DNA of 64,000 nt from Fragilaria crotonensis (lineage: Eukaryota > Bacillariophyta > Fragilariophyceae > Fragilariales > Fragilariaceae), in NCBI GenBank assembly GCA_022925895.1, contig JAKSYS010000005.1, positions 248,001 to 312,000 of the forward strand. Direction: 5' to 3'. This document shows positions 1 through 64,000 of the stretch, piece after piece. Position 1 is the stretch's first letter, and each line of letters begins with the position of its first letter. Below the pieces are notes generated by a model, which worked only from the letters and a program-made list of their open reading frames with translations, was not told the origin of the DNA and made no database searches. The position numbers and the translations under genes were made by a program.

Positions 1-394
1 TAACCGTGCTTGACGATCCGGAGTATTTACTGTACAGTTGTACTGTATCTTACCCTACCGTAGCGACCGTAGTAGTATATAGTAGTAGACCGTAACACGA
101 TATCTGCAATCAACTTCGTTGACATGTGTCATGTCATCATACCCCAATCAAATTTCGACAACGTGGCACATGACAGCTGTTGACACACAATTTCTTACAC
201 AAATGCAAAGCTAAAAATGTAGAAGGAACAGCTCCAAATTGTGAACTGCCGTGTAGAAGGCTACGATGTGAAGGACCGCATGTATGAAGTAATACGAAGT
301 TGAGGCAGGCACGAATTCGGCTCTTGAAGCAGTGTATGCATGCATGCACATAAACTCCAGAAGAACTGAAGGACAGCCTCAATCGATCACCTTC
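1..394. other. Intergenic, no gene seen
   Basis: Upstream region of the small secreted protein. It holds short GTA/TAG-rich runs near 60-90 and no convincing open frame on either strand. Confidence 0.5.
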
Positions 395-841
395 ATGACA
401 CGAATTCTCGCCATACTAGTATCTGTACTCGTCTCTTCAACGTTCAGAGTGGAAGCATGGGGTCCAATCAAACAAGCAATTCGATTTGGTGTGACACAAC
501 TGAAGCTGAAGACAGGCGGGAACTTTGACGAATATCGCGCTCAACTTGAAAAAAGCTTTGCTCAGTCGTATGAAGATGACATTGATATTGGACGTTTCGA
601 TGGCACGTTATCATTGCGCGCGGAAGTTGGGGCCTCCTTGATGGTAACTGAAGAAGACGATGATGCTTGGACTTTGGAGGCTATGGCTGCATGCGGGGAT
701 GATTGCGAGGAGTGCCTAATTCCGGATGACCTCAAGGTACTGCTCGACTGGGAGAAAGACATTGATGTCATGGCGTTTCTCGGAATTCAGCGGGCCGAAC
801 CGCTTCGAGCCACGAGAGGCATCAACGTTGATTGGGACTAG
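395..841 (+). CDS. Small predicted secreted protein, unknown function
   Basis: 148 codons. I chose the ATG at 395 because it starts a clean signal peptide (MTRILAILVSVLVSSTF) with a likely cleavage after VEA, before WG. An in-frame ATG at 332 would only add polar residues ahead of the hydrophobic stretch. The mature part is acidic and carries a Cys cluster (ACGDDCEEC, about residues 102-110) followed by a predicted amphipathic stretch. I do not recognise a family. The protein probably enters the secretory pathway or an endomembrane compartment; no Ala-Phe plastid motif is obvious. It could be lineage-specific. Confidence 0.5.
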   Translation: MTRILAILVSVLVSSTFRVEAWGPIKQAIRFGVTQLKLKTGGNFDEYRAQLEKSFAQSYEDDIDIGRFDGTLSLRAEVGASLMVTEEDDDAWTLEAMAACGDDCEECLIPDDLKVLLDWEKDIDVMAFLGIQRAEPLRATRGINVDWD

Positions 842-1133
842 AAAACTCTCGACAAATTTATGGACGGAATGGGGTTCAGTTAGCTGTCTCACTATCTTCC
901 GCCATGTGTATCATTCACTATCCGGCCCGTATGCTCAACTGCTGTGTATGGACTATGAAAGGCTTACTTGAAAAGATATTTTGCTTACTGAGGGACGGGA
1001 ATCATGAAGATGAAGCTATGCTCATGATTCTAAATAGTTCACACTGTATAATTAGTAAAAAACAATTGCACCCATTGGTTGGTGAGATACCTTCTGCCCC
1101 TGCCGACGCAGTATGTCCATCCATCATGATCGG

Positions 1134-2069
1134 CTACACAGCGTCAGCATTGTCAACAACGCTTTCGTGATCACTCCTATTGTCTATTCGTGCGGACTCC
1201 GTCGCGGGGGCTTCATCACGTCCCACGTCTTGGACGCATTGGCGCTCAGCAAGTATTCGATTGAGCTCTTTCTTGGCATAATATGATGTGAGGAAAATGG
1301 CGCCGACACCCAAGATCACTCCACAGACGACTATCGCTATGGACACAGCCTTGCCTGTGCCAGGAGTTGCGCTTTCCATTAATGAATCAGCCGAGGCACC
1401 CAAAAACACATACAGAGCTGTCCCGGGGAGGATGGCCCACAAGGACAAAACGAAATCACGCAGTGACAACGAAGTCACACCTGCGATGTAATTGATGGCA
1501 TTGAATGGGATAATGGGACTTAACCGAAGGAGCACCATGATGCGGAAGCCTTTCTCTTCGAGCGCTGAATCTAAGGCGGCAAAGATGGCATACCTTTGTG
1601 TCAATCCAATAACCCAGTCGCGGAGGAGGTAACGACCCAGAAGGAAGGAAACTGTTGCCCCAGCACTGGCTCCGAGAAATACCGACATTGTACCTAGCAC
1701 CACTCCGAGGCCTAGATGGAATGCATTCCCAAAGATGAACCCCGCACCCAACGTCAATATCAGTCCTGGTATGAAAAGAATAGTTGCCACAAAGTAGACA
1801 AAAGAAAAGACAAACCAGCCTTGGATAGGGTGTTCCTTTATCCAATCCAGCAAATTGTTGATTCCGCTCCGAATGTAGCCAGTGGTAGATGAGTCAATAA
1901 TGACAAACACCACGAAACCTACGAGAAGGAGGCCTATGGCGACCCTCCTGATTTTCAACCTTCGGCGCTCTTTGATCGAACTGCTGGGTTGGAGCATCTC
2001 GTCCACAACGGGGAGTTCGTCAGGTAGAGGATCAACATTTTGTTCCCCAGGTTGCATCTCAGGACGCAT
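1134..2069 (-). CDS. VTT-domain (TVP38/TMEM64, SNARE-associated Golgi family) membrane protein
   Basis: The protein has a short acidic cytosolic N-terminus, a basic patch (KERRRLKIRR), a membrane helix, and then the VTT domain. Family signs are LFIPGLILTLGAGFIFG, a GxxxG-rich pair of reentrant/membrane segments, and the MVLLRLSPIIPFNAINYIAG motif, followed by two more helices and an acidic tail. Known VTT proteins (TMEM41B, VMP1, TVP38) are lipid scramblase-like proteins of ER/Golgi membranes. The frame stays open upstream to 2156 but has no ATG there. A pyrimidine-rich acceptor (CTCTTTTCAG, ending at 2099) just precedes the first in-frame ATG at 2069, so a 5'-UTR intron is likely. Family call is firm; the precise substrate is unknown. 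Confidence 0.85.
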   Translation of the reverse strand: MRPEMQPGEQNVDPLPDELPVVDEMLQPSSSIKERRRLKIRRVAIGLLLVGFVVFVIIDSSTTGYIRSGINNLLDWIKEHPIQGWFVFSFVYFVATILFIPGLILTLGAGFIFGNAFHLGLGVVLGTMSVFLGASAGATVSFLLGRYLLRDWVIGLTQRYAIFAALDSALEEKGFRIMVLLRLSPIIPFNAINYIAGVTSLSLRDFVLSLWAILPGTALYVFLGASADSLMESATPGTGKAVSIAIVVCGVILGVGAIFLTSYYAKKELNRILAERQCVQDVGRDEAPATESARIDNRSDHESVVDNADAV

Positions 2070-2430
2070 AATTACGGCCCAGTTCAACGCTTCAGCACCT
2101 GAAAAGAGTATGGGAAAACTTAGGGCACAAGTGAGCGAAATGAATGCGCCAGTCAAGCACGACGAGACGAGTCTTCCGTCAACCCAACATGATTACCGTA
2201 CGATTAGCATGCAACTCTATCCGCTGATCTATGCAACAAGTAGAGTACGTACTGATGAGTCGACTGGACCCTATCCCAAGTTCGAAGAATAACACAAGCA
2301 CCGGTGTGGAATGATGCTTTTATTTTAGATCCCAAATAATGAGCGAGGGAGAATTGCGTTGAGTCAGAAATTGAAGAGAAAACTGCCCATACAAGGTTGC
2401 ACGAAACCACTCAGGCACACATTGCTGTCA

Positions 2431-3168
2431 GAGCATGCGCACCGGTAACGCTATTTTCTGATTTCGGTCAGATCTGACCGAAAAATTGTAAAATTATAAC
2501 CACCGGTTGGGCCCGATACGCTACATTGTAACTTTTGCGACGCAATTTTCTGACCAAACGCTATTCCAACGTCTACATGTAGACGTTGGAATAGCGTTTG
2601 GTCACCAAATGTCAGATTGTAGCGTGTCGAAATATGTCCTATTCGATCAGTTCGATTGCAGTATTTCCTCTATTTGATCACTTCGATTGACTTGCTTCCA
2701 TCGATCGTGCGATCGTGCGCTGTATGTGATATCTTGGGAAGGAAACAAAAAACGAAATATGACACCAATCAACATGGATGAACTTTTCCTCCTGTATATT
2801 CGACGACAATGTCTTCAGCCCTGAAGTTTGGCATAGATTTTGCACGCAAACCAGGTACCCCATTGTCTTCTGCTCCTGTAGTGGTACCTGGTACAGTACG
2901 CATGATAAAAGTTCGAGACAAGATGCAAGATGCGTCGAGAGACGGAGTGAAGTATGGATCATACTTCGTAATTAGGCGCGGGGCGCGGGTCAGACCTTCG
3001 TAATTTTGGGCACGGGTCCTCGCCAGTTTTTGAATCTGACGAAAAAATAGCGTTACGGGTGTGGGATAGGACCCACACAGGACATTTCCGAAATATCCAA
3101 AATAGGTTTCTAAAGACACCTTAAGTTTCTAAAGACGCTACAAAATAGCGCTACCGGTGCGCATGCTC
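2431..3168. mobile_element. Non-autonomous PIF/Harbinger-like DNA transposon, 738 bp, copy 1
   Basis: The ends are inverted repeats starting GAGCATGCGCACCGGTA; the left end is at 2431 and its mirror ends at 3168. The element is flanked by a 3-bp duplication TCA (2428-2430 and 3169-3171). A second copy of exactly the same length lies at 59425-60162 with TTA duplications, and both share internal blocks (ACCACCGGTTGGGC near the left end and ATATCCAAAATA near the right). Three-base duplications with such ends fit the PIF/Harbinger group. No transposase frame is present; a short minus-strand frame near 2770-2850 resembles the start of the DNA-binding ORF kept in copy 2. Confidence 0.8.
2551..2604. 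repeat. Perfect 54-bp palindrome inside the transposon
   Basis: The 27 bases 2551-2577 are exactly mirrored by 2578-2604, with the centre at ACA/TGT and no spacer. The outer ends read TGACCAAACG and CGTTTGGTCA. Such a structure can extrude as a cruciform or make a hairpin RNA if transcribed. Copy 2 of the element has only a shorter stem at the comparable place (around 59562-59604). Confidence 0.95.
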
Positions 3169-3587
3169 TCACATGGTGGAGACATGATGACTAACAATAC
3201 GGGAGTACGAAGGTAACGTATAACAAATTGAACAGTACTAGTACCGTAGACGCAATCTGGACTCCGGAGGTTGCGGAATATCTTCTTTTAGACGCTTAAT
3301 GTCGACCGACATAAAAACAAGTGAAAACGGTTACGACGAGTTTAGTGATTTCCAACGGAATTTCGCATTTGACACACAAACTAAATCTTTTTATTCAATA
3401 TGGTACACCCATCTAAATTCGTCCTAAGCATGGAATAGTAGAAATGTACGTACGACAAATTCGGCTCGAAAAAAATGAAAGAAGGCTTGGTATCGACTGG
3501 TATGACAATCCGATGAATGAATTCTTCACGTTTGATTCTTATGGAATTACTTGAGATACTCAGTCGCATTCGAATGGAATCTTCTCA

Positions 3588-3854
3588 TTAGGAATCGTCA
3601 AGATACATATGTTTTCGAGCTGTTTCTTAAATTTTCTTAAGTTTTCTCAAACTTTCTTAAGAAACTTTAAGAAGATTTGAGTTGCTTATAAAATCTCAAA
3701 TAATCTACGTGAACCTGGTAATAAAATCGTGCCTTCTTAAATTTTCTTAAATAATCTCAAACTTTCTCAATCGGACGTGAGAAAAAAGAAGTTGCTCATA
3801 TTTTCTTAAACTTTCTCATTCTTTCTCAACTTTACTTAACGCAAGATTCCTATC
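3588..3854. repeat. AT-rich tract of repeated TTTCTTAA/CTTTCTCA words
   Basis: Between 3616 and 3840 variants of TTTTCTTAA, ACTTTCTCA and TTAAGAA recur about a dozen times in both orientations. The tract is bracketed by AGGAATC near 3590 and its mirror GATTCCT near 3845, so it could be a small inverted-end element with internal simple repeats. No protein frame is present. Confidence 0.5.
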
Positions 3855-4691
3855 TGTAACTCTTGTTCGAAAACAATTTGTCCGAACGATAGTCTGCCAA
3901 CGAGGACAAAATGAATTTACCGTATTGTAGAACAAGCTCGTGGGTAGGAAGGTGAATGTGATATTGGTATGACACAAATAGTTAATAGACAAACATTTTA
4001 TACATAGTCATTCAGGATTTATACATAGAAGTCTCTGAGGTGCGTCGCGTTTTGACATGAGATCTGATCGTAAATTACAGAATTTCGTGGTTGAGACATT
4101 TTCAATATGCAGTGACAAATTCTACCAATCCTGTACGGAGTACGATACACTATGTAGCAGGAATTCCGGAACCTCCCGGAATACTCGGAGACTCGGAGTA
4201 CGCAGTACTGTACTAGTAGGAGTACCGCTCCGTTGCCACAGTGACGATATAATTCTGAGAATGGACTCCGAGGATACGTCATACTGTCATACTCCAAACT
4301 CCAAGGTCCAGCCGCGAACGAGAATTCTTGCTGACTTCGCTCCAGACAAACCTCGACTGTTTCGGAACACACGACAACCATCGCGTTGCTCCGAGTGCAC
4401 AGTATTAAACTACTAGAGGAGTTTTGTAATCCAGAGTACGTCGCAAGTGTATTATTGTTGCAGCACAACACTCATCTGAGATCTACGAGTCGTCGACCCA
4501 GCCCCGGTGTACTGTATTGATAATATTCATACCTCAGAGCTCGGTGCGCTCTATCCTCGTTGTGCACCTCTCCCTTTCGTGTTACATCTACGACGAAGCG
4601 GCCCGATAGTGGTAACACTATACCTTTGACCCATCTTTCCAAGGAAGCTGCATCAAGGAAGCTGCATCCGACTGCTTAAAATCCAACCAAC
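3855..4691. other. Intergenic, no gene seen
   Basis: Runs of overlapping open frames on both strands at 4019-4471 look like chance frames; neither has a recognisable domain. Clusters of GAGTAC/GTACTC words lie at 4130-4210. The bases just before 4692 are the upstream region of the J-domain gene. Confidence 0.4.
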
Positions 4692-5315
4692 ATGAGTACT
4701 AGAGTCGCATCAACTCTGTCTTCCAGACGCTGCAAGCAAGAACTGGTGAGGTTGTTGTTTGCTCCCAAGTATGCTGGAATGGGTCCTGATGCGCATCGAA
4801 ATTTGGATCCAACCATTTATTCGTATTCTGATTTGCGGAAGGCGTACCTGGAGCGATTGCAAGCAATTCATCCAGATAAACTGAAACACCAACACGATGG
4901 CTCCTCAAAGGAAAACAACTCGGCGGTGGCTCACAGTCGATTTGTCGAGTTGCAAGATGCGTGGGACAAGTATGAGGAAGTTGCCAAACTACTACAGAAA
5001 GTGGGGAAACCGGAGGAGGCCACTTTTACAATGTTTGGAGTGGGATGTTCGTTTGCTGATAGCCCAGACGAGCGCGCCATGCGAGATGCCATTACGGACC
5101 AAGCCTGCCGAGGATGGTTTTCGGCAGGTTCTCTGGGAGATGTCGCTTCTCGAGATTCCTTCGTTGGTAACGAATCCAAGTCAGTGCCTTTGTGCGATGA
5201 CGACTGGTTCATAGAGACCACTGGCGAATCTCCGAAATCGAGCAACGACGAGTCATCGCTTCCACGTCAACCACGACGGTCCCTCGTACCGCCTGGGTAT
5301 GGATTCAACCGATGA
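4692..5315 (+). CDS. J-domain (DnaJ-like) co-chaperone
   Basis: 207 codons. The J domain spans about residues 42-97: YSYSDLRKAYLERLQAIHPDK contains helix II and the invariant HPD loop (residues 60-62), followed by helix III with FVELQDAWDKY. J proteins stimulate the ATPase of Hsp70. An N-terminal stretch rich in Ser, Arg and Ala (STRVASTLSSRRCKQ) suggests mitochondrial import. The C-terminal half is acidic and not recognised; it lacks the CSL zinc ribbon of DPH4, so diphthamide synthesis is not supported. The gene ends 69 bases from the convergent adenylate kinase. Confidence 0.8.
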   Translation: MSTRVASTLSSRRCKQELVRLLFAPKYAGMGPDAHRNLDPTIYSYSDLRKAYLERLQAIHPDKLKHQHDGSSKENNSAVAHSRFVELQDAWDKYEEVAKLLQKVGKPEEATFTMFGVGCSFADSPDERAMRDAITDQACRGWFSAGSLGDVASRDSFVGNESKSVPLCDDDWFIETTGESPKSSNDESSLPRQPRRSLVPPGYGFNR

Positions 5316-5383
5316 TGGATTTGTATGAATACGAGCCATATCTATGCAAATGCTTAAAGTACGGCTATGTACATGAACAGACT

Positions 5384-6319
5384 TTACTCAACACCTACGC
5401 GCGCGTCATCAATTGCACAAAAGATACTACGAGACACATTTTCCGGAGTACCCATGCCGTTCACTTCGACGAAGACATCGTCAAAACAATTTCGAACAGC
5501 TTTCACATTATTATGAAAATCTCTCAGCCGATTCCTCATGCTCTCCAATGTGTCATCGGCACGCACCACTAGACGATCTTCGATCTTCTTGTTGGGTCGG
5601 GGGAAGAACTTGAGATGATAAATTTTGCCTGTGACAGGATCCATCCGTCGGCCAACCACTCGTTCAACAAGTTCCGAGTCCGGAACTTTAAGCAGAACGA
5701 CGAGATCTGGAACGATACCAAGCTGCTTCAAGGATTCGGCTTGTGCTTCTGTTCTCGGGTATCCGTCTAGAACCCAACCCCTTTCAATGCAATCAGTTTG
5801 CGAGATCCGATCCAAGACGAGGTGCGTGATGATTTCGTCGGGAACTAGGGCACCTCTCTCCATGTAGTCCTTGGCGATAGCCCCGATGCCGCCGTCTGGG
5901 TCCCTCTGTACGGCTTCCCTCAACATATCGCCAGTTGACAGGTGCACAACGCCGTAGCGTTCAAAAACATTACGACTTTGCGTGCCCTTTCCAGATGACG
6001 GGGCGCCCATCAATATTATCTTCGGAGGATGATGAGTTTGTTGGAGTCTTCTACTGGAAATCACTGTCGTGCTGGATGCTGTCACGTTCTTGGACGTGCG
6101 GATGTTAGAATAGTGAGGAATCTGAACGGGAACACTTGCTATTGATTGTAGTTCCTGATCTGCTTGTTGGCCAACATCCCGAGCTGGTTTGACTACTCCC
6201 CACGATCCTGCAGAAAATGTAGTTGTGTCGCGTGTGCCCGCCCGTCCTTGCATGCCAACAGAGCATTGCACCAATGAGGCTAAAGAAAAGAGCCGGAAGG
6301 CGATGTTAGTTGGATTCAT
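5384..6319 (-). CDS. Adenylate kinase with N-terminal targeting extension
   Basis: The enzyme interconverts 2 ADP and ATP + AMP. The core starts near residue 99: P-loop GAPSSGKGT (105-113), AMP-binding STGDMLR, DGYPRT (185-190), the LID segment GRRMDPVTGKIYH and the RADD motif (253-256). Length after residue 98 matches long-type adenylate kinases. About 98 extra residues precede the core. They start with a hydrophobic segment (FRLFSLASLVQCSVG) and then Ser/Thr-rich polar sequence, as in organelle-directed isoforms; the compartment cannot be settled by eye. The PNKK run where many relatives have PP in the LID is a minor variation. Confidence 0.9.
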   Translation of the reverse strand: MNPTNIAFRLFSLASLVQCSVGMQGRAGTRDTTTFSAGSWGVVKPARDVGQQADQELQSIASVPVQIPHYSNIRTSKNVTASSTTVISSRRLQQTHHPPKIILMGAPSSGKGTQSRNVFERYGVVHLSTGDMLREAVQRDPDGGIGAIAKDYMERGALVPDEIITHLVLDRISQTDCIERGWVLDGYPRTEAQAESLKQLGIVPDLVVLLKVPDSELVERVVGRRMDPVTGKIYHLKFFPRPNKKIEDRLVVRADDTLESMRNRLRDFHNNVKAVRNCFDDVFVEVNGMGTPENVSRSIFCAIDDARVGVE

Positions 6320-6994
6320 GTAGTTTCGTTATGAAATGAGAGTTTTGTTAGGAAATGAGTGTTTCGTGTTTTCGTGATTATGTCATGAGTGCCGCGTGTT
6401 TCTTCTGATATATAGAATAGTAGCTCTGCACGCAAGTATAGATGACGTTTATTTAGTTGAAAAACAGATCTGAGTTCTGATTGATTCGTTTGCGCCTGGC
6501 AGGCTGGCGTGTCAACAGAAAAACCGAAGAACATTTTGGAACATTGGAACATTGGCAATTGGCAATGTGCATCAGAGAAACGCTGAGGTCACAATGCCTC
6601 ACAATAATGACGTTTTGAATCCCGACTGAATGACACGGACTTGGTGTGGCCGATGCCTTCAGCGCATTCCGTAGTATAATCGAACAATACAGCATCATTA
6701 ACATTAAAAGATCTTTCATGTACTACTGGAGATATAAACAGATCCAAAAGCCATTAAGGATATGTCGTTTTAATCGTTGCCTCCGCTGTGGGCTTCTGCT
6801 TGAGTGCCGGGTTGAAGGTTCAGTGTGGATATTCACCCAAATAGACCCTACCTTAACTTGAGTTGCGTGCGTGTGATTCTTTTGGAAGTCTCGGTTCAAT
6901 ATCTACGATGGAAGGCGCTGCGACTCCGCTTAATCTCTAGATGTTTATTTTAGATTTCTAATGATCCCATCACGGGTAATGCTTCGAAAGAACT
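6320..6994. other. Intergenic, no gene seen
   Basis: Upstream of adenylate kinase and downstream of the next minus-strand gene. The open frames here are short and lack recognisable features. Confidence 0.4.
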
Positions 6995-7558
6995 CTACGG
7001 CGATTCGTCGTAATCCCATTTCGTTGATGTCCACTTCGACATGGACCACCTTGGTGGTGACGTCTCGTTGGTCTGCTCGCTCTGTCCATTATGAGCATCC
7101 CAATAGAGTTGGCGCATAGATGCCGCGTCCGCTGCTTCTTCCTCTCGGACTCGTTCCCAGGCCTCCGCAGTCATAGAAGTATCCATCCAATCACCACTGA
7201 TTGATTCAGCTTGTCCTGAAAGGAAAAATGATTTGGTGCTATCCTCATGCGAAACAAGGGGAGTATCAACATCATCTACCAAAGACCACCTGACACATGG
7301 AACAGTCACAGCTTCGGCTTCGATTCCCAAAAGTGTTTCGAAATCCATCGACACCGCAACGTCCGCCTCACTTGAAGGAATCGTTGGATCATCGTTTGTC
7401 AAACGAAGTTTCAAAGCAATTGGAGCCAAGTGGTGGTTATCCTCGTCGCTATCAAAGCTTCCGCCAAAATCAAACGACGTGGACTCCATCGAGACTCCAT
7501 TGACGGCAGACACCTCGTTCCAAGAATCATCATCGTCCTTATTCCTCTGTGCCTCCAT
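6995..7558 (-). CDS. Hypothetical acidic protein
   Basis: 187 codons beginning MEAQRNKDDDDSWNEV. The sequence is strongly acidic and Ser/Thr-rich, without membrane segments or a signal peptide. A possible helical segment (AEAWERVREEEAADAASMRQLYWDAH) lies near residues 127-152, and the C-terminus is Trp-rich (RWSMSKWTSTKWDYD). I do not recognise a family. Codon usage and a long clean frame support a real gene, probably a soluble regulatory or disordered protein. Different-frame openings upstream (7559-7768) overlap it and look like shadows. Confidence 0.55.
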   Translation of the reverse strand: MEAQRNKDDDDSWNEVSAVNGVSMESTSFDFGGSFDSDEDNHHLAPIALKLRLTNDDPTIPSSEADVAVSMDFETLLGIEAEAVTVPCVRWSLVDDVDTPLVSHEDSTKSFFLSGQAESISGDWMDTSMTAEAWERVREEEAADAASMRQLYWDAHNGQSEQTNETSPPRWSMSKWTSTKWDYDESP

Positions 7559-8195
7559 TCTGACCGATTTGATTTTTTATAACTCTCAAATCTCCGGTTG
7601 GGTTTCTCTTTCGTGAATGTCCGTTCGGTGTTGAGCAAATCCATGTTTCCGCTTATGAAGGCTGTTAAAAAGGCTGTTACGACCGTGGACCGCATCGTGA
7701 AAGAAGCAACGGATACACCGATCACCTCCGATCCGTGACACACAGAGACCAATAGTTCGTGTTGTCAAGAACGCAAGCTAGCTGTAAATGATAGAATCCA
7801 GTCTCATCAATGGCTGCATGTATCATTTCTGGCAGTTCCATCTTGATCTCTTGACCTTGCGCCGAGCATCAAACATCGAATAGCAACTTGTCGTCAGACT
7901 GACTTCCCATTTTAATTCGGCACCTTGAGATACCGTGCATCGTGTATCGTGTATCGCATCATATGGTCTGGCTGTCATCCGTCCATTTGTGATTTACCTA
8001 TCTCGATCGTCACATCGTCAGAGGCTGCGTCATTCTCCAGAAAATGAATCACGATTGATACTCTGGAGTACGCACGACACTGGACGGTTAAGATGCACGG
8101 ATGATGGCACTTGATATTTGATTTACATACGCCCGAGTGTGAACATTTGGTCGCATGTCACATGCGCTGGTCCATTTTCTCCTGTCGCTTTACAG
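7559..8195. other. Divergent intergenic region
   Basis: Lies between the minus-strand acidic protein and the plus-strand LarB-like gene. A 31-codon plus frame at 7643-7738 starts with ATG but has no support. The sequence just before 8196 (CGCTTTACAG) could be an intron acceptor of a 5'-UTR exon for the LarB-like gene. Confidence 0.35.
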
Positions 8196-9132
8196 ATGAC
8201 AGGCATGAACGTCGCCACTGCCGCTGCCTCCACCCTGGTTCGGTCGGTCACACGGAGATGTATACGGCGGCAACAACTGCCGAGATACCACAGCTCACTT
8301 GCTGACATTTTGCGTCTCGTGGAAACGGGAAAGCTTGGGGTGGACGATGCCGCATCCATGATTCTCCGACAACCGTCATCTTCTCCCGATGATACACTCC
8401 AATCCTTCGCCAACCTTGATCACAGTCGAGCTAAACGTACAGGATTCCCAGAGGCTGTCTTTGCTCAGAGTAAGACTGCTACACAAGTAGCCAAAATTTT
8501 GGATGACATGGCTTTTAATGTAAATCGGCAACTTCTTGACGGTAATACCAATGGCAATATCGTGAGCACAGCCATTCTAGCAACGAGAGTCACACCAGAA
8601 CAATTCGAAGCTGTGTCGAAGATTCCATTGTCGCATGGATCTATCGAATACCACGATGTGGCGAGGATCATTTCCATGAAAGCGTCTGGCATCAGTGAAA
8701 CATGCACCTTCAAGACTTGAAGGACAACAAACCAAAGTTGTCATTGCGTGTGCAGGTACAACCGATTTGCCCATTGCCGAAGAAGCTGCTGTCACACTGG
8801 AGGCGGCTGGTTGTGAGATTACCCGAGTTTATGATGCTGGTGTTGCGGGTCTCCATCGAATCATCAATGCTTTGCCCAAACTTCGCGATCCGCAAGTCGG
8901 ATGTGTTATTGTTTGCGCCGGTATGGACGGTGCCTTACCCAGTGTTGTTGGAGGACTTGTTAGCGTCCCTGTTATTGCGGTCCCTACATCCATTGGTTAT
9001 GGAGCCTCGTTCGGTGGTATAAGTGCGATGCTGACAATGCTGAACAGCTGCGCTCCTGGTGTTGGTGTTGTGAACATTGATAACGGCTTTGGTGCAGCTG
9101 CACTTGCCTACAAGTGTGTCAGTCGCAAATAG
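8196..9132 (+). CDS. larB: LarB-like enzyme (PurE/AIR carboxylase fold), with a frame break
   Basis: In bacteria LarB carboxylates and hydrolyses nicotinic acid adenine dinucleotide in the first step of the nickel-pincer cofactor pathway. The N-terminal half shows [39 protein letters not shown] and SIEYHDVAR. The C-terminal half shows [49 protein letters not shown] and [17 protein letters not shown], all strong LarB signatures. The two halves are in different frames; the switch falls between 8690 and 8720, in the linker before AGTTD. It equals one extra base or two missing. The start at ATG 8196 gives an Arg-rich presequence ([12 protein letters not shown]), suggesting mitochondrial or plastid import. 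The frame break may be an assembly error or real inactivation. Confidence 0.85.
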
Positions 9133-9620
9133 CATGATGATGATTTCAAGATGGTTAAGCCAGTTCTAAGTTCTTTATAAATCGATCATCAAAGGAACTG
9201 TGTTTGTAGAGTTGTGTGTAGACGGTACAGTACCAGTAATTCAGTACTCGCATACTGTGTGTGACTTTCATTCGACTCAATTGATCCTTCGAACTTGAGA
9301 ATGCCTGGCACCTGGAACTGTTCCAGCATATGATATGAGCAGATATGGCTTGCGTTGTGTCTTTGTCAGTCAAATGTACGTATGAACGGTGATTACGCAG
9401 ACGAATGAAATGACGTGTTGACATGAGATTTTTGCTCTTGACATGTGTGTGGAGATGAATTATTACATGTGCCACTCATAAAAAAGATTCGAGAACCCTT
9501 GTTCGGCATCGTGTGATTGTTGTCCAGGTTGACGCAGACATTTCGAGAAGGTGCTCTAGGAGAAAGCGTTGCCTCCAAACGTTCAAGCTTACAACCCCTT
9601 AATCCATCGAGTTGTTAACC
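9133..9620. other. Intergenic, no gene seen
   Basis: Short intergenic stretch between LarB-like and FKBP genes, with overlapping minus-strand openings that show no protein features. Confidence 0.4.
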
Positions 9621-10292
9621 ATGATGAGAACTTTAGTCGCCACCCTTCTCCTGACATTCTGGAGCCACTCTCAGGCGTTCACGATCAGTATGAAATCAGA
9701 TAGCATCACATCATCGAGGAGGACATTCTTCCAGAAAATCGCTACCGGCGGCATAAGTGTTGTCGGTGCTTCTGTCCTCGGCTTCTCTCAGCCAACCCTG
9801 GCCGCACCAGAAATCTTCAATACTCCCTCTGGAATCAAGTACGCAGTCCTAAAGGAGCCCAAGAATAAGGGATCGTACCCCCTGAACGGTGATATCGTTG
9901 CCATTGAATACACCGGATACCTTACAAACGGAAACATCTGGGACTCTACTCATGCCGAAGGAAAGTCGAATGCCTTGCTCTTCAAGCTTGGCACTGATGT
10001 TGTTATTGATGGCATTAACGAGATGGTTTCCAACATGGTGGTCGGACAAAAGGTGCAGTGCATTATCCCTGCCAAGCTGGCGTTTGGAGATAAGGGATTG
10101 TGCATTCCGGATGGGGAATGTCTCATCAAACCTGGTGAGACTCTGGTGTACGATATCTACCTCAAGAAGAGCAGCATCCTCCTCCATAAAAGAAACGTGA
10201 CGCCATGGACTAAACCTGACAGGGAGCTGTTTACTGTAAACCTGACGGGCTGGGTCATTCCCACCCAGCCAGATGACCTACTTTCTCAATGA
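9621..10292 (+). CDS. FKBP-type peptidyl-prolyl isomerase, predicted thylakoid lumen
   Basis: The FKBP domain runs from about residue 80: GDIVAIEYTGYLTNGNIWDST, FKLGTDVVIDGINEMVSNM, GQKVQCIIPAKLAFGDKG and PGETLVYDIYL, the usual isomerase strands. The N-terminus is layered. A signal peptide (MRTLVATLLLTFW...SQA) ends at SQAF, matching the Ala-Phe plastid motif. A basic/Ser transit segment follows, then SSRRTFFQKIATGG with a twin arginine, a hydrophobic stretch and a cleavage-like TLA-AP site. This is the arrangement expected for Tat-type import into the thylakoid lumen. I start at ATG 9621 because codons upstream lack an ATG. A Cys pair (CIPDGEC) is inserted in the domain and may be redox-active. 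The C-terminal tail is an extension of about 35 residues. Confidence 0.88.
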   Translation: MMRTLVATLLLTFWSHSQAFTISMKSDSITSSRRTFFQKIATGGISVVGASVLGFSQPTLAAPEIFNTPSGIKYAVLKEPKNKGSYPLNGDIVAIEYTGYLTNGNIWDSTHAEGKSNALLFKLGTDVVIDGINEMVSNMVVGQKVQCIIPAKLAFGDKGLCIPDGECLIKPGETLVYDIYLKKSSILLHKRNVTPWTKPDRELFTVNLTGWVIPTQPDDLLSQ

Positions 10293-10639
10293 TGCTACAC
10301 CGTGGGGAGGAATACGCGCTAATGTCCTCAAGAAATCATATAGAATAACTCTAATCAAAACAATTGCAATAGGATGCGAACTTTAGAGTTGGTCGTTTTA
10401 CTTCTCGAGTTACCAACCAACGGTGACAAGTTGCTTGGCACTGGCTACTTGTTCAGTCTTAGTAGAAGGCACACGAAATGTTACGTCGCCCTACCAACTC
10501 CCATTCTCTGCGATGGAAGGAGCGCGTGGTCTCTTGAGTGCCCTGCTCCATGCTGCCTGAGCCTGCCTGTATTCACTTAGACCTGGAGAATGCATCGGCA
10601 CATCACTGCTGGCAACACTTGTCGCGCCAGAGTTATGGC
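10293..10639. other. Intergenic, no gene seen
   Basis: The 3' regions of the convergent FKBP and RRN3 genes meet here. Plus-strand openings at 10374-10954 partly overlap RRN3 and are shadows. Confidence 0.4.
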
Positions 10640-13167
10640 TCATACTTTGGAAAAAACCGTACTATCGGCGGACACAGGCATGTGGGTGTATGCTTCACTC
10701 GCATCGGTCGTGTCATCATCGTCATCGTCATCGCTCTCTACATCGTGACCATCGTCCAAATCTGCATCGTCATCGGAATCTTCCAGCATGACATCATCTC
10801 CGTCCACGCGTCCCTCCCAGTTTCGATACAGGGAATCAACAAAGATATGCGACTGCTTCAACAAGTACGGATCGAACGGAAAGAACGAGTCCAGAGGATT
10901 GGATCCACGACCAAGTCCGCCTACACCTCCAGTCTGCCGTCGGCCTGCAAGTGATGTGACGGGGGTGTTGATGAGCTTCCCGCGTCGTTTGGGACGTGAC
11001 GATTGTAGCTGTGCATCAAGATCCAAATTCTTGAGAAGCTTGGGTGGCAGCAGTGTGAACGACTCGGCGAAGAAAATGAATTCCTCCCGAACGCTCTCCA
11101 GGCAAAAGCGAAGTGGCTGCAGCTTGTGCCCACAAACCTTCTCCCAACGCTCTGGTGCAATGTCAATGTGATCCAGATCAGGATACAGACTGTCTCTTGT
11201 CTTATCAGTATTCTCCCAGTATTTCACGGCCTCGCGAAAATATTGAACGGCATCGGTTCCGCGGAAGCACATAATGTAGAACGCAGCCTGACAGACAGTG
11301 TAAAAAAGACTATGCAGCTCGCAGAGTGACCGCACATCGTTGCGACCGGGAGTGTTGGTGCCTTGTTCCAGCACTGCCATGTACGTTTCCGCCCACCGCA
11401 ACAGGGCCGACACGACCTCGCAGGTCGTCTCGGGACACGCATAATTGGCACGGCTGACAAACGAGGCGAGGTAGCAGGCAGCGCTCTGCCGCGTCACAGT
11501 GGCTCGGTGGATCCAGAACAGCTTCAATCAGTCTCCCAGCAAAGTCTCGATACAAATCATGAGGTTGGTCAACGTCGGATGGTACGATTCCACAGAGATA
11601 AAACAGGATAAATTGGACAAATTTTGATCGATGTGTTGTGAGAATCGTGCTCTCAAATACCGGTACAAGGATATGAAACAACTTTGACAACGCTTGTGGA
11701 TCATTCTCGACTCGCGATTCAACGTAACGAAACAAGAGCACCATAATGGAATCCAGCTAGAAACAGACGATGAAACCAAGAGCGTTAGCGCCAAGAGTCT
11801 GAAGGCAAAGATGAATGTCAGCAATTCATCACACTGTTCGATTAAAGATATCTCACCTTCTCTGCCATTTCGTCAATCGTTCGATCTAACAGATTGTCTT
11901 GATGCGGCGCTTCTGTGTTTGCTGCCGTCGCCTTTTGTGGAACGTCGCCGTCAAGTTCGAGCTCAAAAATAGCTTCATCGTCGATCTGCGAAACAATTTT
12001 TTCCTCGTCGATTTCAACATTTCCACCATCCTTAATGCGAATCTCAACATCAATTTCGAGGGCTTTATCAATAAGCAATTCCAACATTTGCGGTTCGAGA
12101 GTTGGAGCATAGTCCATGACAGAGAAGCAGTATTTCGCATAGTCAACGACTGTCGGGCGGGATCGAAATGGGAAATTGGAAGCAACAATCGGAAGCAAGT
12201 CAGCGGATCCCTTTGGGACTAATCGTAGGAGGGTCGCCAGGGCACAATGCAACCGTTGCGTGCGAGCCTCAAGAAGACTCTCGTCAGTTTGAGAATTCAC
12301 CACCAACATTTTCCACAGGGAATTGAGCGCTGGTTGCAAGAAAGTGGAGTTCGCACTCACAATGGCCATAAGAAAGTGTAAATAGGCATCTGCAAGTGAA
12401 AAATTTTGGACGAGTCTATGGAAGTCTTCATCATTGGCCATTTTCGCGGGCACGACGAAGGGGTCAAGCCGAAATATGGTGTGCAAGAGTTCATTGTGTC
12501 GCTTAGGAAATGCGATAAGCTGATGCAAAGTCGTTCCGTTGATGCGCAAAACGACTAAGAGTCGATATAACATCGTGGCGTCGTTTCGCTTCCGCAGGCA
12601 GTCGATAATGGACCTGTAGGACTGGTTTTGCTCTGAGATGGCTGATTCGACAAATGCCTCCACAGCAGCAAGTTCTGACTTCGCTGGAGTGGTGCACGGG
12701 GGTAGAACATATCGATCATCAAAGGCCCTCGATCGTTTCGCCGAGTAACTAGATCGTCGTCGAAGAGTTGGTGGGGTTGATGCTGGCAGAGGTTGGATGG
12801 ATTGAGTAAGCTGTGATTGCCCACCAACGTCGTTCATCACATCGTTGCCTGTAACGTCTTCTGGATCCAACGGGGGCATAGTAATTGATGCTGCTCTGCC
12901 TATCTTCAAGTGACAAGCGTCGTGTTTCACCTGGGGACGAAAGGGGCGTCGATCGCGACGAGAAGCAGACGGCAACCGAACGAGAAACTGTCGAAGCCGC
13001 TTATCCCGCAAAGAGTGCGGGGTTGTTGTCTCGAACAAGGTGAGTGGTTTCCGAGAACCGAAATGCGCTTCGACATATCGCTGCCTTTCCGCACGGCTGG
13101 TCGCTGGACGCTGGGGACGCAGGAGGGCACTAAAGGCCGAAGGACAGACAGAAATTGGTGACATCAT
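10640..13167 (-). CDS. RRN3: RRN3 / TIF-IA, RNA polymerase I initiation factor (two exons, one frame break)
   Basis: RRN3 bridges Pol I to the rDNA promoter factors. Exon 1 is 13167-11857 and the intron is 11856-11757 (100 bases, GTGAGA...TCTAG). Exon 2 starts at 11756 with LDSIMVLLFRYVESRV, then FVQFILFYLCGIVP, RQSAACYLASFVSRA and LDSFFPFDPYLLKQS, all matching conserved RRN3 blocks. The C-terminal tail is a long Asp/Ser run (DSDDDADLDD...). Around 11510 the reading frame changes between RLIEAVLD and HRATVTRQSA. This equals one extra base or two missing, in a GGATCCACC context, with no room for an intron. The N-terminal approximately 110 residues are Arg/Pro-rich and poorly conserved; a later ATG (TMPPLDPEDV) is an alternative start. 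Confidence 0.88.
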
Positions 13168-13574
13168 TGCTCACGGTCACTCTCACTTGCTCTCACGTCC
13201 TACTATGTACTATGATATGCCATACGATGTACAGGTTGTTACTATGCATAGTGTACTGGTAGTACCGGTACTTGGAACTTGGAACCCACTCGTTGCATAG
13301 AGCACAGACTACTTGTACCAGGTACTTGTATTGGTTTCTGTAACTGGAGAAGCTGGAAGTTGATTTCATGCATATCCCGGCATATGACATGCTTACAAAG
13401 CAGCCATCAGCCCTTGCCTCCAGGTTGTCTTGGAGGAGGCGTTATCAAACCTAATCAGGAAATATGCATGGAATGAACACGTCCTTCGACACTCGGCGTA
13501 TAGTGAACAAATGAATTTATAGACAGCAAAATAACAACCCTGTCCTGTATGATACAGTACAATTCTATTCTCGA
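13168..13574. other. Intergenic, no gene seen
   Basis: Rich in GTAC words (13240-13330). It separates the minus-strand RRN3 and the minus-strand C2/U-box gene and probably holds the RRN3 promoter. Confidence 0.35.
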
Positions 13575-15134
13575 CTAGACAGCAGGCATCTTTCGATCGT
13601 CAACTTCCTCGTTGTCTTCCGCAGCATGCATTTGTTTGGCAATCTCAGCTGCAGCATCGGCAGCTTCTTGTAGGCTACTCAACAACACGTAGTTGGGCAC
13701 TAAATTCTTGTGGGGCAATACCGCCCCCGTAAGTGGCGACTTGTCAGATGTTTGGAGCCACCTGGCAATTGCATTACGTTCATAGGTGTGGCCGTCAGCG
13801 GCCACGACGGGATCGATCATGGGTTCACCGGCGATGGGACAGCACGGCATGCCAGGAAGTGCCAATGTGTCGTCGCCAGAAACACGGGAAGCCACCGGGG
13901 GTGACGATGCGACAGGGGTTGTCGATACCGATGAGGCACGTGCGGGTGCATCTGTATCAAGATTTACTTCTTCGTTGAATCGCCCGTCCCAATTGGTGGC
14001 GTATTGCAGATCGCCGACAGCAGTACTCACACCACCTTTCCACCATCTGTCAAGCAGTGAGCCAGCTCCTTGGATGGCATTGATGCCAACAAAGAGCAAT
14101 CCCTCGTCAGGGACACGATCAACAGTCGCTTGAACTTCCCTTACGATTGGAGAATAGCCCAACCGCTCTGTAATCGAAAGCAGTTCCTCGTGACACATTT
14201 CAAGAACTGCTTGGTGTCGTTCCTCGCAAATTACCATGCATCGATGAGCAATAAAAGTACAAATCCATCCTTCTTGTGTCACGTACTCAAGAACGATATC
14301 ATCCTGATCCACTTCTTGTACTTTGTAGGACAGAGTAATGGGCACGGGGTAGAGGTCTTCGGCATGACAAAATCTGTTAAATCGCACAATGTCACCTGGT
14401 CGTGGAGGCGGGTCTGAGGTTTCATACTCACAAACGAGCCGGACAGTTCCCTTCGGGTTGTTAGTTCCTCCCAAGGACAACCATCGATCTAGCGTTGTTT
14501 TCTTTCCAGTCAGAAGCGGAGTCACGTTCAGGGTGGCCGTGCCAAGAAAGGGGTCGTCCGAATCACCGAAGGTTTGTTTCTTCGACGGATACTTCGTTTT
14601 TGTGTCACCGCTGGCATGAAACAACGAAATTGATACAATCGGCTCGGGTATCGATGCAACTTCTTCTGATCCATCCGCTGCTGTATGCATTGGTGTAGAC
14701 GTCGTTGCAAATGTAACCTGTGAGTGCGGCAACGCCACGTCCATATACATTGCTTCAGCTCGAGGCCATAGTGGATCGACGCTGTCGGGAACTGCCGACG
14801 TTCGTTGCGTCTGACCCCGAAACTTTACAGATGCGTATGGATTGTAAGATCTTTGGTGTTTGGAGGGAGATCGCAGCATCCAGCCTCCATCGAGGTGACG
14901 TGCGGCCACCACGCGCACAATGAGAGTCCCGAGGATGTAGTTCTCTTCCGGCGACGGATCCTTCATTTTTCCTCCTTTCTTCTTAACATCATCATCGCCG
15001 GGACTGTGGGAAGATGTCAGATGATCATAGTCTGGTTCAGGGACGTCACTAAAAAGCTTGGACGTCGCCATGATGGGACCGGTGCAATGTAATGCCTGAT
15101 TGAGCGTCGCTTCGTCGTTTACTCCAGAGTACAT
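13575..15134 (-). CDS. C2-domain plus U-box protein, predicted E3 ubiquitin ligase
   Basis: Counting from the frame opening at 15155, a C2-type beta-sandwich spans about residues 76-245: LIVRVVAARHLDG, NPYASVKFRGQTQRTS, DSVDPLWP, DDPFLGTATLNVTPLL and GTVRLVCEYE. A U-box lies at about 437-498: CPIAGEPMIDPVVAADGHTYERNAIARWLQ followed by SPLTGAVLPHKNLVPN. U-boxes recruit E2 enzymes; C2 domains bind membranes, often with calcium. The middle region (about 250-430) has no domain I recognise. The first ATG is at 15134; another at 15071 (MATSKLFSD) is possible. The C-terminus is a short acidic coil. The call is firm for the U-box, good for C2. Confidence 0.85.
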   Translation of the reverse strand: MYSGVNDEATLNQALHCTGPIMATSKLFSDVPEPDYDHLTSSHSPGDDDVKKKGGKMKDPSPEENYILGTLIVRVVAARHLDGGWMLRSPSKHQRSYNPYASVKFRGQTQRTSAVPDSVDPLWPRAEAMYMDVALPHSQVTFATTSTPMHTAADGSEEVASIPEPIVSISLFHASGDTKTKYPSKKQTFGDSDDPFLGTATLNVTPLLTGKKTTLDRWLSLGGTNNPKGTVRLVCEYETSDPPPRPGDIVRFNRFCHAEDLYPVPITLSYKVQEVDQDDIVLEYVTQEGWICTFIAHRCMVICEERHQAVLEMCHEELLSITERLGYSPIVREVQATVDRVPDEGLLFVGINAIQGAGSLLDRWWKGGVSTAVGDLQYATNWDGRFNEEVNLDTDAPARASSVSTTPVASSPPVASRVSGDDTLALPGMPCCPIAGEPMIDPVVAADGHTYERNAIARWLQTSDKSPLTGAVLPHKNLVPNYVLLSSLQEAADAAAEIAKQMHAAEDNEEVDDRKMPAV

Positions 15135-15427
15135 GGGAATGGGAAGGGAAGTCACAAACGATCATCCGCACGCACTGTCGTACATCCGATTTACGCAGCG
15201 TTTAATACTCCAGTGCTGAAAGTACTGGAGTACTGTCGGACTTCGTTACAGTACGCCTTCACCGTAACAATACATATATGCTACTGACCAGAATTCACTT
15301 GTACCTGTACTCTAGAGTACTATGAGAGTATGACATAGTTGCGTAGAAGCATCAACAAGAACTGTACTCCGAGCTCCGAGTATCATACAGTACAAGTACC
15401 GTGTGAAATCGATGAAAATTTAGAACA

Positions 15428-16411
15428 ATGACAACGGCAGGCAACAGCAACGCATCGTTTGAGCGCATCGACGATGCCGACGGGGATACGGATGAAAATG
15501 AAGATGTAGGAGAAAACGAACTCCCACCTTCGTGGCGATGGCTTAAGTCAGGCTCGGAAATGCATGGAGATTTCATAGGCTACCTAACGTCATCCAAGGA
15601 ACGGATTGCCGAGCTATTCCTGAGCTTTGCGTTCTTCGTTTTGGGGCGTCAAATCCCGGTTTGGTTTGATGCGCTTTATGGCGACGATGTTTCAGCGCCT
15701 TATCAGGTAACTGCCAATGGAGACGTCTTGATAGATCTGGGCTTGAACTTTCCCCTCGTTTCCCAGACTGTGCCAGTCTCGATGTTGACTCTCGTTGGCG
15801 TGGTCCTACCGATTGTCATTCTGTTGGTAGTAGGCATTTGCAACGGCCCTCCAGGTGACGCACACGCTAGTCTGTGTGCCTATTTTCTATCGGTTGGCAT
15901 GAACTCGTTCGTGACGGATACGATGAAGAACTACTGCGCAAAACTGCGACCTAACTTCTACAATATGTGCGAGTTCGATGCCGGTACGAAGACGTGCACC
16001 AACGATGTGTCCAACGCACACAAATCCTTTCCTTCCGGACATTCCAGTTTGGCATTCTGCGCCATGTCGATTCTCAGCCTTTATTTTCTTGGCAAAGTGG
16101 GTCTGCATCGAATACCCTTGAAAAATGACCCCACCAAGAATTATCCGTCCCTCGCGACCAAACTCATGGCGTGGGTATCATTTGCGATACCAATGAGCAT
16201 TGCTCTTTTCGTGGCATGCAGTCGAGTTCACGACTATTTCCATCACCCTGCGGATATTGTGACTGGGGCTTTGATCGGTATTGTTTGCGCTCTCTTCGCT
16301 ACCAGTTTGTGGTACCCATCAGTATACTCCAATATGGCTGGGTATCCACTTCATTACACCAATAGCAAATATCCGCCACATCTAACAAGATCTGAAGCCG
16401 TCAGTGTGTAG
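15428..16411 (+). CDS. PAP2-family lipid phosphatase (lipid phosphate phosphatase type)
   Basis: Integral membrane enzyme removing phosphate from phosphatidic acid or related lipids. The three catalytic motifs are intact: KNYCAKLRP (167-175), PSGHSS (202-207) with its catalytic His, and SRVHDYFHHPAD (265-276). Six hydrophobic segments can be placed around residues 60-80, 115-138, 145-165, 207-222, 246-264 and 278-296, the LPP topology. The N-terminal 40 residues are acidic and cytosolic. A Cys-rich loop (MCEFDAGTKTC) lies between motifs 1 and 2. The short spacing to the divergent upstream gene suggests a compact or shared promoter. Confidence 0.9.
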   Translation: MTTAGNSNASFERIDDADGDTDENEDVGENELPPSWRWLKSGSEMHGDFIGYLTSSKERIAELFLSFAFFVLGRQIPVWFDALYGDDVSAPYQVTANGDVLIDLGLNFPLVSQTVPVSMLTLVGVVLPIVILLVVGICNGPPGDAHASLCAYFLSVGMNSFVTDTMKNYCAKLRPNFYNMCEFDAGTKTCTNDVSNAHKSFPSGHSSLAFCAMSILSLYFLGKVGLHRIPLKNDPTKNYPSLATKLMAWVSFAIPMSIALFVACSRVHDYFHHPADIVTGALIGIVCALFATSLWYPSVYSNMAGYPLHYTNSKYPPHLTRSEAVSV

Positions 16412-16484
16412 TCCAAGTGAGCAAACTTTTCCGACGTTTCAGCATAAGCGACGTGACAAAATAGAATCACAAATGAGGTTCCCT

Positions 16485-17291
16485 CTATCTTTTCTTCCGT
16501 CCATACACAATGAATATACAATCTGGTACGTCGGTGCCATCACCTATCACGCTTCGCCGTGACTCTTCGTCGAAAAATCGATCCCAACGGTACTTGGCGG
16601 GAAACAGGGCCACCTCTGGGGTCTGGCCATTCGCGAGCGGGACCACTTCTACCACAGCGTCTACCACAGTAAGATGGACCTCCTGTGCTGATTTATGATG
16701 GAGCGCTTCGAGGTACAATCGTTCACCGCCGCATACCCAACAGTCTAGGCTTTCCTCGTCAGTTGTCAATTCAAGTTGTTTGGCAAGATGTATAGCCTCG
16801 GAAAAAGACCTGACAACCTGCACCTTTTCAGACCCCATATGGTCAGATGCTGTGGTCGATACGACGATGCAATGTCGCACGTGTGCAATGTTGCGTTCTT
16901 CAGGTGTGTCATGGTAGGTCTTGCGCCCAACGATGATGACCTTGTCACGCGTCAAGTTTTTGAAATGTTGTCGATCGTTTGGCACATTCCACGGGAGTTT
17001 CCCGTGAATGCCAATGACACGGTTCTTGGACATGGCCGCAACAATGCCAAACCGCTCGATGGGATCCCATAGATTTTGATCGTTGCCTGTTGTCGGGGTG
17101 GAATCGTGAAGTAGCGTGTCGCTTCTGGTGCGTGTGCCAGCTGTTGTCACTGCAGGGGTAGAACCATTGGACGGTCGTGATGACGATTTACACCAAGATA
17201 TCTCCTTGACTGAGAATGATCGTGATAAAGAAGAGCCAGTTGTTGTCCGCCAGACCCTTCGACTGAGCAGGAGACGCGTCATTGTTGGCAT
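16485..17291 (-). CDS. Monofunctional dihydrofolate reductase with organelle presequence
   Basis: DHFR reduces dihydrofolate with NADPH. The domain covers about residues 81-265: FGIVAAMSKNRVIGIHGKLPWNVPNDRQHFK carries the substrate-binding LPW and acidic Asp106, then VIIVGRKTYHD (NADPH binding), IVVSTTA and CWVCGGERLYLEAL. Many relatives have GRKTWES and IGGxxLY, so the VCGGE and KTYHD forms are variants. Residues 1-30 (MTRLLLSRRVWRTTT) look like a mitochondrial presequence; residues 35-75 are low-complexity. No thymidylate synthase domain follows, unlike the bifunctional DHFR-TS typical of algae, so this is likely a second, compartment-specific enzyme. Confidence 0.85.
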   Translation of the reverse strand: MPTMTRLLLSRRVWRTTTGSSLSRSFSVKEISWCKSSSRPSNGSTPAVTTAGTRTRSDTLLHDSTPTTGNDQNLWDPIERFGIVAAMSKNRVIGIHGKLPWNVPNDRQHFKNLTRDKVIIVGRKTYHDTPEERNIAHVRHCIVVSTTASDHMGSEKVQVVRSFSEAIHLAKQLELTTDEESLDCWVCGGERLYLEALHHKSAQEVHLTVVDAVVEVVPLANGQTPEVALFPAKYRWDRFFDEESRRSVIGDGTDVPDCIFIVYGRKKR

Positions 17292-17452
17292 CGCATGTGG
17301 ATTTGGCAGATCGTTTTTTCCGAAGTAGTAACAATGACGTCAGCCTATTTCAAGCCCACTGAACAAGGTCTGTACCGGTTACCGTTTGAAGTCGAATCGA
17401 GCACCATGCAAACTAAATAGCTAACAGAGTGATTCAATTCAAGATCAACCAA

Positions 17453-17816
17453 CGTAACTGCATCCACGTTGGACAGGTCTACGGTTGCAATGAGGACATT
17501 AGCCTGCACTCAAGCCCAGTCTGAGGCTAGTGCCGAGATTTAATCTACCGAACAAAACAACATTACGAGAATGATATACTAAAGGATTGTAAATTGAACA
17601 CAGGATGATGGAAGACTTATGAAAAAGCTAACCCTGCGTAACTGCATCGACGTAGGGCAGCTCTGCGGTTGATAAAAAGTCCTGATCCTGCACTCAAACC
17701 CAGCATGAGACAAATGCCGAGGTTTAATATCCAGTTGCATGGAGCTAGGTTGCCGAACAAGCAACTTGACGTGAACTTATTCACTTGAGATTTACTGAAG
17801 GATTGTGAATTGAAAT
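17453..17816. repeat. Diverged tandem duplication overlapping the 3' end of TOM22
   Basis: Two direct copies, about 17453-17600 and 17636-17816. Shared words include GTAACTGCATC, CTGCACTCAA, TGCCGAG and ACT(A/G)AAGGATTGT(A/G)AATTGAA. The second copy contains the last dozen codons and the stop of TOM22 (17781 onward); the first is a decayed copy of that end plus the 3' flank. Divergence of roughly 20-25% indicates an old event. Confidence 0.8.
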
Positions 17817-18174
17817 TTCAGCGAAACCCATCTCCTGTAGCTGACGATCCGAGTATCCCCTATTTCTGAAGTCCTTCACTTGCGCACGCTCAGATGCAAT
17901 CATCTGTGAACGAAAAAGAATGTTAGAACAGCACCATTAAGAAGTCAGAAACTAGCCTGCGTTGCTTCCTCACCTGTGACTCTCTACCGATTTCGAAGAG
18001 AAGCGGCATAAACACAACCATTGCTGTTGTGGCCACAACAAAGCCAATCTTTCCAGCCCACTTGGCCATCAACAGACCGGAGTCCTTCGCAAACAACCCT
18101 CCATCCCGGAAAGACTTTCCAGCTTTGATGAAGAATCCTTTCAGGCCTTTCGGCTGCTTCTGTTCCTTTGCCAT
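17781..18174 (-). CDS. TOM22: TOM22-like subunit of the mitochondrial protein import receptor (two exons)
   Basis: TOM22 anchors the outer-membrane translocase and is a preprotein receptor. Exon 1 is 18174-17974, the intron is 17973-17904 (70 bases, GTGAGG...TTCACAG), exon 2 is 17903-17781. The protein begins MAKEQKQPKGLKGFF, then SGLLMAKWAGK and one membrane helix (IGFVVATTAMVVFMPLLF). FEIGRESQ directly after the helix matches the TOM9/TOM22 signature. Exon 2 adds MIASERAQVKDFRNRGY and a short tail. Unlike animal/fungal TOM22 it lacks the long acidic cytosolic region, like the plant form. An upstream ATG at 18213 (MVKKYHR) is possible; 18174 is preferred because KEQKQPKG is the natural short N-terminus. 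Confidence 0.82.
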
Positions 18175-18575
18175 TGATGTTACTGTTGCACAACGATGGT
18201 ACTTTTTCACCATGGAGGTTGGGTGAGAGAACAAGGACGGATTTTTGTGTTATTCGTGTCCGTCATGGCGAGGACAGCGAACGCGCTTGGCGGCCACAGT
18301 TGCCACTGATCTAAACGGGGGAGGGACTGACGACGACGTGGATCCAAGATACAAGTGCTCAGTATCGGGTCGTAAGTCTACGCACATGGTACTTGTACCA
18401 GTACTGAGTAAGGTGTGCGCGCTCGAAGCACAACGAGCCATGTTCGCCTCTACATACAGTTTTTCGAGAAATCCACAATAATTGCTTCGGAACAGTGGAT
18501 GAGCCCTACTGCCATACTGCTTTCTCGACGATGACGACGTCTCCCCCACCATCTTATTGTAATGAGGAGTGAAAC
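18175..18575. other. Divergent promoter region
   Basis: Lies between the divergent TOM22 and HMG-box genes; no convincing gene is seen. Confidence 0.35.
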
Positions 18576-19442
18576 ATGGCGGACATGACAGACGATCATT
18601 CTGAGCTAGAGAATCAATCACAGAGCGACATTCTCTCTGATGGGTCCCTTTCCCCGACAAATAAACCTGAACAATCTACCTTGGCAGCATCCTCGAGTGA
18701 TGTTTCTGAACCACAAGGCATGCCCGTTGGAGACTCGCAGGACACAGCATCGGAAAATTCCGACCCGATAGATCCCATTCTAGATCTGCTCGAATTCTCG
18801 GAAGATGTCATGTGTCCCGATGTGTCGAATATCTTGACTCGACAGCTTCAGGGAAACAATCCGACACCAGTTCTTTTGGAATTGGCGCGTTTCTTTCGAG
18901 CTCAAGCCTGCCTCCTCCGTGAACAGGCCAAAATACTGGATGAATTGGCGATTCGTGATACTATGCCAGGTCAGGATGAAGATCTCGACGATTGCCTTTA
19001 TCGGGGTCGGGTGACTCATCTTGTCAAACTATCTCATGATGCCATGATGGCCACACATGACCGCATCGATGCGCTCGAGGACAGTGTGTACCCCTGGAGT
19101 GAAACGTGGTGCGTAATCATGGATTGATTATCAAATATCATTGTTGTTGTCATCTAGTACTGAATATCCTTCTTCCATCTGAAGTGGCAAAGTCGAGGGA
19201 AAGAAATTGTGCAAGAAGAGGACCAGGCCGGTCAATCGGTATACAGCCTTTCTCCATATGAATTTAAAGTCATGTGGGCTGAAGGTGGTTCACGGCAAGC
19301 CATCTTCAAGTCTTTGGCAGCGCAATGGAAGACCTTGGACGAAACCGAGAAATCAAAGTACGATGAGTTTGCCGTGGCAATCAATAGGGAGAAGGCTGCG
19401 CGAAAGCAATCAAGTAAAAGGGCGAAACTCGATGAAGGGTAA
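18576..19442 (+). CDS. HMG-box-like protein with acidic N-terminal region (two exons)
   Basis: Exon 1 is about 18576-19112 and exon 2 about 19185-19442; the intron uses GTAATC and an AAG acceptor and keeps phase 0, which I infer. The first 60 residues are acidic and Ser-rich, then a helical region (LLELARFFRAQACLLREQAKILDELA, coiled-coil-like). Exon 2 carries an HMG-box-like segment: SPYEFKVMWAEGG, FKSLAAQWKTLDETEKSKYDEFA, and a basic tail KAARKQSSKRAK. HMG boxes bend DNA in chromatin. The N-terminus lacks an NLS before the basic tail. The family beyond HMG box is not recognised. Confidence 0.6.
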
Positions 19443-20585
19443 AGATTGAGTTTCTTTGGCACCGGTGGTTCGCTGATGTCATATCCTAGCCTATTTATGG
19501 TTCAGAAATCTACATTTACGTAGAGAAATGGGTGTCCATACCGGCTTGAGCCTCGGAAGGCGTCCGTTGTTTGTAAGCCGCGGACGACCGTTTCGGCTAA
19601 TGACTGTTGTTGTTAAGATAGCACCGAAGGGATTTCCTGTTGGCGCAACTGTGTTCATCAATTCAGTGATGTTGAGGATCCTAGGATCGTGTCCCCGAAA
19701 TCCATATTCGCTCTACCAACGTACTGAACCGATCTGAGTTTGACCGTCCTCCAATATGGAAGAACGTTGGGAATGAATTGGCTTGAGTTCACTGTCACAT
19801 TGTGTGCTTCGTCTTAAGGTATTCAATGTTGAATCGTTATCTCGAATGATTGATCAAATGAAACATGTCTCCCAGTCAATCAGTTCGCATTGGGTGCACG
19901 GATCGTTTGAAACTACTTGGACTTAGGATGGCTCAACGTCGTCCCATGCAGTTATAGTGTGAATAAAAAAACGAATTGAATTGTGTTTCCGTCTCCTACA
20001 GGGCAAGCTTGGTGCCAGCAACATCAGAAACATGAACAGGAGGGAGCGGGGTAAAAGTGGGCTCTTGAATACCTAAATTGAGACTGAAGGTGGGGCGCAA
20101 TGCCGGTCCCATCGGAACTGCTTGCTGTTTTGAAGATGTTCTGACCAATTCTCGGAATTCGAGCTCTCCAACCAGTAGCAAAAGGGAAATGCTGACAATG
20201 AGGTGCAGTGCCAACTTGCATGCCTACTGGACCGCAACCACCTCCCGCGTTTCGATCTCTCCATGCATTGCCAGATATTCTGTGGCGTTGTTATCGTGAC
20301 ACGAACGGGAAATGGATAAATCAGACACACGCTACAAAGCCATCACATACACCTTGGGAAACGCTTTTCCCTTGGATGACCCAAATGTACGAGCATCGTT
20401 CGGTTATCCTGTTACAACCAACAAGGTACGAAGTCGAGGCTAGGTGAACCTGTGCGGCGCTGGTGGGAATGCCAAAGACTTCTCTGTCCGGTTCATGTCA
20501 ACCACTTGCCGCGTGGTGACTCGTGCATAAAGCGACTGAAAATCCTTAAGATAAACTAATTTATTCAAACACAGGATACACCGCC
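19443..20585. other. Intergenic, no gene seen
   Basis: Openings of 65-85 codons on both strands (19528-19737, 20024-20447) overlap each other and lack domains. I see no repeat or RNA gene. Confidence 0.4.
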
Positions 20586-23197
20586 TTATGGCGGTTGAAC
20601 ATCAACGTCAACTTCTCTTCTCCTCACTTTCCTTTGCCTATGCCGGGGGTGACTGACGTTTATTTGGATCATGGTGTCAAAGTCAATTTCATACGTCCAC
20701 ATCTTGCCCTTGAACCTCTGGGTACTCAAAGGTGAAACATCATTTGTGTATGCCCGGTAAGCCGATTCAACGATTGCCTGCGACTGTGATGCAATAGGGT
20801 GCCATCCATCATCTTCATATTCCCACACAAAGGTCTTATCATCATCGGCGGTCGACGTGTTAGAGCCCTCTTCCGACGGAAAGCTACCTCGTTGCCATAG
20901 TGGCGGTGCAACTAGTCTCGCCACATCTTCCTTACACTTGTATGGAGTACGAGCCGGGTCTCTCTCCCCCCTGTAGTACCTAACCAAATAGTTTGGATAT
21001 GCTCGACCATTTTCATAAACAACCCAAATGTGCGAACCGCCCGTCCATCCAGTGACTGTATTATATTTCATACCCGGACGTGGATGAATGGGCGGAACTG
21101 TCAATGCACTGCACTCCGCCTTCTTTGTGGGGCTCTCATCGCGGTTCATTTCAACTGCGTTCCCAACAAGAAGTTTTGCAAGAATCATCTCTCGTTCGTC
21201 ACTATACCGTGTCGAATTTTCGTCAGGCTTGAAGGCAAACGTGTGTGAGTAGGAGCTTTTGGTGGCAAAATAGAGACCCCACCCCCAGAACCCTTTACGG
21301 GAATATTGCATCATGAATCCGTCATGCTTATCACTGTATATGACTGACGGTTCCAGGGAGGACGTGCCGTGCCAGACGTCGAGCTCTGTGTCGTCAATTC
21401 CGTTCATCGCAAACCTATTTTTGTGGAAGGAGTAATAGTCCCACAGCTCCTTGTTTTGGACACGCCACAACTTCGAGATCCATGCGTCTTCCATGCTTTT
21501 TCGAAGCTTCCTAGTCACGCTCCAATACTCTTCATATTCTGGAAGGACCTCAATGACAAGACCTGCTGAAGTAGACCATGTATCTGGTACTTGTACTTCT
21601 TGCAACGGTTCACGCTCGGGCGGCAAGATATTCTGGTAATTCCTTGCGTCCTCAATTCGCGCGTTGATATTTGCGAGCTGCTCACCAATATTGAATATCG
21701 CCTCCAATACCTTCTTCATCTCGTGTTTGTTCTTTCTATCTAACAAATACGTAATCGACAATGCAGTAATTAACGACGCCATGATTGGAAGTACAATGAA
21801 AATCCATATAGGGGTTGAGACGCCAGGCGCATCGTCCAAGGCGGAATGGACAAAGCTGCATTTGGTCCAATTGAGTGGAGTAGTTTGCCAACCAACCTGT
21901 TGTAAACTTCTAAATTCATACTGAGGGTTTGTCCTGAACCGGCCGTTCTTATCAAAAGGATCGCGTCCACTCACACCCGTGAAATTGGTGTTGCACAGAT
22001 TGTCGACCACTGCTGTACCATTATCTCGTCCACACACACTCAATAGAAACAACGCGCGAAGATCAGTGTGGGCTGGGAGTTTATATTCTGCACCGTGTGC
22101 TACCATCACCTCATAGCTGTTGTATCGATCAAGAAATGCCTGATACTTCAGAAAATGTGGACTATGGAACGGTGTGAGTCCCAAGTTGCCGGTACGCAGC
22201 GGCAGCGAAGGAGCATTCCAAGCGTAATTGACCCACCCACCGCTGGCATTCCAGATAGTATCAGGCTGGAAATGCGTTTGGGTTGCAAGGCCTTGAATGC
22301 GGGATGCATGGTCTGGAGTTGCCATTGCCACGATTATTGGGGATTTGACCAGAGGCTTCTTTGTACGCATGCCTTTCAATCCTAGCAGAACTGATTCATC
22401 GCTAAAATCCCCATTTCCTTGGAGGCTGATTGTGTGTGAGTAGGCAATGGTGGTACGTGTCCACGCATTCCCTCCTTCCTCCGGGGTCGCACTATGATTT
22501 CCAACCCATGCTTCCCCAGACTTGGTGATCATATCTCGTGAATAATGGGTGTCCGTGCAAATAACGGAAACGCGATCCCAGCCGAGCGATCGAAACAGTG
22601 CGACAAGAGCGCCAACCTGACCACGAGCGTCGTCGGGCGCGACAGTGAGAAAGAAGTTCTTAAAATCGTCATCATCACTTAGTTGCGATGTTGAACTCAT
22701 CGAAACCACTGGGACGTATTCCAACGCAATCACTCGAGCAACACCTGTTGAAGCGCCAGAGCAGTGGCATCCGATCACGGCATGCGGTATCACGGGATGC
22801 CGATTCGTTCTGTTTTCAACCCAGTCCATGTCGACTGCCGGCGTCTCGTCGAATGTGTCGTTTTTCCAAATCCTGTCAATGACAGTTTCATTGCCCAGGC
22901 GATCATCCCACATTCTATCATCAGGATCATCCAGCACGTCAATATCGGTGTGTAAGATATGAAATCCCAACTCATTGAAGTGTATCAATGCCCCTATCCT
23001 CAAAGGAGATGCCATGCTACTCATACTAATAATTGTAACTAGATTGTAATTGCAATGCGTATCGTTTCCTGGGGCATGCGGAAATCCCTGGTGGTTTCGG
23101 TACTCGTAGCTTCCAAGTCTCCCATATTATGACATACTCCAGTACAGAGGAGAAGTGCGTTTAAACATATCCTCTTTCCCTGTTCGCCAGTACGCAT
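20586..23197 (-). CDS. Predicted receptor: type-1 periplasmic-binding ectodomain, membrane helix, PARP domain, WWE domain
   Basis: Numbering from the ATG at 23024. Residues 7-400 look like a PBP1/ANF-receptor fold: LRIGALIHFN, VIGCHCSGASTGVARVIALEYVPVVS and ALFRSLGWDRVSVICTD are its usual strands. TPIWIFIVLPIMASLITALS (404-423) is one membrane helix. A PARP catalytic domain fills about 505-690: LWRVQNKELWDYYSFHKNR, WHGT (His552), GWGLYFATKSSYSH (Tyr585) and IWVVYENGRAYPNYLVRY, with Ile666 at the third triad site. A WWE domain follows at about 730-805 (VWEYEDDGWHPI, YEIDFDTMIQINV, RHRQRKVRR). ATG 23024 lacks a signal peptide before it. The frame is open upstream to 23126 and includes a hydrophobic NLVTIISMSSMA. 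A possible first exon 23197-23138 joined by a 50-base GTATGT...CACCAG intron to 23087 would supply an ATG. Only this N-terminal exon is tentative. Confidence 0.78.
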
Positions 23198-24785
23198 TGC
23201 CGATCGGTTCGATCTGTTAATGTGCGAATGAAATGTTGCACAAAGATCCTATGTTTGTCGCAGTCGAAATCCGGATTCATGCCTATACACAAGATCTACC
23301 TGGAACCAGTAATACAGATCGTAGACTCTGGGAGGTCCGGTAAAATGACGTTTCTCTCGTAGCTTCTACATGCAATGAATACCAAGCAGAGGTGCGTGGC
23401 CGGACCTTCATGGGACCAGCGACTGCGATTATGTCATAAGTCATAAGTCGTGTGACATCCACTCCGAGCACAAGTATGTATACTAAGTTGAACTGCCGGT
23501 ATCATACGCGTACTATCATATGTACGCTAGACACTCCACTCTCCACTAGTAGTAGAGACTCTCCTCTACTAGAGTAGACTCTAGTAGTAGACTTCTGGTA
23601 CAGATCAGTTCCCACGATCGAGAAACCAGGCCTCCCAATTTTCCTGTCTAAAAAAAAATAAAATTTGCGGCGTCGGTCATCTGCCCTGCTGACTGCTGAG
23701 GAAAAGTATGGACGGAGTCGGCTTGGTCGTGATTTGACCTTTGGCGTGCCATGGACGCCCGTAGCACCTAGTAGTACCTGGTACCAGGGACCAGGGAATT
23801 ATGTCGCTGTACAAGTACTTGTACCTTATACCAATACCTGGTACCATGAAGGAAGCAGGGCATCTCATGTGAACATGTGAACTCAGCATACATACTACTA
23901 CAACGTACAACTACTCAGTCCTGTTTAGCAACCACGAGTCGGCCTGGGAGATGCGGGAAAGTACTCTTTGGAGGTAAACTAGACAGTAGACCGCAGACTA
24001 CTACGGTACACTATATTGTTAACGTACCTTAACCACCCTTACAAATACATTGTACGAATGCGATGTAACTTGTGTCTAAACGGTAGACCTTCATTCGACT
24101 TGCGAACGTGAATCAACCTTCAATATCATACGCCGTGGTGGTACTTGTACTTGAACCTGTTACAAGTACTCCGTGTGGACGAAGCGGATATAGGATATAT
24201 GCGTACACGAGTATTCTATGTTCTATGTGGTATGTGGTAAAAGTACCAGGTACCAGTACTCCTTACCTGTGCCGACAACGTACATATGTTGATCTGTGCT
24301 CTGTTAATTGGTGAATGCATAGTACGTTGGATGTATGAAATATGAACAACTGCATAGAGAGTATTGAATTGTGCAGTACCGTACTGTACCATTGCAGTGG
24401 AATACACGAGTGTTGGTAATCGGCACGCGGGATGCTGCAAGCTGTTTGATGGGATTGGAGCAGCCATTTTCATGCCACGGTTATTTTCATACAGTGCTCG
24501 AACTCCACCATAATACTAGTAGACACTACTACCGCTATGTAGCTCCAGCAGAGAATATAGAGAGGTCTCTACTAATTGAGTTTTGTGGATTACTGGTGCC
24601 GGTGTATTTGGTGGCATATTTTAATACTCGAGTACATGGGAAGGCCTTTATGATGCTTCGTCTTTAGCCAGTGGTGTGCTAGTAGTAGTACACTACTACC
24701 AGGCACCATACCATACCATACAAAACCACTTGTCTTAATAGTAGAACGTGATCTATGTGTTCACCAGGGCTCCTTCCTCGAATCA
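23198..24785. other. Intergenic, gene-poor
   Basis: Dense in GTAC, CTAGTAG and GGTACCAGG words (23520-23620, 23760-23850, 24160-24260). The region includes a 9-base A run near 23651. No gene is supported. Confidence 0.4.
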
Positions 24786-24787
24786 CG

Positions 24788-25510
24788 AGTGACGGACGAA
24801 ACGGATCAGATATCGGGTCAGATATCTGTCAGATGTTGTACCAGGCGGCTCTCGTAGAAAACATCACCTCGTCCACCAGATCTGATCAGATGTCGGTCAG
24901 ATGATCTGTTCAGATCTGCATATATTTACGACCTCGCATGATATTTTTGTACCACGAGCGTCGTAGAAAAAACAGATATCTGTCCACGATCTGGCAGATA
25001 TCTGATCTGTTTCGTCCGTCAAGCATAACATTGTTTTTGCCAAACTTTGAGAGCCCATAACTTTGCCAATAATGGCACCAAAGTAGATATTGAAACAGAT
25101 TCGGAAAGCGCGAGATGTGAACTTTCCGAATCTGTCCTTCATTTTATAATAACCTTCTTCGTTCAATTGTTATATCCCGACAAATGTTGTCGATTTTGTT
25201 GTTTTCGGGAAAAAGTGCTTTCTGATGAGCCTCTAACTCTTCAACGAAGTGAGATACAAGATAAAGTAGTGCAGATTTGGAAAGCTGCTTCATAGGGCTT
25301 TTGATATCTGTTTCAATATCTATGTTGCTGCCATTATTGGCGAAGTTATGGGCTCACAAAGTTTGCCTGAAGGCAAATAACAATGGAATGCGCACCGTCT
25401 TGCCACCGGGACTGACAGATCTGAAAAACAGATCTGTGTCAGATGTTCTCGAGACATCCGTTTTCTTCTACGGCACTCGTGGTACAAACACTCCTCGGGA
25501 CCTCGAACAG
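24788..25510. repeat. Compound foldback: nested inverted repeats
   Basis: An inner pair, about 25027-25110 and 25290-25388, mirrors over some 80 bases (GAGCCCATAACTT, CGCCAATAATGGC, AGATATTGAAACAGAT). The mirror continues outward with interruptions (TTTGTACCACGAG at 24947 and its mirror near 25490). Overlapping this, ACGGACGAAACGGATCAG at 24791 is mirrored by CTGATCTGTTTCGTCCGT ending 25018, a 230-bp unit. Words CAGATCTG/CAGATATCTG recur throughout. It looks like foldback/MITE-type elements inserted in one another; open frames crossing it are chance. Confidence 0.75.
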
Positions 25511-26790
25511 ATGTCGCATCTGAACGGATACGTGCCACGTTGTACCTCATCAGATCTGTCGGCAAGACGGTTGCGGCTCGTGACTAGCATCATGTTTTCT
25601 ACATGCAAAGTCCATTGCGACTACGACATACGAATAAACTGTATATAAATAGATAGAGATACGAAGATTGTTCACGCGAGTACTTGTCATCCACCTACTA
25701 CAAGTACCGGTTGGACCATTCCAACTTCCAACGAGACTCTGACTGCACGATACGCGATGTCGATTGCATACACTGGGTAATAGTGCCCATATCACGCATA
25801 CCTGCAAACTACTGTAGAATCAAAACATACTGGTGTACTGGAGTATCATACAATACAGATCCTCGGACTGAAGTCTGTGCCCTTTCATGATAGCAAGGGA
25901 AAAGCTCGCCTGGAGTAGTACAAGTACTCCAGTACGTCCTCGACAGTAAAATCATCCGTACTGGTACTGGTACTACGGACTCACAAAGAGATATGGTATT
26001 CAGTATACAGTATGAATATTGTGCCAGTAGCATGCGTTCGCGTATTGGAGTGCAGCACATAGCGCAGTGCACACAAGGAAGACGAGAGTGAAATCAATAC
26101 GCTCCGAGTATCGTACTTGTACTCTGCATGTGTATGCACACAACCCTATTATTGGTATGATAAAAGTACACGAATTGCAGTACGAGTACCTACGACGGCA
26201 CAGATTACGATCATCGAGTCTGTTTTAGTTCGCAGCGTCCGCAGCTAAACCCTAAACCTATTTTACATACAGTACGTAATCTTTTTTGGTACCAGTAGCA
26301 CGTGATCGTTGATACTCTTAGTATTTGTACTGTAGTTGATGATAGTAGTCCGAGTAATGGGAGTACTACAGTTCTACTCTACCGGTAGTAGAGAGTAGTA
26401 GTACAAGGACCAGTTACAACGAAGCAGAATCTTGCACTCTCCGGGAAAAATTTGGACTTTCCCGCATCTCCCTGAGCATACACGCATACACGTCCAACGG
26501 GTGTATACATGTATATGCAGACATAAAATTGCGTGTGCACAGTGCGAAGTGCAATTGTGGAGGTTTGACTACATACGCTTGCCTGTGCTTGTCATAATGG
26601 GCATACAAGTTGTACTGTTGTACTGTTGTACTGTTGTACTACAGTACCGGCAAGGTGTGCAGTATGCATATGCATACTTGGACCTTGGACCTGGTACTTG
26701 TAGGTTATACTGCATACTGCATACTGAATACTGCATAGTACAGTAGTACACTTCTATCGCGAATGCAGTCACGGCAAGATTTTAATGACT
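25511..26790. other. Intergenic, gene-poor, short tandem repeats
   Basis: Holds short tandem arrays: GTACTGTT units at about 26610-26640 and TACTGCA-type units at about 26706-26740. Otherwise it shows GTAC-rich sequence without a gene. Confidence 0.4.
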
Positions 26791-26799
26791 ATCGTGCGG

Positions 26800-27910
26800 G
26801 AGAAAGCTTAATGTCTATATATTTCGATCTATTTAGAATCTATATCGAAGATAAAAGTATTCACTTGTGATTACATTTATCTTCATTTGTCCTTCAGCCC
26901 CTTGGACGTCATCCCGTCTTCGATTTTCACCAATCAGACTGCTCAAAAACTCGGCTGTTCGCAAGATCGGCGCTGGCCCGGTTGCCGAATTTTTGTTTGA
27001 CATTCATGGCGGATGTGTAACATACTTGTGTACGTTGCCCGTATGCTACGCCGTTTGTAATCTGGGTTGGTAAAATCCAAATCGACCCCTCAAATATTTC
27101 TAAGACAAACCTACAACCGCTTATTACTCAAAGTCTACGAGTCGATGTCATCTGTCAGCAAATGGCTTATGGTACTACCGGTACTGTTGTACAACACCTC
27201 GTTCAATGATTTAAGGGAGTACTGTAGTACAGCAGTATACGTACGAGTATATCAGAAATGCGGAATACACCGTAGATTCTATGCAAGTATCAGGTACTCG
27301 GAGTAGTCCAGTAGCGCAGTACTCGATTGTGAAACCTACAGTACGTTGATACCGGTAGCCTCCTGTTGATTGTTGTTGTCCTGGTTCCCTGTCAAAAAAA
27401 TGCATTGAATATCTATCAAAAAACAACAAGTTTCATTCCCACAGTCACTACAACAGACTGCAATTGCTACATGCAATACAGACAAAGAATGGAAAGTAAA
27501 TTAGTTAATGAACTACAGAGATATTATATGCAGATTGTCTGCAGTTGAGGGTGCATTGTGGCAAATTGCAATTGTGGAGTATTTGTGTGATGAGTTTTCG
27601 AAATGTGTACGATACCCGTACCTTGAGTACCATTTCTACGTACGCGTGTAGGAGACATACGTAACTCCCGTGGCTTTCAAATTCGGATTTGGGCGCGGCT
27701 CCGTCGACATGCAATCAAAATGGACCCTCGTAGACCCCAGTTACCCCAAGTAAGTCATATTGGATACACATGGGATGAGATTTTAAGTGCACTGAGGGGT
27801 TCGTATCGATGACGTCGAAATGAAGCTACATAAATGTGTACATGTATCAATAAGTATATCTTCGATATAGATTCTAAATAGATCGAAATATATAGACATT
27901 AAGTTTTCTC
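26800..27910. mobile_element. Non-autonomous Mutator-like (MULE-type) element, 1,111 bp
   Basis: Terminal inverted repeats of about 54 bases with one mismatch begin GAGAAA(G/A)CTTAATGTC and continue through TCTATATATTTCGATC to ATCGAAGATA. The left end starts at 26800 and the right ends at 27910. A perfect 9-bp duplication ATCGTGCGG flanks it (26791-26799 and 27911-27919), the hallmark of Mutator-like elements. No transposase is present; internal openings are short. The near-identical ends and perfect duplication suggest a fairly recent insertion, about 70 bases before the ATG of the next gene copy. Confidence 0.85.
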
Positions 27911-27982
27911 ATCGTGCGGTTGCTTTTGCAGACTCACCGCTCACATCGTCGAAGCGAATTGACGATCTCAAGTGTATAAAGC

Positions 27983-29150
27983 ATGTTACGACGAGTTCGA
28001 GGCTTCAGCATTAGAAACATCGGAACGAGCCAACGGGATCTGTCAAGTTCCCCTTGGCGGAGGCGATGATGCAAGTCATTGGGTCCCAGCCCCCCAAGGG
28101 CATAGCGGCGTGCACTCTCCACAAGAATAAAAACGAGGCACTTGGCCGCCTCACCTTCAAATACGACGCGTCGTCATTTCATCAGGCCTTGGAGGAGTCT
28201 CGTGACACGGATAAGCCCGTTATATTGCTATTTCAGGCAATGCACGGGGCACCTGACGCCATTGCAATGGGAAAATCGGTTCTTTCCCATCCACTGTTGA
28301 TTGAAGCAGCCGAATCGTTGTTCATAAGAGTCATTGTGGATATCGCAGGAACAACTCCAGATGATGCGCAGCTGCTGGCCAGATATCACGAAAACTGTCA
28401 TCATGGCACTGTGATTCGCATTGTCAACTGCAAGGGACATGACCTCGCAGTAAAGCTGGAGGGCATTCGCTGCTCTGTTGCGAACATTGCGAAAGCAATG
28501 CGAGGTGTACTCGATAGAAAGGGATTGAAGGTTCCTAAGTATCTGAAGCTCCTTGAGGCGGAATGCCTTGCTCCTGTTGACATTCCTTCAAAAGCCTCGA
28601 CAGCCAACGCCGTCGTCTTCAAGACCAAGCAATCGACGAAGGCTGAAATCGACTTCGCCGAATTGAAGGGAGTCGTGGCAGTTGAATGTGGAAACTTTCC
28701 AGAAGCAAGGCTGTCAAAGTTACGTACAATCCTGAAGTCATTGATTGCAAGGAAGTATTTTTGCACGCTTATTCGGTGATGAGCGTAGAATCAGTCCACT
28801 GGACAAACGTGCGCCAGATGCAGGCGTTGCAGTCTGAATTTGGAAACCTGGATGCTCCACCGTTGCTCGATGAACTCGGGTCGGCACCGTTTAGTCGAGG
28901 GAAAGATCCCAAACATTTCCTTCGAACGACGCTTTTACGCTACGTTCCTTTGACTTCCCTTCAGGCTTTGCGGGCAAACTTGGCCATATCGAGGAATGAA
29001 CATGAAGATGTGGATGAGCTCTTGAGCCCGCGACAGCTTGCGATTCTTGAGGCTGTCGAGACGAGACGTCCACGCCTAGAAACTGTGGACGTCGAAATAA
29101 GCGACGCGTGGACAAGACTAGAGAGCGACGGTGTCTTTGATTGGAGTTGA
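27983..29150 (+). pseudogene. Broken copy of the thioredoxin-like/MsrA-like gene family (copy B)
   Basis: The family resemblance is clear (compare 29666-30829 and 35121-36287): KNKNEALGRL, ASSFHQALEESRDTDKPVILLFQ, FVDIAGTTPDDAQLLARYH, AVKVTYNPEVIDCK and LTSLQALRANLAIS. The ATG at 27983 gives a basic presequence (MLRRVRGFSIRNIG) but the frame changes at least three times. These are near 28050, in the C run around 28090 (WVPAP to KGI), and near 28700 (AVECGNF to SRSKAVKV). Protein identity to the others is roughly 70-75%, so it is the most diverged copy. The C-run change could be a sequencing error, but three breaks in one copy favour decay. The MULE-type insertion lies just upstream. Confidence 0.75.
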
Positions 29151-29665
29151 TGTACATATTCAATGATCTGCGGGTAATTTATGTTAGACAACTCTGGTAA
29201 CTCGCAGGAACATGGTTGGCTACCCAATGCTAATTGTATCCGACTCCGAGGCGTCTCTCGGCGATGCCAGGCTGCGACGACCGCCACAGCTCGTAGCTCA
29301 AAGAATGAATGCATGCCCCTATTCAAAAACGAACCGATGCGCAAATTCCTGACACAGGCCTTGGCAGTTACCACACACCGATGACAAGTCGGAAAGTATG
29401 CTCTTATTTGTAGAGGACACAACAAAAGGAATTCTAATCACAACTTTTACATCACCACTTCACCAGAAAGTACTATGGCTAAATAATCGGAATGTCCATT
29501 TCTAATTTTGAGTTGTATAACACCTTCCGTTCTGTATCATAGTTGAATTAACTTCTTATTTACCCTTTTCTTCTGGAGTATAATGGTGTTGGAGCACTCC
29601 CCAGTACTCGAGAAAAACTGTACCACGTATAAGTGTATGCATATGTAGATCAAGAATAATGTCTA
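29151..29665. other. Intergenic between convergent copies
   Basis: Between the 3' ends of copies B and A; no gene or clear repeat is seen. Confidence 0.4.
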
Positions 29666-30829
29666 TCAATCCCAGTCGAAAACTCCATCTTTCTGGAGTC
29701 TCCTCCAAGCATCAGAAATGGGAACGTCAACAGTTTCTCGACCTGGAGGCTTCGTCTCGACAGCGTTGAATATGGCAAGTTGCCTCGGGCTCAAGAGATC
29801 GTCCACCAGTTCATTTTGATCCTTCGATATTGCTAGGTTTGCCTTCAAAGCCTGAAGTGAGGTCAGAGGAACGTACTTCAAAAGCGTGGTTCGAAGGAAA
29901 TGTTTGGGATCTTTCCCTCGAGTGAACGGAGTTGATCCGAGTTCCTCCAGCAATGGAGGATCATCAACTTTCAATAATTGCGATTGCACACTCATCATCT
30001 GGTGCATGTCCGTCCAGTATACTGACTCGACGTACACGTGGAAAATAGCGTGTAGAAACACTGCCTTGCAATCGATCACCTCGGGATCGTACGTAACCTT
30101 CACGGCACGGTTGCCGGAAATCTTCCCACATTCAACGGCGATAACCCCATTGAGTTCGCCGAAGCCGACCTCGGCCTTTTTCGTCGCCTTGGTTGTGAAG
30201 ACAATGACCTTAGCTGTCGTGCGCACAGCTTTCGAAGGAACATCAATGAGAGCGCGGCGCTCCTCTTCGAGTAGCCTAAGATAAGTTGGAACCTTCAACG
30301 TCTTTCTTTCGAGCGCCTCTCGCATGGCCCTTGCAATATTTCCAACAGAGCAACGACTACCCTCGAGCTTTACCGCGAGGTCGCGACCCTTGTAGTTGAC
30401 AATACGAACCACAGTGTCGTGATGGCGGTTCTCGTGGTACCTGGCGAGCAGTTGAGCATCGTCCGAAGATGTTCCTGCGATATCAATAAAGACCGCAATA
30501 AAGAGCGATTCGGCTGCCTCGATCAACAGAGGATGAGAGAGCACCGAAGTTCCCATCGCTACCGCGTCTGGCGCCCCGTGGGTGGCTTGAAAGATCAAAA
30601 GAACAGGCTTTTCTGTGTACCGAGACACCTCTAATGCCCGATGAAACGACGACGCGTCGTGTTTGAAGTTGAGGCGGCCAAGCTCCTCGTTTTTGTTCCT
30701 TCGCAGCACGCACTCCTCGATACCTTTGGGGGCAGGAACCCATTCATCTTGGTCCAGTGTTCTGGACAGACTTCTGATGCTGGAGGAGAGACTCCTCAGG
30801 CTGATCCTGCGACTTACTTGTCGAATCAT
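29666..30829 (-). CDS. Mitochondrial thioredoxin-like plus MsrA-like protein (copy A)
   Basis: 387 codons. Residues 1-25 (MIRQVSRRISLRSLSSSIRS) form a basic amphipathic presequence, so mitochondrial import is likely. Residues about 55-178 look like a thioredoxin-fold/UAS-type domain (SFHRALEVSRYTEKPVLLIFQATHG, LFIAVFIDIAGTSSDDAQLLARY), but the CxxC pair is missing. Residues about 205-285 resemble methionine sulfoxide reductase A (GVIAVECGKISGNRAVKVTYDPEVIDCK), yet the catalytic GCFW motif is replaced. A conserved tail carries PLTSLQALKANLAIS and LLSPRQLAIF. The role is unknown; enzyme activity of the usual type is unlikely. Copy C at 35121 is a close paralogue with a 200-base identical stretch. 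Confidence 0.75.
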   Translation of the reverse strand: MIRQVSRRISLRSLSSSIRSLSRTLDQDEWVPAPKGIEECVLRRNKNEELGRLNFKHDASSFHRALEVSRYTEKPVLLIFQATHGAPDAVAMGTSVLSHPLLIEAAESLFIAVFIDIAGTSSDDAQLLARYHENRHHDTVVRIVNYKGRDLAVKLEGSRCSVGNIARAMREALERKTLKVPTYLRLLEEERRALIDVPSKAVRTTAKVIVFTTKATKKAEVGFGELNGVIAVECGKISGNRAVKVTYDPEVIDCKAVFLHAIFHVYVESVYWTDMHQMMSVQSQLLKVDDPPLLEELGSTPFTRGKDPKHFLRTTLLKYVPLTSLQALKANLAISKDQNELVDDLLSPRQLAIFNAVETKPPGRETVDVPISDAWRRLQKDGVFDWD

Positions 30830-33800
30830 TCTGAAGCGATTTCTTTTGTTGGCGGCTTTCCTCCGTTTGTGTGTTCCTTTCTGGTGAGAAGAAGATGATA
30901 AGTCTGGATGTCAGTGAACGGAGGCCTCACAGGTGGCGTAACTCCTGCGTTTTTTGATTGGATTGAGAAGAGGAAGAAGTATTTTATGGCCACCTCGTCA
31001 GATGTGGGTAACCCTTGCTCGCTTGCCTATTTATTGCCTATTCCCTATTGTACTGGATTGGAACGTACGATAATGTCGAATCTACATGAAATTTGGATTC
31101 CTCTCAAGTACCTGTACGATATGCTTGCTTACTTAAATATTTGTGAAACATCTCGCATCCCACTCGATGCAGAGCATTTAAAGTGCGGATGAAATGTCTG
31201 CATTCTATATGGGGACCGTCATCCGACAATGTCTAGTGCATGAACTGTACGGAAGTGCTTGGACTACCTGGTACTCGAGTACTGGAGTATAGTACTTGGA
31301 CTCGAATACTAAACTAGTCCCAAGAGCTTCAACCGCATTCACTCGAAGACTCATCAGTTATATATATATAAACTCGACTATATGATTTGTACACCAACCG
31401 GTAGTCTACTTCTGATTTTGCGTACAGCACTTATCGAACTACCCGGTATTCGACCTCGAGCCGGAACACGGAGTATTTAACAACGAACTTAAAAGTCAGG
31501 AAGGTCAAGGTAAAAACAGATAGAAAAACGGTTCTCGTCCGTCGAAACTCCAGACCATGACCAACACTTTTCCGATGGTACATGTACATTTAATTCTGGA
31601 TTCACGATAATAGAGAGTGACCGTTAGTTCGCAGTACGTTCGTGAGCCGAGGGGTCCCGTTAGGCGCTTCTGGCTACGTTTTATGCATCCGTTGTATGTC
31701 CCAAGGATATCTGTTTCTACCTGTTAGCCTGTCTCAGGGCTTTAGAAACCTGTTTGGACATCTTGAAGGTATTACTCCGGAGTGCTTTTCAAACGTACTG
31801 TGACCTACATCCGTTTCAGAATGGTTGAGAGCTTTTTAAACGTGTATACATACTCAAAACTCAACTAAGTCTGGAATTTTTGACGATTCGAGCGCTACCG
31901 TAGTACGGTACTCCAGTATCAAGGATGAAAATGAGTCCTCGTTGGTGCGTGGTGCGCCAATTCGGGGATTGACAAATCAAATACCGTACCATTGTGTTCA
32001 GTAGTGTTTCATACAGTACCAAGTTACTTAAAAAGGAGAATTTCCAAAAATACTGTACTCCATTGCTCGGAGCTCGGAGTTCATTTTATTACCTTTCAGT
32101 TTTGCAGTAACCAGTAAAAACACCTACTGGGACCAAACCTGTTAAAAAATTTCTCGTATTGATGACTTTATTTAACAATAACACTGTTTACGGGTTCGTA
32201 TTATCACTGAATTCAGCGTTTAGGGTGATATTTAACCCGATTACAATCAAAAAACTGCTGTTCGTAGCCGGCAGTGCCACTGCTTCACCACAACTTGGCA
32301 CATGGTATTGCAGGTGCCTTCAAAAATGACGAATCGATGGTTGATGCCATGGCTTTGCAATGGATGGTTTCATCACAAATGTCAGCACTTAACTGCTGTT
32401 ACAATCAATAGTTCAATAGTTAGTAGCTATGTCATTAAGGGCATGATGCAGCATCAACATTAGTCACAATTCTCAGAACGATTGCTTCAAAGTGAATATT
32501 CAACAAACATGAAGCACTTCTTATCTCAACATTTTGCATGTCATTCTACATGCTGGTGCTTCACAGGATTCATGGTCTACAGAACGTTACATTCCAAGAA
32601 TTTGTCAGCATTTTGGTGCAATGTTCCTTCATTGCATTCCTCAATCATGTCATCAAGTTTGTGAGCACGACGTTCCTCAAATCACGCCCATCGACAGTCA
32701 TTTTACCAAAAACTTTTATTGCCTCGTCATCCCCCAACAATAATCTTGAAGTAACAATGGATGTGCTCTTTGCAGACAGAATTTAGTGTGGGTATTCAAC
32801 TGGTGCATTTTTCTGCACTTACCATCCTCTTGACCTTCACCAGCTTCAACAGCGATGCTTGTGTGACATACTTGAAAACACAACTCCCAATGAGTATCGT
32901 AAACACGCGCTACTGTATAGCAAGATTAAGGGGCTTATGATAGAGTTCAAAGGGCGAAGGATGCCCTTGATTTTTACTTTGGTTTCGAAACTTCAAGGAA
33001 AACAGAGCGTGCAGAGAAGACAAAGTACACCAATGAAAAAATGAAATTGATGATTTTTTAGAGAGATAGAGTCCAGGAAGTTGTTGAAAATTAACCCTTT
33101 GAATTCGTTATTTTTAATCCCTAACGGAGTACAATCGAGCATTAAACCTGCTGCCAGCCAGTGCATCCAATGGGTGTTGTGAGTCCATGAGCAACTTGTT
33201 CATCTCAGAACACAAACACTTCCTCCACAAGGCAATGTCTTCCTTTTCCGCCTTTTATCATTTGCAAAGCTTTTTGATTGATGGTGAAAATGCCATTCTT
33301 GTCAGTAGCAACAAAGGATTTGTGATGGTCTTGTTGTCATTCCAGCAAAAGTTGCTTGTCCTCATTTTGACTATACCGATGTTCCTCATGCAATGTTGAA
33401 AGTGACATGTATCATAAATGATGCTTATGCACTTGGCTGCTTCCAAAGCAGAGTAGGGAACCATTATCTAGCATGGTAGAATACCTTTGGTCAACAAAGT
33501 TTATCAAGTGTGCCTCAAGGTTGAATTTGACGACGATTCTACAAGTGGCTGAAAAACGTTGGTGCGTCACCAACATGTTCATACTGGATAATCTTCAGCC
33601 AAAATATGGAAGTGCGTCATCAACAATATACCGATAGAGGTTGAATGCTGAATGTTGAATGTTGAATGTGTATTGATATGAAATTTTTCACGAATAGTAC
33701 ACCGGGATTTCCCAACAATTACTCGAGTACAAGAGTACTCCGTACATTGTACTACATACACTCCAACCCGATTTGATTGTAATCGGTACCAGCTACATAC

Positions 33801-35120
33801 AATGCGGGACGCATAGCTTTCCCGCCTCAGCGGCTGCTTGACGTTACGGTACTTGTTATTGTTATGGTGGTGGTCTGTAGCTATACGCAACTATGGGAGA
33901 TAGGAAAGAGGTGGGTGTCGTGACATCCTACTAGGAGCGATTTACGGTACCCTGCCCAATTCCTGTGGCGGTAGCACGGACTTGTCAGTGCCTACCGTAT
34001 TGTGCGGCGGGCGGGCGGGGTAAAGAAAAACTATGCTAGCTACTCGGTAGCTCCGCTTTACACTCGCGAGGTCACCTGTCACCTGTCTCGTTGCAGGTTC
34101 GACGCGTCCGTGAATGCATAATGTTATTGTTTATTGTCGTTCTCGGACCCTCGTCCGTGTGCGCAAATAATGAGCAAATAGTTGCAAGTGCTTACTCTCG
34201 GTTCAAAAGCCAGTTCTTCGTACAACTCATATCGCCTGTAGGTCTCGGTATCTCTGACTGCCCGAATTCTTGGGTGGGCGACGTGGAGTGCTAACTGTGT
34301 GGGAACTTGTGCTTACGTCGTACCTTCCGTCTGCAGTCTGCACTGCCGCTGCCGGTATGAGGTATGATATGCAATGTAGAGCGTTGAGTTCGATTTGGGT
34401 TACGTTGGGCGTTGGGCAATACGTCAATGTGTCCTGCAAGTCGCAAGAACTGTATGCATAGTTTTCAAAACGGATAATCTATTCCAGAAAATGACCACAT
34501 TCGGAGAAACCCCGAAAAGATGGTTGGCATAAAAATGTTGACCAATTGTAGAATAGTATGGGCTTGAAACACGATACAGGACTGCACGAGATTAGCGAGC
34601 CATTTATATCACTATGTCCTCGAGTGATCGAGTACTCTAAGTAGTAGGACCAGCGCAAGATAACGTGCTGAATTGGAAATACTTATGGGCTTATGCGGTT
34701 ATAATCCGGGGCCATGTAAGTTACTCCCTTAGAAACCTCCAAAAATTCCTAAGATACGGGGCTGTTGATTCTGAATACTGATACTCGTGAATGTTATTTA
34801 CGACATCTGTGATGACAGATTTCGGAGCAAAAACAAGAAACCGTAGATCCAAACACCGGCATCCGACATGGGACGAAATCGAATAAAAGATTATAGTACC
34901 GTGCAACCTGCTGCCACACTGCCGCACCTAAGTAACGTTAGCGAGAGGCAAGATTCGATCAAAGCATACAGATATTACTAGAACTTAAGTGCTCGCTCCA
35001 ACGAACCCCAAACGTCCGTCGCCATCACTTATATCCCTCTACTAGAGAATAGAGACTCATCGTCATCTTCACCAGGAAGCACCGTGGAGGAACATTACCA
35101 ACAACAACAAACGCCCCACT
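30830..35120. other. Gene-poor 4.3-kb region between inverted gene copies
   Basis: No supported gene apart from a doubtful small frame at 34121. About 32100-33560 is AT-richer than its surroundings and holds overlapping decayed openings on both strands that I cannot assign; it may be an old insertion. A tandem TGAATGTT-type repeat lies at about 33641-33668. GTAC-rich words recur at 31260-31310 and 33720-33770. Confidence 0.45.
34121..34294 (+). CDS. Possible small secreted peptide
   Basis: 57 codons starting MLLFIVVLGPSSVCA, a plausible signal peptide with cleavage before NNEQ. The remainder is polar and ends DVEC. No relatives are known to me and the surrounding DNA is gene-poor, so this may be a chance frame. 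Confidence 0.2.
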   Translation: MLLFIVVLGPSSVCANNEQIVASAYSRFKSQFFVQLISPVGLGISDCPNSWVGDVEC

Positions 35121-36287
35121 ATGATTCGTCAATTAAGCCGTGGCGTCAGTCTTCAGAGTCTCTCCTCCAGCATTAGGAGTCTGACCAGAACACTGGAGGA
35201 CCAAGATGAATGGGTTCCTGCCCCCAAAGGTATCGAGGAGTGCGTGCTCCGAAGGAACAAAAACGAGGCGCTTGGTCGCCTCAACTTCAAACACGACGCG
35301 TCATCGTTTCTTCGGGCATTGGAGGAGTCTCGGTTCACTGAAAAGCCCATTCTCATGATCTTTCAAGCAACCAACGGGGCGCCAGACGCGGTAGCGATGG
35401 GAACTTCGGTGCTTTCTCATCCTCTGTTGATCGAGGCAGCCGAATCGCTCTTTATTGCAGTCTTTATTGATATCGCAGGAACATCTTCGGATGATGCTCA
35501 ACTGCTCGCCAGGTACCACGAGAACCGACATCACGACACTGTCGTTCGCATTGTCAACTACAAGGGTCACGACCTTGCCGTGAAGCTGGAGGGCAATCGC
35601 TGCTCCGTTGGAAACATTGCAAGGGCAATGCGAGAGGCGCTCGAAAGAAAGTCGTTGGAGGTTCCAACCTATCTTAGGCTACTTGAAGAGGAGCGCCGCG
35701 CTCTCATTGATGTTCCTTCGAAGACAGTGCGCACGACAGCTAAGGTCATTGTCTTCACAACTAAAGCGACAAAAAAAGCCGAGGTCGGCTTCGGCGAACT
35801 CAATGGGGTTATCGCCGTTGAATGTGGCAAGGTTTCCGGCAACCGTGCCGTGAAGGTTACGTACGATCCCGAGGTGATCGATTGCAAGGCAGTGTTTCTA
35901 CATGCCATTTTCCACGTGTACGTCAAGTCAGTGTACTGGACGGACATACACCAGATGATGAGCGTGCAGTCGCAATTGTTGAAAGTGGATGATCCTCCAT
36001 TGCTGGAGGAACTCGGATCAACTCCGTTCACTCGAGGGAAAGATCCCAAACATTTCCTTCGAACCACGCTTTTGAAGTACGTTCCTCTGACCTCACTTCA
36101 GGCTTTGAAGGCAAACCTAGCAATATCGAAGGATCAAAATGAACTGGTGGACGATCTCTTGAGCCCGAGGCAACTTGCCATATTCAAAGCTGTCGAAACA
36201 AAGCGTCCGCGTAAAGAAACAGTTGACATTTCAATTTCAGATGCTTGGAGGCAAATCCAGAAGGATCGTGTTTTTGACTGGGATTGA
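35121..36287 (+). CDS. Mitochondrial thioredoxin-like plus MsrA-like protein (copy C)
   Basis: 388 codons, same architecture as copy A at 29666-30829: a basic presequence (MIRQLSRGVSLQSLSSSIRS), a thioredoxin-fold segment without CxxC, an MsrA-like segment without GCFW, and the LTSLQALKANLAIS tail. Protein identity to copy A is over 90%, with the differences concentrated at the two ends. The non-coding flanks of A and C are not alike, so only the coding stretch is shared. The single clean frame indicates an expressed gene. Function is unknown. Confidence 0.78.
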   Translation: MIRQLSRGVSLQSLSSSIRSLTRTLEDQDEWVPAPKGIEECVLRRNKNEALGRLNFKHDASSFLRALEESRFTEKPILMIFQATNGAPDAVAMGTSVLSHPLLIEAAESLFIAVFIDIAGTSSDDAQLLARYHENRHHDTVVRIVNYKGHDLAVKLEGNRCSVGNIARAMREALERKSLEVPTYLRLLEEERRALIDVPSKTVRTTAKVIVFTTKATKKAEVGFGELNGVIAVECGKVSGNRAVKVTYDPEVIDCKAVFLHAIFHVYVKSVYWTDIHQMMSVQSQLLKVDDPPLLEELGSTPFTRGKDPKHFLRTTLLKYVPLTSLQALKANLAISKDQNELVDDLLSPRQLAIFKAVETKRPRKETVDISISDAWRQIQKDRVFDWD

Positions 36288-37087
36288 AAGATTTTATGCA
36301 ATTTAATCACTACTCGGAGTACATGTTACTCCTACTGTTCTACAAGTACTGTCGATGAAATGTCGAGTCTACCTGTATGTAGTTCGCTTGCTGCATTCGC
36401 ACATCTATCTTCCTATTGCGGGCTTTTTCCGATTGTTGAATCTCCTGGCTTGGCGGTTTGGAACATTTTTCTATTAGTTGTAAAAACCAATTTTCCAAGC
36501 AGACTTTCATTCATTCTTGCCTTCTAGGTCGCCATTTGATCGCGCTGTCTCGTCAGTCAACCGCTCGTCAGTTTTAGATGGACAGGAAGAAATTTGTTGA
36601 TCTATTGTAGCGTTTCCTGTTTAGTTGATCTGGTGGTTGTGAGCACTTCAATGCTTTTCTCTCTTTCATCGTCTGTATCCCTCTGAACGCCGTACGTGCC
36701 GAGCATGTGGATACACCAATACGATGCTACATGTTAACAGAAATAGGACTAGATTCAGGAATAGCAAAAAAGCGCATAGAAATCCTTGGTCTAATACATG
36801 AGAATTGGAATTTTCTATGAGCGAGGCTGTATCCTTGATCCCAACAGGAATTTGTATAAGCTTGTGTACAGTCGAGTGGAGGGAATCGGATGATAAAGAG
36901 CACACTTCGCGTCGTAGTAGTCGGTGCGATGCAAACGAAGGTGCATGGGATAAGATTTGACAAGTTGCAAATATGATAGGGCTGAATCTTCAGGAATTCG
37001 TTCGTCATGAACATGAGCAGGAGGGCTGAGTCTTCAGCGGTTGTAGTGGGCACCGGAACTGATGCAGATGTTGTTGCAGCTGTAAGC
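36288..37087. other. Intergenic; 3' flank of the cyclin gene
   Basis: The minus-strand openings at 36666-37173 run across the cyclin stop and have no recognisable domain; I read them as 3'-UTR sequence. Confidence 0.4.
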
Positions 37088-38065
37088 CTACATAATGCGC
37101 CGTCTCTTCGCATCTGGCACCATGACAGGGGCAACGTCCCGTTTTTGATTGGACTGATGGAAGCTTCCCGCATCTAATGCCCCGAGCTCAGCTGTTCCGT
37201 CAGACCTTCTGAGACTTAGTGTGTCGTGAGAGACAATTCTCTTGTTGCTCGCAGAGCGCGGGAATTCGTACACCTCATCGGAGTCGGGAATAACGTGGGG
37301 CTCTTCCAGACCTGGAGTGCTTTGGCGAAGGCTCTTAATCCGCTTGCAAAGTGCACTGACTTTTGTAGCATCGAACCGCGCATCTCGCGCCGAGTTAGCC
37401 ATGTCAATGAAAGCATCGGCCTCGGAGTCAAGCGCAGTAAGAATGGAAGCGAAAGCCACCTCAGAAGCCTTCATCCCCGAGAAAAAGCTGTCGACCGTGC
37501 ATAATTCAGAGTAAAATCCAGCAGTCTCTGCGACGTCAGTGACACGAGCTTGTTCCCATGTGGACGGGAAGTTCTTAATGAGTTCCTGGATGAAATCAGA
37601 TGGGGTCAAAAGGCGTCGATCGAAAGACAGAGATCTCGTCATTTCTTTCCCAACCTCAACGATCTCACGGATAGTAACTCCAAGCCTGCTCATCCTGACC
37701 AGATCAACGACAGCAAGATTGCGACTACCACGTATGCTGACAGCTAGGAAGAGCGCCGTCAACGCAGCAGCCTCATAACTCCTGTCAGAAGTATTTTGGG
37801 GACACAGAATGAAGAAGCGGTCTAAAATATTCATGGCAACGTAGACAGTGCTCCTTGAGCCATGAAGGTGATCAACGACATCGTAACACCATTGAGTCAC
37901 CCTTTCGCGCCAAATGTGGCTAGCAGCCTGGGATCCTTGCTTTCGTAAAGCAATGTGATCGAAGGATTTGTGAGTGATATCCTCCTCAATCAACAATTGA
38001 GAAAGTTGAGACACACTGACACTCTCCTCACACGAGGATACAGAGCCGTCCTGTGGTTCCATCAT
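37088..38065 (-). CDS. Cyclin, diatom-specific type
   Basis: Cyclins activate CDKs. The N-terminal cyclin box runs about residues 45-155: HIWRERVTQWCYDVVDHL, STVYVAMNILDRFF (the helix with the diagnostic LDR), ALTALFLAVSIRGS and VEVGKEMTRSLSFDRRLLTP. The C-terminal cyclin fold is weaker (about 160-260), and the tail ends in a basic KRRRIM that could be a nuclear signal. Diatoms carry a large family of such divergent cyclins responsive to nutrients and light. No destruction box is obvious. The gene is a single exon. Confidence 0.8.
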   Translation of the reverse strand: MMEPQDGSVSSCEESVSVSQLSQLLIEEDITHKSFDHIALRKQGSQAASHIWRERVTQWCYDVVDHLHGSRSTVYVAMNILDRFFILCPQNTSDRSYEAAALTALFLAVSIRGSRNLAVVDLVRMSRLGVTIREIVEVGKEMTRSLSFDRRLLTPSDFIQELIKNFPSTWEQARVTDVAETAGFYSELCTVDSFFSGMKASEVAFASILTALDSEADAFIDMANSARDARFDATKVSALCKRIKSLRQSTPGLEEPHVIPDSDEVYEFPRSASNKRIVSHDTLSLRRSDGTAELGALDAGSFHQSNQKRDVAPVMVPDAKRRRIM

Positions 38066-39718
38066 CGTATTCGAAAGTGAATTGATGTGGTGATGTGACA
38101 GGTTCTAGTATAAGATGAATGATCGGTTTCAATCTGTTCAGATGCAGGTTGAAGGTGAGGCTGATGCTGGAATCAAAGAATTGAATGATATGATTGGCCG
38201 TCGACGTGTCACTCTCTCACGTGGTACAAATTGACGTAAGTGGGTGAGCAGGTCTAGGACACACCTGGCACGCACGAGCGCTGTTTACAAATTCTGCGGA
38301 ATCGTCAGGATTTGGTTCAATGGGGTGTTCTTCTTTGGCGTAGAATTCAATATGCGGTCCACGGTAGGAAGGGTAGACCGTCGCCACGAATGGTTTAACA
38401 AAATGATGTCAGGGTACTCATTATTTGGCAGCTGGCGTTTTTGATTGGTTCTCTAGCCTTACCAAAAAACGCATTTCTCACTCAGATTCATCGACGACGA
38501 AAACCCCGGGTTGCGCCAGTCTGATGTCGATATGTTTCGTGCGTCATGATCCGTCTAGCTATTGAAATGTGCGTCAGGATGTAGGAACATGGGTCCCGAG
38601 TCCCGAAGTCCCGAAGTACGCTGTGTCGACGTAGGCATCTGTTATCTTTGTCTTATGGGAAGCACCCAGCCACACTTTGTCTCACCCTCTGGTATTTGTG
38701 TCTGCTAGAGTACGCATGTTTTTGGTTTTACCGTACGCATTGAAATATTCATACCTGTATACTATGTATCATCTACCGAAACATGATGTCACTCTATGAT
38801 ATTAAAATTGGAGTAGAGTACTGTAATAATCCGTAAAATAAATAACTCGTCCTATGAATACGAATCAACCATATGCATACATACTAATAGTACCCGAGGA
38901 TCGAGGTGTCGAGATGCGTTCCGTGATTGTCGATGATGAGTACAGATAATAGAATCATAGTGCGCATAGTGTGACTTGTCTTTTTCTTTGTTTTAAGTGT
39001 ACTTACTGTATGTATCAGTAGACGACTCGAGTACGCAAGAATACAAGTTATGATATATGTTATACTCTGATACACAAGATGTGCTTTGGTGCTTTGGTGC
39101 TGTTGCACTGATTTTGACTCACGCCAGCATGGTACTACGGTAGAGTACCCGGAGAATACCTTCACTTACCGCTTACCGCTACTAGCAGAGCACTCTTCTA
39201 CCCCATACCAAAACAGGACTATTGTACCAGTAGGGATACGTCGCTTCCCCGAACATTTTCGCTTGCACAGACATGAACACAATCAACTGTAAAAAATTCG
39301 CCTCGAGACGGCGAATTTATGAGGTATGAAAGTCATTGATGGTGGTTCCACTCCTATAGCGGATAAACTACGAACTCTAGCTGTATCGCAACAGTGCACA
39401 CTTGCTCTACCTTCGAGTACCAGTGCTAATATCAGTGCTAATACCAGTAGTAATACCAGTAGAGGGAGAGGAATGGAATAAGTGAGTACTACAGTAGTAG
39501 GTAGTCCGAAGTCCCAAGGATGACATCCTGACTGTGCCACTGCAAACGATGTCAACAACAAAGCGCAAGATTCAAGGGAGTGGAATAAGTGAGTAGTAGG
39601 TAGTCTAAAGTCCCAACGGTGTCATCTGCCACTGCAAACGATGTCAACAACTAAGTGCAAAATACGCCCATGTGGAGATAATGTTCTGCTTCCGCCAGAG
39701 CCTGCGACGCACTGACCG
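38066..39718. other. Intergenic, no gene seen
   Basis: Includes the upstream region of the cyclin gene and the 3' flank of RPP30. A short period-12 array (CAGTGCTAATA-type) lies at about 39421-39460 and a direct duplication follows it. Confidence 0.4.
39473..39662. repeat. Direct tandem duplication, about 85-100 bp units
   Basis: Copies at about 39473-39569 and 39580-39662 share TGGAATAAGTGAGTA, AAAGTCCCAA-type and CCACTGCAAACGATGTC words, with small indels. They lie in the 3' flank of RPP30. Confidence 0.75.
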
Positions 39719-40732
39719 TCATAATGTGATGAAACCATCTTCGTCATCGCCCCATCCTTCGCCGTGTTCGCTGCCTTCCTTTTCATTGTTCCTGTCAACG
39801 TTGTCCACCGTCCGATCAGTTCCGATGGACTCCGATGACTGAAAAGATCCCTCTTCGTCATCATCCTCTTTTTGGCTCGCCAAGGCAACAGAAAGAATCG
39901 TCGTGGTAGTACCTTGACCTGTTCGTCGTCTCCGAGCTTCGTCCAATACCACCGATGGCGCCTTGGTTTGAGCTGCGCGTGCTTGGACAGGATCTAGGCA
40001 CGCCAGAGTCATTAAGACGTTAGCAATGTCGCCGGGCATCCTCAGTGTATTGGTTTCGCCGCCCGAACTCACGATCAGTTGCAACTTCTTGCCCCTACTC
40101 GCTGATTCAACGGCTCGAATTGTTTGAATCATGGCCTTGCGATGTGTCAAATGGTGTATAGATGGACCGTACAGAACTTCCATGGCAATATTTCGATCCA
40201 CAGCGGCCTGCACATGACTCGATCGCAACTTAAAGGGTAACCCGCCTCTAGTATAGTCCAACGTGATTATGTTGACAAGCGCTGACGAACACACAGAGTC
40301 AAGAATGGCATCACTGCACGGTGCGACCGAAATCAGATCATACGAATCAAAGGCTTTGTGATCGTGACTTGTAAAGAACGCAACATCAGATAGATTTTCA
40401 AGCAGAGCATGCAGTCGACGGTAAACTTGCAGCGTGCGCTTTCGTTTCTTATTGCCGCTGAGTATCAGTTCGTAAGGATCAAAGATTTTATCGGTGTCTA
40501 CGTCCTTGGGTTTTCCGTAGACTTGATGCACCAAGGCAATGGATGAATATCCAAGAAAATCGAGACGGTCCGTAATTTGTTGGAATTTTAAATATCGGAC
40601 TGCCGTGTCGACCTCTTTCGGCAAAAGGACCATCAGATCATGATGGGTACCACCATGACATGCATCCTGAAAACAAGAATCATGTTTTGATCCGCGACTG
40701 CCTCTTGGTTTTTTTGCCTTACGGTGTGGCAT
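39719..40732 (-). CDS. RPP30: RNase P/MRP protein subunit RPP30 (RPP1)
   Basis: RPP30 is a TIM-barrel-like protein subunit of nuclear RNase P and MRP, which process tRNA and rRNA precursors. Signs are the strand HHDLMVLLPKE (the DLNVP-like start), LDFLGYSSIALVHQ, KRTLQVYRRLHALL, SYDLISVAPCSDAILDSVC, LDYTRGGLPFKLRSSHVQAAVDRNIAMEVLYG and KLQLIVSSGG followed by the MRMPGD-like region (LRMPGDIANVL). The N-terminus is a basic KKPRGSRGSK stretch, and the last 60 residues are acidic and Ser-rich. The frame is unbroken and its length fits the family plus tails. Confidence 0.88.
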   Translation of the reverse strand: MPHRKAKKPRGSRGSKHDSCFQDACHGGTHHDLMVLLPKEVDTAVRYLKFQQITDRLDFLGYSSIALVHQVYGKPKDVDTDKIFDPYELILSGNKKRKRTLQVYRRLHALLENLSDVAFFTSHDHKAFDSYDLISVAPCSDAILDSVCSSALVNIITLDYTRGGLPFKLRSSHVQAAVDRNIAMEVLYGPSIHHLTHRKAMIQTIRAVESASRGKKLQLIVSSGGETNTLRMPGDIANVLMTLACLDPVQARAAQTKAPSVVLDEARRRRTGQGTTTTILSVALASQKEDDDEEGSFQSSESIGTDRTVDNVDRNNEKEGSEHGEGWGDDEDGFITL

Positions 40733-42942
40733 TGGGCGTTATCGATGTGAGTCAAGGACCCGAAGCGTATTTCTGTCGGCAGGACGTTGATGGCTGAGAT
40801 GTTGTCGGGTATGGTAATGAACCAAGTGATGAAGTCGGCATTGAGGTGCTTCCTGTTCCGAATCAGAAATCTGATTCCAGCTCGCGTGGATGCATCCCGA
40901 CGCTCGAACTGAGTTTTCGGGTATGGCTGGTTTCACCCTCAACCCTCGCGAGGTAGATCTTGGTACCTTTTGTACAGACGTTCATTAAATTCTATAGTAG
41001 ATATTTTTGGTGAACATTCTCTTTTTTGAGTCCACTCTCGTATCTGCACGCGATGGCACCACCTCCTCTCTCTTTATTCAGCCTTCCTTCCTTGCGTTGG
41101 CCAAAGTCAATGCACATCCATGCGAATTGACCTTTTTCATGAGCTGCTCGATGTCAAGTAACATAAGTTGCTGTTCTTGCTGGGATGAGTGAACTAATGC
41201 AGCAGTAGCAAGGCTTCCACCATCAGTCGTGCAATGTGTTGGTGGATGGTGGTGTGTCGTAATTCACCGTGTAGCATCTTGTGCTTGAAAACCTGTTATG
41301 GCATGAGGTTTTCAGAAGAATACACAGCGTTGTTATAAGGAGGGGGTCCCAAACCATGTTGCTGTCATTGGCATTCGCAGTCCAACTGATTAACAAGCCC
41401 ACCGCCGGTAGCGTCGTATGTCTCTTCGAAAACTTGAGCGATTGAAACTCACAGATACGCCTTGGCTGCGGCGCAAGTCGGTCGGCACGAATTAAAACAA
41501 GAGTCCTATGATTATCATGCTGCTGAGGCAATTTATCTCCAGTGAGGGCGGTGTGATCCTGGCATACTCTATGGATGCGATATTGTCTATGATGACAAAT
41601 CCTATCATTGTATGCGACATTGATTTGGAGTTCCTGGTGGTCGATGTACAAGTGTGCATGCCGCCCTATGGTCATCGTCACACTTGCAGTTAGGAAGGAG
41701 GTGTAGTGAAAAAATGGTCACAGTGTAGTGGTAATGTTTAACTTCGAGTCACAAATTGTGCTGAGTTCTTATCAACAGCTTCCGACCAATCCAACCTATT
41801 TTGAAGGATATTGTACTTGTTTATGAAGGACTTGAAATCAGAGTACTTCTGTTATATCATGGCCAACTATGCTTGCTTGCAAGGAAACCCCGTTGAGGAA
41901 TCGCTATTTTGCGATGTACAGTTGCATCCCGCAATCCGCAGGGTTTGTGATGCGGTCTCAATTCAGCAAAATGTGAACACCACGTGAACACATTAACTTA
42001 CAACTGTTTCCTGTTTCTAATCTGCATCGTACAATGCACAATTTGAGCAAAGAGCGATTGTCCAGAGGAGTCTGAATCAAATCAAGTACAATTGCTGACA
42101 AGACGAGCGGCCAACGACGACTGGTAGCCAAATCTGAGCTAACGACATGATGCCAAACAATCTGCGAAGGACACGAGCGTCTTGCTGACGATCGTGATCA
42201 TCCCCTTCTCCATCCTCTGCTCCATCTTGGCCTCCCCGTTATCATTTTAGATGATGCAGCTCTTATTTTCCTGTCGGAGATACAGTCGTCATCGAACAAA
42301 TACCATTCTGGTTGTAAGGCGTCAAAATCTTTCAACACATGATTGGCATGTGTTGAACGCTGGTCATTGAATGCTGACTTCTTGAACAACAGCGTCCGTG
42401 GATCTCACATCCTTGCGAAGAATGTTAGGTGCTGGACTCACTGTTAATGAAGCACTTGACATCTGTGGAGTACATGCAACTGAAAACGGTTGCAGAAAAT
42501 GTTCGCAAAGGTGCTCCTTACACTTGCCAAAATATTTGCAAGTGTGCGAGGACTATCGTCCTCACTCATATTATTCGATCCCTCGGGCAATGAAGAAGTC
42601 TATTTTCCTTGTGAGGACGATAGTCTTCATGTTCGTGATTGCTTCGCAGCCGTGTAATCCCATGGTCAATGCCCTTGGTTGCAACGTGATAAAAATTCAT
42701 TCTGGTGACGTCATGCCAAAGAAAACACTTAAGGGGTTTCACTTTCGACGTTGAAAACATACTATAGGCTACCTGCCGATTCTTTATGGTGAAACCAGCC
42801 ATACAAAACACGCATGGCGCGTGGCTGGTCATGAGCTCCCAATGAAACACTCGTTTTCGCTCGTCTGTCCGGAGTCCGGAGTGACATCTCGTGGTCGCAT
42901 GTCATCGTTTCTCCGCTTTCCGCCTTCCCTCTTGGAACAACC
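40733..42942. other. Intergenic, no firm gene
   Basis: Mixed short frames (41007-41192, 41223-41681, 42198-42389) have no domain. An 18-base inverted repeat with one mismatch (42548-42565 and 42611-42628, GAGGACTATCGTCCTCAC) could form a hairpin with a 45-base loop. Confidence 0.4.
42590..42754 (+). CDS. Possible small secreted peptide
   Basis: 54 codons beginning MKKSIFLVRTIVFMFVIAS, a credible signal peptide, then a short basic mature part. The start overlaps the hairpin arm at 42611. Isolated and unsupported by any relative known to me. Confidence 0.2.
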   Translation: MKKSIFLVRTIVFMFVIASQPCNPMVNALGCNVIKIHSGDVMPKKTLKGFHFRR

Positions 42943-43957
42943 ATGCTCCAGCGCTTACCGATCAAACAGCCTCACCACACTGCATGGCTACGGCATGCCT
43001 CCTTGATCATGTCGCGCAAGGCCAGTTACTATTCCAGACTCGTCATTGGAGCAGGGGCTCTTTCCTGTGCGACAGCGTTTGCATTCTACCGTGAGCGCGT
43101 GTTCTCGAGCCAAGTTGAGAGGCAGCATCCGTTGTTTGCAGCGGCACGCACCTATCAAACACCCGCAGATATCTACTATCAAAAGCACAAGTACATTCCT
43201 GCTCCAAAAACATACATACCGTCCTGACCCGGCAAGATGTGCCAAAGGAAAGTAGCGGCGTTCTTGTGGTGGGCGACGTGCATGGTTGTTCCACGAACTG
43301 CAACAATTGCATCAATTGGCAGTGGCAGCGAACGACAACCGGCAGTTTGAATACGTTATTCTTGTTGGAGATTTGGTCAACAAGGGGCCTCATTCCGCTG
43401 AAGTTGTTCAGTTTGTACAAGAGCAAGATCGATGGTTGTCTGTGAGGGGCAATCACGATAATGCAGCCCTCGTTGGGGTGTTGTCGGAGGAAAAACGAGT
43501 CAGTGACAGCAGATACGCTTGGGTCAACGACTTGACAGATCAGGATGTAGCCTGGCTCGCCGATCTACCGTATACGATCCGTATTCCGGCCTCGTACTGG
43601 AAGAATCAAGAATTAAGTAATGATGTTCTCATCGTCCATGCAGGATTGGTTCCTGGGGTTGCATTGAAAGATCAAACCTTTGAATCGATGGTGACAATTC
43701 GCCAGGTGTCTCCTTCCTCTGTCAATGGGCGACTTCTTTGGTCTACACTTTGGAAGGGTCCAGAGCACGTAATTTTTGGCCACGACGCGAAAAGTGGCCT
43801 GCAGCAACACGACTTCGCGACCGGATTGGACACTGGCTGCTGTTATGGGAAGCAATTAACCGGTATATTGCTACCGCAACGACAACTTGTGAGTGTCCAA
43901 GCTCGTGAGGTATACAGTCCGATTGTTGAAAAGTCAAAATACAATATAGAAACCTAA
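42943..43957 (+). CDS. ApaH-like calcineurin-type phosphoesterase, membrane-anchored, with two frame breaks
   Basis: Metal-dependent phosphatase of the ApaH/ALPH type (dinucleoside tetraphosphate or phosphoprotein substrate). An N-terminal helix (LVIGAGALSCATAFAFY) suggests a signal anchor. The catalytic motifs GDVHGC, GDLVNKGP, GNHD, VHAGLVPG and FGHDA are all present, followed by the ApaH-type GLDTGCCYGKQLTG. The frame changes twice: near 43220 in KTYIPS to LTRQDVPKES, and at 43285 right after GDVHGC, where a T run seems one base short of FHELQQL. Each equals one missing base, in homopolymer context, so assembly error is more likely than decay. Confidence 0.85.
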
Positions 43958-44028
43958 GTTTTTCTCAATGATGTACCCTTAGCATTGTGACAAGGTGTCG
44001 TCTTCATTTGGATTCAAGACCGCCGTAC

Positions 44029-45033
44029 CTATTGCGTCGCAGCCGTCGGCTGAGTTTCACTGTCTTCGAGCTCCTGCAACATGGTAGGATCTGGGGCCTC
44101 ACCTAGAATTTCGGAACAAAAGAAAATAATTTGACGACGACCAACCTCGAGTGCAGCCCGAGGGCCCATGGTGTACATCGCGACGTCGTCCGTTTCAGAT
44201 GTGTCGTCGGCCTTGATCTTGACAAGATAGTCCATAGCCACAAACTTTTCCATCAAGAAATCGACGTTTGGGGTCGTGCCATCAGCGGAAGTAATTCCTT
44301 GAGAGGGAAGAAGTTTTCGATTCGTCACGGATGGCGGATCCTGAGGTAAATTTTCGTCCAACGTATGAAGGAGTCGATAGAGATCAAGGTCAGTAATCCA
44401 GCGCATGGTGGCAGGGGATCCAGGACGCGGATTGCCCTTGCAAAAACATAAGGCCAAAATGACCATCAATAGACCCTTTTCTACTGCAGAATCACTGTGA
44501 ACCGAATGAATCGCCTTGCTGTGACGTCCCTCTTCGTCTTCGGGTATACTATTGACGCAATAGTAGCGATCGTCGTACTTTTTGGGCAATGTCATGAACT
44601 GCGGCGGTTTGACCAGGTCCAATCCAAAGACGTTCTGAAGATTTGACTGGACTTGTTCCCAGACTGCCGTTGAGATACGCGAACTGGGAGGAATGCCCGC
44701 CATCTTGGTGCATTTGAGTCGATCGATTGGCTCTCCGGCGAACGCACGAAATAGCACCAGTCGCGACAAATCGACAATGATTTTCTGACGTTGATCGGGA
44801 GTAATCCTTTCCATCAAGTTCTGACGCTCAGATTCCTTAGCAACCGGAAATGATTGGGACTTTTCAGGATCGCATTGCTGAGTGAAAGTCAAGGTATCCT
44901 CGTCTCGGTCGTCTTCATCACGAATAACTCTTGCAGCCTTTCGTGTCCCTTCGTCGAGTGCTAATTCATCTACTTCGTCGTCATTGTCAATGGATTCACG
45001 GGCCTTTCGTCGGGATGATTCACGAGGCATCAT
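44029..45033 (-). CDS. NSE3: MAGE-domain protein, probable NSE3 of the SMC5/6 complex
   Basis: NSE3 binds DNA and the NSE1 RING protein in SMC5/6, which acts in recombination repair. The MAGE homology domain spans about residues 85-310: LSRLVLFRAFAGEPIDRLKC, the winged-helix part NVFGLDLVKPP, LLMVILALCFCKGNP, RWITDLDLYRLLHTLD, NVDFLMEKFVAMDYLVKIK, and MGPRAALEVGRRQIIFFCSEILGE, the strongest signature. The N-terminus is an acidic/basic region with KARES and DEVDE. Only one MAGE gene is usual outside animals, supporting the NSE3 identity. Confidence 0.82.
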   Translation of the reverse strand: MMPRESSRRKARESIDNDDEVDELALDEGTRKAARVIRDEDDRDEDTLTFTQQCDPEKSQSFPVAKESERQNLMERITPDQRQKIIVDLSRLVLFRAFAGEPIDRLKCTKMAGIPPSSRISTAVWEQVQSNLQNVFGLDLVKPPQFMTLPKKYDDRYYCVNSIPEDEEGRHSKAIHSVHSDSAVEKGLLMVILALCFCKGNPRPGSPATMRWITDLDLYRLLHTLDENLPQDPPSVTNRKLLPSQGITSADGTTPNVDFLMEKFVAMDYLVKIKADDTSETDDVAMYTMGPRAALEVGRRQIIFFCSEILGEAPDPTMLQELEDSETQPTAATQ

Positions 45034-45748
45034 ACAAGGAGAATTGAGGGAGTGTGATCAGAGGTCAGGGTTAGCGAGGAGGCCCGCAAGGAAACCCGTC
45101 GTAGAGTCGTAGTGGTGGTGGTCGGTGATCGGTATTCGCGGGTAGTACAACGTACAACGTACAACGTACAACGTAAAACGCAGTACTAGTACCTGGTACA
45201 ATACACGAGTACTTGTACTCACGAGTTCTCCTTTGAATATGGCGCGAGAAAAATGTTGACATTTTGGTGATCGCCTGATGTTGACTTCGTTGTGCTCAAC
45301 CCAGACCCCAGACACAACATAACACATAACAGATTACAGGCACTAAAAAAGCAGAGATGAATTGTGATTATCATACTACACGTCATAGTAGCCAAGAATT
45401 CTCCACTGTAGCACTTGTGTACAAGAACAGTTACCTGTTAGCCTTCCAAGTGCATTGCAACATGGCAAGAATACTGAATGGTAATGCAATTTACCCTCGT
45501 TCTATCCGCAGTTGATATGATACCAGAAACTGACACCCTACATACGCAAAAGCTGGTGCATGTACTACGGATGCATTGTTTCAGCCTTTTTATTGTCTGA
45601 GGAAAGCCATTCCAAACATCCTCCCTAACGGGCACTTTCTTTTATTCTTTACGTTGATTTATGGATGCGTATACACAATTATGACCAGATAGCAGCAACA
45701 CTTGACGAAAAACCAAGGCTTTGGTGTTGCCCAAATCGTTATGCAACA
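45034..45748. other. Intergenic, with 7-bp tandem repeat
   Basis: Upstream of NSE3. A five-unit array of GTACAAC (last unit GTAAAAC) occupies 45145-45179. No gene. Confidence 0.5.
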
Positions 45749-47316
45749 TTAAACGTCGACCAACGATTGAATTTCGCCTCTTGGTTTTGCTCCCAGGACA
45801 GGAGCCGAACTGTAGTTGGAAAAGTTGAGGTGCGAGTTGTCAACTCCGTCACTTTCTCCTTCATCAGTCGTGTATCCTTCTGAAAGAAGGATGCTCGAAC
45901 CTCTATCATTCGTAGATGAGCCTTCGACACTTTCCAAAATGACACTCATGTCAGCCTGACCATCGTCCAGTCGGTATGCGGCAGGAAGCATCTTGCTAAA
46001 GGGCGAGAGCGTTTCGTTATCCTCGATGGATCCACTATCCATGGTGTCAATATTCAGGACAGCTTGAGAAGCTTCCTTCGCTACTGTGACTTCCGACTCG
46101 CCGCTGATCAAATTGTCTCGGTTGGCACGACGTTCTTTGTGGCAACGAAACCAGAAGGCAACTCCAATGGAAACAACAAAGGCCACACCCGCAAACGCAA
46201 AAGAACAATTGAACGACTGCTCAACGCGCTGTTTGAATCAGGAGCACTGACGCGACCTGTGTCACCAGGATTCCCAGTATTGACTTCTGATGCTGGTTTT
46301 TCAATGTCCGGCCCAAGGTATTTGGTCGCAAACAATCCGGGAATGACAATAACCGAGTCGAGATAGTTCTTGACCTACCCGAACATCGAATCCAGCTGCG
46401 GTGCGATCACCTCCAGAACCAACGAAGTACCTCATCTGACCTTCGACAACGCGACACGTATTTCTCTTAAAAGTGGCCCCACAGAAGCCTAGAAAGAGGA
46501 AGGTTAGGAAAGGGGTCAGGACACCACACAGGCGGGCATTTCTCGTACCTGTAGTATCTACTTGATCTACAGGGTTTGAGTCAAGCAACAAGGCCAACAT
46601 CATCTGTCAAGTACCTCCTGAAAACTGAGCAACATCGCACGGCAATAAAACCATGGCAATGTGACTGTTCATCATGGGTTCCAAAGCTGCAATAAGGTCT
46701 GTGATGTCATAGTTTGACTCGTATTCCATAGCGTAACGAAACGATATCTCATCCACAGAATCGTAGGCTGTTTCACAATCAATGACAGTGGTTTTGTTCG
46801 CCGTAGCGATGGGCTTGTTGTAGAAGCTATGGTCGGAGACTCTGGAAGTTGGTGCTGGAGTCGTTGGGGAGGCTGATGTTGGGGCAGGAGTTGTAGGCGA
46901 GGCTGAGGTTGCGGCTCGTGTCGTGGCGAGGGGGAAGTTGGGGTACCAGTGACTGGAGAACCCGAAACAGGTGCCTTCGTGGTGAGCGCCGAAGAGGATG
47001 GCACCAGTGTAGGAGCAGCAGTGACAGGTGAAGCGGTCACGTTTACACCAGCAGTTGGTGAGGCGGTCACGGGAAGCAGTCGGGGATGCAACCGACGACG
47101 GCGAGTCCACCGCAGCATCTTCTTTGCCTTCTCCGCTGCTAGTTGATACAAGTCCTGAAGGCTCCCGTCAAAACTGAGATCCTTGGTATCAATTTCAAAT
47201 CCCAGGTCTCGTTTCGCTGAGGACTGCCGATTTGCAATGATCCGATAGCCACCATGCTCCAACGCGAATGTACCACCAATCAATGCCCATAGGGACAATG
47301 CGTGTCTGACGGTCAT
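45749..47316 (-). CDS. Predicted type I cell-surface protein, Pro/Thr/Ser-rich ectodomain (three exons, one frame break)
   Basis: Exon 1 is 47316-46615, exon 2 is 46488-46379, exon 3 is 46228-45749. The introns (126 and 150 bases) start GTACTT and GTAGGT and keep phase. A signal peptide (HALSLWALIGGTFA) is followed by a basic region, then a TASPT/PAPTS-rich mucin-like segment (ASPTTPAPTS twice). A Cys-containing membrane-proximal region follows (CDVAQFSGGFCGATFKR, RNTCRVVEGQMRYF). One helix (AFAGVAFVVSIGVAFWF) leads to an acidic cytoplasmic tail of about 115 residues. The reading frame changes at a five-C run (46930-46934), equal to one missing base. The function is unknown; wall adhesion or sensing is a guess. 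Confidence 0.6.
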
Positions 47317-48072
47317 GGATATGGATGCAATTGCCTGGCTTCTGAGTTCTTGTCAGCGGTAAAACACCAAGATGATCGACTCTATCAAGAATGATGCGCT
47401 ACAGTACACGACCTTTCAAACCTTTTTGAGCCTCTAATACAAGGGCATGTTGCTGTTTTTAACTTGAAACATCCGTTGTTTTTTGTACAGTGATAAATTT
47501 GAATCTGAACATACCAGGTTCTACGTGAAAGAGGACGTTATCAAACGAGTACGGTAGTTGAGGTGCGCGCGCCTTTAACGGTTTTTCTTGTCTGTCTTGG
47601 AGATTGGTTTCCCATTCATTTGAATTCTCCAGCAGGAGATGCTGCTGGGTTCTGGGTGTTCATCTCAAGACCCAATCCGAATGTATTTTAACTTTCTATG
47701 CATACAGCCTACAGCCAGAGAATACATGATTTGTCAGGTTTCGGCACACCAACGTGATATCCGCTGTTCTTCACTGGTTCCAGATTTATCACAACGCTTG
47801 AGTGCTTGCACATTGTATAAATTGCATCCGTAATAGTACTGGTACCACCTCCATCTCAGCTACACTACATTGGTTGAATACTACCTCATAAATTGCTAGC
47901 TGTTGACACGCAACACTAGGAACAGTACTTCTCGTTTTTCTTCATTCTGACGTTGACGAAGTTTGGTAGTTGCATGCAACGTCGATTGTGAAGAAAATAG
48001 TGTGTTCTCGTCGAGCACATCGATTCTGGCGAAGCCGAACTTGTTCCATAACGTTGCCTCAACAGAAAGAAC
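47317..48072. other. Divergent intergenic region
   Basis: Holds the upstream sequences of the surface protein (minus) and the RING E3 (plus). No gene is supported. Confidence 0.4.
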
Positions 48073-49344
48073 ATGGACTCAGCAATTTTGGTTGCTGGCG
48101 ATGAAAGGGTGCATCTCCTTAGCGAAGCTGAAGGAATCAATTATGGCACCAATCATCAACAACGTCCAGGGCCAGAGGCTGATGAAGAAAATCCCGGCCT
48201 GGAAGAACCCGCCGAAAGAGAGAACGAACGAGAAGTTATGGTTGAACGCCTCACGGGAAGACTGCGATGTCTTTTTTCAGCAATCACATGGCCCATTGTT
48301 CCTCTAGGAACACTTGTGACATTATGCCTCGTTTGGGTCATGTATTCAGCATTTGTGATGGATGTCAAGTCCTCGTGTTCACATCCACTGCATGTCTATG
48401 CACTCGCCTCCATGTGCTTCCTCCTCTACGCACCACATCATTCGCAAATTCGATCCTTTCTATTTCGATACTCACGCGAACGTGATGGTCCTATACGGCC
48501 AACACGAGTCCGCCTGTACGACCAACTCTTTCATACATTGTGCATTCTATACGTGTACGGCGGCGTCACTTTAATGCAAGGCTGCAAACAGGATTTTGGG
48601 GTAAAACACGATGATTTCGATAATCCCACTGCTGCTTCGCACAATCAGACTTCTACCGACGGATTCGCAAATACATGCGACTCAACCTGTCCTCACTTGT
48701 ATTCAGCTCTGGATGTGTACATTACAATGCTCGAACTCTTTACACTATCCCTCATACTACCCTTGCTATTCCTCCCGTGCATATACTTGTGGATCTTGCG
48801 ACGCGCCTCGAGTGAAGCCGACAACTTTTGGCACGAATCGTTGGAGGACAGCGATGATTTGTTTGGACGCCGCCCGCCTCGTCTCACAGCGCAAGAATTG
48901 ATGGAGTCGTTGGAGCCTGTCACGTTGGTGCGACAGGGGGACCGTTTGGTGCTGTTAGGGAGGAGATTGTCCTCGTCAACAACAACAGCGGCGTCCTTGT
49001 GCTTGTTTGAGTCTCCCGATGTTGTCAAGGAATGTTGCATTTGTATGTCGGATTTCAAAGTTCAAGAACAAGAAAGTGACGATGCTGCCGCATCCGCACC
49101 ACCGCTGGACGCCGACGCCATTGTGCGTACAAAGTGTGGTCATGTCTTCCACGCCACGTGCTTGCGTGGTTGGGTGGGTGGACGATGGGAGCCTCTCGAC
49201 CGGCGTCGACGAAGTCGACAGACATGCTGTCCCCTGTGTCGAGAAGACTTGCAGCCGTCAGCAGCTGGAAGACATACTGCAGTAAGACCGACGGCACAAA
49301 GCAGTGTCGACCCGGAGGCTGCATCTCAGCCAGATCGTGTATGA
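48073..49344 (+). CDS. Multi-pass membrane RING-H2 E3 ubiquitin ligase
   Basis: 423 codons. Four hydrophobic segments fall at about 73-96, 106-120, 150-170 and 214-242. The RING is at 321-392: CCICMSDF, then an inserted acidic/Ala loop, CGHVFHATCLRGWV, and CCPLCRED, giving the C3H2C3 ligand order. The loop between the first and second metal pairs is longer than usual. The N-terminus is acidic and cytosolic, and a Cys-rich lumenal loop (CDSTCPHL) precedes the last helix. The protein likely acts in ER or endosomal protein degradation. Confidence 0.85.
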   Translation: MDSAILVAGDERVHLLSEAEGINYGTNHQQRPGPEADEENPGLEEPAERENEREVMVERLTGRLRCLFSAITWPIVPLGTLVTLCLVWVMYSAFVMDVKSSCSHPLHVYALASMCFLLYAPHHSQIRSFLFRYSRERDGPIRPTRVRLYDQLFHTLCILYVYGGVTLMQGCKQDFGVKHDDFDNPTAASHNQTSTDGFANTCDSTCPHLYSALDVYITMLELFTLSLILPLLFLPCIYLWILRRASSEADNFWHESLEDSDDLFGRRPPRLTAQELMESLEPVTLVRQGDRLVLLGRRLSSSTTTAASLCLFESPDVVKECCICMSDFKVQEQESDDAAASAPPLDADAIVRTKCGHVFHATCLRGWVGGRWEPLDRRRRSRQTCCPLCREDLQPSAAGRHTAVRPTAQSSVDPEAASQPDRV

Positions 49345-49840
49345 ATGTATCTGAGTACAAATATATCATTGGAGTTGAGAAATCGAAGTTGGTTTTTTTC
49401 GTACTGTTAATCCTAATGATCAAATAAATTAATGACACGAAGAGCATTCCATCACGTCATGTTTGGCCATTGGTGCGGCGCGGCTGTGTGCCGGCATAAA
49501 CTTGATGTCCGCTGGGTTATCAACATTTAGTCTACACCAGTAGCCCTGATTGCATCAGTGAAGCTCGCCAATTAGTCGAAATGATCTGCAAGCCTGCTCT
49601 TTACGGTGTACTCCGTACAACTGAATTAGGGAGGAAATTCTGCACTTTGATCCTTAAGGTAGCGCGAACCTATCGCAATGATAGAACTAGAGCGTAGGCG
49701 AGTTTCGTCCTTGTGCCATAGTGTTACCCTTGATTGGTTAGCGATTCTCTTTAAACATCTTTGCAGACTTCTTTATGCCACGGCTAGAACTCCGAACTAT
49801 TAATACCGGCAATTGATCCGAGGAGACAAAGCCTTTCACG
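49345..49840. other. Intergenic, no gene seen
   Basis: The 3' regions of the convergent RING and phospholipase genes meet here. Confidence 0.4.
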
Positions 49841-50557
49841 TCATTGCGAACATTTTTTCTGTTGGGCGACCGTACATTTGTCTCTACTGTCTTTGCAGTA
49901 GAAAGTACCTCCTTTGCCTACGGCTGTGTAAAACACATTAGCCAACAGTTGGCACGTAGATACGCCCTTGCATTGTGCGTACATGTTGTTTTTGAACTCA
50001 GCGTCGCATTGTGAGCGTGTTTTGCTACAACCAGCATAGCACACATCATGAATATTGCAAGAGTCTTCAAACCCGCTGACAGAGTCGGCAATGTCCATGA
50101 GCCAAGGGGGGAACAACGCACTTGGTCCGCAACCACCCCAGCTCACATCACCGCAGAAAGCTTCGTTGGCAGTGACTTTTACGGTCCCAAAGTTGGCTAC
50201 TTTGGTTTGGTCGTGATTGTTCTTGGTTGCCGTCTTCTTCGGGGCAATGCATTCTTCGGATACTTCGCAATAGATGTCTGGATTTGACAAGATACAGCCG
50301 TCCCATCTATTCCGGCAGTTCCAAATACTGGTGATTTTGGTCTGGTAAGTAAGTTTGACGCATCCTTGGCTGTCGGTGGTTCCTTGTGTCATAAAATCGT
50401 CGTTGTTCACATCGTCGTCAAAGCACTCCACAAGGGCGCCTGGAACAGGTTTGCCGGCCATCTTGACGCAGAGCTTGATCGTCCCAGCATCAACAAAGGA
50501 CGACATGGCGAAAATGGACGCCAGGAACACAATTATTCGCCCAGCTTTCATTTTCAT
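49841..50557 (-). CDS. Secreted phospholipase A2-like protein with N-terminal beta-sandwich-like domain
   Basis: A signal peptide (RIIVFLASIFAMSSFVDA) ends near residue 24. Residues about 26-105 resemble a transthyretin-like/carboxypeptidase-regulatory fold (IKLCVKMAGKPVPGALVECFDDD...TDSQGCVKLTY). Residues about 130-238 are phospholipase A2-like: Ca-loop-like WGGCGPSALFPPWL, then CNIHDVCYAGCSKTRSQCDAEF with catalytic His170-Asp171. About 20 Cys indicate many disulfides. PLA2 cleaves the sn-2 acyl chain of phospholipids. The mature protein could be secreted or vacuolar. The fusion of the two parts is unusual. Confidence 0.8.
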   Translation of the reverse strand: MKMKAGRIIVFLASIFAMSSFVDAGTIKLCVKMAGKPVPGALVECFDDDVNNDDFMTQGTTDSQGCVKLTYQTKITSIWNCRNRWDGCILSNPDIYCEVSEECIAPKKTATKNNHDQTKVANFGTVKVTANEAFCGDVSWGGCGPSALFPPWLMDIADSVSGFEDSCNIHDVCYAGCSKTRSQCDAEFKNNMYAQCKGVSTCQLLANVFYTAVGKGGTFYCKDSRDKCTVAQQKKCSQ

Positions 50558-51825
50558 ATCTTTCTACTCGGAGTACTATATAAACAATATTCACTGTGAT
50601 ACGTTAAAGAGGTTAGAGCGGCGAATTGCGAAATCTTCACATGAAACAACGAACTTTGTAGGTGTCTCACATCTTGTGCTCGCGTCGTCGTCAAATTCTT
50701 CACTGCTTTGAGCGGTGGAAAGATTAAATATCTAATTTGTGAGTTCGTTGCTTGTCTGTGGTTGTGAAACTTGTGAACGATGTGTGGAGTAATCTTGTTC
50801 ACTGCTGACACACGTAAGGGGATGTTGGTTGAAATAAGGGACTCAAGACTCACGACTCATCCAAGAGGTGAATGTCCAGACTGCAGTACTAAAGGTACCA
50901 GGAAGTGGTACCGTAAGCTGTAAGCACACCGCGCAACGACTTCGAGACTCCGAGTATGCAGAACTTCGCATTCGTCTGTTTTCGTATATTTATTTCGCAC
51001 ATATAGCGAGTATGTACTGTATCTGTTTTTGAAACTTCAGGAAAACGCTTGATGCCCATATGTACTGTAGATTTGTCCCGTCGTAGTCGTGCTTGTCGTC
51101 CCATTTTTAACGCCTTTCCATGGATAACTACGAATACTCGTTTTCCAACGACCTTCAACAGATTCAATATAAAATATCAATATATTTCGTTTTTGTAATT
51201 CAAGCACCATGACACGCGACACGCGACACGTGATCATAGAGTAGCTACGTAGGTCTCCAGTACTCCTATAGTAGTAGAGAAGAGAAACGATTCCTGAAAG
51301 ACAGTTTGAAAATACTCTCTACGGAGTACCAGGTAGAAATCATACGCGTAGTATACCTTGTTATCGAAGGCACTTACGACTATTTCAACTTTGCCCCACG
51401 AAGGGATGGAGGATCTCCTTTTGTTCCTCTTAATCCCATCCCATATGGGTGTATGGACGATTGCTGGTATTTTGGTAGGTTGTGTGAAAGTGATTGCTGT
51501 GTGAGTGCTTCCGTGAAACATGGGTGTTCTTGATGTTTGCTACATGTAGTGAATTGCTCGCTCATACAATGGCTTTGCCTAGTTTCATCAAAATATGAAG
51601 TGCAGTGCCTTGGCAAAAAACAAGCGTTTCATGAATTTGCAAGTTTGAGATGGGTGCATTGATGTGATGTATTTTGTTGCTAGTAGTTTGAGGTGCGGGC
51701 ATGATATTTAGGTAAATTTCTGATCAAGGACCTACAGGTCAATGCAAGAACTTTAGCACATAAGGGTGGTGCCCAACCAGGTACTGTAGTACTAGCTAGT
51801 GGATCACAAAGCAATATGATGGTAC
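50558..51825. other. Intergenic, no gene seen
   Basis: Several 65-95-codon openings are present but none has a domain. GTAC words cluster at 50885-50910 and 51250-51340. It runs to the left target duplication of the LINE. Confidence 0.4.
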
Positions 51826-51840
51826 TGGTGTTGGGCATTA

Positions 51841-52992
51841 GCGACAATACACACAAACCCGACACAAATGGCCCGCCAAGGTATGGGACACAATCGATAT
51901 GACAGCGTTTGGGAGGAACCTCAAGGCAATCCAACTCAACCACCAACCCGCACATCTGAAGTTTATACACAACCAACTGCCCCTCGGAGACCGACTGTAT
52001 CAACGATCGCCAGTGAAAGACCCTCATTTGAAACTTTGTCCCCTGTGTAAAGAACAGGAAGAGAACATCCATCATTTCTTGCACTGTCACAAAAATCCAA
52101 ATCGCGAGAAGAGCATCAAACTCATGGTCAAAACCATTCTCAAGGATGAACACCCAAGCCGTCCAGCGTTCGCCTCCTGTTTAGAACAATATCTCCAAAG
52201 CCCTGGTCAACCGATTCAATTCCACAACGCGAAATTTCCCGAACACCTCTACGAAACTCTACATGAGGAGGCAATCGAGGAACAAACGCTTATCGGCTGG
52301 CACCACCTCCTTCTGGGATATACATCAAAGAAGTGGCTGCTCCTGGCCTCCATGGACACCCCAAAGTTAGGACAGATAAATTTATCGGCAGGACGCAGCA
52401 GAACGCACGTGGCACTCGGCGCCATAACTTGCATGGTACGAGACCTCTGGCTCGGACGAAACGAGATACTACACCAGCATCAAGACGACAAAGACCAAAC
52501 AATTTACTCCATGGAATCCGCAGAGCTCCGGCACTACCACTCCAACCCAACTCTCGTTCCGACCTCCGATCAACACTACTGCCGCAACATCACCCTCAAC
52601 AAACTACTCAAAAGCCGGCCCTCAGTTCGTCGACGTTGGCTCAAACGCGTAAAAACGGCAAGGGCCGCATATCTCAAGGACGGCCAAAACCAACAACTGG
52701 TAACCAGATACATGACACCTCTCCCCTCGACGCAGAACTTAATCCACACTCCAAGGACACAACGACTGCAGCACAAACCAGCAAACAGAGACACAAGAAC
52801 CACACACACGAACACAGCACAACAGCGCATGACGGAATTTTTTCCCGGTCGACCCCCAGACAACTCACATACAACAACCCAAAATCCTCCGCCCTCTCAA
52901 ATTTAGAGAGATGCCAAGGTTGGGTACCGAGTGCGACCTTGGAAAAGTTCCTACTAGAGGTAAACCTATATAATTTGTTTTACATTTTTTTT
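51841..52992 (+). mobile_element. 5'-truncated non-LTR retrotransposon (LINE), 1,152 bp
   Basis: A 15-base direct repeat TGGTGTTGGGCATTA flanks it (51826-51840 and 52993-53007), as made by target-primed insertion. The 3' end is an eight- to nine-T run. Inside, one frame (51899-52906) encodes 335 residues of the C-terminal tail of a reverse-transcriptase polyprotein: FIHNQLPLGDRL, the zinc-binding CPLCKEQEENIHHFLHC, and a basic tail. The RT and endonuclease parts are absent, so this is a dead 5'-truncated copy. The intact frame and perfect duplication suggest it is young. Clade not assigned. Confidence 0.8.
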
Positions 52993-53007
52993 TGGTGTTG
53001 GGCATTA

Positions 53008-53940
53008 AAACATGTTGGAATGGAAAATCTGTTTGTGATGATGATACATTTGAGTGCCCAGAGCTTAAATCAAGATTTCAAAAACTGGTACAAATAGCCT
53101 GTAATCATGTGAACAAGAATACAATATTCATTGGCAGCAAGGCTATAGAGGAGACCTAACAGCAGGACAAATGGTGAAAGTACTGTACTACCAGATGCAG
53201 ATTGGCCATCAATGTAACAAAACATGGGAAATTCCAATGCAAGAGCCCTTGGTTTCCAGTGAAGCAGTGCTGAAACTGTATGCTCTAAGAACAATTGACA
53301 CCAGGATGGAATCTACCTGAAATTCAATCTTTTTTAGAAATGAGATCATCATTCCATCATCCATGACCAGTAGATTTGGTAAGCAAATTATGTTAGTGCA
53401 GCAATTTCATTCTTAAGCAAATTTTTGTGTCCGCAAGCAATTTTTTGCAGTTGTCATCAGCAGCACGATAATCAAGCGGGCAGGTCCAGTTTTTCGCCAG
53501 CCAGATTTCGATCGGAATCGGAAATGGTTTCGCTCCCGGCGGGCGCGTTTTTTCCTTTCTGTATTCACGACTTCTACTACAAGGTATGTCATATACATAC
53601 CGGTAGACGGCCCCTTAGGCTATGATATGCATATATGAGAATCTATATCTATATGAATTCACAATTCACGCTACTAAGTAGCGACGCTGTATGTCATAGA
53701 TTGTGCTGATTTGGATTCCTCCTCCGAGTACTGGACTACTTGCAACACGTACTGTAGTACGAGTATGTGTTTTTTGTTAACACACAATTTGAAGTCTACA
53801 TACACTGACGATTGATGAACAAGGCCTCTGGCAACTGCTACCAGTACTAGAGTAGGCATAGCCTTCTCAAGCTCGGCACTGCTTCCCTCCTCCATTCTTG
53901 CGTGCTTCTAATCGAATTATTGTCGTTCTATCGTGCAATC
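53008..53940. other. Intergenic, no gene seen
   Basis: No supported gene; an AT-rich stretch follows the LINE, then upstream sequence of the GT90 gene. Confidence 0.4.
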
Positions 53941-55215
53941 ATGAGATGTACCAGTCAAGCGTCCATGGTCCTTGCTGCGGTTGTGGCTATGGCGTTGAGA
54001 TTTTTTCACGTTGAAAACCTCCGACAGCCGAAACAAAGCTCCGATGCTGCAATATCTTGGTTGCCGAATCCCACTGGGCGTTGCCGGGCGCCTAGGTTGG
54101 ATTGGAACTCTTCGACCCGCGAGGAACGCTTTCCGTCCGTGGAGGACCGTGTCTGCCTCTACATGACGCGCTGGTACGATCCGTATTATGGAACCGCCAA
54201 ACAATGGAAGCCAGTGTTGAGATATCGCCACGACGATGCGTCGACCCTAGAAATATACCTGAACAACGTTCTTATATACATCATAGAAAGGATTGATAAC
54301 GACCTCGCGAACGACATTCCTTTCTTCTTATTCAGAAACAACATGTCGTTGATTGAAACGATTGCCGGACAAAAACACTGGATCCTGGTTTTGACCTATG
54401 GACGAGATACAAGTAAGGTTTGCAACAAATTCAATCACTCCAACCCTCTTCTATTCGCCTGGGGCGATCAAGAACTAAAGATTGACGTTCACTTACCAAT
54501 TTTCGGGAAGTGGCGCTTCAACAATGTGGACCACCACGACGCACCAGCACCAATTTTGGCACCTCTCGATACATTTAGGCACTTTGGACAATTCAACGTA
54601 GTCCACGAAAATGACATCCCATGGGAGCAAAAGATTAACAAAGCTGTCTGGAGAGGTACCATGACCGGGATCGTTGAGAATGGCAGGTTTCCGTACGATT
54701 ATGATTTAGAGGCAAATGCGTTAGACACTTGTCTGAAGTTCGAGCGCTGTCGCCTAGTTTATCGCAATCACAACCACACTGACACCGACGTTGGTTTTTC
54801 TCACTGCTCTCACGAAGAATTGAAAATCGTCAATGGTGTTGATATGATGCAACCCTACCTGTCAATCAAAGATCAGCTACAATACAAAATGTTGATCAGC
54901 ATCGAGGGTAACGACGTGGCGACTGGCTTGAAATGGAACTTACTCAGCAGGTCTGTAGTCCTGATGCCTCCGCCGACGAAAACAATTTTCTCGTTAGAAG
55001 TCTTGCTTGAGCCGTGGGTTCACTACATACCGCTCAATATCGACAATGTCAGTGAAGCTATCCAATGGGTTTTGCAGAACGAGGACGAGGCGCAGAGGAT
55101 ATCGAAGCGAGCAACAAACTTGATTGAAGACCTGTTCCTTCATCCGAAGGCCGACCAGGATCGAGAGGACGTGCTCCAGGAGGTAGCGAATCGCGTCACT
55201 GCTCTGTGGCAGTAG
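53941..55215 (+). CDS. GT90 (CAP10-domain) glycosyltransferase, Golgi type II
   Basis: 424 codons from ATG 53941, chosen because MRCTSQASMVLAAVVAMALRFF makes a signal anchor; the frame opens earlier at 53902 without ATG. The catalytic region is CAP10-like: DIPWEQKINKAVWRGTMTG, IKDQLQYKMLISIEGNDVATGLKW, SRSVVLMPPPT and LEPWVHYIPLNID, the usual order in GT90. Family members add xylose, glucose or glucuronoxylomannan sugars in the ER/Golgi; the donor here is unknown. Potential N-glycosylation sites (NMS, NHS, NHT) lie in the lumenal part. The end SKRATNLIEDLFLHPKADQ is the typical helix. Confidence 0.85.
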   Translation: MRCTSQASMVLAAVVAMALRFFHVENLRQPKQSSDAAISWLPNPTGRCRAPRLDWNSSTREERFPSVEDRVCLYMTRWYDPYYGTAKQWKPVLRYRHDDASTLEIYLNNVLIYIIERIDNDLANDIPFFLFRNNMSLIETIAGQKHWILVLTYGRDTSKVCNKFNHSNPLLFAWGDQELKIDVHLPIFGKWRFNNVDHHDAPAPILAPLDTFRHFGQFNVVHENDIPWEQKINKAVWRGTMTGIVENGRFPYDYDLEANALDTCLKFERCRLVYRNHNHTDTDVGFSHCSHEELKIVNGVDMMQPYLSIKDQLQYKMLISIEGNDVATGLKWNLLSRSVVLMPPPTKTIFSLEVLLEPWVHYIPLNIDNVSEAIQWVLQNEDEAQRISKRATNLIEDLFLHPKADQDREDVLQEVANRVTALWQ

Positions 55216-55444
55216 AAATCACGTTCGGCATTGGTTCATGAAGATGGATAGCATAACATGAGCTCGTTGTCGCAATTCACAAATTCAGCAATCCCTAATC
55301 AATCCATGGTTACTATCATTACACTATGCACGTCGCTCCAGCTTCGAGAACTATCAAACATGAGAAGATTAAATATCATAGCATGAGTCCTTCGACCAAG
55401 ACTCTCTTGCATGTTTCATCACGGCGAAGAATGCTAGAAGTTCC

Positions 55445-56937
55445 CTACCCGGTGGTGTATGCCGGAGATCCATAGAAGCTCTCTTCTTTTGCAAGGGGAG
55501 AAATGATTTGCACAAGATCTGCTGTCGCTGGGACTGGTTGAGATGTGTCAGACGAAGAGGTTGGATTCTTGATGAGTGTGACACAAAAGCACTTGGCTAC
55601 GTCGTCATCTCCCCTGATCAGCGCCACGCTTAAGCCAAGGTCATTTCGATTCTTCATCGACCCTCTCAGTACGCACGGTCGAGGCTTCACGTGATCCTTG
55701 CGACCGAGGGGAGAAGGTGAAATCATCTGGCTAATCAAATCAAAAGCGTTTTGCAGGTCATGGTGGCTCGTCAGATTGAAAATGGTCATGGAGCAGACCT
55801 CTTGCTTGGAATAGTTAGAAAGTTGGGTGAACAGATGGTTACAATCAATGAGTGCACCGCCCATGGATGCTATCGCCTATGGAGGGATATAGGTGATTAG
55901 CGATTTCGTTTCAACGCGAGGATAACACTGCCCAGTGATACGTACCATTCCAACAGAGCATGAATTGAAGATGAGCCTGCAGTCGTTATCATCAACGTTT
56001 GTCTGAAGTTTGAAATTGTTGTCATCGACGTCACGAACACACTGCTCCGCTGGGTTGTTCATCGTTGACGTTGGTTGAGAGCTTTCGAAATGGCTCATGG
56101 CCGACGTCGGCGGAACGCCACCAAAGTTTCCCAGTGACCAAACACCATTCTGAGCAGCAACATGTCGAACCGTCTGTGCTGCCTCTGGTCCGTGGGCGCC
56201 ACTTCCTATCGCTTGTATTTGTTTAATAAGCTGGTGTCGATCGATTTCCGAGCGGTATTGATGTTGTTGCAACATGCGAATATAGCTGGCAGCTTCTGTC
56301 AGAACAGAAGACTTAGTACCTTTTGGAACTATGACACCTCCAGAAGAAAGGAGATTCCGAATTTCGTTGATTTGCCTCGAGATCCTAAATGACCGTTCTT
56401 TTTCGCGAGCATTACGTTCTTCTCGAACATCCTCGGTGATAGCGGGAGTAATAGCCTTCTTCCCCCTTTTCAAGGGACGGTCATCATCTGCTAATGATGA
56501 TGAATTTGATGAAGCAGCGCCGTTATTGGAGAATGAAACGATGGAGTTCAAAGAATAATCAAGGTTTGATTCGTGTTCAGCCTTCTTGACTGAGAAAACT
56601 GGTGTGAGTTTGGTGCAGTGAAGCTATGGAATGCACAAGAGATATTCGTTGTGCAAAATGGCTCACCCTGAACCTCTTTCGAATAGCTTGTGGCAATCGA
56701 TGCAAGGCTAGCAACAGCTACCTCGGCAGCTTGCCTATCTGCTGCTTGCCGCTGATCGTTGTTCATCATAGCCTCGTCCGTAGCCATGTGCGCAGCGTCA
56801 AAATTGAAGGCGAAGGAGTTGCTTCCAATGCTACAGCTTCCAGAGGCATCAGAGTTATTGCTACTATCTCTGTTACCATTCTTTCTTCTCAAAGTTACCT
56901 GTGCCCAGTCTGGGTCGTTGTCAGCAAGTGCATTCAT
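55445..56937 (-). CDS. bHLH-PAS transcription factor (three exons)
   Basis: Exons 56937-56667, 56589-55946 and 55876-55445; introns of 77 and 69 bases (GTGAGC, GTACGT donors) keep phase, giving about 448 residues. The bHLH is near residues 144-203: EERNAREKERSFRISRQINEIRNLL, then KSSVLTEAASYIRMLQ. A PAS-like domain follows at about 295-410: RLIFNSCSVGMAIASMGGALIDCNHLF, SKQEVCSMTIFNLTSHHDL, VLRGSMKNRNDLGLSVALIRG. Such bHLH-PAS factors form the family that contains the diatom circadian regulator RITMO1. The N-terminus is Asn/Ser/Ala-rich and probably disordered. No second PAS domain is visible. Exon joins are inferred by splice sites and phase. Confidence 0.8.
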
Positions 56938-57867
56938 CTTGCTTTTTATTGTGTGAAACAGCTGATGTGGAAGATGAAAGGTCAGCGAGATGCTAAAAGT
57001 TTTAGATCAATGCGAACGATTCACGATCGTCATCGAATTTGTGTTTTTTACAATCGCATTTCCTTTTCTAAGATGTTTCATAAATAACAATGGGGCAATT
57101 TATGACGAAACACTTCATGTGGAATGAATGATGTCATCGATTTTGGGTTTCTTACTTAGGCGATTTATACATCTGACGTTTCTTATATATGGACGTTTCT
57201 TTAGTACCCAGGGGTAGTCCAGACAACTGTCTTCCATCTGGGGCTGACTCAGCCGAAGACGGTTTGAGACTCGAAAGCATGACACTCCAATCACATCGTC
57301 TACTACCAGTACTCAAGCTTGCATTGTACAAGTACTCCAGTACTATTGAACAGAGTTGACAGCCACATGTATCTATGCACGCACCTCATGATTCGTGGAG
57401 AGTATCATAGTCGCCCTCGTTCACTACTCTAGGTACGAGTAGTTCTTGAACTCAACTACAACGCATACTTCTGGAGAACAGTTACTTAGGCGTGACACAA
57501 GATGTAGTGTTGTTTTTGCATACCAGGTACTGTATCAACTCTGTTCATGTGGATAAAAAAAAATGATATCAAGAGTGTGCATAAGCATGAAACTTACATT
57601 CGTTGAGCTCGTGAATGCATGTGCAGGTATCTCAGGATATCCGGTATTGTATAACATATTTTTGAATTGTACGTTATTGTGGCGTATTTATTACGTCATA
57701 GGTGTTCTCATATTTGTGCAGGGTGGCTTCCACATGCTCGTAGTTTCCTCGCTGTTCGCGCACCACCTTCAGTTACACATGGTCGCACCGATCCTCGTTC
57801 TAATGCTCACAAATTCAGCAAGGCGGGCTCCACACACCACACCATCTCTTCCACGATAGTAGCGACA
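56938..57867. other. Divergent intergenic region
   Basis: Promoter region between the bHLH-PAS gene and the plastid-targeted protein; plus-strand openings (56626-57087, 57563-57859) are not supported as genes. Confidence 0.4.
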
Positions 57868-58317
57868 ATGCACTCTACGTTTGCTCTTCTTTTCCTCTTC
57901 ATTTATACGGCTGCAGCGTTTAGTCTCCGATCCATCCCCGTCTCCACCAAAAGGCTCTTCCTATCGGCAAAGCCCATTGCAACACCGGCCATTGCTATCT
58001 CCGATGATGTTTCTGAGCCTAAGATAGCCATCAAATTGAACGACTATCTCTCATCGCTCCAATCTAACGTCATTCTCGGTGCTGGTACTCCACTTTGTAA
58101 TGTCTACCTGGATTTGATCAACGATCCTGAGCGCTATTTGGCTACCATCCAACGCGATATCAACCAAGGTATTCATCAGAAGTGGAACATCTGGTCCCTG
58201 GTTTCCCGTTGCGTTGGTTCTGTCTTCCGACGCCTCCGCCTCCGCAGCAACAACAAAACCCAGCCAATCCAACAGAAAGCTGCGCCTGAGTCGCATTTGG
58301 CTGTCGAACATGCTTGA
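57868..58317 (+). CDS. Small plastid-targeted protein, unknown
   Basis: 149 codons. The start at 57868 begins a signal peptide (MHSTFALLFLFIYTAAA) followed by F at the AAAF cleavage motif and a Ser/Arg-rich transit segment (SLRSIPVSTKRLFLS). This pair is typical of complex-plastid targeting in diatoms. The mature part has no domain I recognise. Upstream in-frame codons add only non-hydrophobic sequence, so I rejected the longer start. Confidence 0.6.
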   Translation: MHSTFALLFLFIYTAAAFSLRSIPVSTKRLFLSAKPIATPAIAISDDVSEPKIAIKLNDYLSSLQSNVILGAGTPLCNVYLDLINDPERYLATIQRDINQGIHQKWNIWSLVSRCVGSVFRRLRLRSNNKTQPIQQKAAPESHLAVEHA

Positions 58318-58750
58318 CTCTCACCTTGCTTGTAGCAATGTGGACTCATTAAAACGCAATACTCGAGGTTGTTGTCAAGGCGCATGAACGTTGGATTGGA
58401 TTAGATTTCTACTGTACCTGGTATACCACGAAGCAACTAGTCTACGGTAGATCAGCCCGCAACAAGTAGTAAGTCCGAAAGGATGAGTTACTAAGCACTG
58501 GTAGTTCATTATCAATTGTCCAAATTCCAAATAAAAAGTACAGCAGTATGATAATGGCGCTGTCAAGCACTGGAGTGCTTGCTTGGCACTGTGTGTCGTA
58601 GAAGTACTTGAGTGTTACTCCAGGCTGAGACTGCAGTGCTAGATTGACGGTAACGAAGAATTACTGCAATCTGAAGCGCTTGCATCACCACATCGTCAAT
58701 TGTATGCTGCTGAGAGTAGAGAGAGTAGGGTGTGCATTGTGGTAGGACTA
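58318..58750. other. Intergenic, no gene seen
   Basis: 3' flank of the plastid protein; holds short GTAC words only. Confidence 0.35.
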
Positions 58751-59082
58751 CCGTATTTCTCGGTGTTTTGTACCCCCCAAATGTACATCAAAAATGTCCG
58801 AAGGGTACAGGTCACCGAGGAAAAAAAACCAACGCGCAAACCAGTGAAAAACTTGAAAACAAACATTTAAACTTATCACTTGATCATTGAAGTTATACAT
58901 GTAAAACTAGGTTTCGGCACGAAGAATTCAAATGACCTGACGTTTCAGCAAAATGCCAGAATTTGCTCTGCAAAAGGATCTAAAAAGGGCTCACTTTCTT
59001 GAGTCGAGTGGGTCAAAAATGTACATCGATTTTCGGCAAAGGGTACAGGATTCCGTGGTGTACAAAATTCCGAGAAAAACGG
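58751..59082. mobile_element. MITE-like element, 332 bp, ends CCGTATTTCTCGG / CCGAGAAAAACGG
   Basis: Imperfect inverted ends: CCGTATTTCTCGG at 58751 and its mirror CCGAGAAAAACGG ending 59082. The similarity continues inside (TTTTGTAC, GTACATC, GGGTACAGG). No clear target duplication is seen; a degenerate TA is possible. No coding sequence. Confidence 0.6.
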
Positions 59083-59424
59083 TCGCTTGCTCCTGTACAT
59101 AATCCTTTCCCAACTTCAAAAGTTGAGGCCAGAGGTTGCACCCGTGCCGCTTGTGCACTTGTTATGACTCTACCAGGCACTTGGCGTCCTGCATCCTGCA
59201 TCATCATTTTATCAGATCGACGTAGAAGCATGTGACAGCATGAGACACAAGGTTCGTACTCGTTCTGGAGTTGGGCGCGTACTAAAAAAGCTCCGACGCA
59301 CTCCGCGAGTTTAAACTTAACGCTTGTAGATATGCATATATACAAGCCTGAGAATAAATAACATACAAATCGCATATCACTATATCACACTGCCACATGC
59401 CATAGGATACTCATACCCGTGTTA

Positions 59425-60162
59425 GAGCATGCCCACTCGTGGGGCTATTTGTTGGACATATTGGTATTCTGCCCTGATTTCTCAGATTCTGACCCCAAAA
59501 TCATACCACCGGTTGGGCGTGTTTGACATTTTTAGTGTTTGTCGTGGAACATTTTGTAATCTTTTGGAACAGATAGCTATTTCGGGTGTCAGATCTGTTC
59601 CAAAAAATACGAATTCAGCTACCATTCTAAAAAGTAGCCCTGCTCAATTTGTCCTGTTTGATATGCCCTTCCACCCCGATTGATTAGTTGGATTCAAGCA
59701 TTTTAATCATGATGTGATGATGTGCCATACTTGCGCCATACGTTGTACGGCATTGTAGTCGGTGAAATCTCAGAGTGACAGTGCGTCCAGCACCACCACC
59801 GCGCTGGATGAAGCCGAGTCGGACCTTATCCCAAAACATCGATCCATTCTGATCGGTGGCGATTGCGGCGTTTGTCGTGACGACAACATACGCCTCAACA
59901 AGCATCACGTCTTCTGCAACCTTGAAGTTTGGCTGGCCTCTCGCACGCCCAGCAGCAACAGCAGCAGTTGGAGGTATGATATGTACTGCTCGAGTCAAAT
60001 ATTGTATGGCGCGCGCCCGTTTTCATCCCAAACCGAAGTGAAATAGCGCCACTGGTGTGGATCGGAGGGCACTTGGACACATCGGAAATATCCAAAATAA
60101 GCTTTTAAAGGCGCTATACGGAAAAGGGTCACAAAAAAACAGCGCCACGAGTGGGCATGCTC
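59425..60162. mobile_element. Non-autonomous PIF/Harbinger-like DNA transposon, 738 bp, copy 2
   Basis: Same length and family as 2431-3168. Ends GAGCATGCCCACTCGTGG and its mirror; 3-bp duplication TTA at 59422-59424 and 60163-60165. Internal shared blocks ACCACCGGTTGGGC and ATATCCAAAATA. It carries a minus-strand DNA-binding-like ORF but no transposase. Confidence 0.82.
59684..59998 (-). CDS. Trihelix/Myb-like DNA-binding fragment in the transposon
   Basis: 104 codons. NFKVAEDVMLVEAYVVVTTNA, GSMFWDKVRLGFIQRG and LRFHRLQ resemble the NAM-associated/SANT-like trihelix domain found in PIF/Harbinger accessory ORFs: three helices with the Trp-containing second helix. Shorter than full versions, so likely a remnant, though the frame is open. 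It may bind the element ends. Confidence 0.5.
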   Translation of the reverse strand: MTRAVHIIPPTAAVAAGRARGQPNFKVAEDVMLVEAYVVVTTNAAIATDQNGSMFWDKVRLGFIQRGGGAGRTVTLRFHRLQCRTTYGASMAHHHIMIKMLESN

Positions 60163-60500
60163 TTATACTTCGCACTTCGCACGCATCTGAGGTCTAAATA
60201 ATGTCGGATGTCTATTTACGTGTGTATTACGTATGCATACTAGTATGACGTACGTACATCGATACAAAGTTTACCATACATACAGTAGCGTTCATATGTC
60301 ATAGTACTCTACTGCAGTACCATATAGTATCATATGATCATAGTGTCATCATATGTATTATTACAAATCATACGTCCTGGTCGATCCCTTCAAGAATATA
60401 AACGTAACAAGGACGAATTGATCGATTGATGTTCCCCGCAGTCCATTAATCCTCATGGTGCTGCTCGTTTTTGTCTCTGTACTTGGCGAGAGCATAGAAT

Positions 60501-61300
60501 ATGAAGTTGTCGGCTGTGATCCTTGCCTTGCACTTTTCTTTTGCTGCAGGGTTCAGCACGTTGCTGTCAGCTGCTGAAGGCAAATGGTTGCCTGTTCGCG
60601 TCAAGGCAAACCGTATCGATCAAAACTTCCGAGCGCTCCCCAGAAAACCCAACAATCAAAACTACCGATCGCTCCCCAGAAAACCCAAGGCGACGAAAAC
60701 AAACCATGTCTTATCCAATCCCTATTTAAACGCCATCAACCGACCATCGAAGCGATCCGCGTTCCTAGCTTACTGGAAGAAGATGCATGCAAAGGGCGTT
60801 ACGAGAATGTTGGCCAACGCGCTACTCGCCTATCTGTTCGTTGGAAGCGCATCGCGATGTATAGTTTTCTCTTGCTCGTGGTATTTGGCGTCGAAACAGG
60901 TACGATAAAGCAAGATCTGTCCAAGTTGGTGGATTTTGATTTGTTGAAATGCCTCAGAAGTCTCACGGCACGTTATCGCCCATTACAGACACTCCTTCCA
61001 CCTCTGGCGTCTGGCCAGTGGACGAACTTCTCTCGCATTTATGAACAGACGTTTGCCGATTGGTATGCTATTTTCGTCATCATGCTTCACATTGCCCGTC
61101 CAGTAAGAGCGTCATTAGCCCTGGCAGTGAGTGGATACTGGAATACAATGGTGTATTCGTTGAAAAAACGACTCAAGGTGAACCACGCTGTCGCCGTCGC
61201 TCTAGTCGCCTTGTTTGTAGATATACTTGGTAGTTGTGTCCTTCTGGCAGCTGGTGTTGCATTGGCAAGTTTATTTTCTGGCGTACCGTTTTGGAGATAG
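60501..61300 (+). CDS. Plastid-targeted membrane protein, unknown (two exons)
   Basis: Exon 1 is 60501-60899, the intron is 60900-60988 (89 bases, GTACGA...TTACAG), exon 2 is 60989-61300; phase 0, about 236 residues. A signal peptide (MKLSAVILALHFSFAAG) ends at AAGF, a plastid-type motif. A repeated basic segment (ALPRKPNNQNY, SLPRKPKATK) follows, then membrane segments (LANALLAYLFVGSA, WYAIFVIMLHIA, NHAVAVALVALFVDILGS). The end SGVPFW is preceded by a further hydrophobic stretch. RPVRASLALAVS is a family-like feature I cannot name. Confidence 0.55.
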
Positions 61301-61407
61301 TAGAGTTGAGCGCTATTTGAGGAAAACTCGCCAGGTGCGCGGACGCGAGCATGATAGATGAGTGACAAACAACTTAAGTATGAGGCAGCTCGCGGTCGGC
61401 GTTTAAG

Positions 61408-62433
61408 CTAAAATCCTTGGTAATCCCCGCCTTCGCTGTTAACTGAGGAATGCTCCTCTGACCCGAGAGCTCCTGATTCAATAACCGACTTCTGATACTT
61501 TGCCCAATCCAATGACGCGCTTGATTCCAGATAATTTCGAGTTCGGAATTCAAAGTTTTTGGACTTCGTACTTTTCAAGTCGCCGATGCAAGAGGACCAA
61601 AACCTGCTCACCAGTAGCAAGTCCTCAGTAAATACGGGAGGAAGACATCCAGCTCGCAAGACCGCACCAGTATAACCAGCATCCTTGAATCGCTTGGTTT
61701 CCGATCCCATTCGACCGCCTCCAGCTGAGACACTAATGGAACCAACAATCGGCAACCTCTTGCGAAGGTCTTTGCTGACCGAGGGCAACGGAACGGATAC
61801 CCTATCTGATTCTTGCTCGGAAGTTGACTGGATAGTGACGAAAATACTAGCTGGTTCATGTCCAACAATATCCGTAAGCTTCGACACCACCTCCTCCATG
61901 AAACTTTCCCCCGTCCAACTTGTCGCGTCACTTTCTGACAGCAGCAGCTCTGGGAGGGGCTGCAGGCCGACTTGAATGGCAGTTTCACACTTGGACTTGA
62001 GTGCATCCAAATCACTCAAGCTACAAGGAATCAACACACCACACACCCCTGATTCCGCCAGCTCCTTCCAGGATTGCTCCTCCTCGCCACAGTATACGAC
62101 GGGAATGGGTCCAGGAAATTCCCCGCGAGCCAGTTCTTGTTCGTTGCAAAACATCTGGACTGCCGTTAATGATCCCGACAAAAATGCGGCATTTGCCTTG
62201 GCTTTCGTGCGGATAAGCGTGGATAGTTGAGTAATGGCAGTCGATTGGAGCAAGACTGCCGTGGGATCCTTGGGTTCTGGGATAGCAATCTCGGGGCTGA
62301 GAGTCAGCTTGCCAGAAAGCGATTTGAGAGAATCGTGCAGACGAGACTTGGCGAGTTGAAGAGTTTCAGAAGGACTTGACGTACTCAAGCCCGAGGCGAG
62401 CGTCGCCAGGCAGATGTAGATGAGGAAACGCAT
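61408..62433 (-). CDS. TIM-barrel-like protein resembling indole-3-glycerol-phosphate synthase, plastid or secretory
   Basis: 341 codons from ATG 62433, where MRFLIYICLATLASG makes a signal peptide; the frame opens upstream without a good start. Barrel-like strands include GPIPVVYCGEEEQSWKELAE, GVCGVLIPCSLSDLD, QPLPELLLSE, PASIFVTIQ, LPIVGSISVSAGGGRMG and GYTGAVLRAGCLP. These resemble IGPS-like proteins, but the usual catalytic Lys/Glu set is not evident, so the activity may differ. The C-terminal tail is Ser/Glu-rich. It is tail-to-tail with the preceding gene. Confidence 0.5.
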   Translation of the reverse strand: MRFLIYICLATLASGLSTSSPSETLQLAKSRLHDSLKSLSGKLTLSPEIAIPEPKDPTAVLLQSTAITQLSTLIRTKAKANAAFLSGSLTAVQMFCNEQELARGEFPGPIPVVYCGEEEQSWKELAESGVCGVLIPCSLSDLDALKSKCETAIQVGLQPLPELLLSESDATSWTGESFMEEVVSKLTDIVGHEPASIFVTIQSTSEQESDRVSVPLPSVSKDLRKRLPIVGSISVSAGGGRMGSETKRFKDAGYTGAVLRAGCLPPVFTEDLLLVSRFWSSCIGDLKSTKSKNFEFRTRNYLESSASLDWAKYQKSVIESGALGSEEHSSVNSEGGDYQGF

Positions 62434-62765
62434 GGTGCCGGACGAGACAATGGGGGTGACAGGAAGAGGTCGAGTGTCGAGTGGCGAGCTGAATTTCTTT
62501 GAAATGAGTGAACGCGAGGGTCTGTGGATCGTTGGATCGTGCGCACTTGATTTGATGAGATCGTCTCTGCCAGTCGTCCGGGATGAGAGACACTGACATA
62601 CGGCGCACCCGACCCAAGTACACAGACACCGGTATAGAACTTGTGAGATTCCATACATACAGTACACACAGTAGATATGCATACCTGGTACGAGTACAGA
62701 GTACATGTACTTGTAGCCGTTGTGACCACAGACCACAGTCACGCCACGCACAGAGGTTCGTTTTC

Positions 62766-63212
62766 ATGTTTCGAAGGATTGTCAGAACACTTTCCAAAAT
62801 GGCGAGCGCTGCTCCCTCTGCCAACCGCATCCTTCACACGTATCGCGCCATGGCGCGTATGATTCAGCGATTACCAGAGTCCAAATCAGAGACGTTCCGA
62901 AAGGAGCTTCGAAGCAAGTTTCGTGTCCCATTAGGGGACGAGAAGGACCTCGACGATCGATTGAGAGAAGCTGGGGAGAAGATTGCGTTTCTTCGCATTA
63001 TAACCCCAAAAACAAAGAATGAAGGTGGTGGTCGGTGGGTTTATAAGAATGGAGAGCGGATTGAAGAAGGAGAAACCACTTCCATCACTGGACGACGAGT
63101 CATCAGTAGCTTCACCGGTTATAACTTGGATCCGTGCATGGTCAAGAGGCACAACGTGGGCCTGAAACGAGCCGGCTTTGTCAACAATTTGCATGCTAAA
63201 GGCATCTTTTAG
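62766..63212 (+). CDS. Mitochondrial LYR-motif protein
   Basis: 148 codons. Start ATG 62766 gives the presequence MFRRIVRTLSKMASAAPS; the longer frame upstream is not supported. The LYR-type helix is ILHTYRAMARMIQRLP, then FRKELRSKFRV, LREAGEKIAFLRIITPK. LYR proteins bind acyl carrier protein and help respiratory complex or Fe-S assembly. The individual LYRM type is not determined. The divergent gene at 62433 probably shares its promoter region. Confidence 0.75.
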   Translation: MFRRIVRTLSKMASAAPSANRILHTYRAMARMIQRLPESKSETFRKELRSKFRVPLGDEKDLDDRLREAGEKIAFLRIITPKTKNEGGGRWVYKNGERIEEGETTSITGRRVISSFTGYNLDPCMVKRHNVGLKRAGFVNNLHAKGIF

Positions 63213-63294
63213 GCGAAGGAATAGTTGCGTGAAAATTAGAATTTTAGAATCAGCCGTGATTACCGTCCTCTGCTCTTATGTGATGATCATAGTT

Positions 63295-64000
63295 TCACGA
63301 AGTCGAACGGTTCTTTTCTGATTGAAATTTGCCTATCCATCGTCGGAAGGCGGATGGTTCTTCTGAGTTTCCAAGTGAGAGGAGCTTACGCGCTTTTCGA
63401 ATGGCTGCTCCCTCCAGTATGATAGGATTGGCAACCTTCCAGATCTCCATGTTAGGATCCAATGCTATGAACGACAGCAAAAAGTGGTTCGTTTGGGGCA
63501 GACACACGAAAATAGAGAACGAGAGATGGTAAGGAAAACAAAAAGAACCAATACACGCATCGTAACCTCAAATAGATGACTTACACAACACAATGCCCTC
63601 TTGAACTTTGATGGCCAATGCCGCGGAGACAAAGGATTGGTTCATTAGCACGTGGTGCGTCGCTGCCGCTTCACAGATTTGCGAAATGTAGGATCCCAGA
63701 TGCTCCATCAAGTAATTGCTACCACGCGCCAATTGGGACAGAGCATCCATTTTATCCACGAACAACTCTTCTTCGAGTGCGCTGCCAACCCTTGCCTTGG
63801 AATTGTCCACCATAAGTCGGCCAGCGGTGCGGCCGTCGTAACGAATGAATGAGGTGAGAATATCGACAATCAATTGATGGTCCATATCGGTGTACTCATT
63901 GACTATACCAACATCCAACAATGCCAGTCGATGGTCGTTCGTTACGAGGACGTTACCTGGATGCAAATCACCATGACAATGATTTTGTATAAATATCATT
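63295..64000 (-). CDS. ABC1/ADCK (UbiB-like) atypical kinase, C-terminal part, cut by window edge
   Basis: Exons 64000-63585 and 63464-63295, with an intron of 120 bases (GTAAGT...CATAG). The catalytic stretch NHCHGDLHPGNVLVTND and metal-binding LALLDVGIVNEY are the kinase signatures of ABC1/ADCK proteins, which support coenzyme Q or plastid quinone/lipid homeostasis. SAALAIKVQEGIVLS and LDPNMEIWKVANPIILEGA follow as in ADCK2-type members. The N-terminal part lies beyond the window, so this is partial at its start. Confidence 0.85.

Follow-up and report, generated by a model that had tools for sequence, protein, structure and literature searches.

The window analysed here, a stretch of 64 kb (64,000 nucleotides) from the genome of Fragilaria crotonensis, carries on its minus strand an uninterrupted open reading frame (ORF) of 812 aa, from an ATG at 23024 to a stop at 20586, in which a PBP1-like ectodomain, one transmembrane (TM) helix, a PARP domain and a C-terminal WWE domain follow one another. 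We consider it fairly probable that this gene belongs to a diatom family of single-pass receptor ADP-ribosyltransferases working as proposed below. The first-pass annotation had described such a continuous frame, and our analysis confirmed it: hydropathy gave one TM helix, and the three Pfam families all scored above their curated cut-offs, namely ANF_receptor (residues 75-370, E 1.5e-18, 67.4 bits for a cut-off of 25.4), PARP (residues 498-683, E 1.1e-11, 45.1 bits for 26.7) and WWE (residues 732-802, E 1.7e-11, 44.8 bits for 21.1). The gene had been given the extent 20586..23087; the 63 bases from 23025 to 23087 (21 codons) are indeed in frame but contain no ATG, and the start was therefore placed at 23024. 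Pfam found no guanylate cyclase domain in the protein at E up to 1, and NCBIfam gave zero matches to it. For the relative P0008, NCBIfam gave one match, to an amino-acid ABC transporter binding protein, far below cut-off.

Table 1. Features of the receptor-PARP gene, in window coordinates
Feature	Position	Strand	Basis and remarks
Receptor-PARP of Fragilaria crotonensis, complete ORF, 812 aa	20586..23024	(-)	ORF list; relatives and paralogues
Ectodomain, PBP1 / Venus-flytrap fold, residues about 5-390	21855..23012	(-)	
Single TM helix, residues 406-424	21753..21809	(-)	Hydropathy 2.43; K/R 0 before, 5 after; AF2 helix 406-474
Juxtamembrane helix, residues 425-474, possible dimer coiled coil	21603..21752	(-)	AF2 secondary structure and family sequences; block pLDDT 44-69, hence low confidence
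PARP catalytic domain, residues 487-690	20955..21566	(-)	Pfam PARP; PARP14 chain 3goy, E 2.1e-12; AF2 blocks mostly >90
H552, triad residue 1 (HGT motif)	21369..21371	(-)	H in 54/54 aligned
Y585, triad residue 2 (GLYFA)	21270..21272	(-)	Y in 54/54 aligned
I666, triad position 3, mono-ART type	21027..21029	(-)	Aligns with PARP14 leucine; V 39, I 12, L 1, gap 2 of 54
WWE domain, residues 732-802	20619..20831	(-)	Pfam on protein and WWE profile on genome, same place; TRIP12 WWE 9bkr, E 6.2e-4
Candidate upstream exon, signal-peptide-like start, hydrophobic core ICLNALLLCTGVC	23104..23197	(-)	Hypothetical, by-eye reading; requires a 65-nt intron 23039-23103 (GT..AG)

The surroundings of the gene were surveyed by scanning 10 of the 31 neighbouring ORFs of at least 180 aa. 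They matched VTT, RRN3, U-box/C2, PAP2, DHFR, RING and GT90; of the other three, one gave a sub-threshold thioredoxin-like match and two gave none. These scanned neighbours look like ordinary eukaryote-type genes. A single scan of prokaryote genomes with two short peptide patterns yielded 18 pattern matches and no relative, which argues weakly against a bacterial origin.

The build of the protein recurs in relatives from several diatom genera. A first search gave 8 relatives, 40-69% identical in alignment over 93-100% of the query, and since all eight contain the same three Pfam families, the combination is more than chance. With parts of P0008 as queries, 43 proteins were retrieved by the ectodomain and 99 by PARP-WWE; in the first search and the ectodomain search, scores were calculated for the candidates with most shared words. 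The 121 proteins considered (the window protein and 120 relatives) were classified with our own HMMs and hydropathy. The complete order ectodomain-TM-PARP-WWE was found in 57, including the window protein (56 of the 120 relatives), ectodomain-TM-PARP without WWE in 16, a chain cut in the middle of the PARP domain in 19, and 13 rarer types in the remaining 29, while the ectodomain and the N-terminal half of PARP co-occur in 98; all 121 were recruited by family-member queries, so these are not unbiased frequencies. Named members come from Fragilaria, Helicotheca, Pseudictyota (listed as Triceratium), Seminavis, Cylindrotheca and Conticribra, genera that include both centric and pennate diatoms, and the three member taxa checked all fall within Bacillariophyta. 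One protein, P0042 (COSAG), may come from another lineage. P0008, P0012, P0014 and P0044 each have the three Pfam families and bear labels of MMETSP, a transcriptome project. The family constitutes a large, apparently undescribed group of probable single-pass receptor-PARPs of diatoms.

Fifteen of the 19 proteins cut within PARP end in ...WG, two continue into other sequence at that place and two lack such a motif. The frames of the paralogues on contigs C94 and C299 end at the same ...WG place, at an apparent short intron, so most of the cut proteins are probably gene models stopped at that intron. The apparent intron splits PARP at the GRG motif and has an in-frame stop right behind ...WG; an unspliced transcript of this type would yield a receptor cut mid-PARP. 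The window gene and its paralogues on C328 and C843 have no intron there. Several members differ in build. In P0038 and P0044, the WWE lies between TM and PARP, together with a stretch that looks by eye like SH3, and P0039 and P0049 are cut versions of them; in P0044, Pfam places the WWE before PARP, whereas our own HMM did not detect it. As read from these sequences, the order of the cytosolic part is rearranged in this sub-family. P0111 (1131 aa) has a Peripla_BP_6 ectodomain, a TM helix and PARP, then WW in place of WWE. P0118 (1026 aa) carries a CUB + EGF-like ectodomain on a related juxtamembrane region and PARP start, and its frame ends mid-PARP.

The PBP1 fold proposed for the ectodomain was borne out by structure prediction. 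The nearest solved structures by sequence are CaSR and mGlu receptors; in a fold search with the predicted model, the best Z rows were mGlu and amino-acid-binding proteins, and Foldseek matches include the ANP receptor ectodomains 1dp4 and 1t34. The AF2 model of P0008 likewise gave a Venus-flytrap ectodomain. From these fold neighbours, we guess that the ligand class would be an amino acid or similar. Because the ectodomain filled the fold-search rows, the evidence for the PARP and WWE folds comes from sequence matches and from AF2 confidence. With pTM values of 0.51 and 0.55, the models of the window protein and P0008 give no prediction of how the domains are placed or of any dimer.

The membrane topology was analysed by hydropathy. 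The window protein has one TM helix only (406-424); of the 15 residues that follow it, 5 are K or R, against none before it. The helix lies at the same place in all 54 proteins of a hand-chosen alignment, each of which has more K/R after it than before, an excess that favours a cytosolic PARP domain. No signal peptide was detected in the window frame. By a simple hydropathy rule, a signal-like N-terminus is present in 23 of the 54 aligned proteins and missing in 31, many of which are gene models from metagenome contigs with possibly wrong starts. P0002-P0006 also lack a signal-like start, so an upstream exon may have been missed. At 23197 lies a hydrophobic ORF of 52 codons that a 65-nt intron could connect to the window frame. 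The upstream similarity between the window and C328 is no better than that of shuffled sequences (51 of 300 reach the same level); as C328 has no counterpart of this ORF, the signal-peptide exon remains a guess.

We then examined the paralogues in the 62.1-Mb genome (881 contigs). Profile searches gave 6 matches to PARP (PF00644) and 9 to WWE (PF02825). Joined with protein searches, and with C49 left out, they define 8 PARP+WWE loci, of which six are receptors: the window gene (on C658), C328 (P0002), C843 (P0006), two on C94 (P0020 and P0052) and C299 (P0053). In the other two, on C89 and C41, no ectodomain was found and the WWE comes first. The search went exon by exon; with PF00644, C299 and one C94 locus escaped detection and the other C94 locus scored only below cut-off, so further intron-split PARPs may be absent from this count. 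A third place on C94 (3634-4701) is ectodomain-like, contains a stop and has no PARP found nearby; it is possibly a pseudogene. On C49, positions 3500-8500 match window positions 19025-24054 without a single mismatch; over these 5.0 kb the two differ by 23 indels, most of which fall in short runs. This copy looks like an assembly duplicate of the window locus rather than a second gene and was not counted as a pseudogene, though it is easily mistaken for a broken gene. The genome also contains 6 macro-domain matches, possible erasers or readers of the modification, and 21 ANF_receptor matches, some of them outside the receptor-PARP family (C230, C227, C6, C112 and C405).

Selection was evaluated from Ka/Ks values (Nei-Gojobori), which are given here as estimates without a significance test. 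Between the window gene and C328, Ka/Ks is 0.37 over the whole frame, 0.45 in the ectodomain, 0.45 in TM and coil, 0.20 in PARP and 0.37 in WWE. Of 13 windows, each 60 codons long, 12 have a value below 1; the last 32 codons fall outside any window. The exception, residues 301-360 (1.24), adjoins a stretch lost from this copy, and misalignment may inflate its value. Between C328 and C843, the overall Ka/Ks is 0.30, and all 13 windows stay below 1. Distances in the ectodomain and in PARP correlate among the 46 of the 54 aligned proteins kept for coverage (r 0.67; reached in 0 of 2000 permutations), which suggests that the parts of the chain have for the most part evolved together.

The window copy itself has changed fast. 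With C843 as outgroup, 791 sites show 109 changes specific to the window lineage and 30 specific to C328, of which 67 and 14, respectively, are in the ectodomain. About 9 residues have been lost beside the stretch that reads YAAETVDAIL in the relatives, part of an ectodomain helix; a Cys common to the first 8 relatives is replaced by Phe; and the R of the GRG motif, a position held by R or K in 52 of 54 proteins, has become W (R582W). The window copy is thus a fast-evolving paralogue in which ligand sensing may have been lost or changed. These features, together with a frame devoid of signal peptide, are consistent with a decaying or sub-functional paralogue within a real family, one in which membrane targeting or ligand sensing is gone. 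We regard this as a serious possibility, somewhat short of an even chance: the 812 codons are open, PARP has a Ka/Ks of 0.20 and an intact triad, and the missing signal is shared with P0002-P0006, where an upstream exon may also have escaped. The initial idea that an outside ligand controls ADP-ribosylation inside the cell is supported in part: the domain order and the predicted ectodomain fold hold, but this copy looks fast-changing and has no clear secretion signal.

In the reading that we favour, the protein is a member of a receptor-enzyme family, and its PARP domain retains the H-Y-hydrophobic triad. By sequence, the nearest solved structures are PARP14 (E 2.1e-12), then PARP15 and PARP12. 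H552, the Gly that follows it and Y585 are each invariant in 54 of 54 proteins. The third triad position, placed through the PARP14 alignment, is V, I or L in all 52 readable rows and never Glu. An H-Y-E triad characterizes polymerases, while H-Y-hydrophobic triads belong to mono-transferases. The hydrophobic third residue rules out a PARP1-type poly-ADP-ribose polymerase as the expected chemistry, and the domain is predicted from its triad to be of mono-ART type. As such a residue also occurs in inactive PARPs like PARP13, the protein could be a membrane-anchored scaffold in which an inactive PARP serves as a binding module together with the WWE. We find this unlikely, given the invariant H, Gly and Y, the Ka/Ks of about 0.20 for PARP in three paralogue pairs, and the fact that PARP13 itself lacks the triad histidine.

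The WWE domain alone gave the TRIP12 WWE (9bkr, E 6.2e-4) as its sole match among solved structures at E up to 0.1. Its residues Q888 and N890 (P0008 numbering) are almost invariant in the family alignment, and it is a likely ADP-ribose reader. Instead of modifying specific targets, the cytosolic part might chiefly serve to consume NAD+, as a switch for stress or death; PARP-fold enzymes can in general hydrolyse NAD+, which is nothing specific to this gene, and a likely reader following PARP in 57 of 121 proteins makes this quite improbable. That two adjoining genes are involved, or that an assembly error created the frame, can hardly be maintained: the C49 duplicate proves that the assembly has indel errors, but the frame contains no stop, five further paralogues share the build, the 56 complete relatives come from several sources including transcriptome-labelled ones, and Ka/Ks, which exceeds 1 in just one of the 13 windows, is about 0.5 across the joint between ectodomain and PARP (residues 361-480).

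For the preferred receptor reading, we propose the following mechanism. In the family, a putative signal peptide would direct the Venus-flytrap domain to the outside of the cell. There the domain may close upon binding a small ligand, which could be an amino acid or a related compound. Closure would be relayed through the TM and juxtamembrane helix, probably in a dimer, and would determine how active the cytosolic PARP domain is or where it sits. Using NAD+, this domain would transfer ADP-ribose as single units, either to the receptor itself or to proteins in its vicinity, and the C-terminal WWE could then bind ADP-ribose-type ligands, leading to partner recruitment or feedback.

Previous surveys give a sparse picture of PARPs in diatoms. 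Phaeodactylum tricornutum and Thalassiosira pseudonana are listed as PARP-less in the available text of Citarelli 2010 (PMC2964712), and the accessible part of Perina 2014 (PMC4245714) reports that Thalassiosira oceanica has at least 2 PARPs and that T. pseudonana has none; that part describes no receptor-PARP of this build. Diatom GPCRs, class C included, are reported in the portion available of PMC3727952. From PMC8125044, likewise available in part, PARP homologues rise in E. huxleyi under a bacterial quinolone and are absent from the genomes of phytoplankton unaffected by it. The first-pass annotation knew of no described receptor of this build, and we found none in the literature searched, which covered few subscription papers and no bioRxiv preprints. 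The receptor plan is known and the enzyme is known; their joining is apparently new. We are evenly balanced on the wider proposal that diatoms have a class of single-pass receptors, gated by ligands, that signal directly through mono-ADP-ribosylation, that a WWE in the same chain reads this mark, and that the PARP module, found on Peripla_BP_6 or CUB/EGF ectodomains in similar form, may be a general plug-in for receptors. If true, this would be a kind of receptor output that the literature searched does not describe, alongside G-protein coupling, kinases, cyclases and channels; should the enzyme be active, a signal from outside would be converted into ADP-ribosylation in a single step. Six of the 8 PARP+WWE loci found in one diatom are built as membrane receptors, whereas a survey lists two diatoms as PARP-less. 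The family would supply many candidate diatom receptors for amino-acid, bacterial or mating signals.

Each part of the protein has counterparts in known systems. The clade 3 enzymes PARP14, PARP15 and PARP12 are nearest in PARP sequence and share the H-Y-hydrophobic triad and a WWE in the same chain. They are soluble or peripheral, contain macro, RRM or zinc-finger parts and have the WWE before PARP, whereas the diatom family mostly has it after PARP and possesses a receptor ectodomain and a TM helix. TM regions are mentioned in a sponge and a rhizarian clade-3 protein, for which the available text names no ligand-binding ectodomain (PMC4245714). Class C GPCRs (mGlu, CaSR, GABA-B; for diatom ones, the available part of PMC3727952) share the Venus-flytrap ectodomain. 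The window protein is not one of them, as hydropathy found one TM helix instead of seven and its cytosolic domain is of catalytic type. Receptor guanylate cyclases such as the natriuretic peptide receptors follow the same general plan, with an ANF_receptor ectodomain, one TM, a juxtamembrane helix and a cytosolic enzyme. The output differs, being PARP-WWE rather than kinase-homology and cyclase domains, and the best fold rows are mGlu and amino-acid-binding proteins. PARP16, an ER transmembrane PARP with a cytosolic catalytic domain, is not known to have a ligand-binding ectodomain or a WWE. It is membrane-anchored and a predicted mono-ADP-ribosyltransferase, but it belongs to PARP clade 6 and its TM is C-terminal (PMC4245714, in the part available), whereas the TM of the window protein precedes PARP. 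Finally, plant RCD1/SRO proteins combine WWE and PARP-like domains in one chain; according to the accessible text of the same survey (PMC4245714), the WWE comes first, an RST domain is present, there is no receptor part, and they are reportedly inactive.
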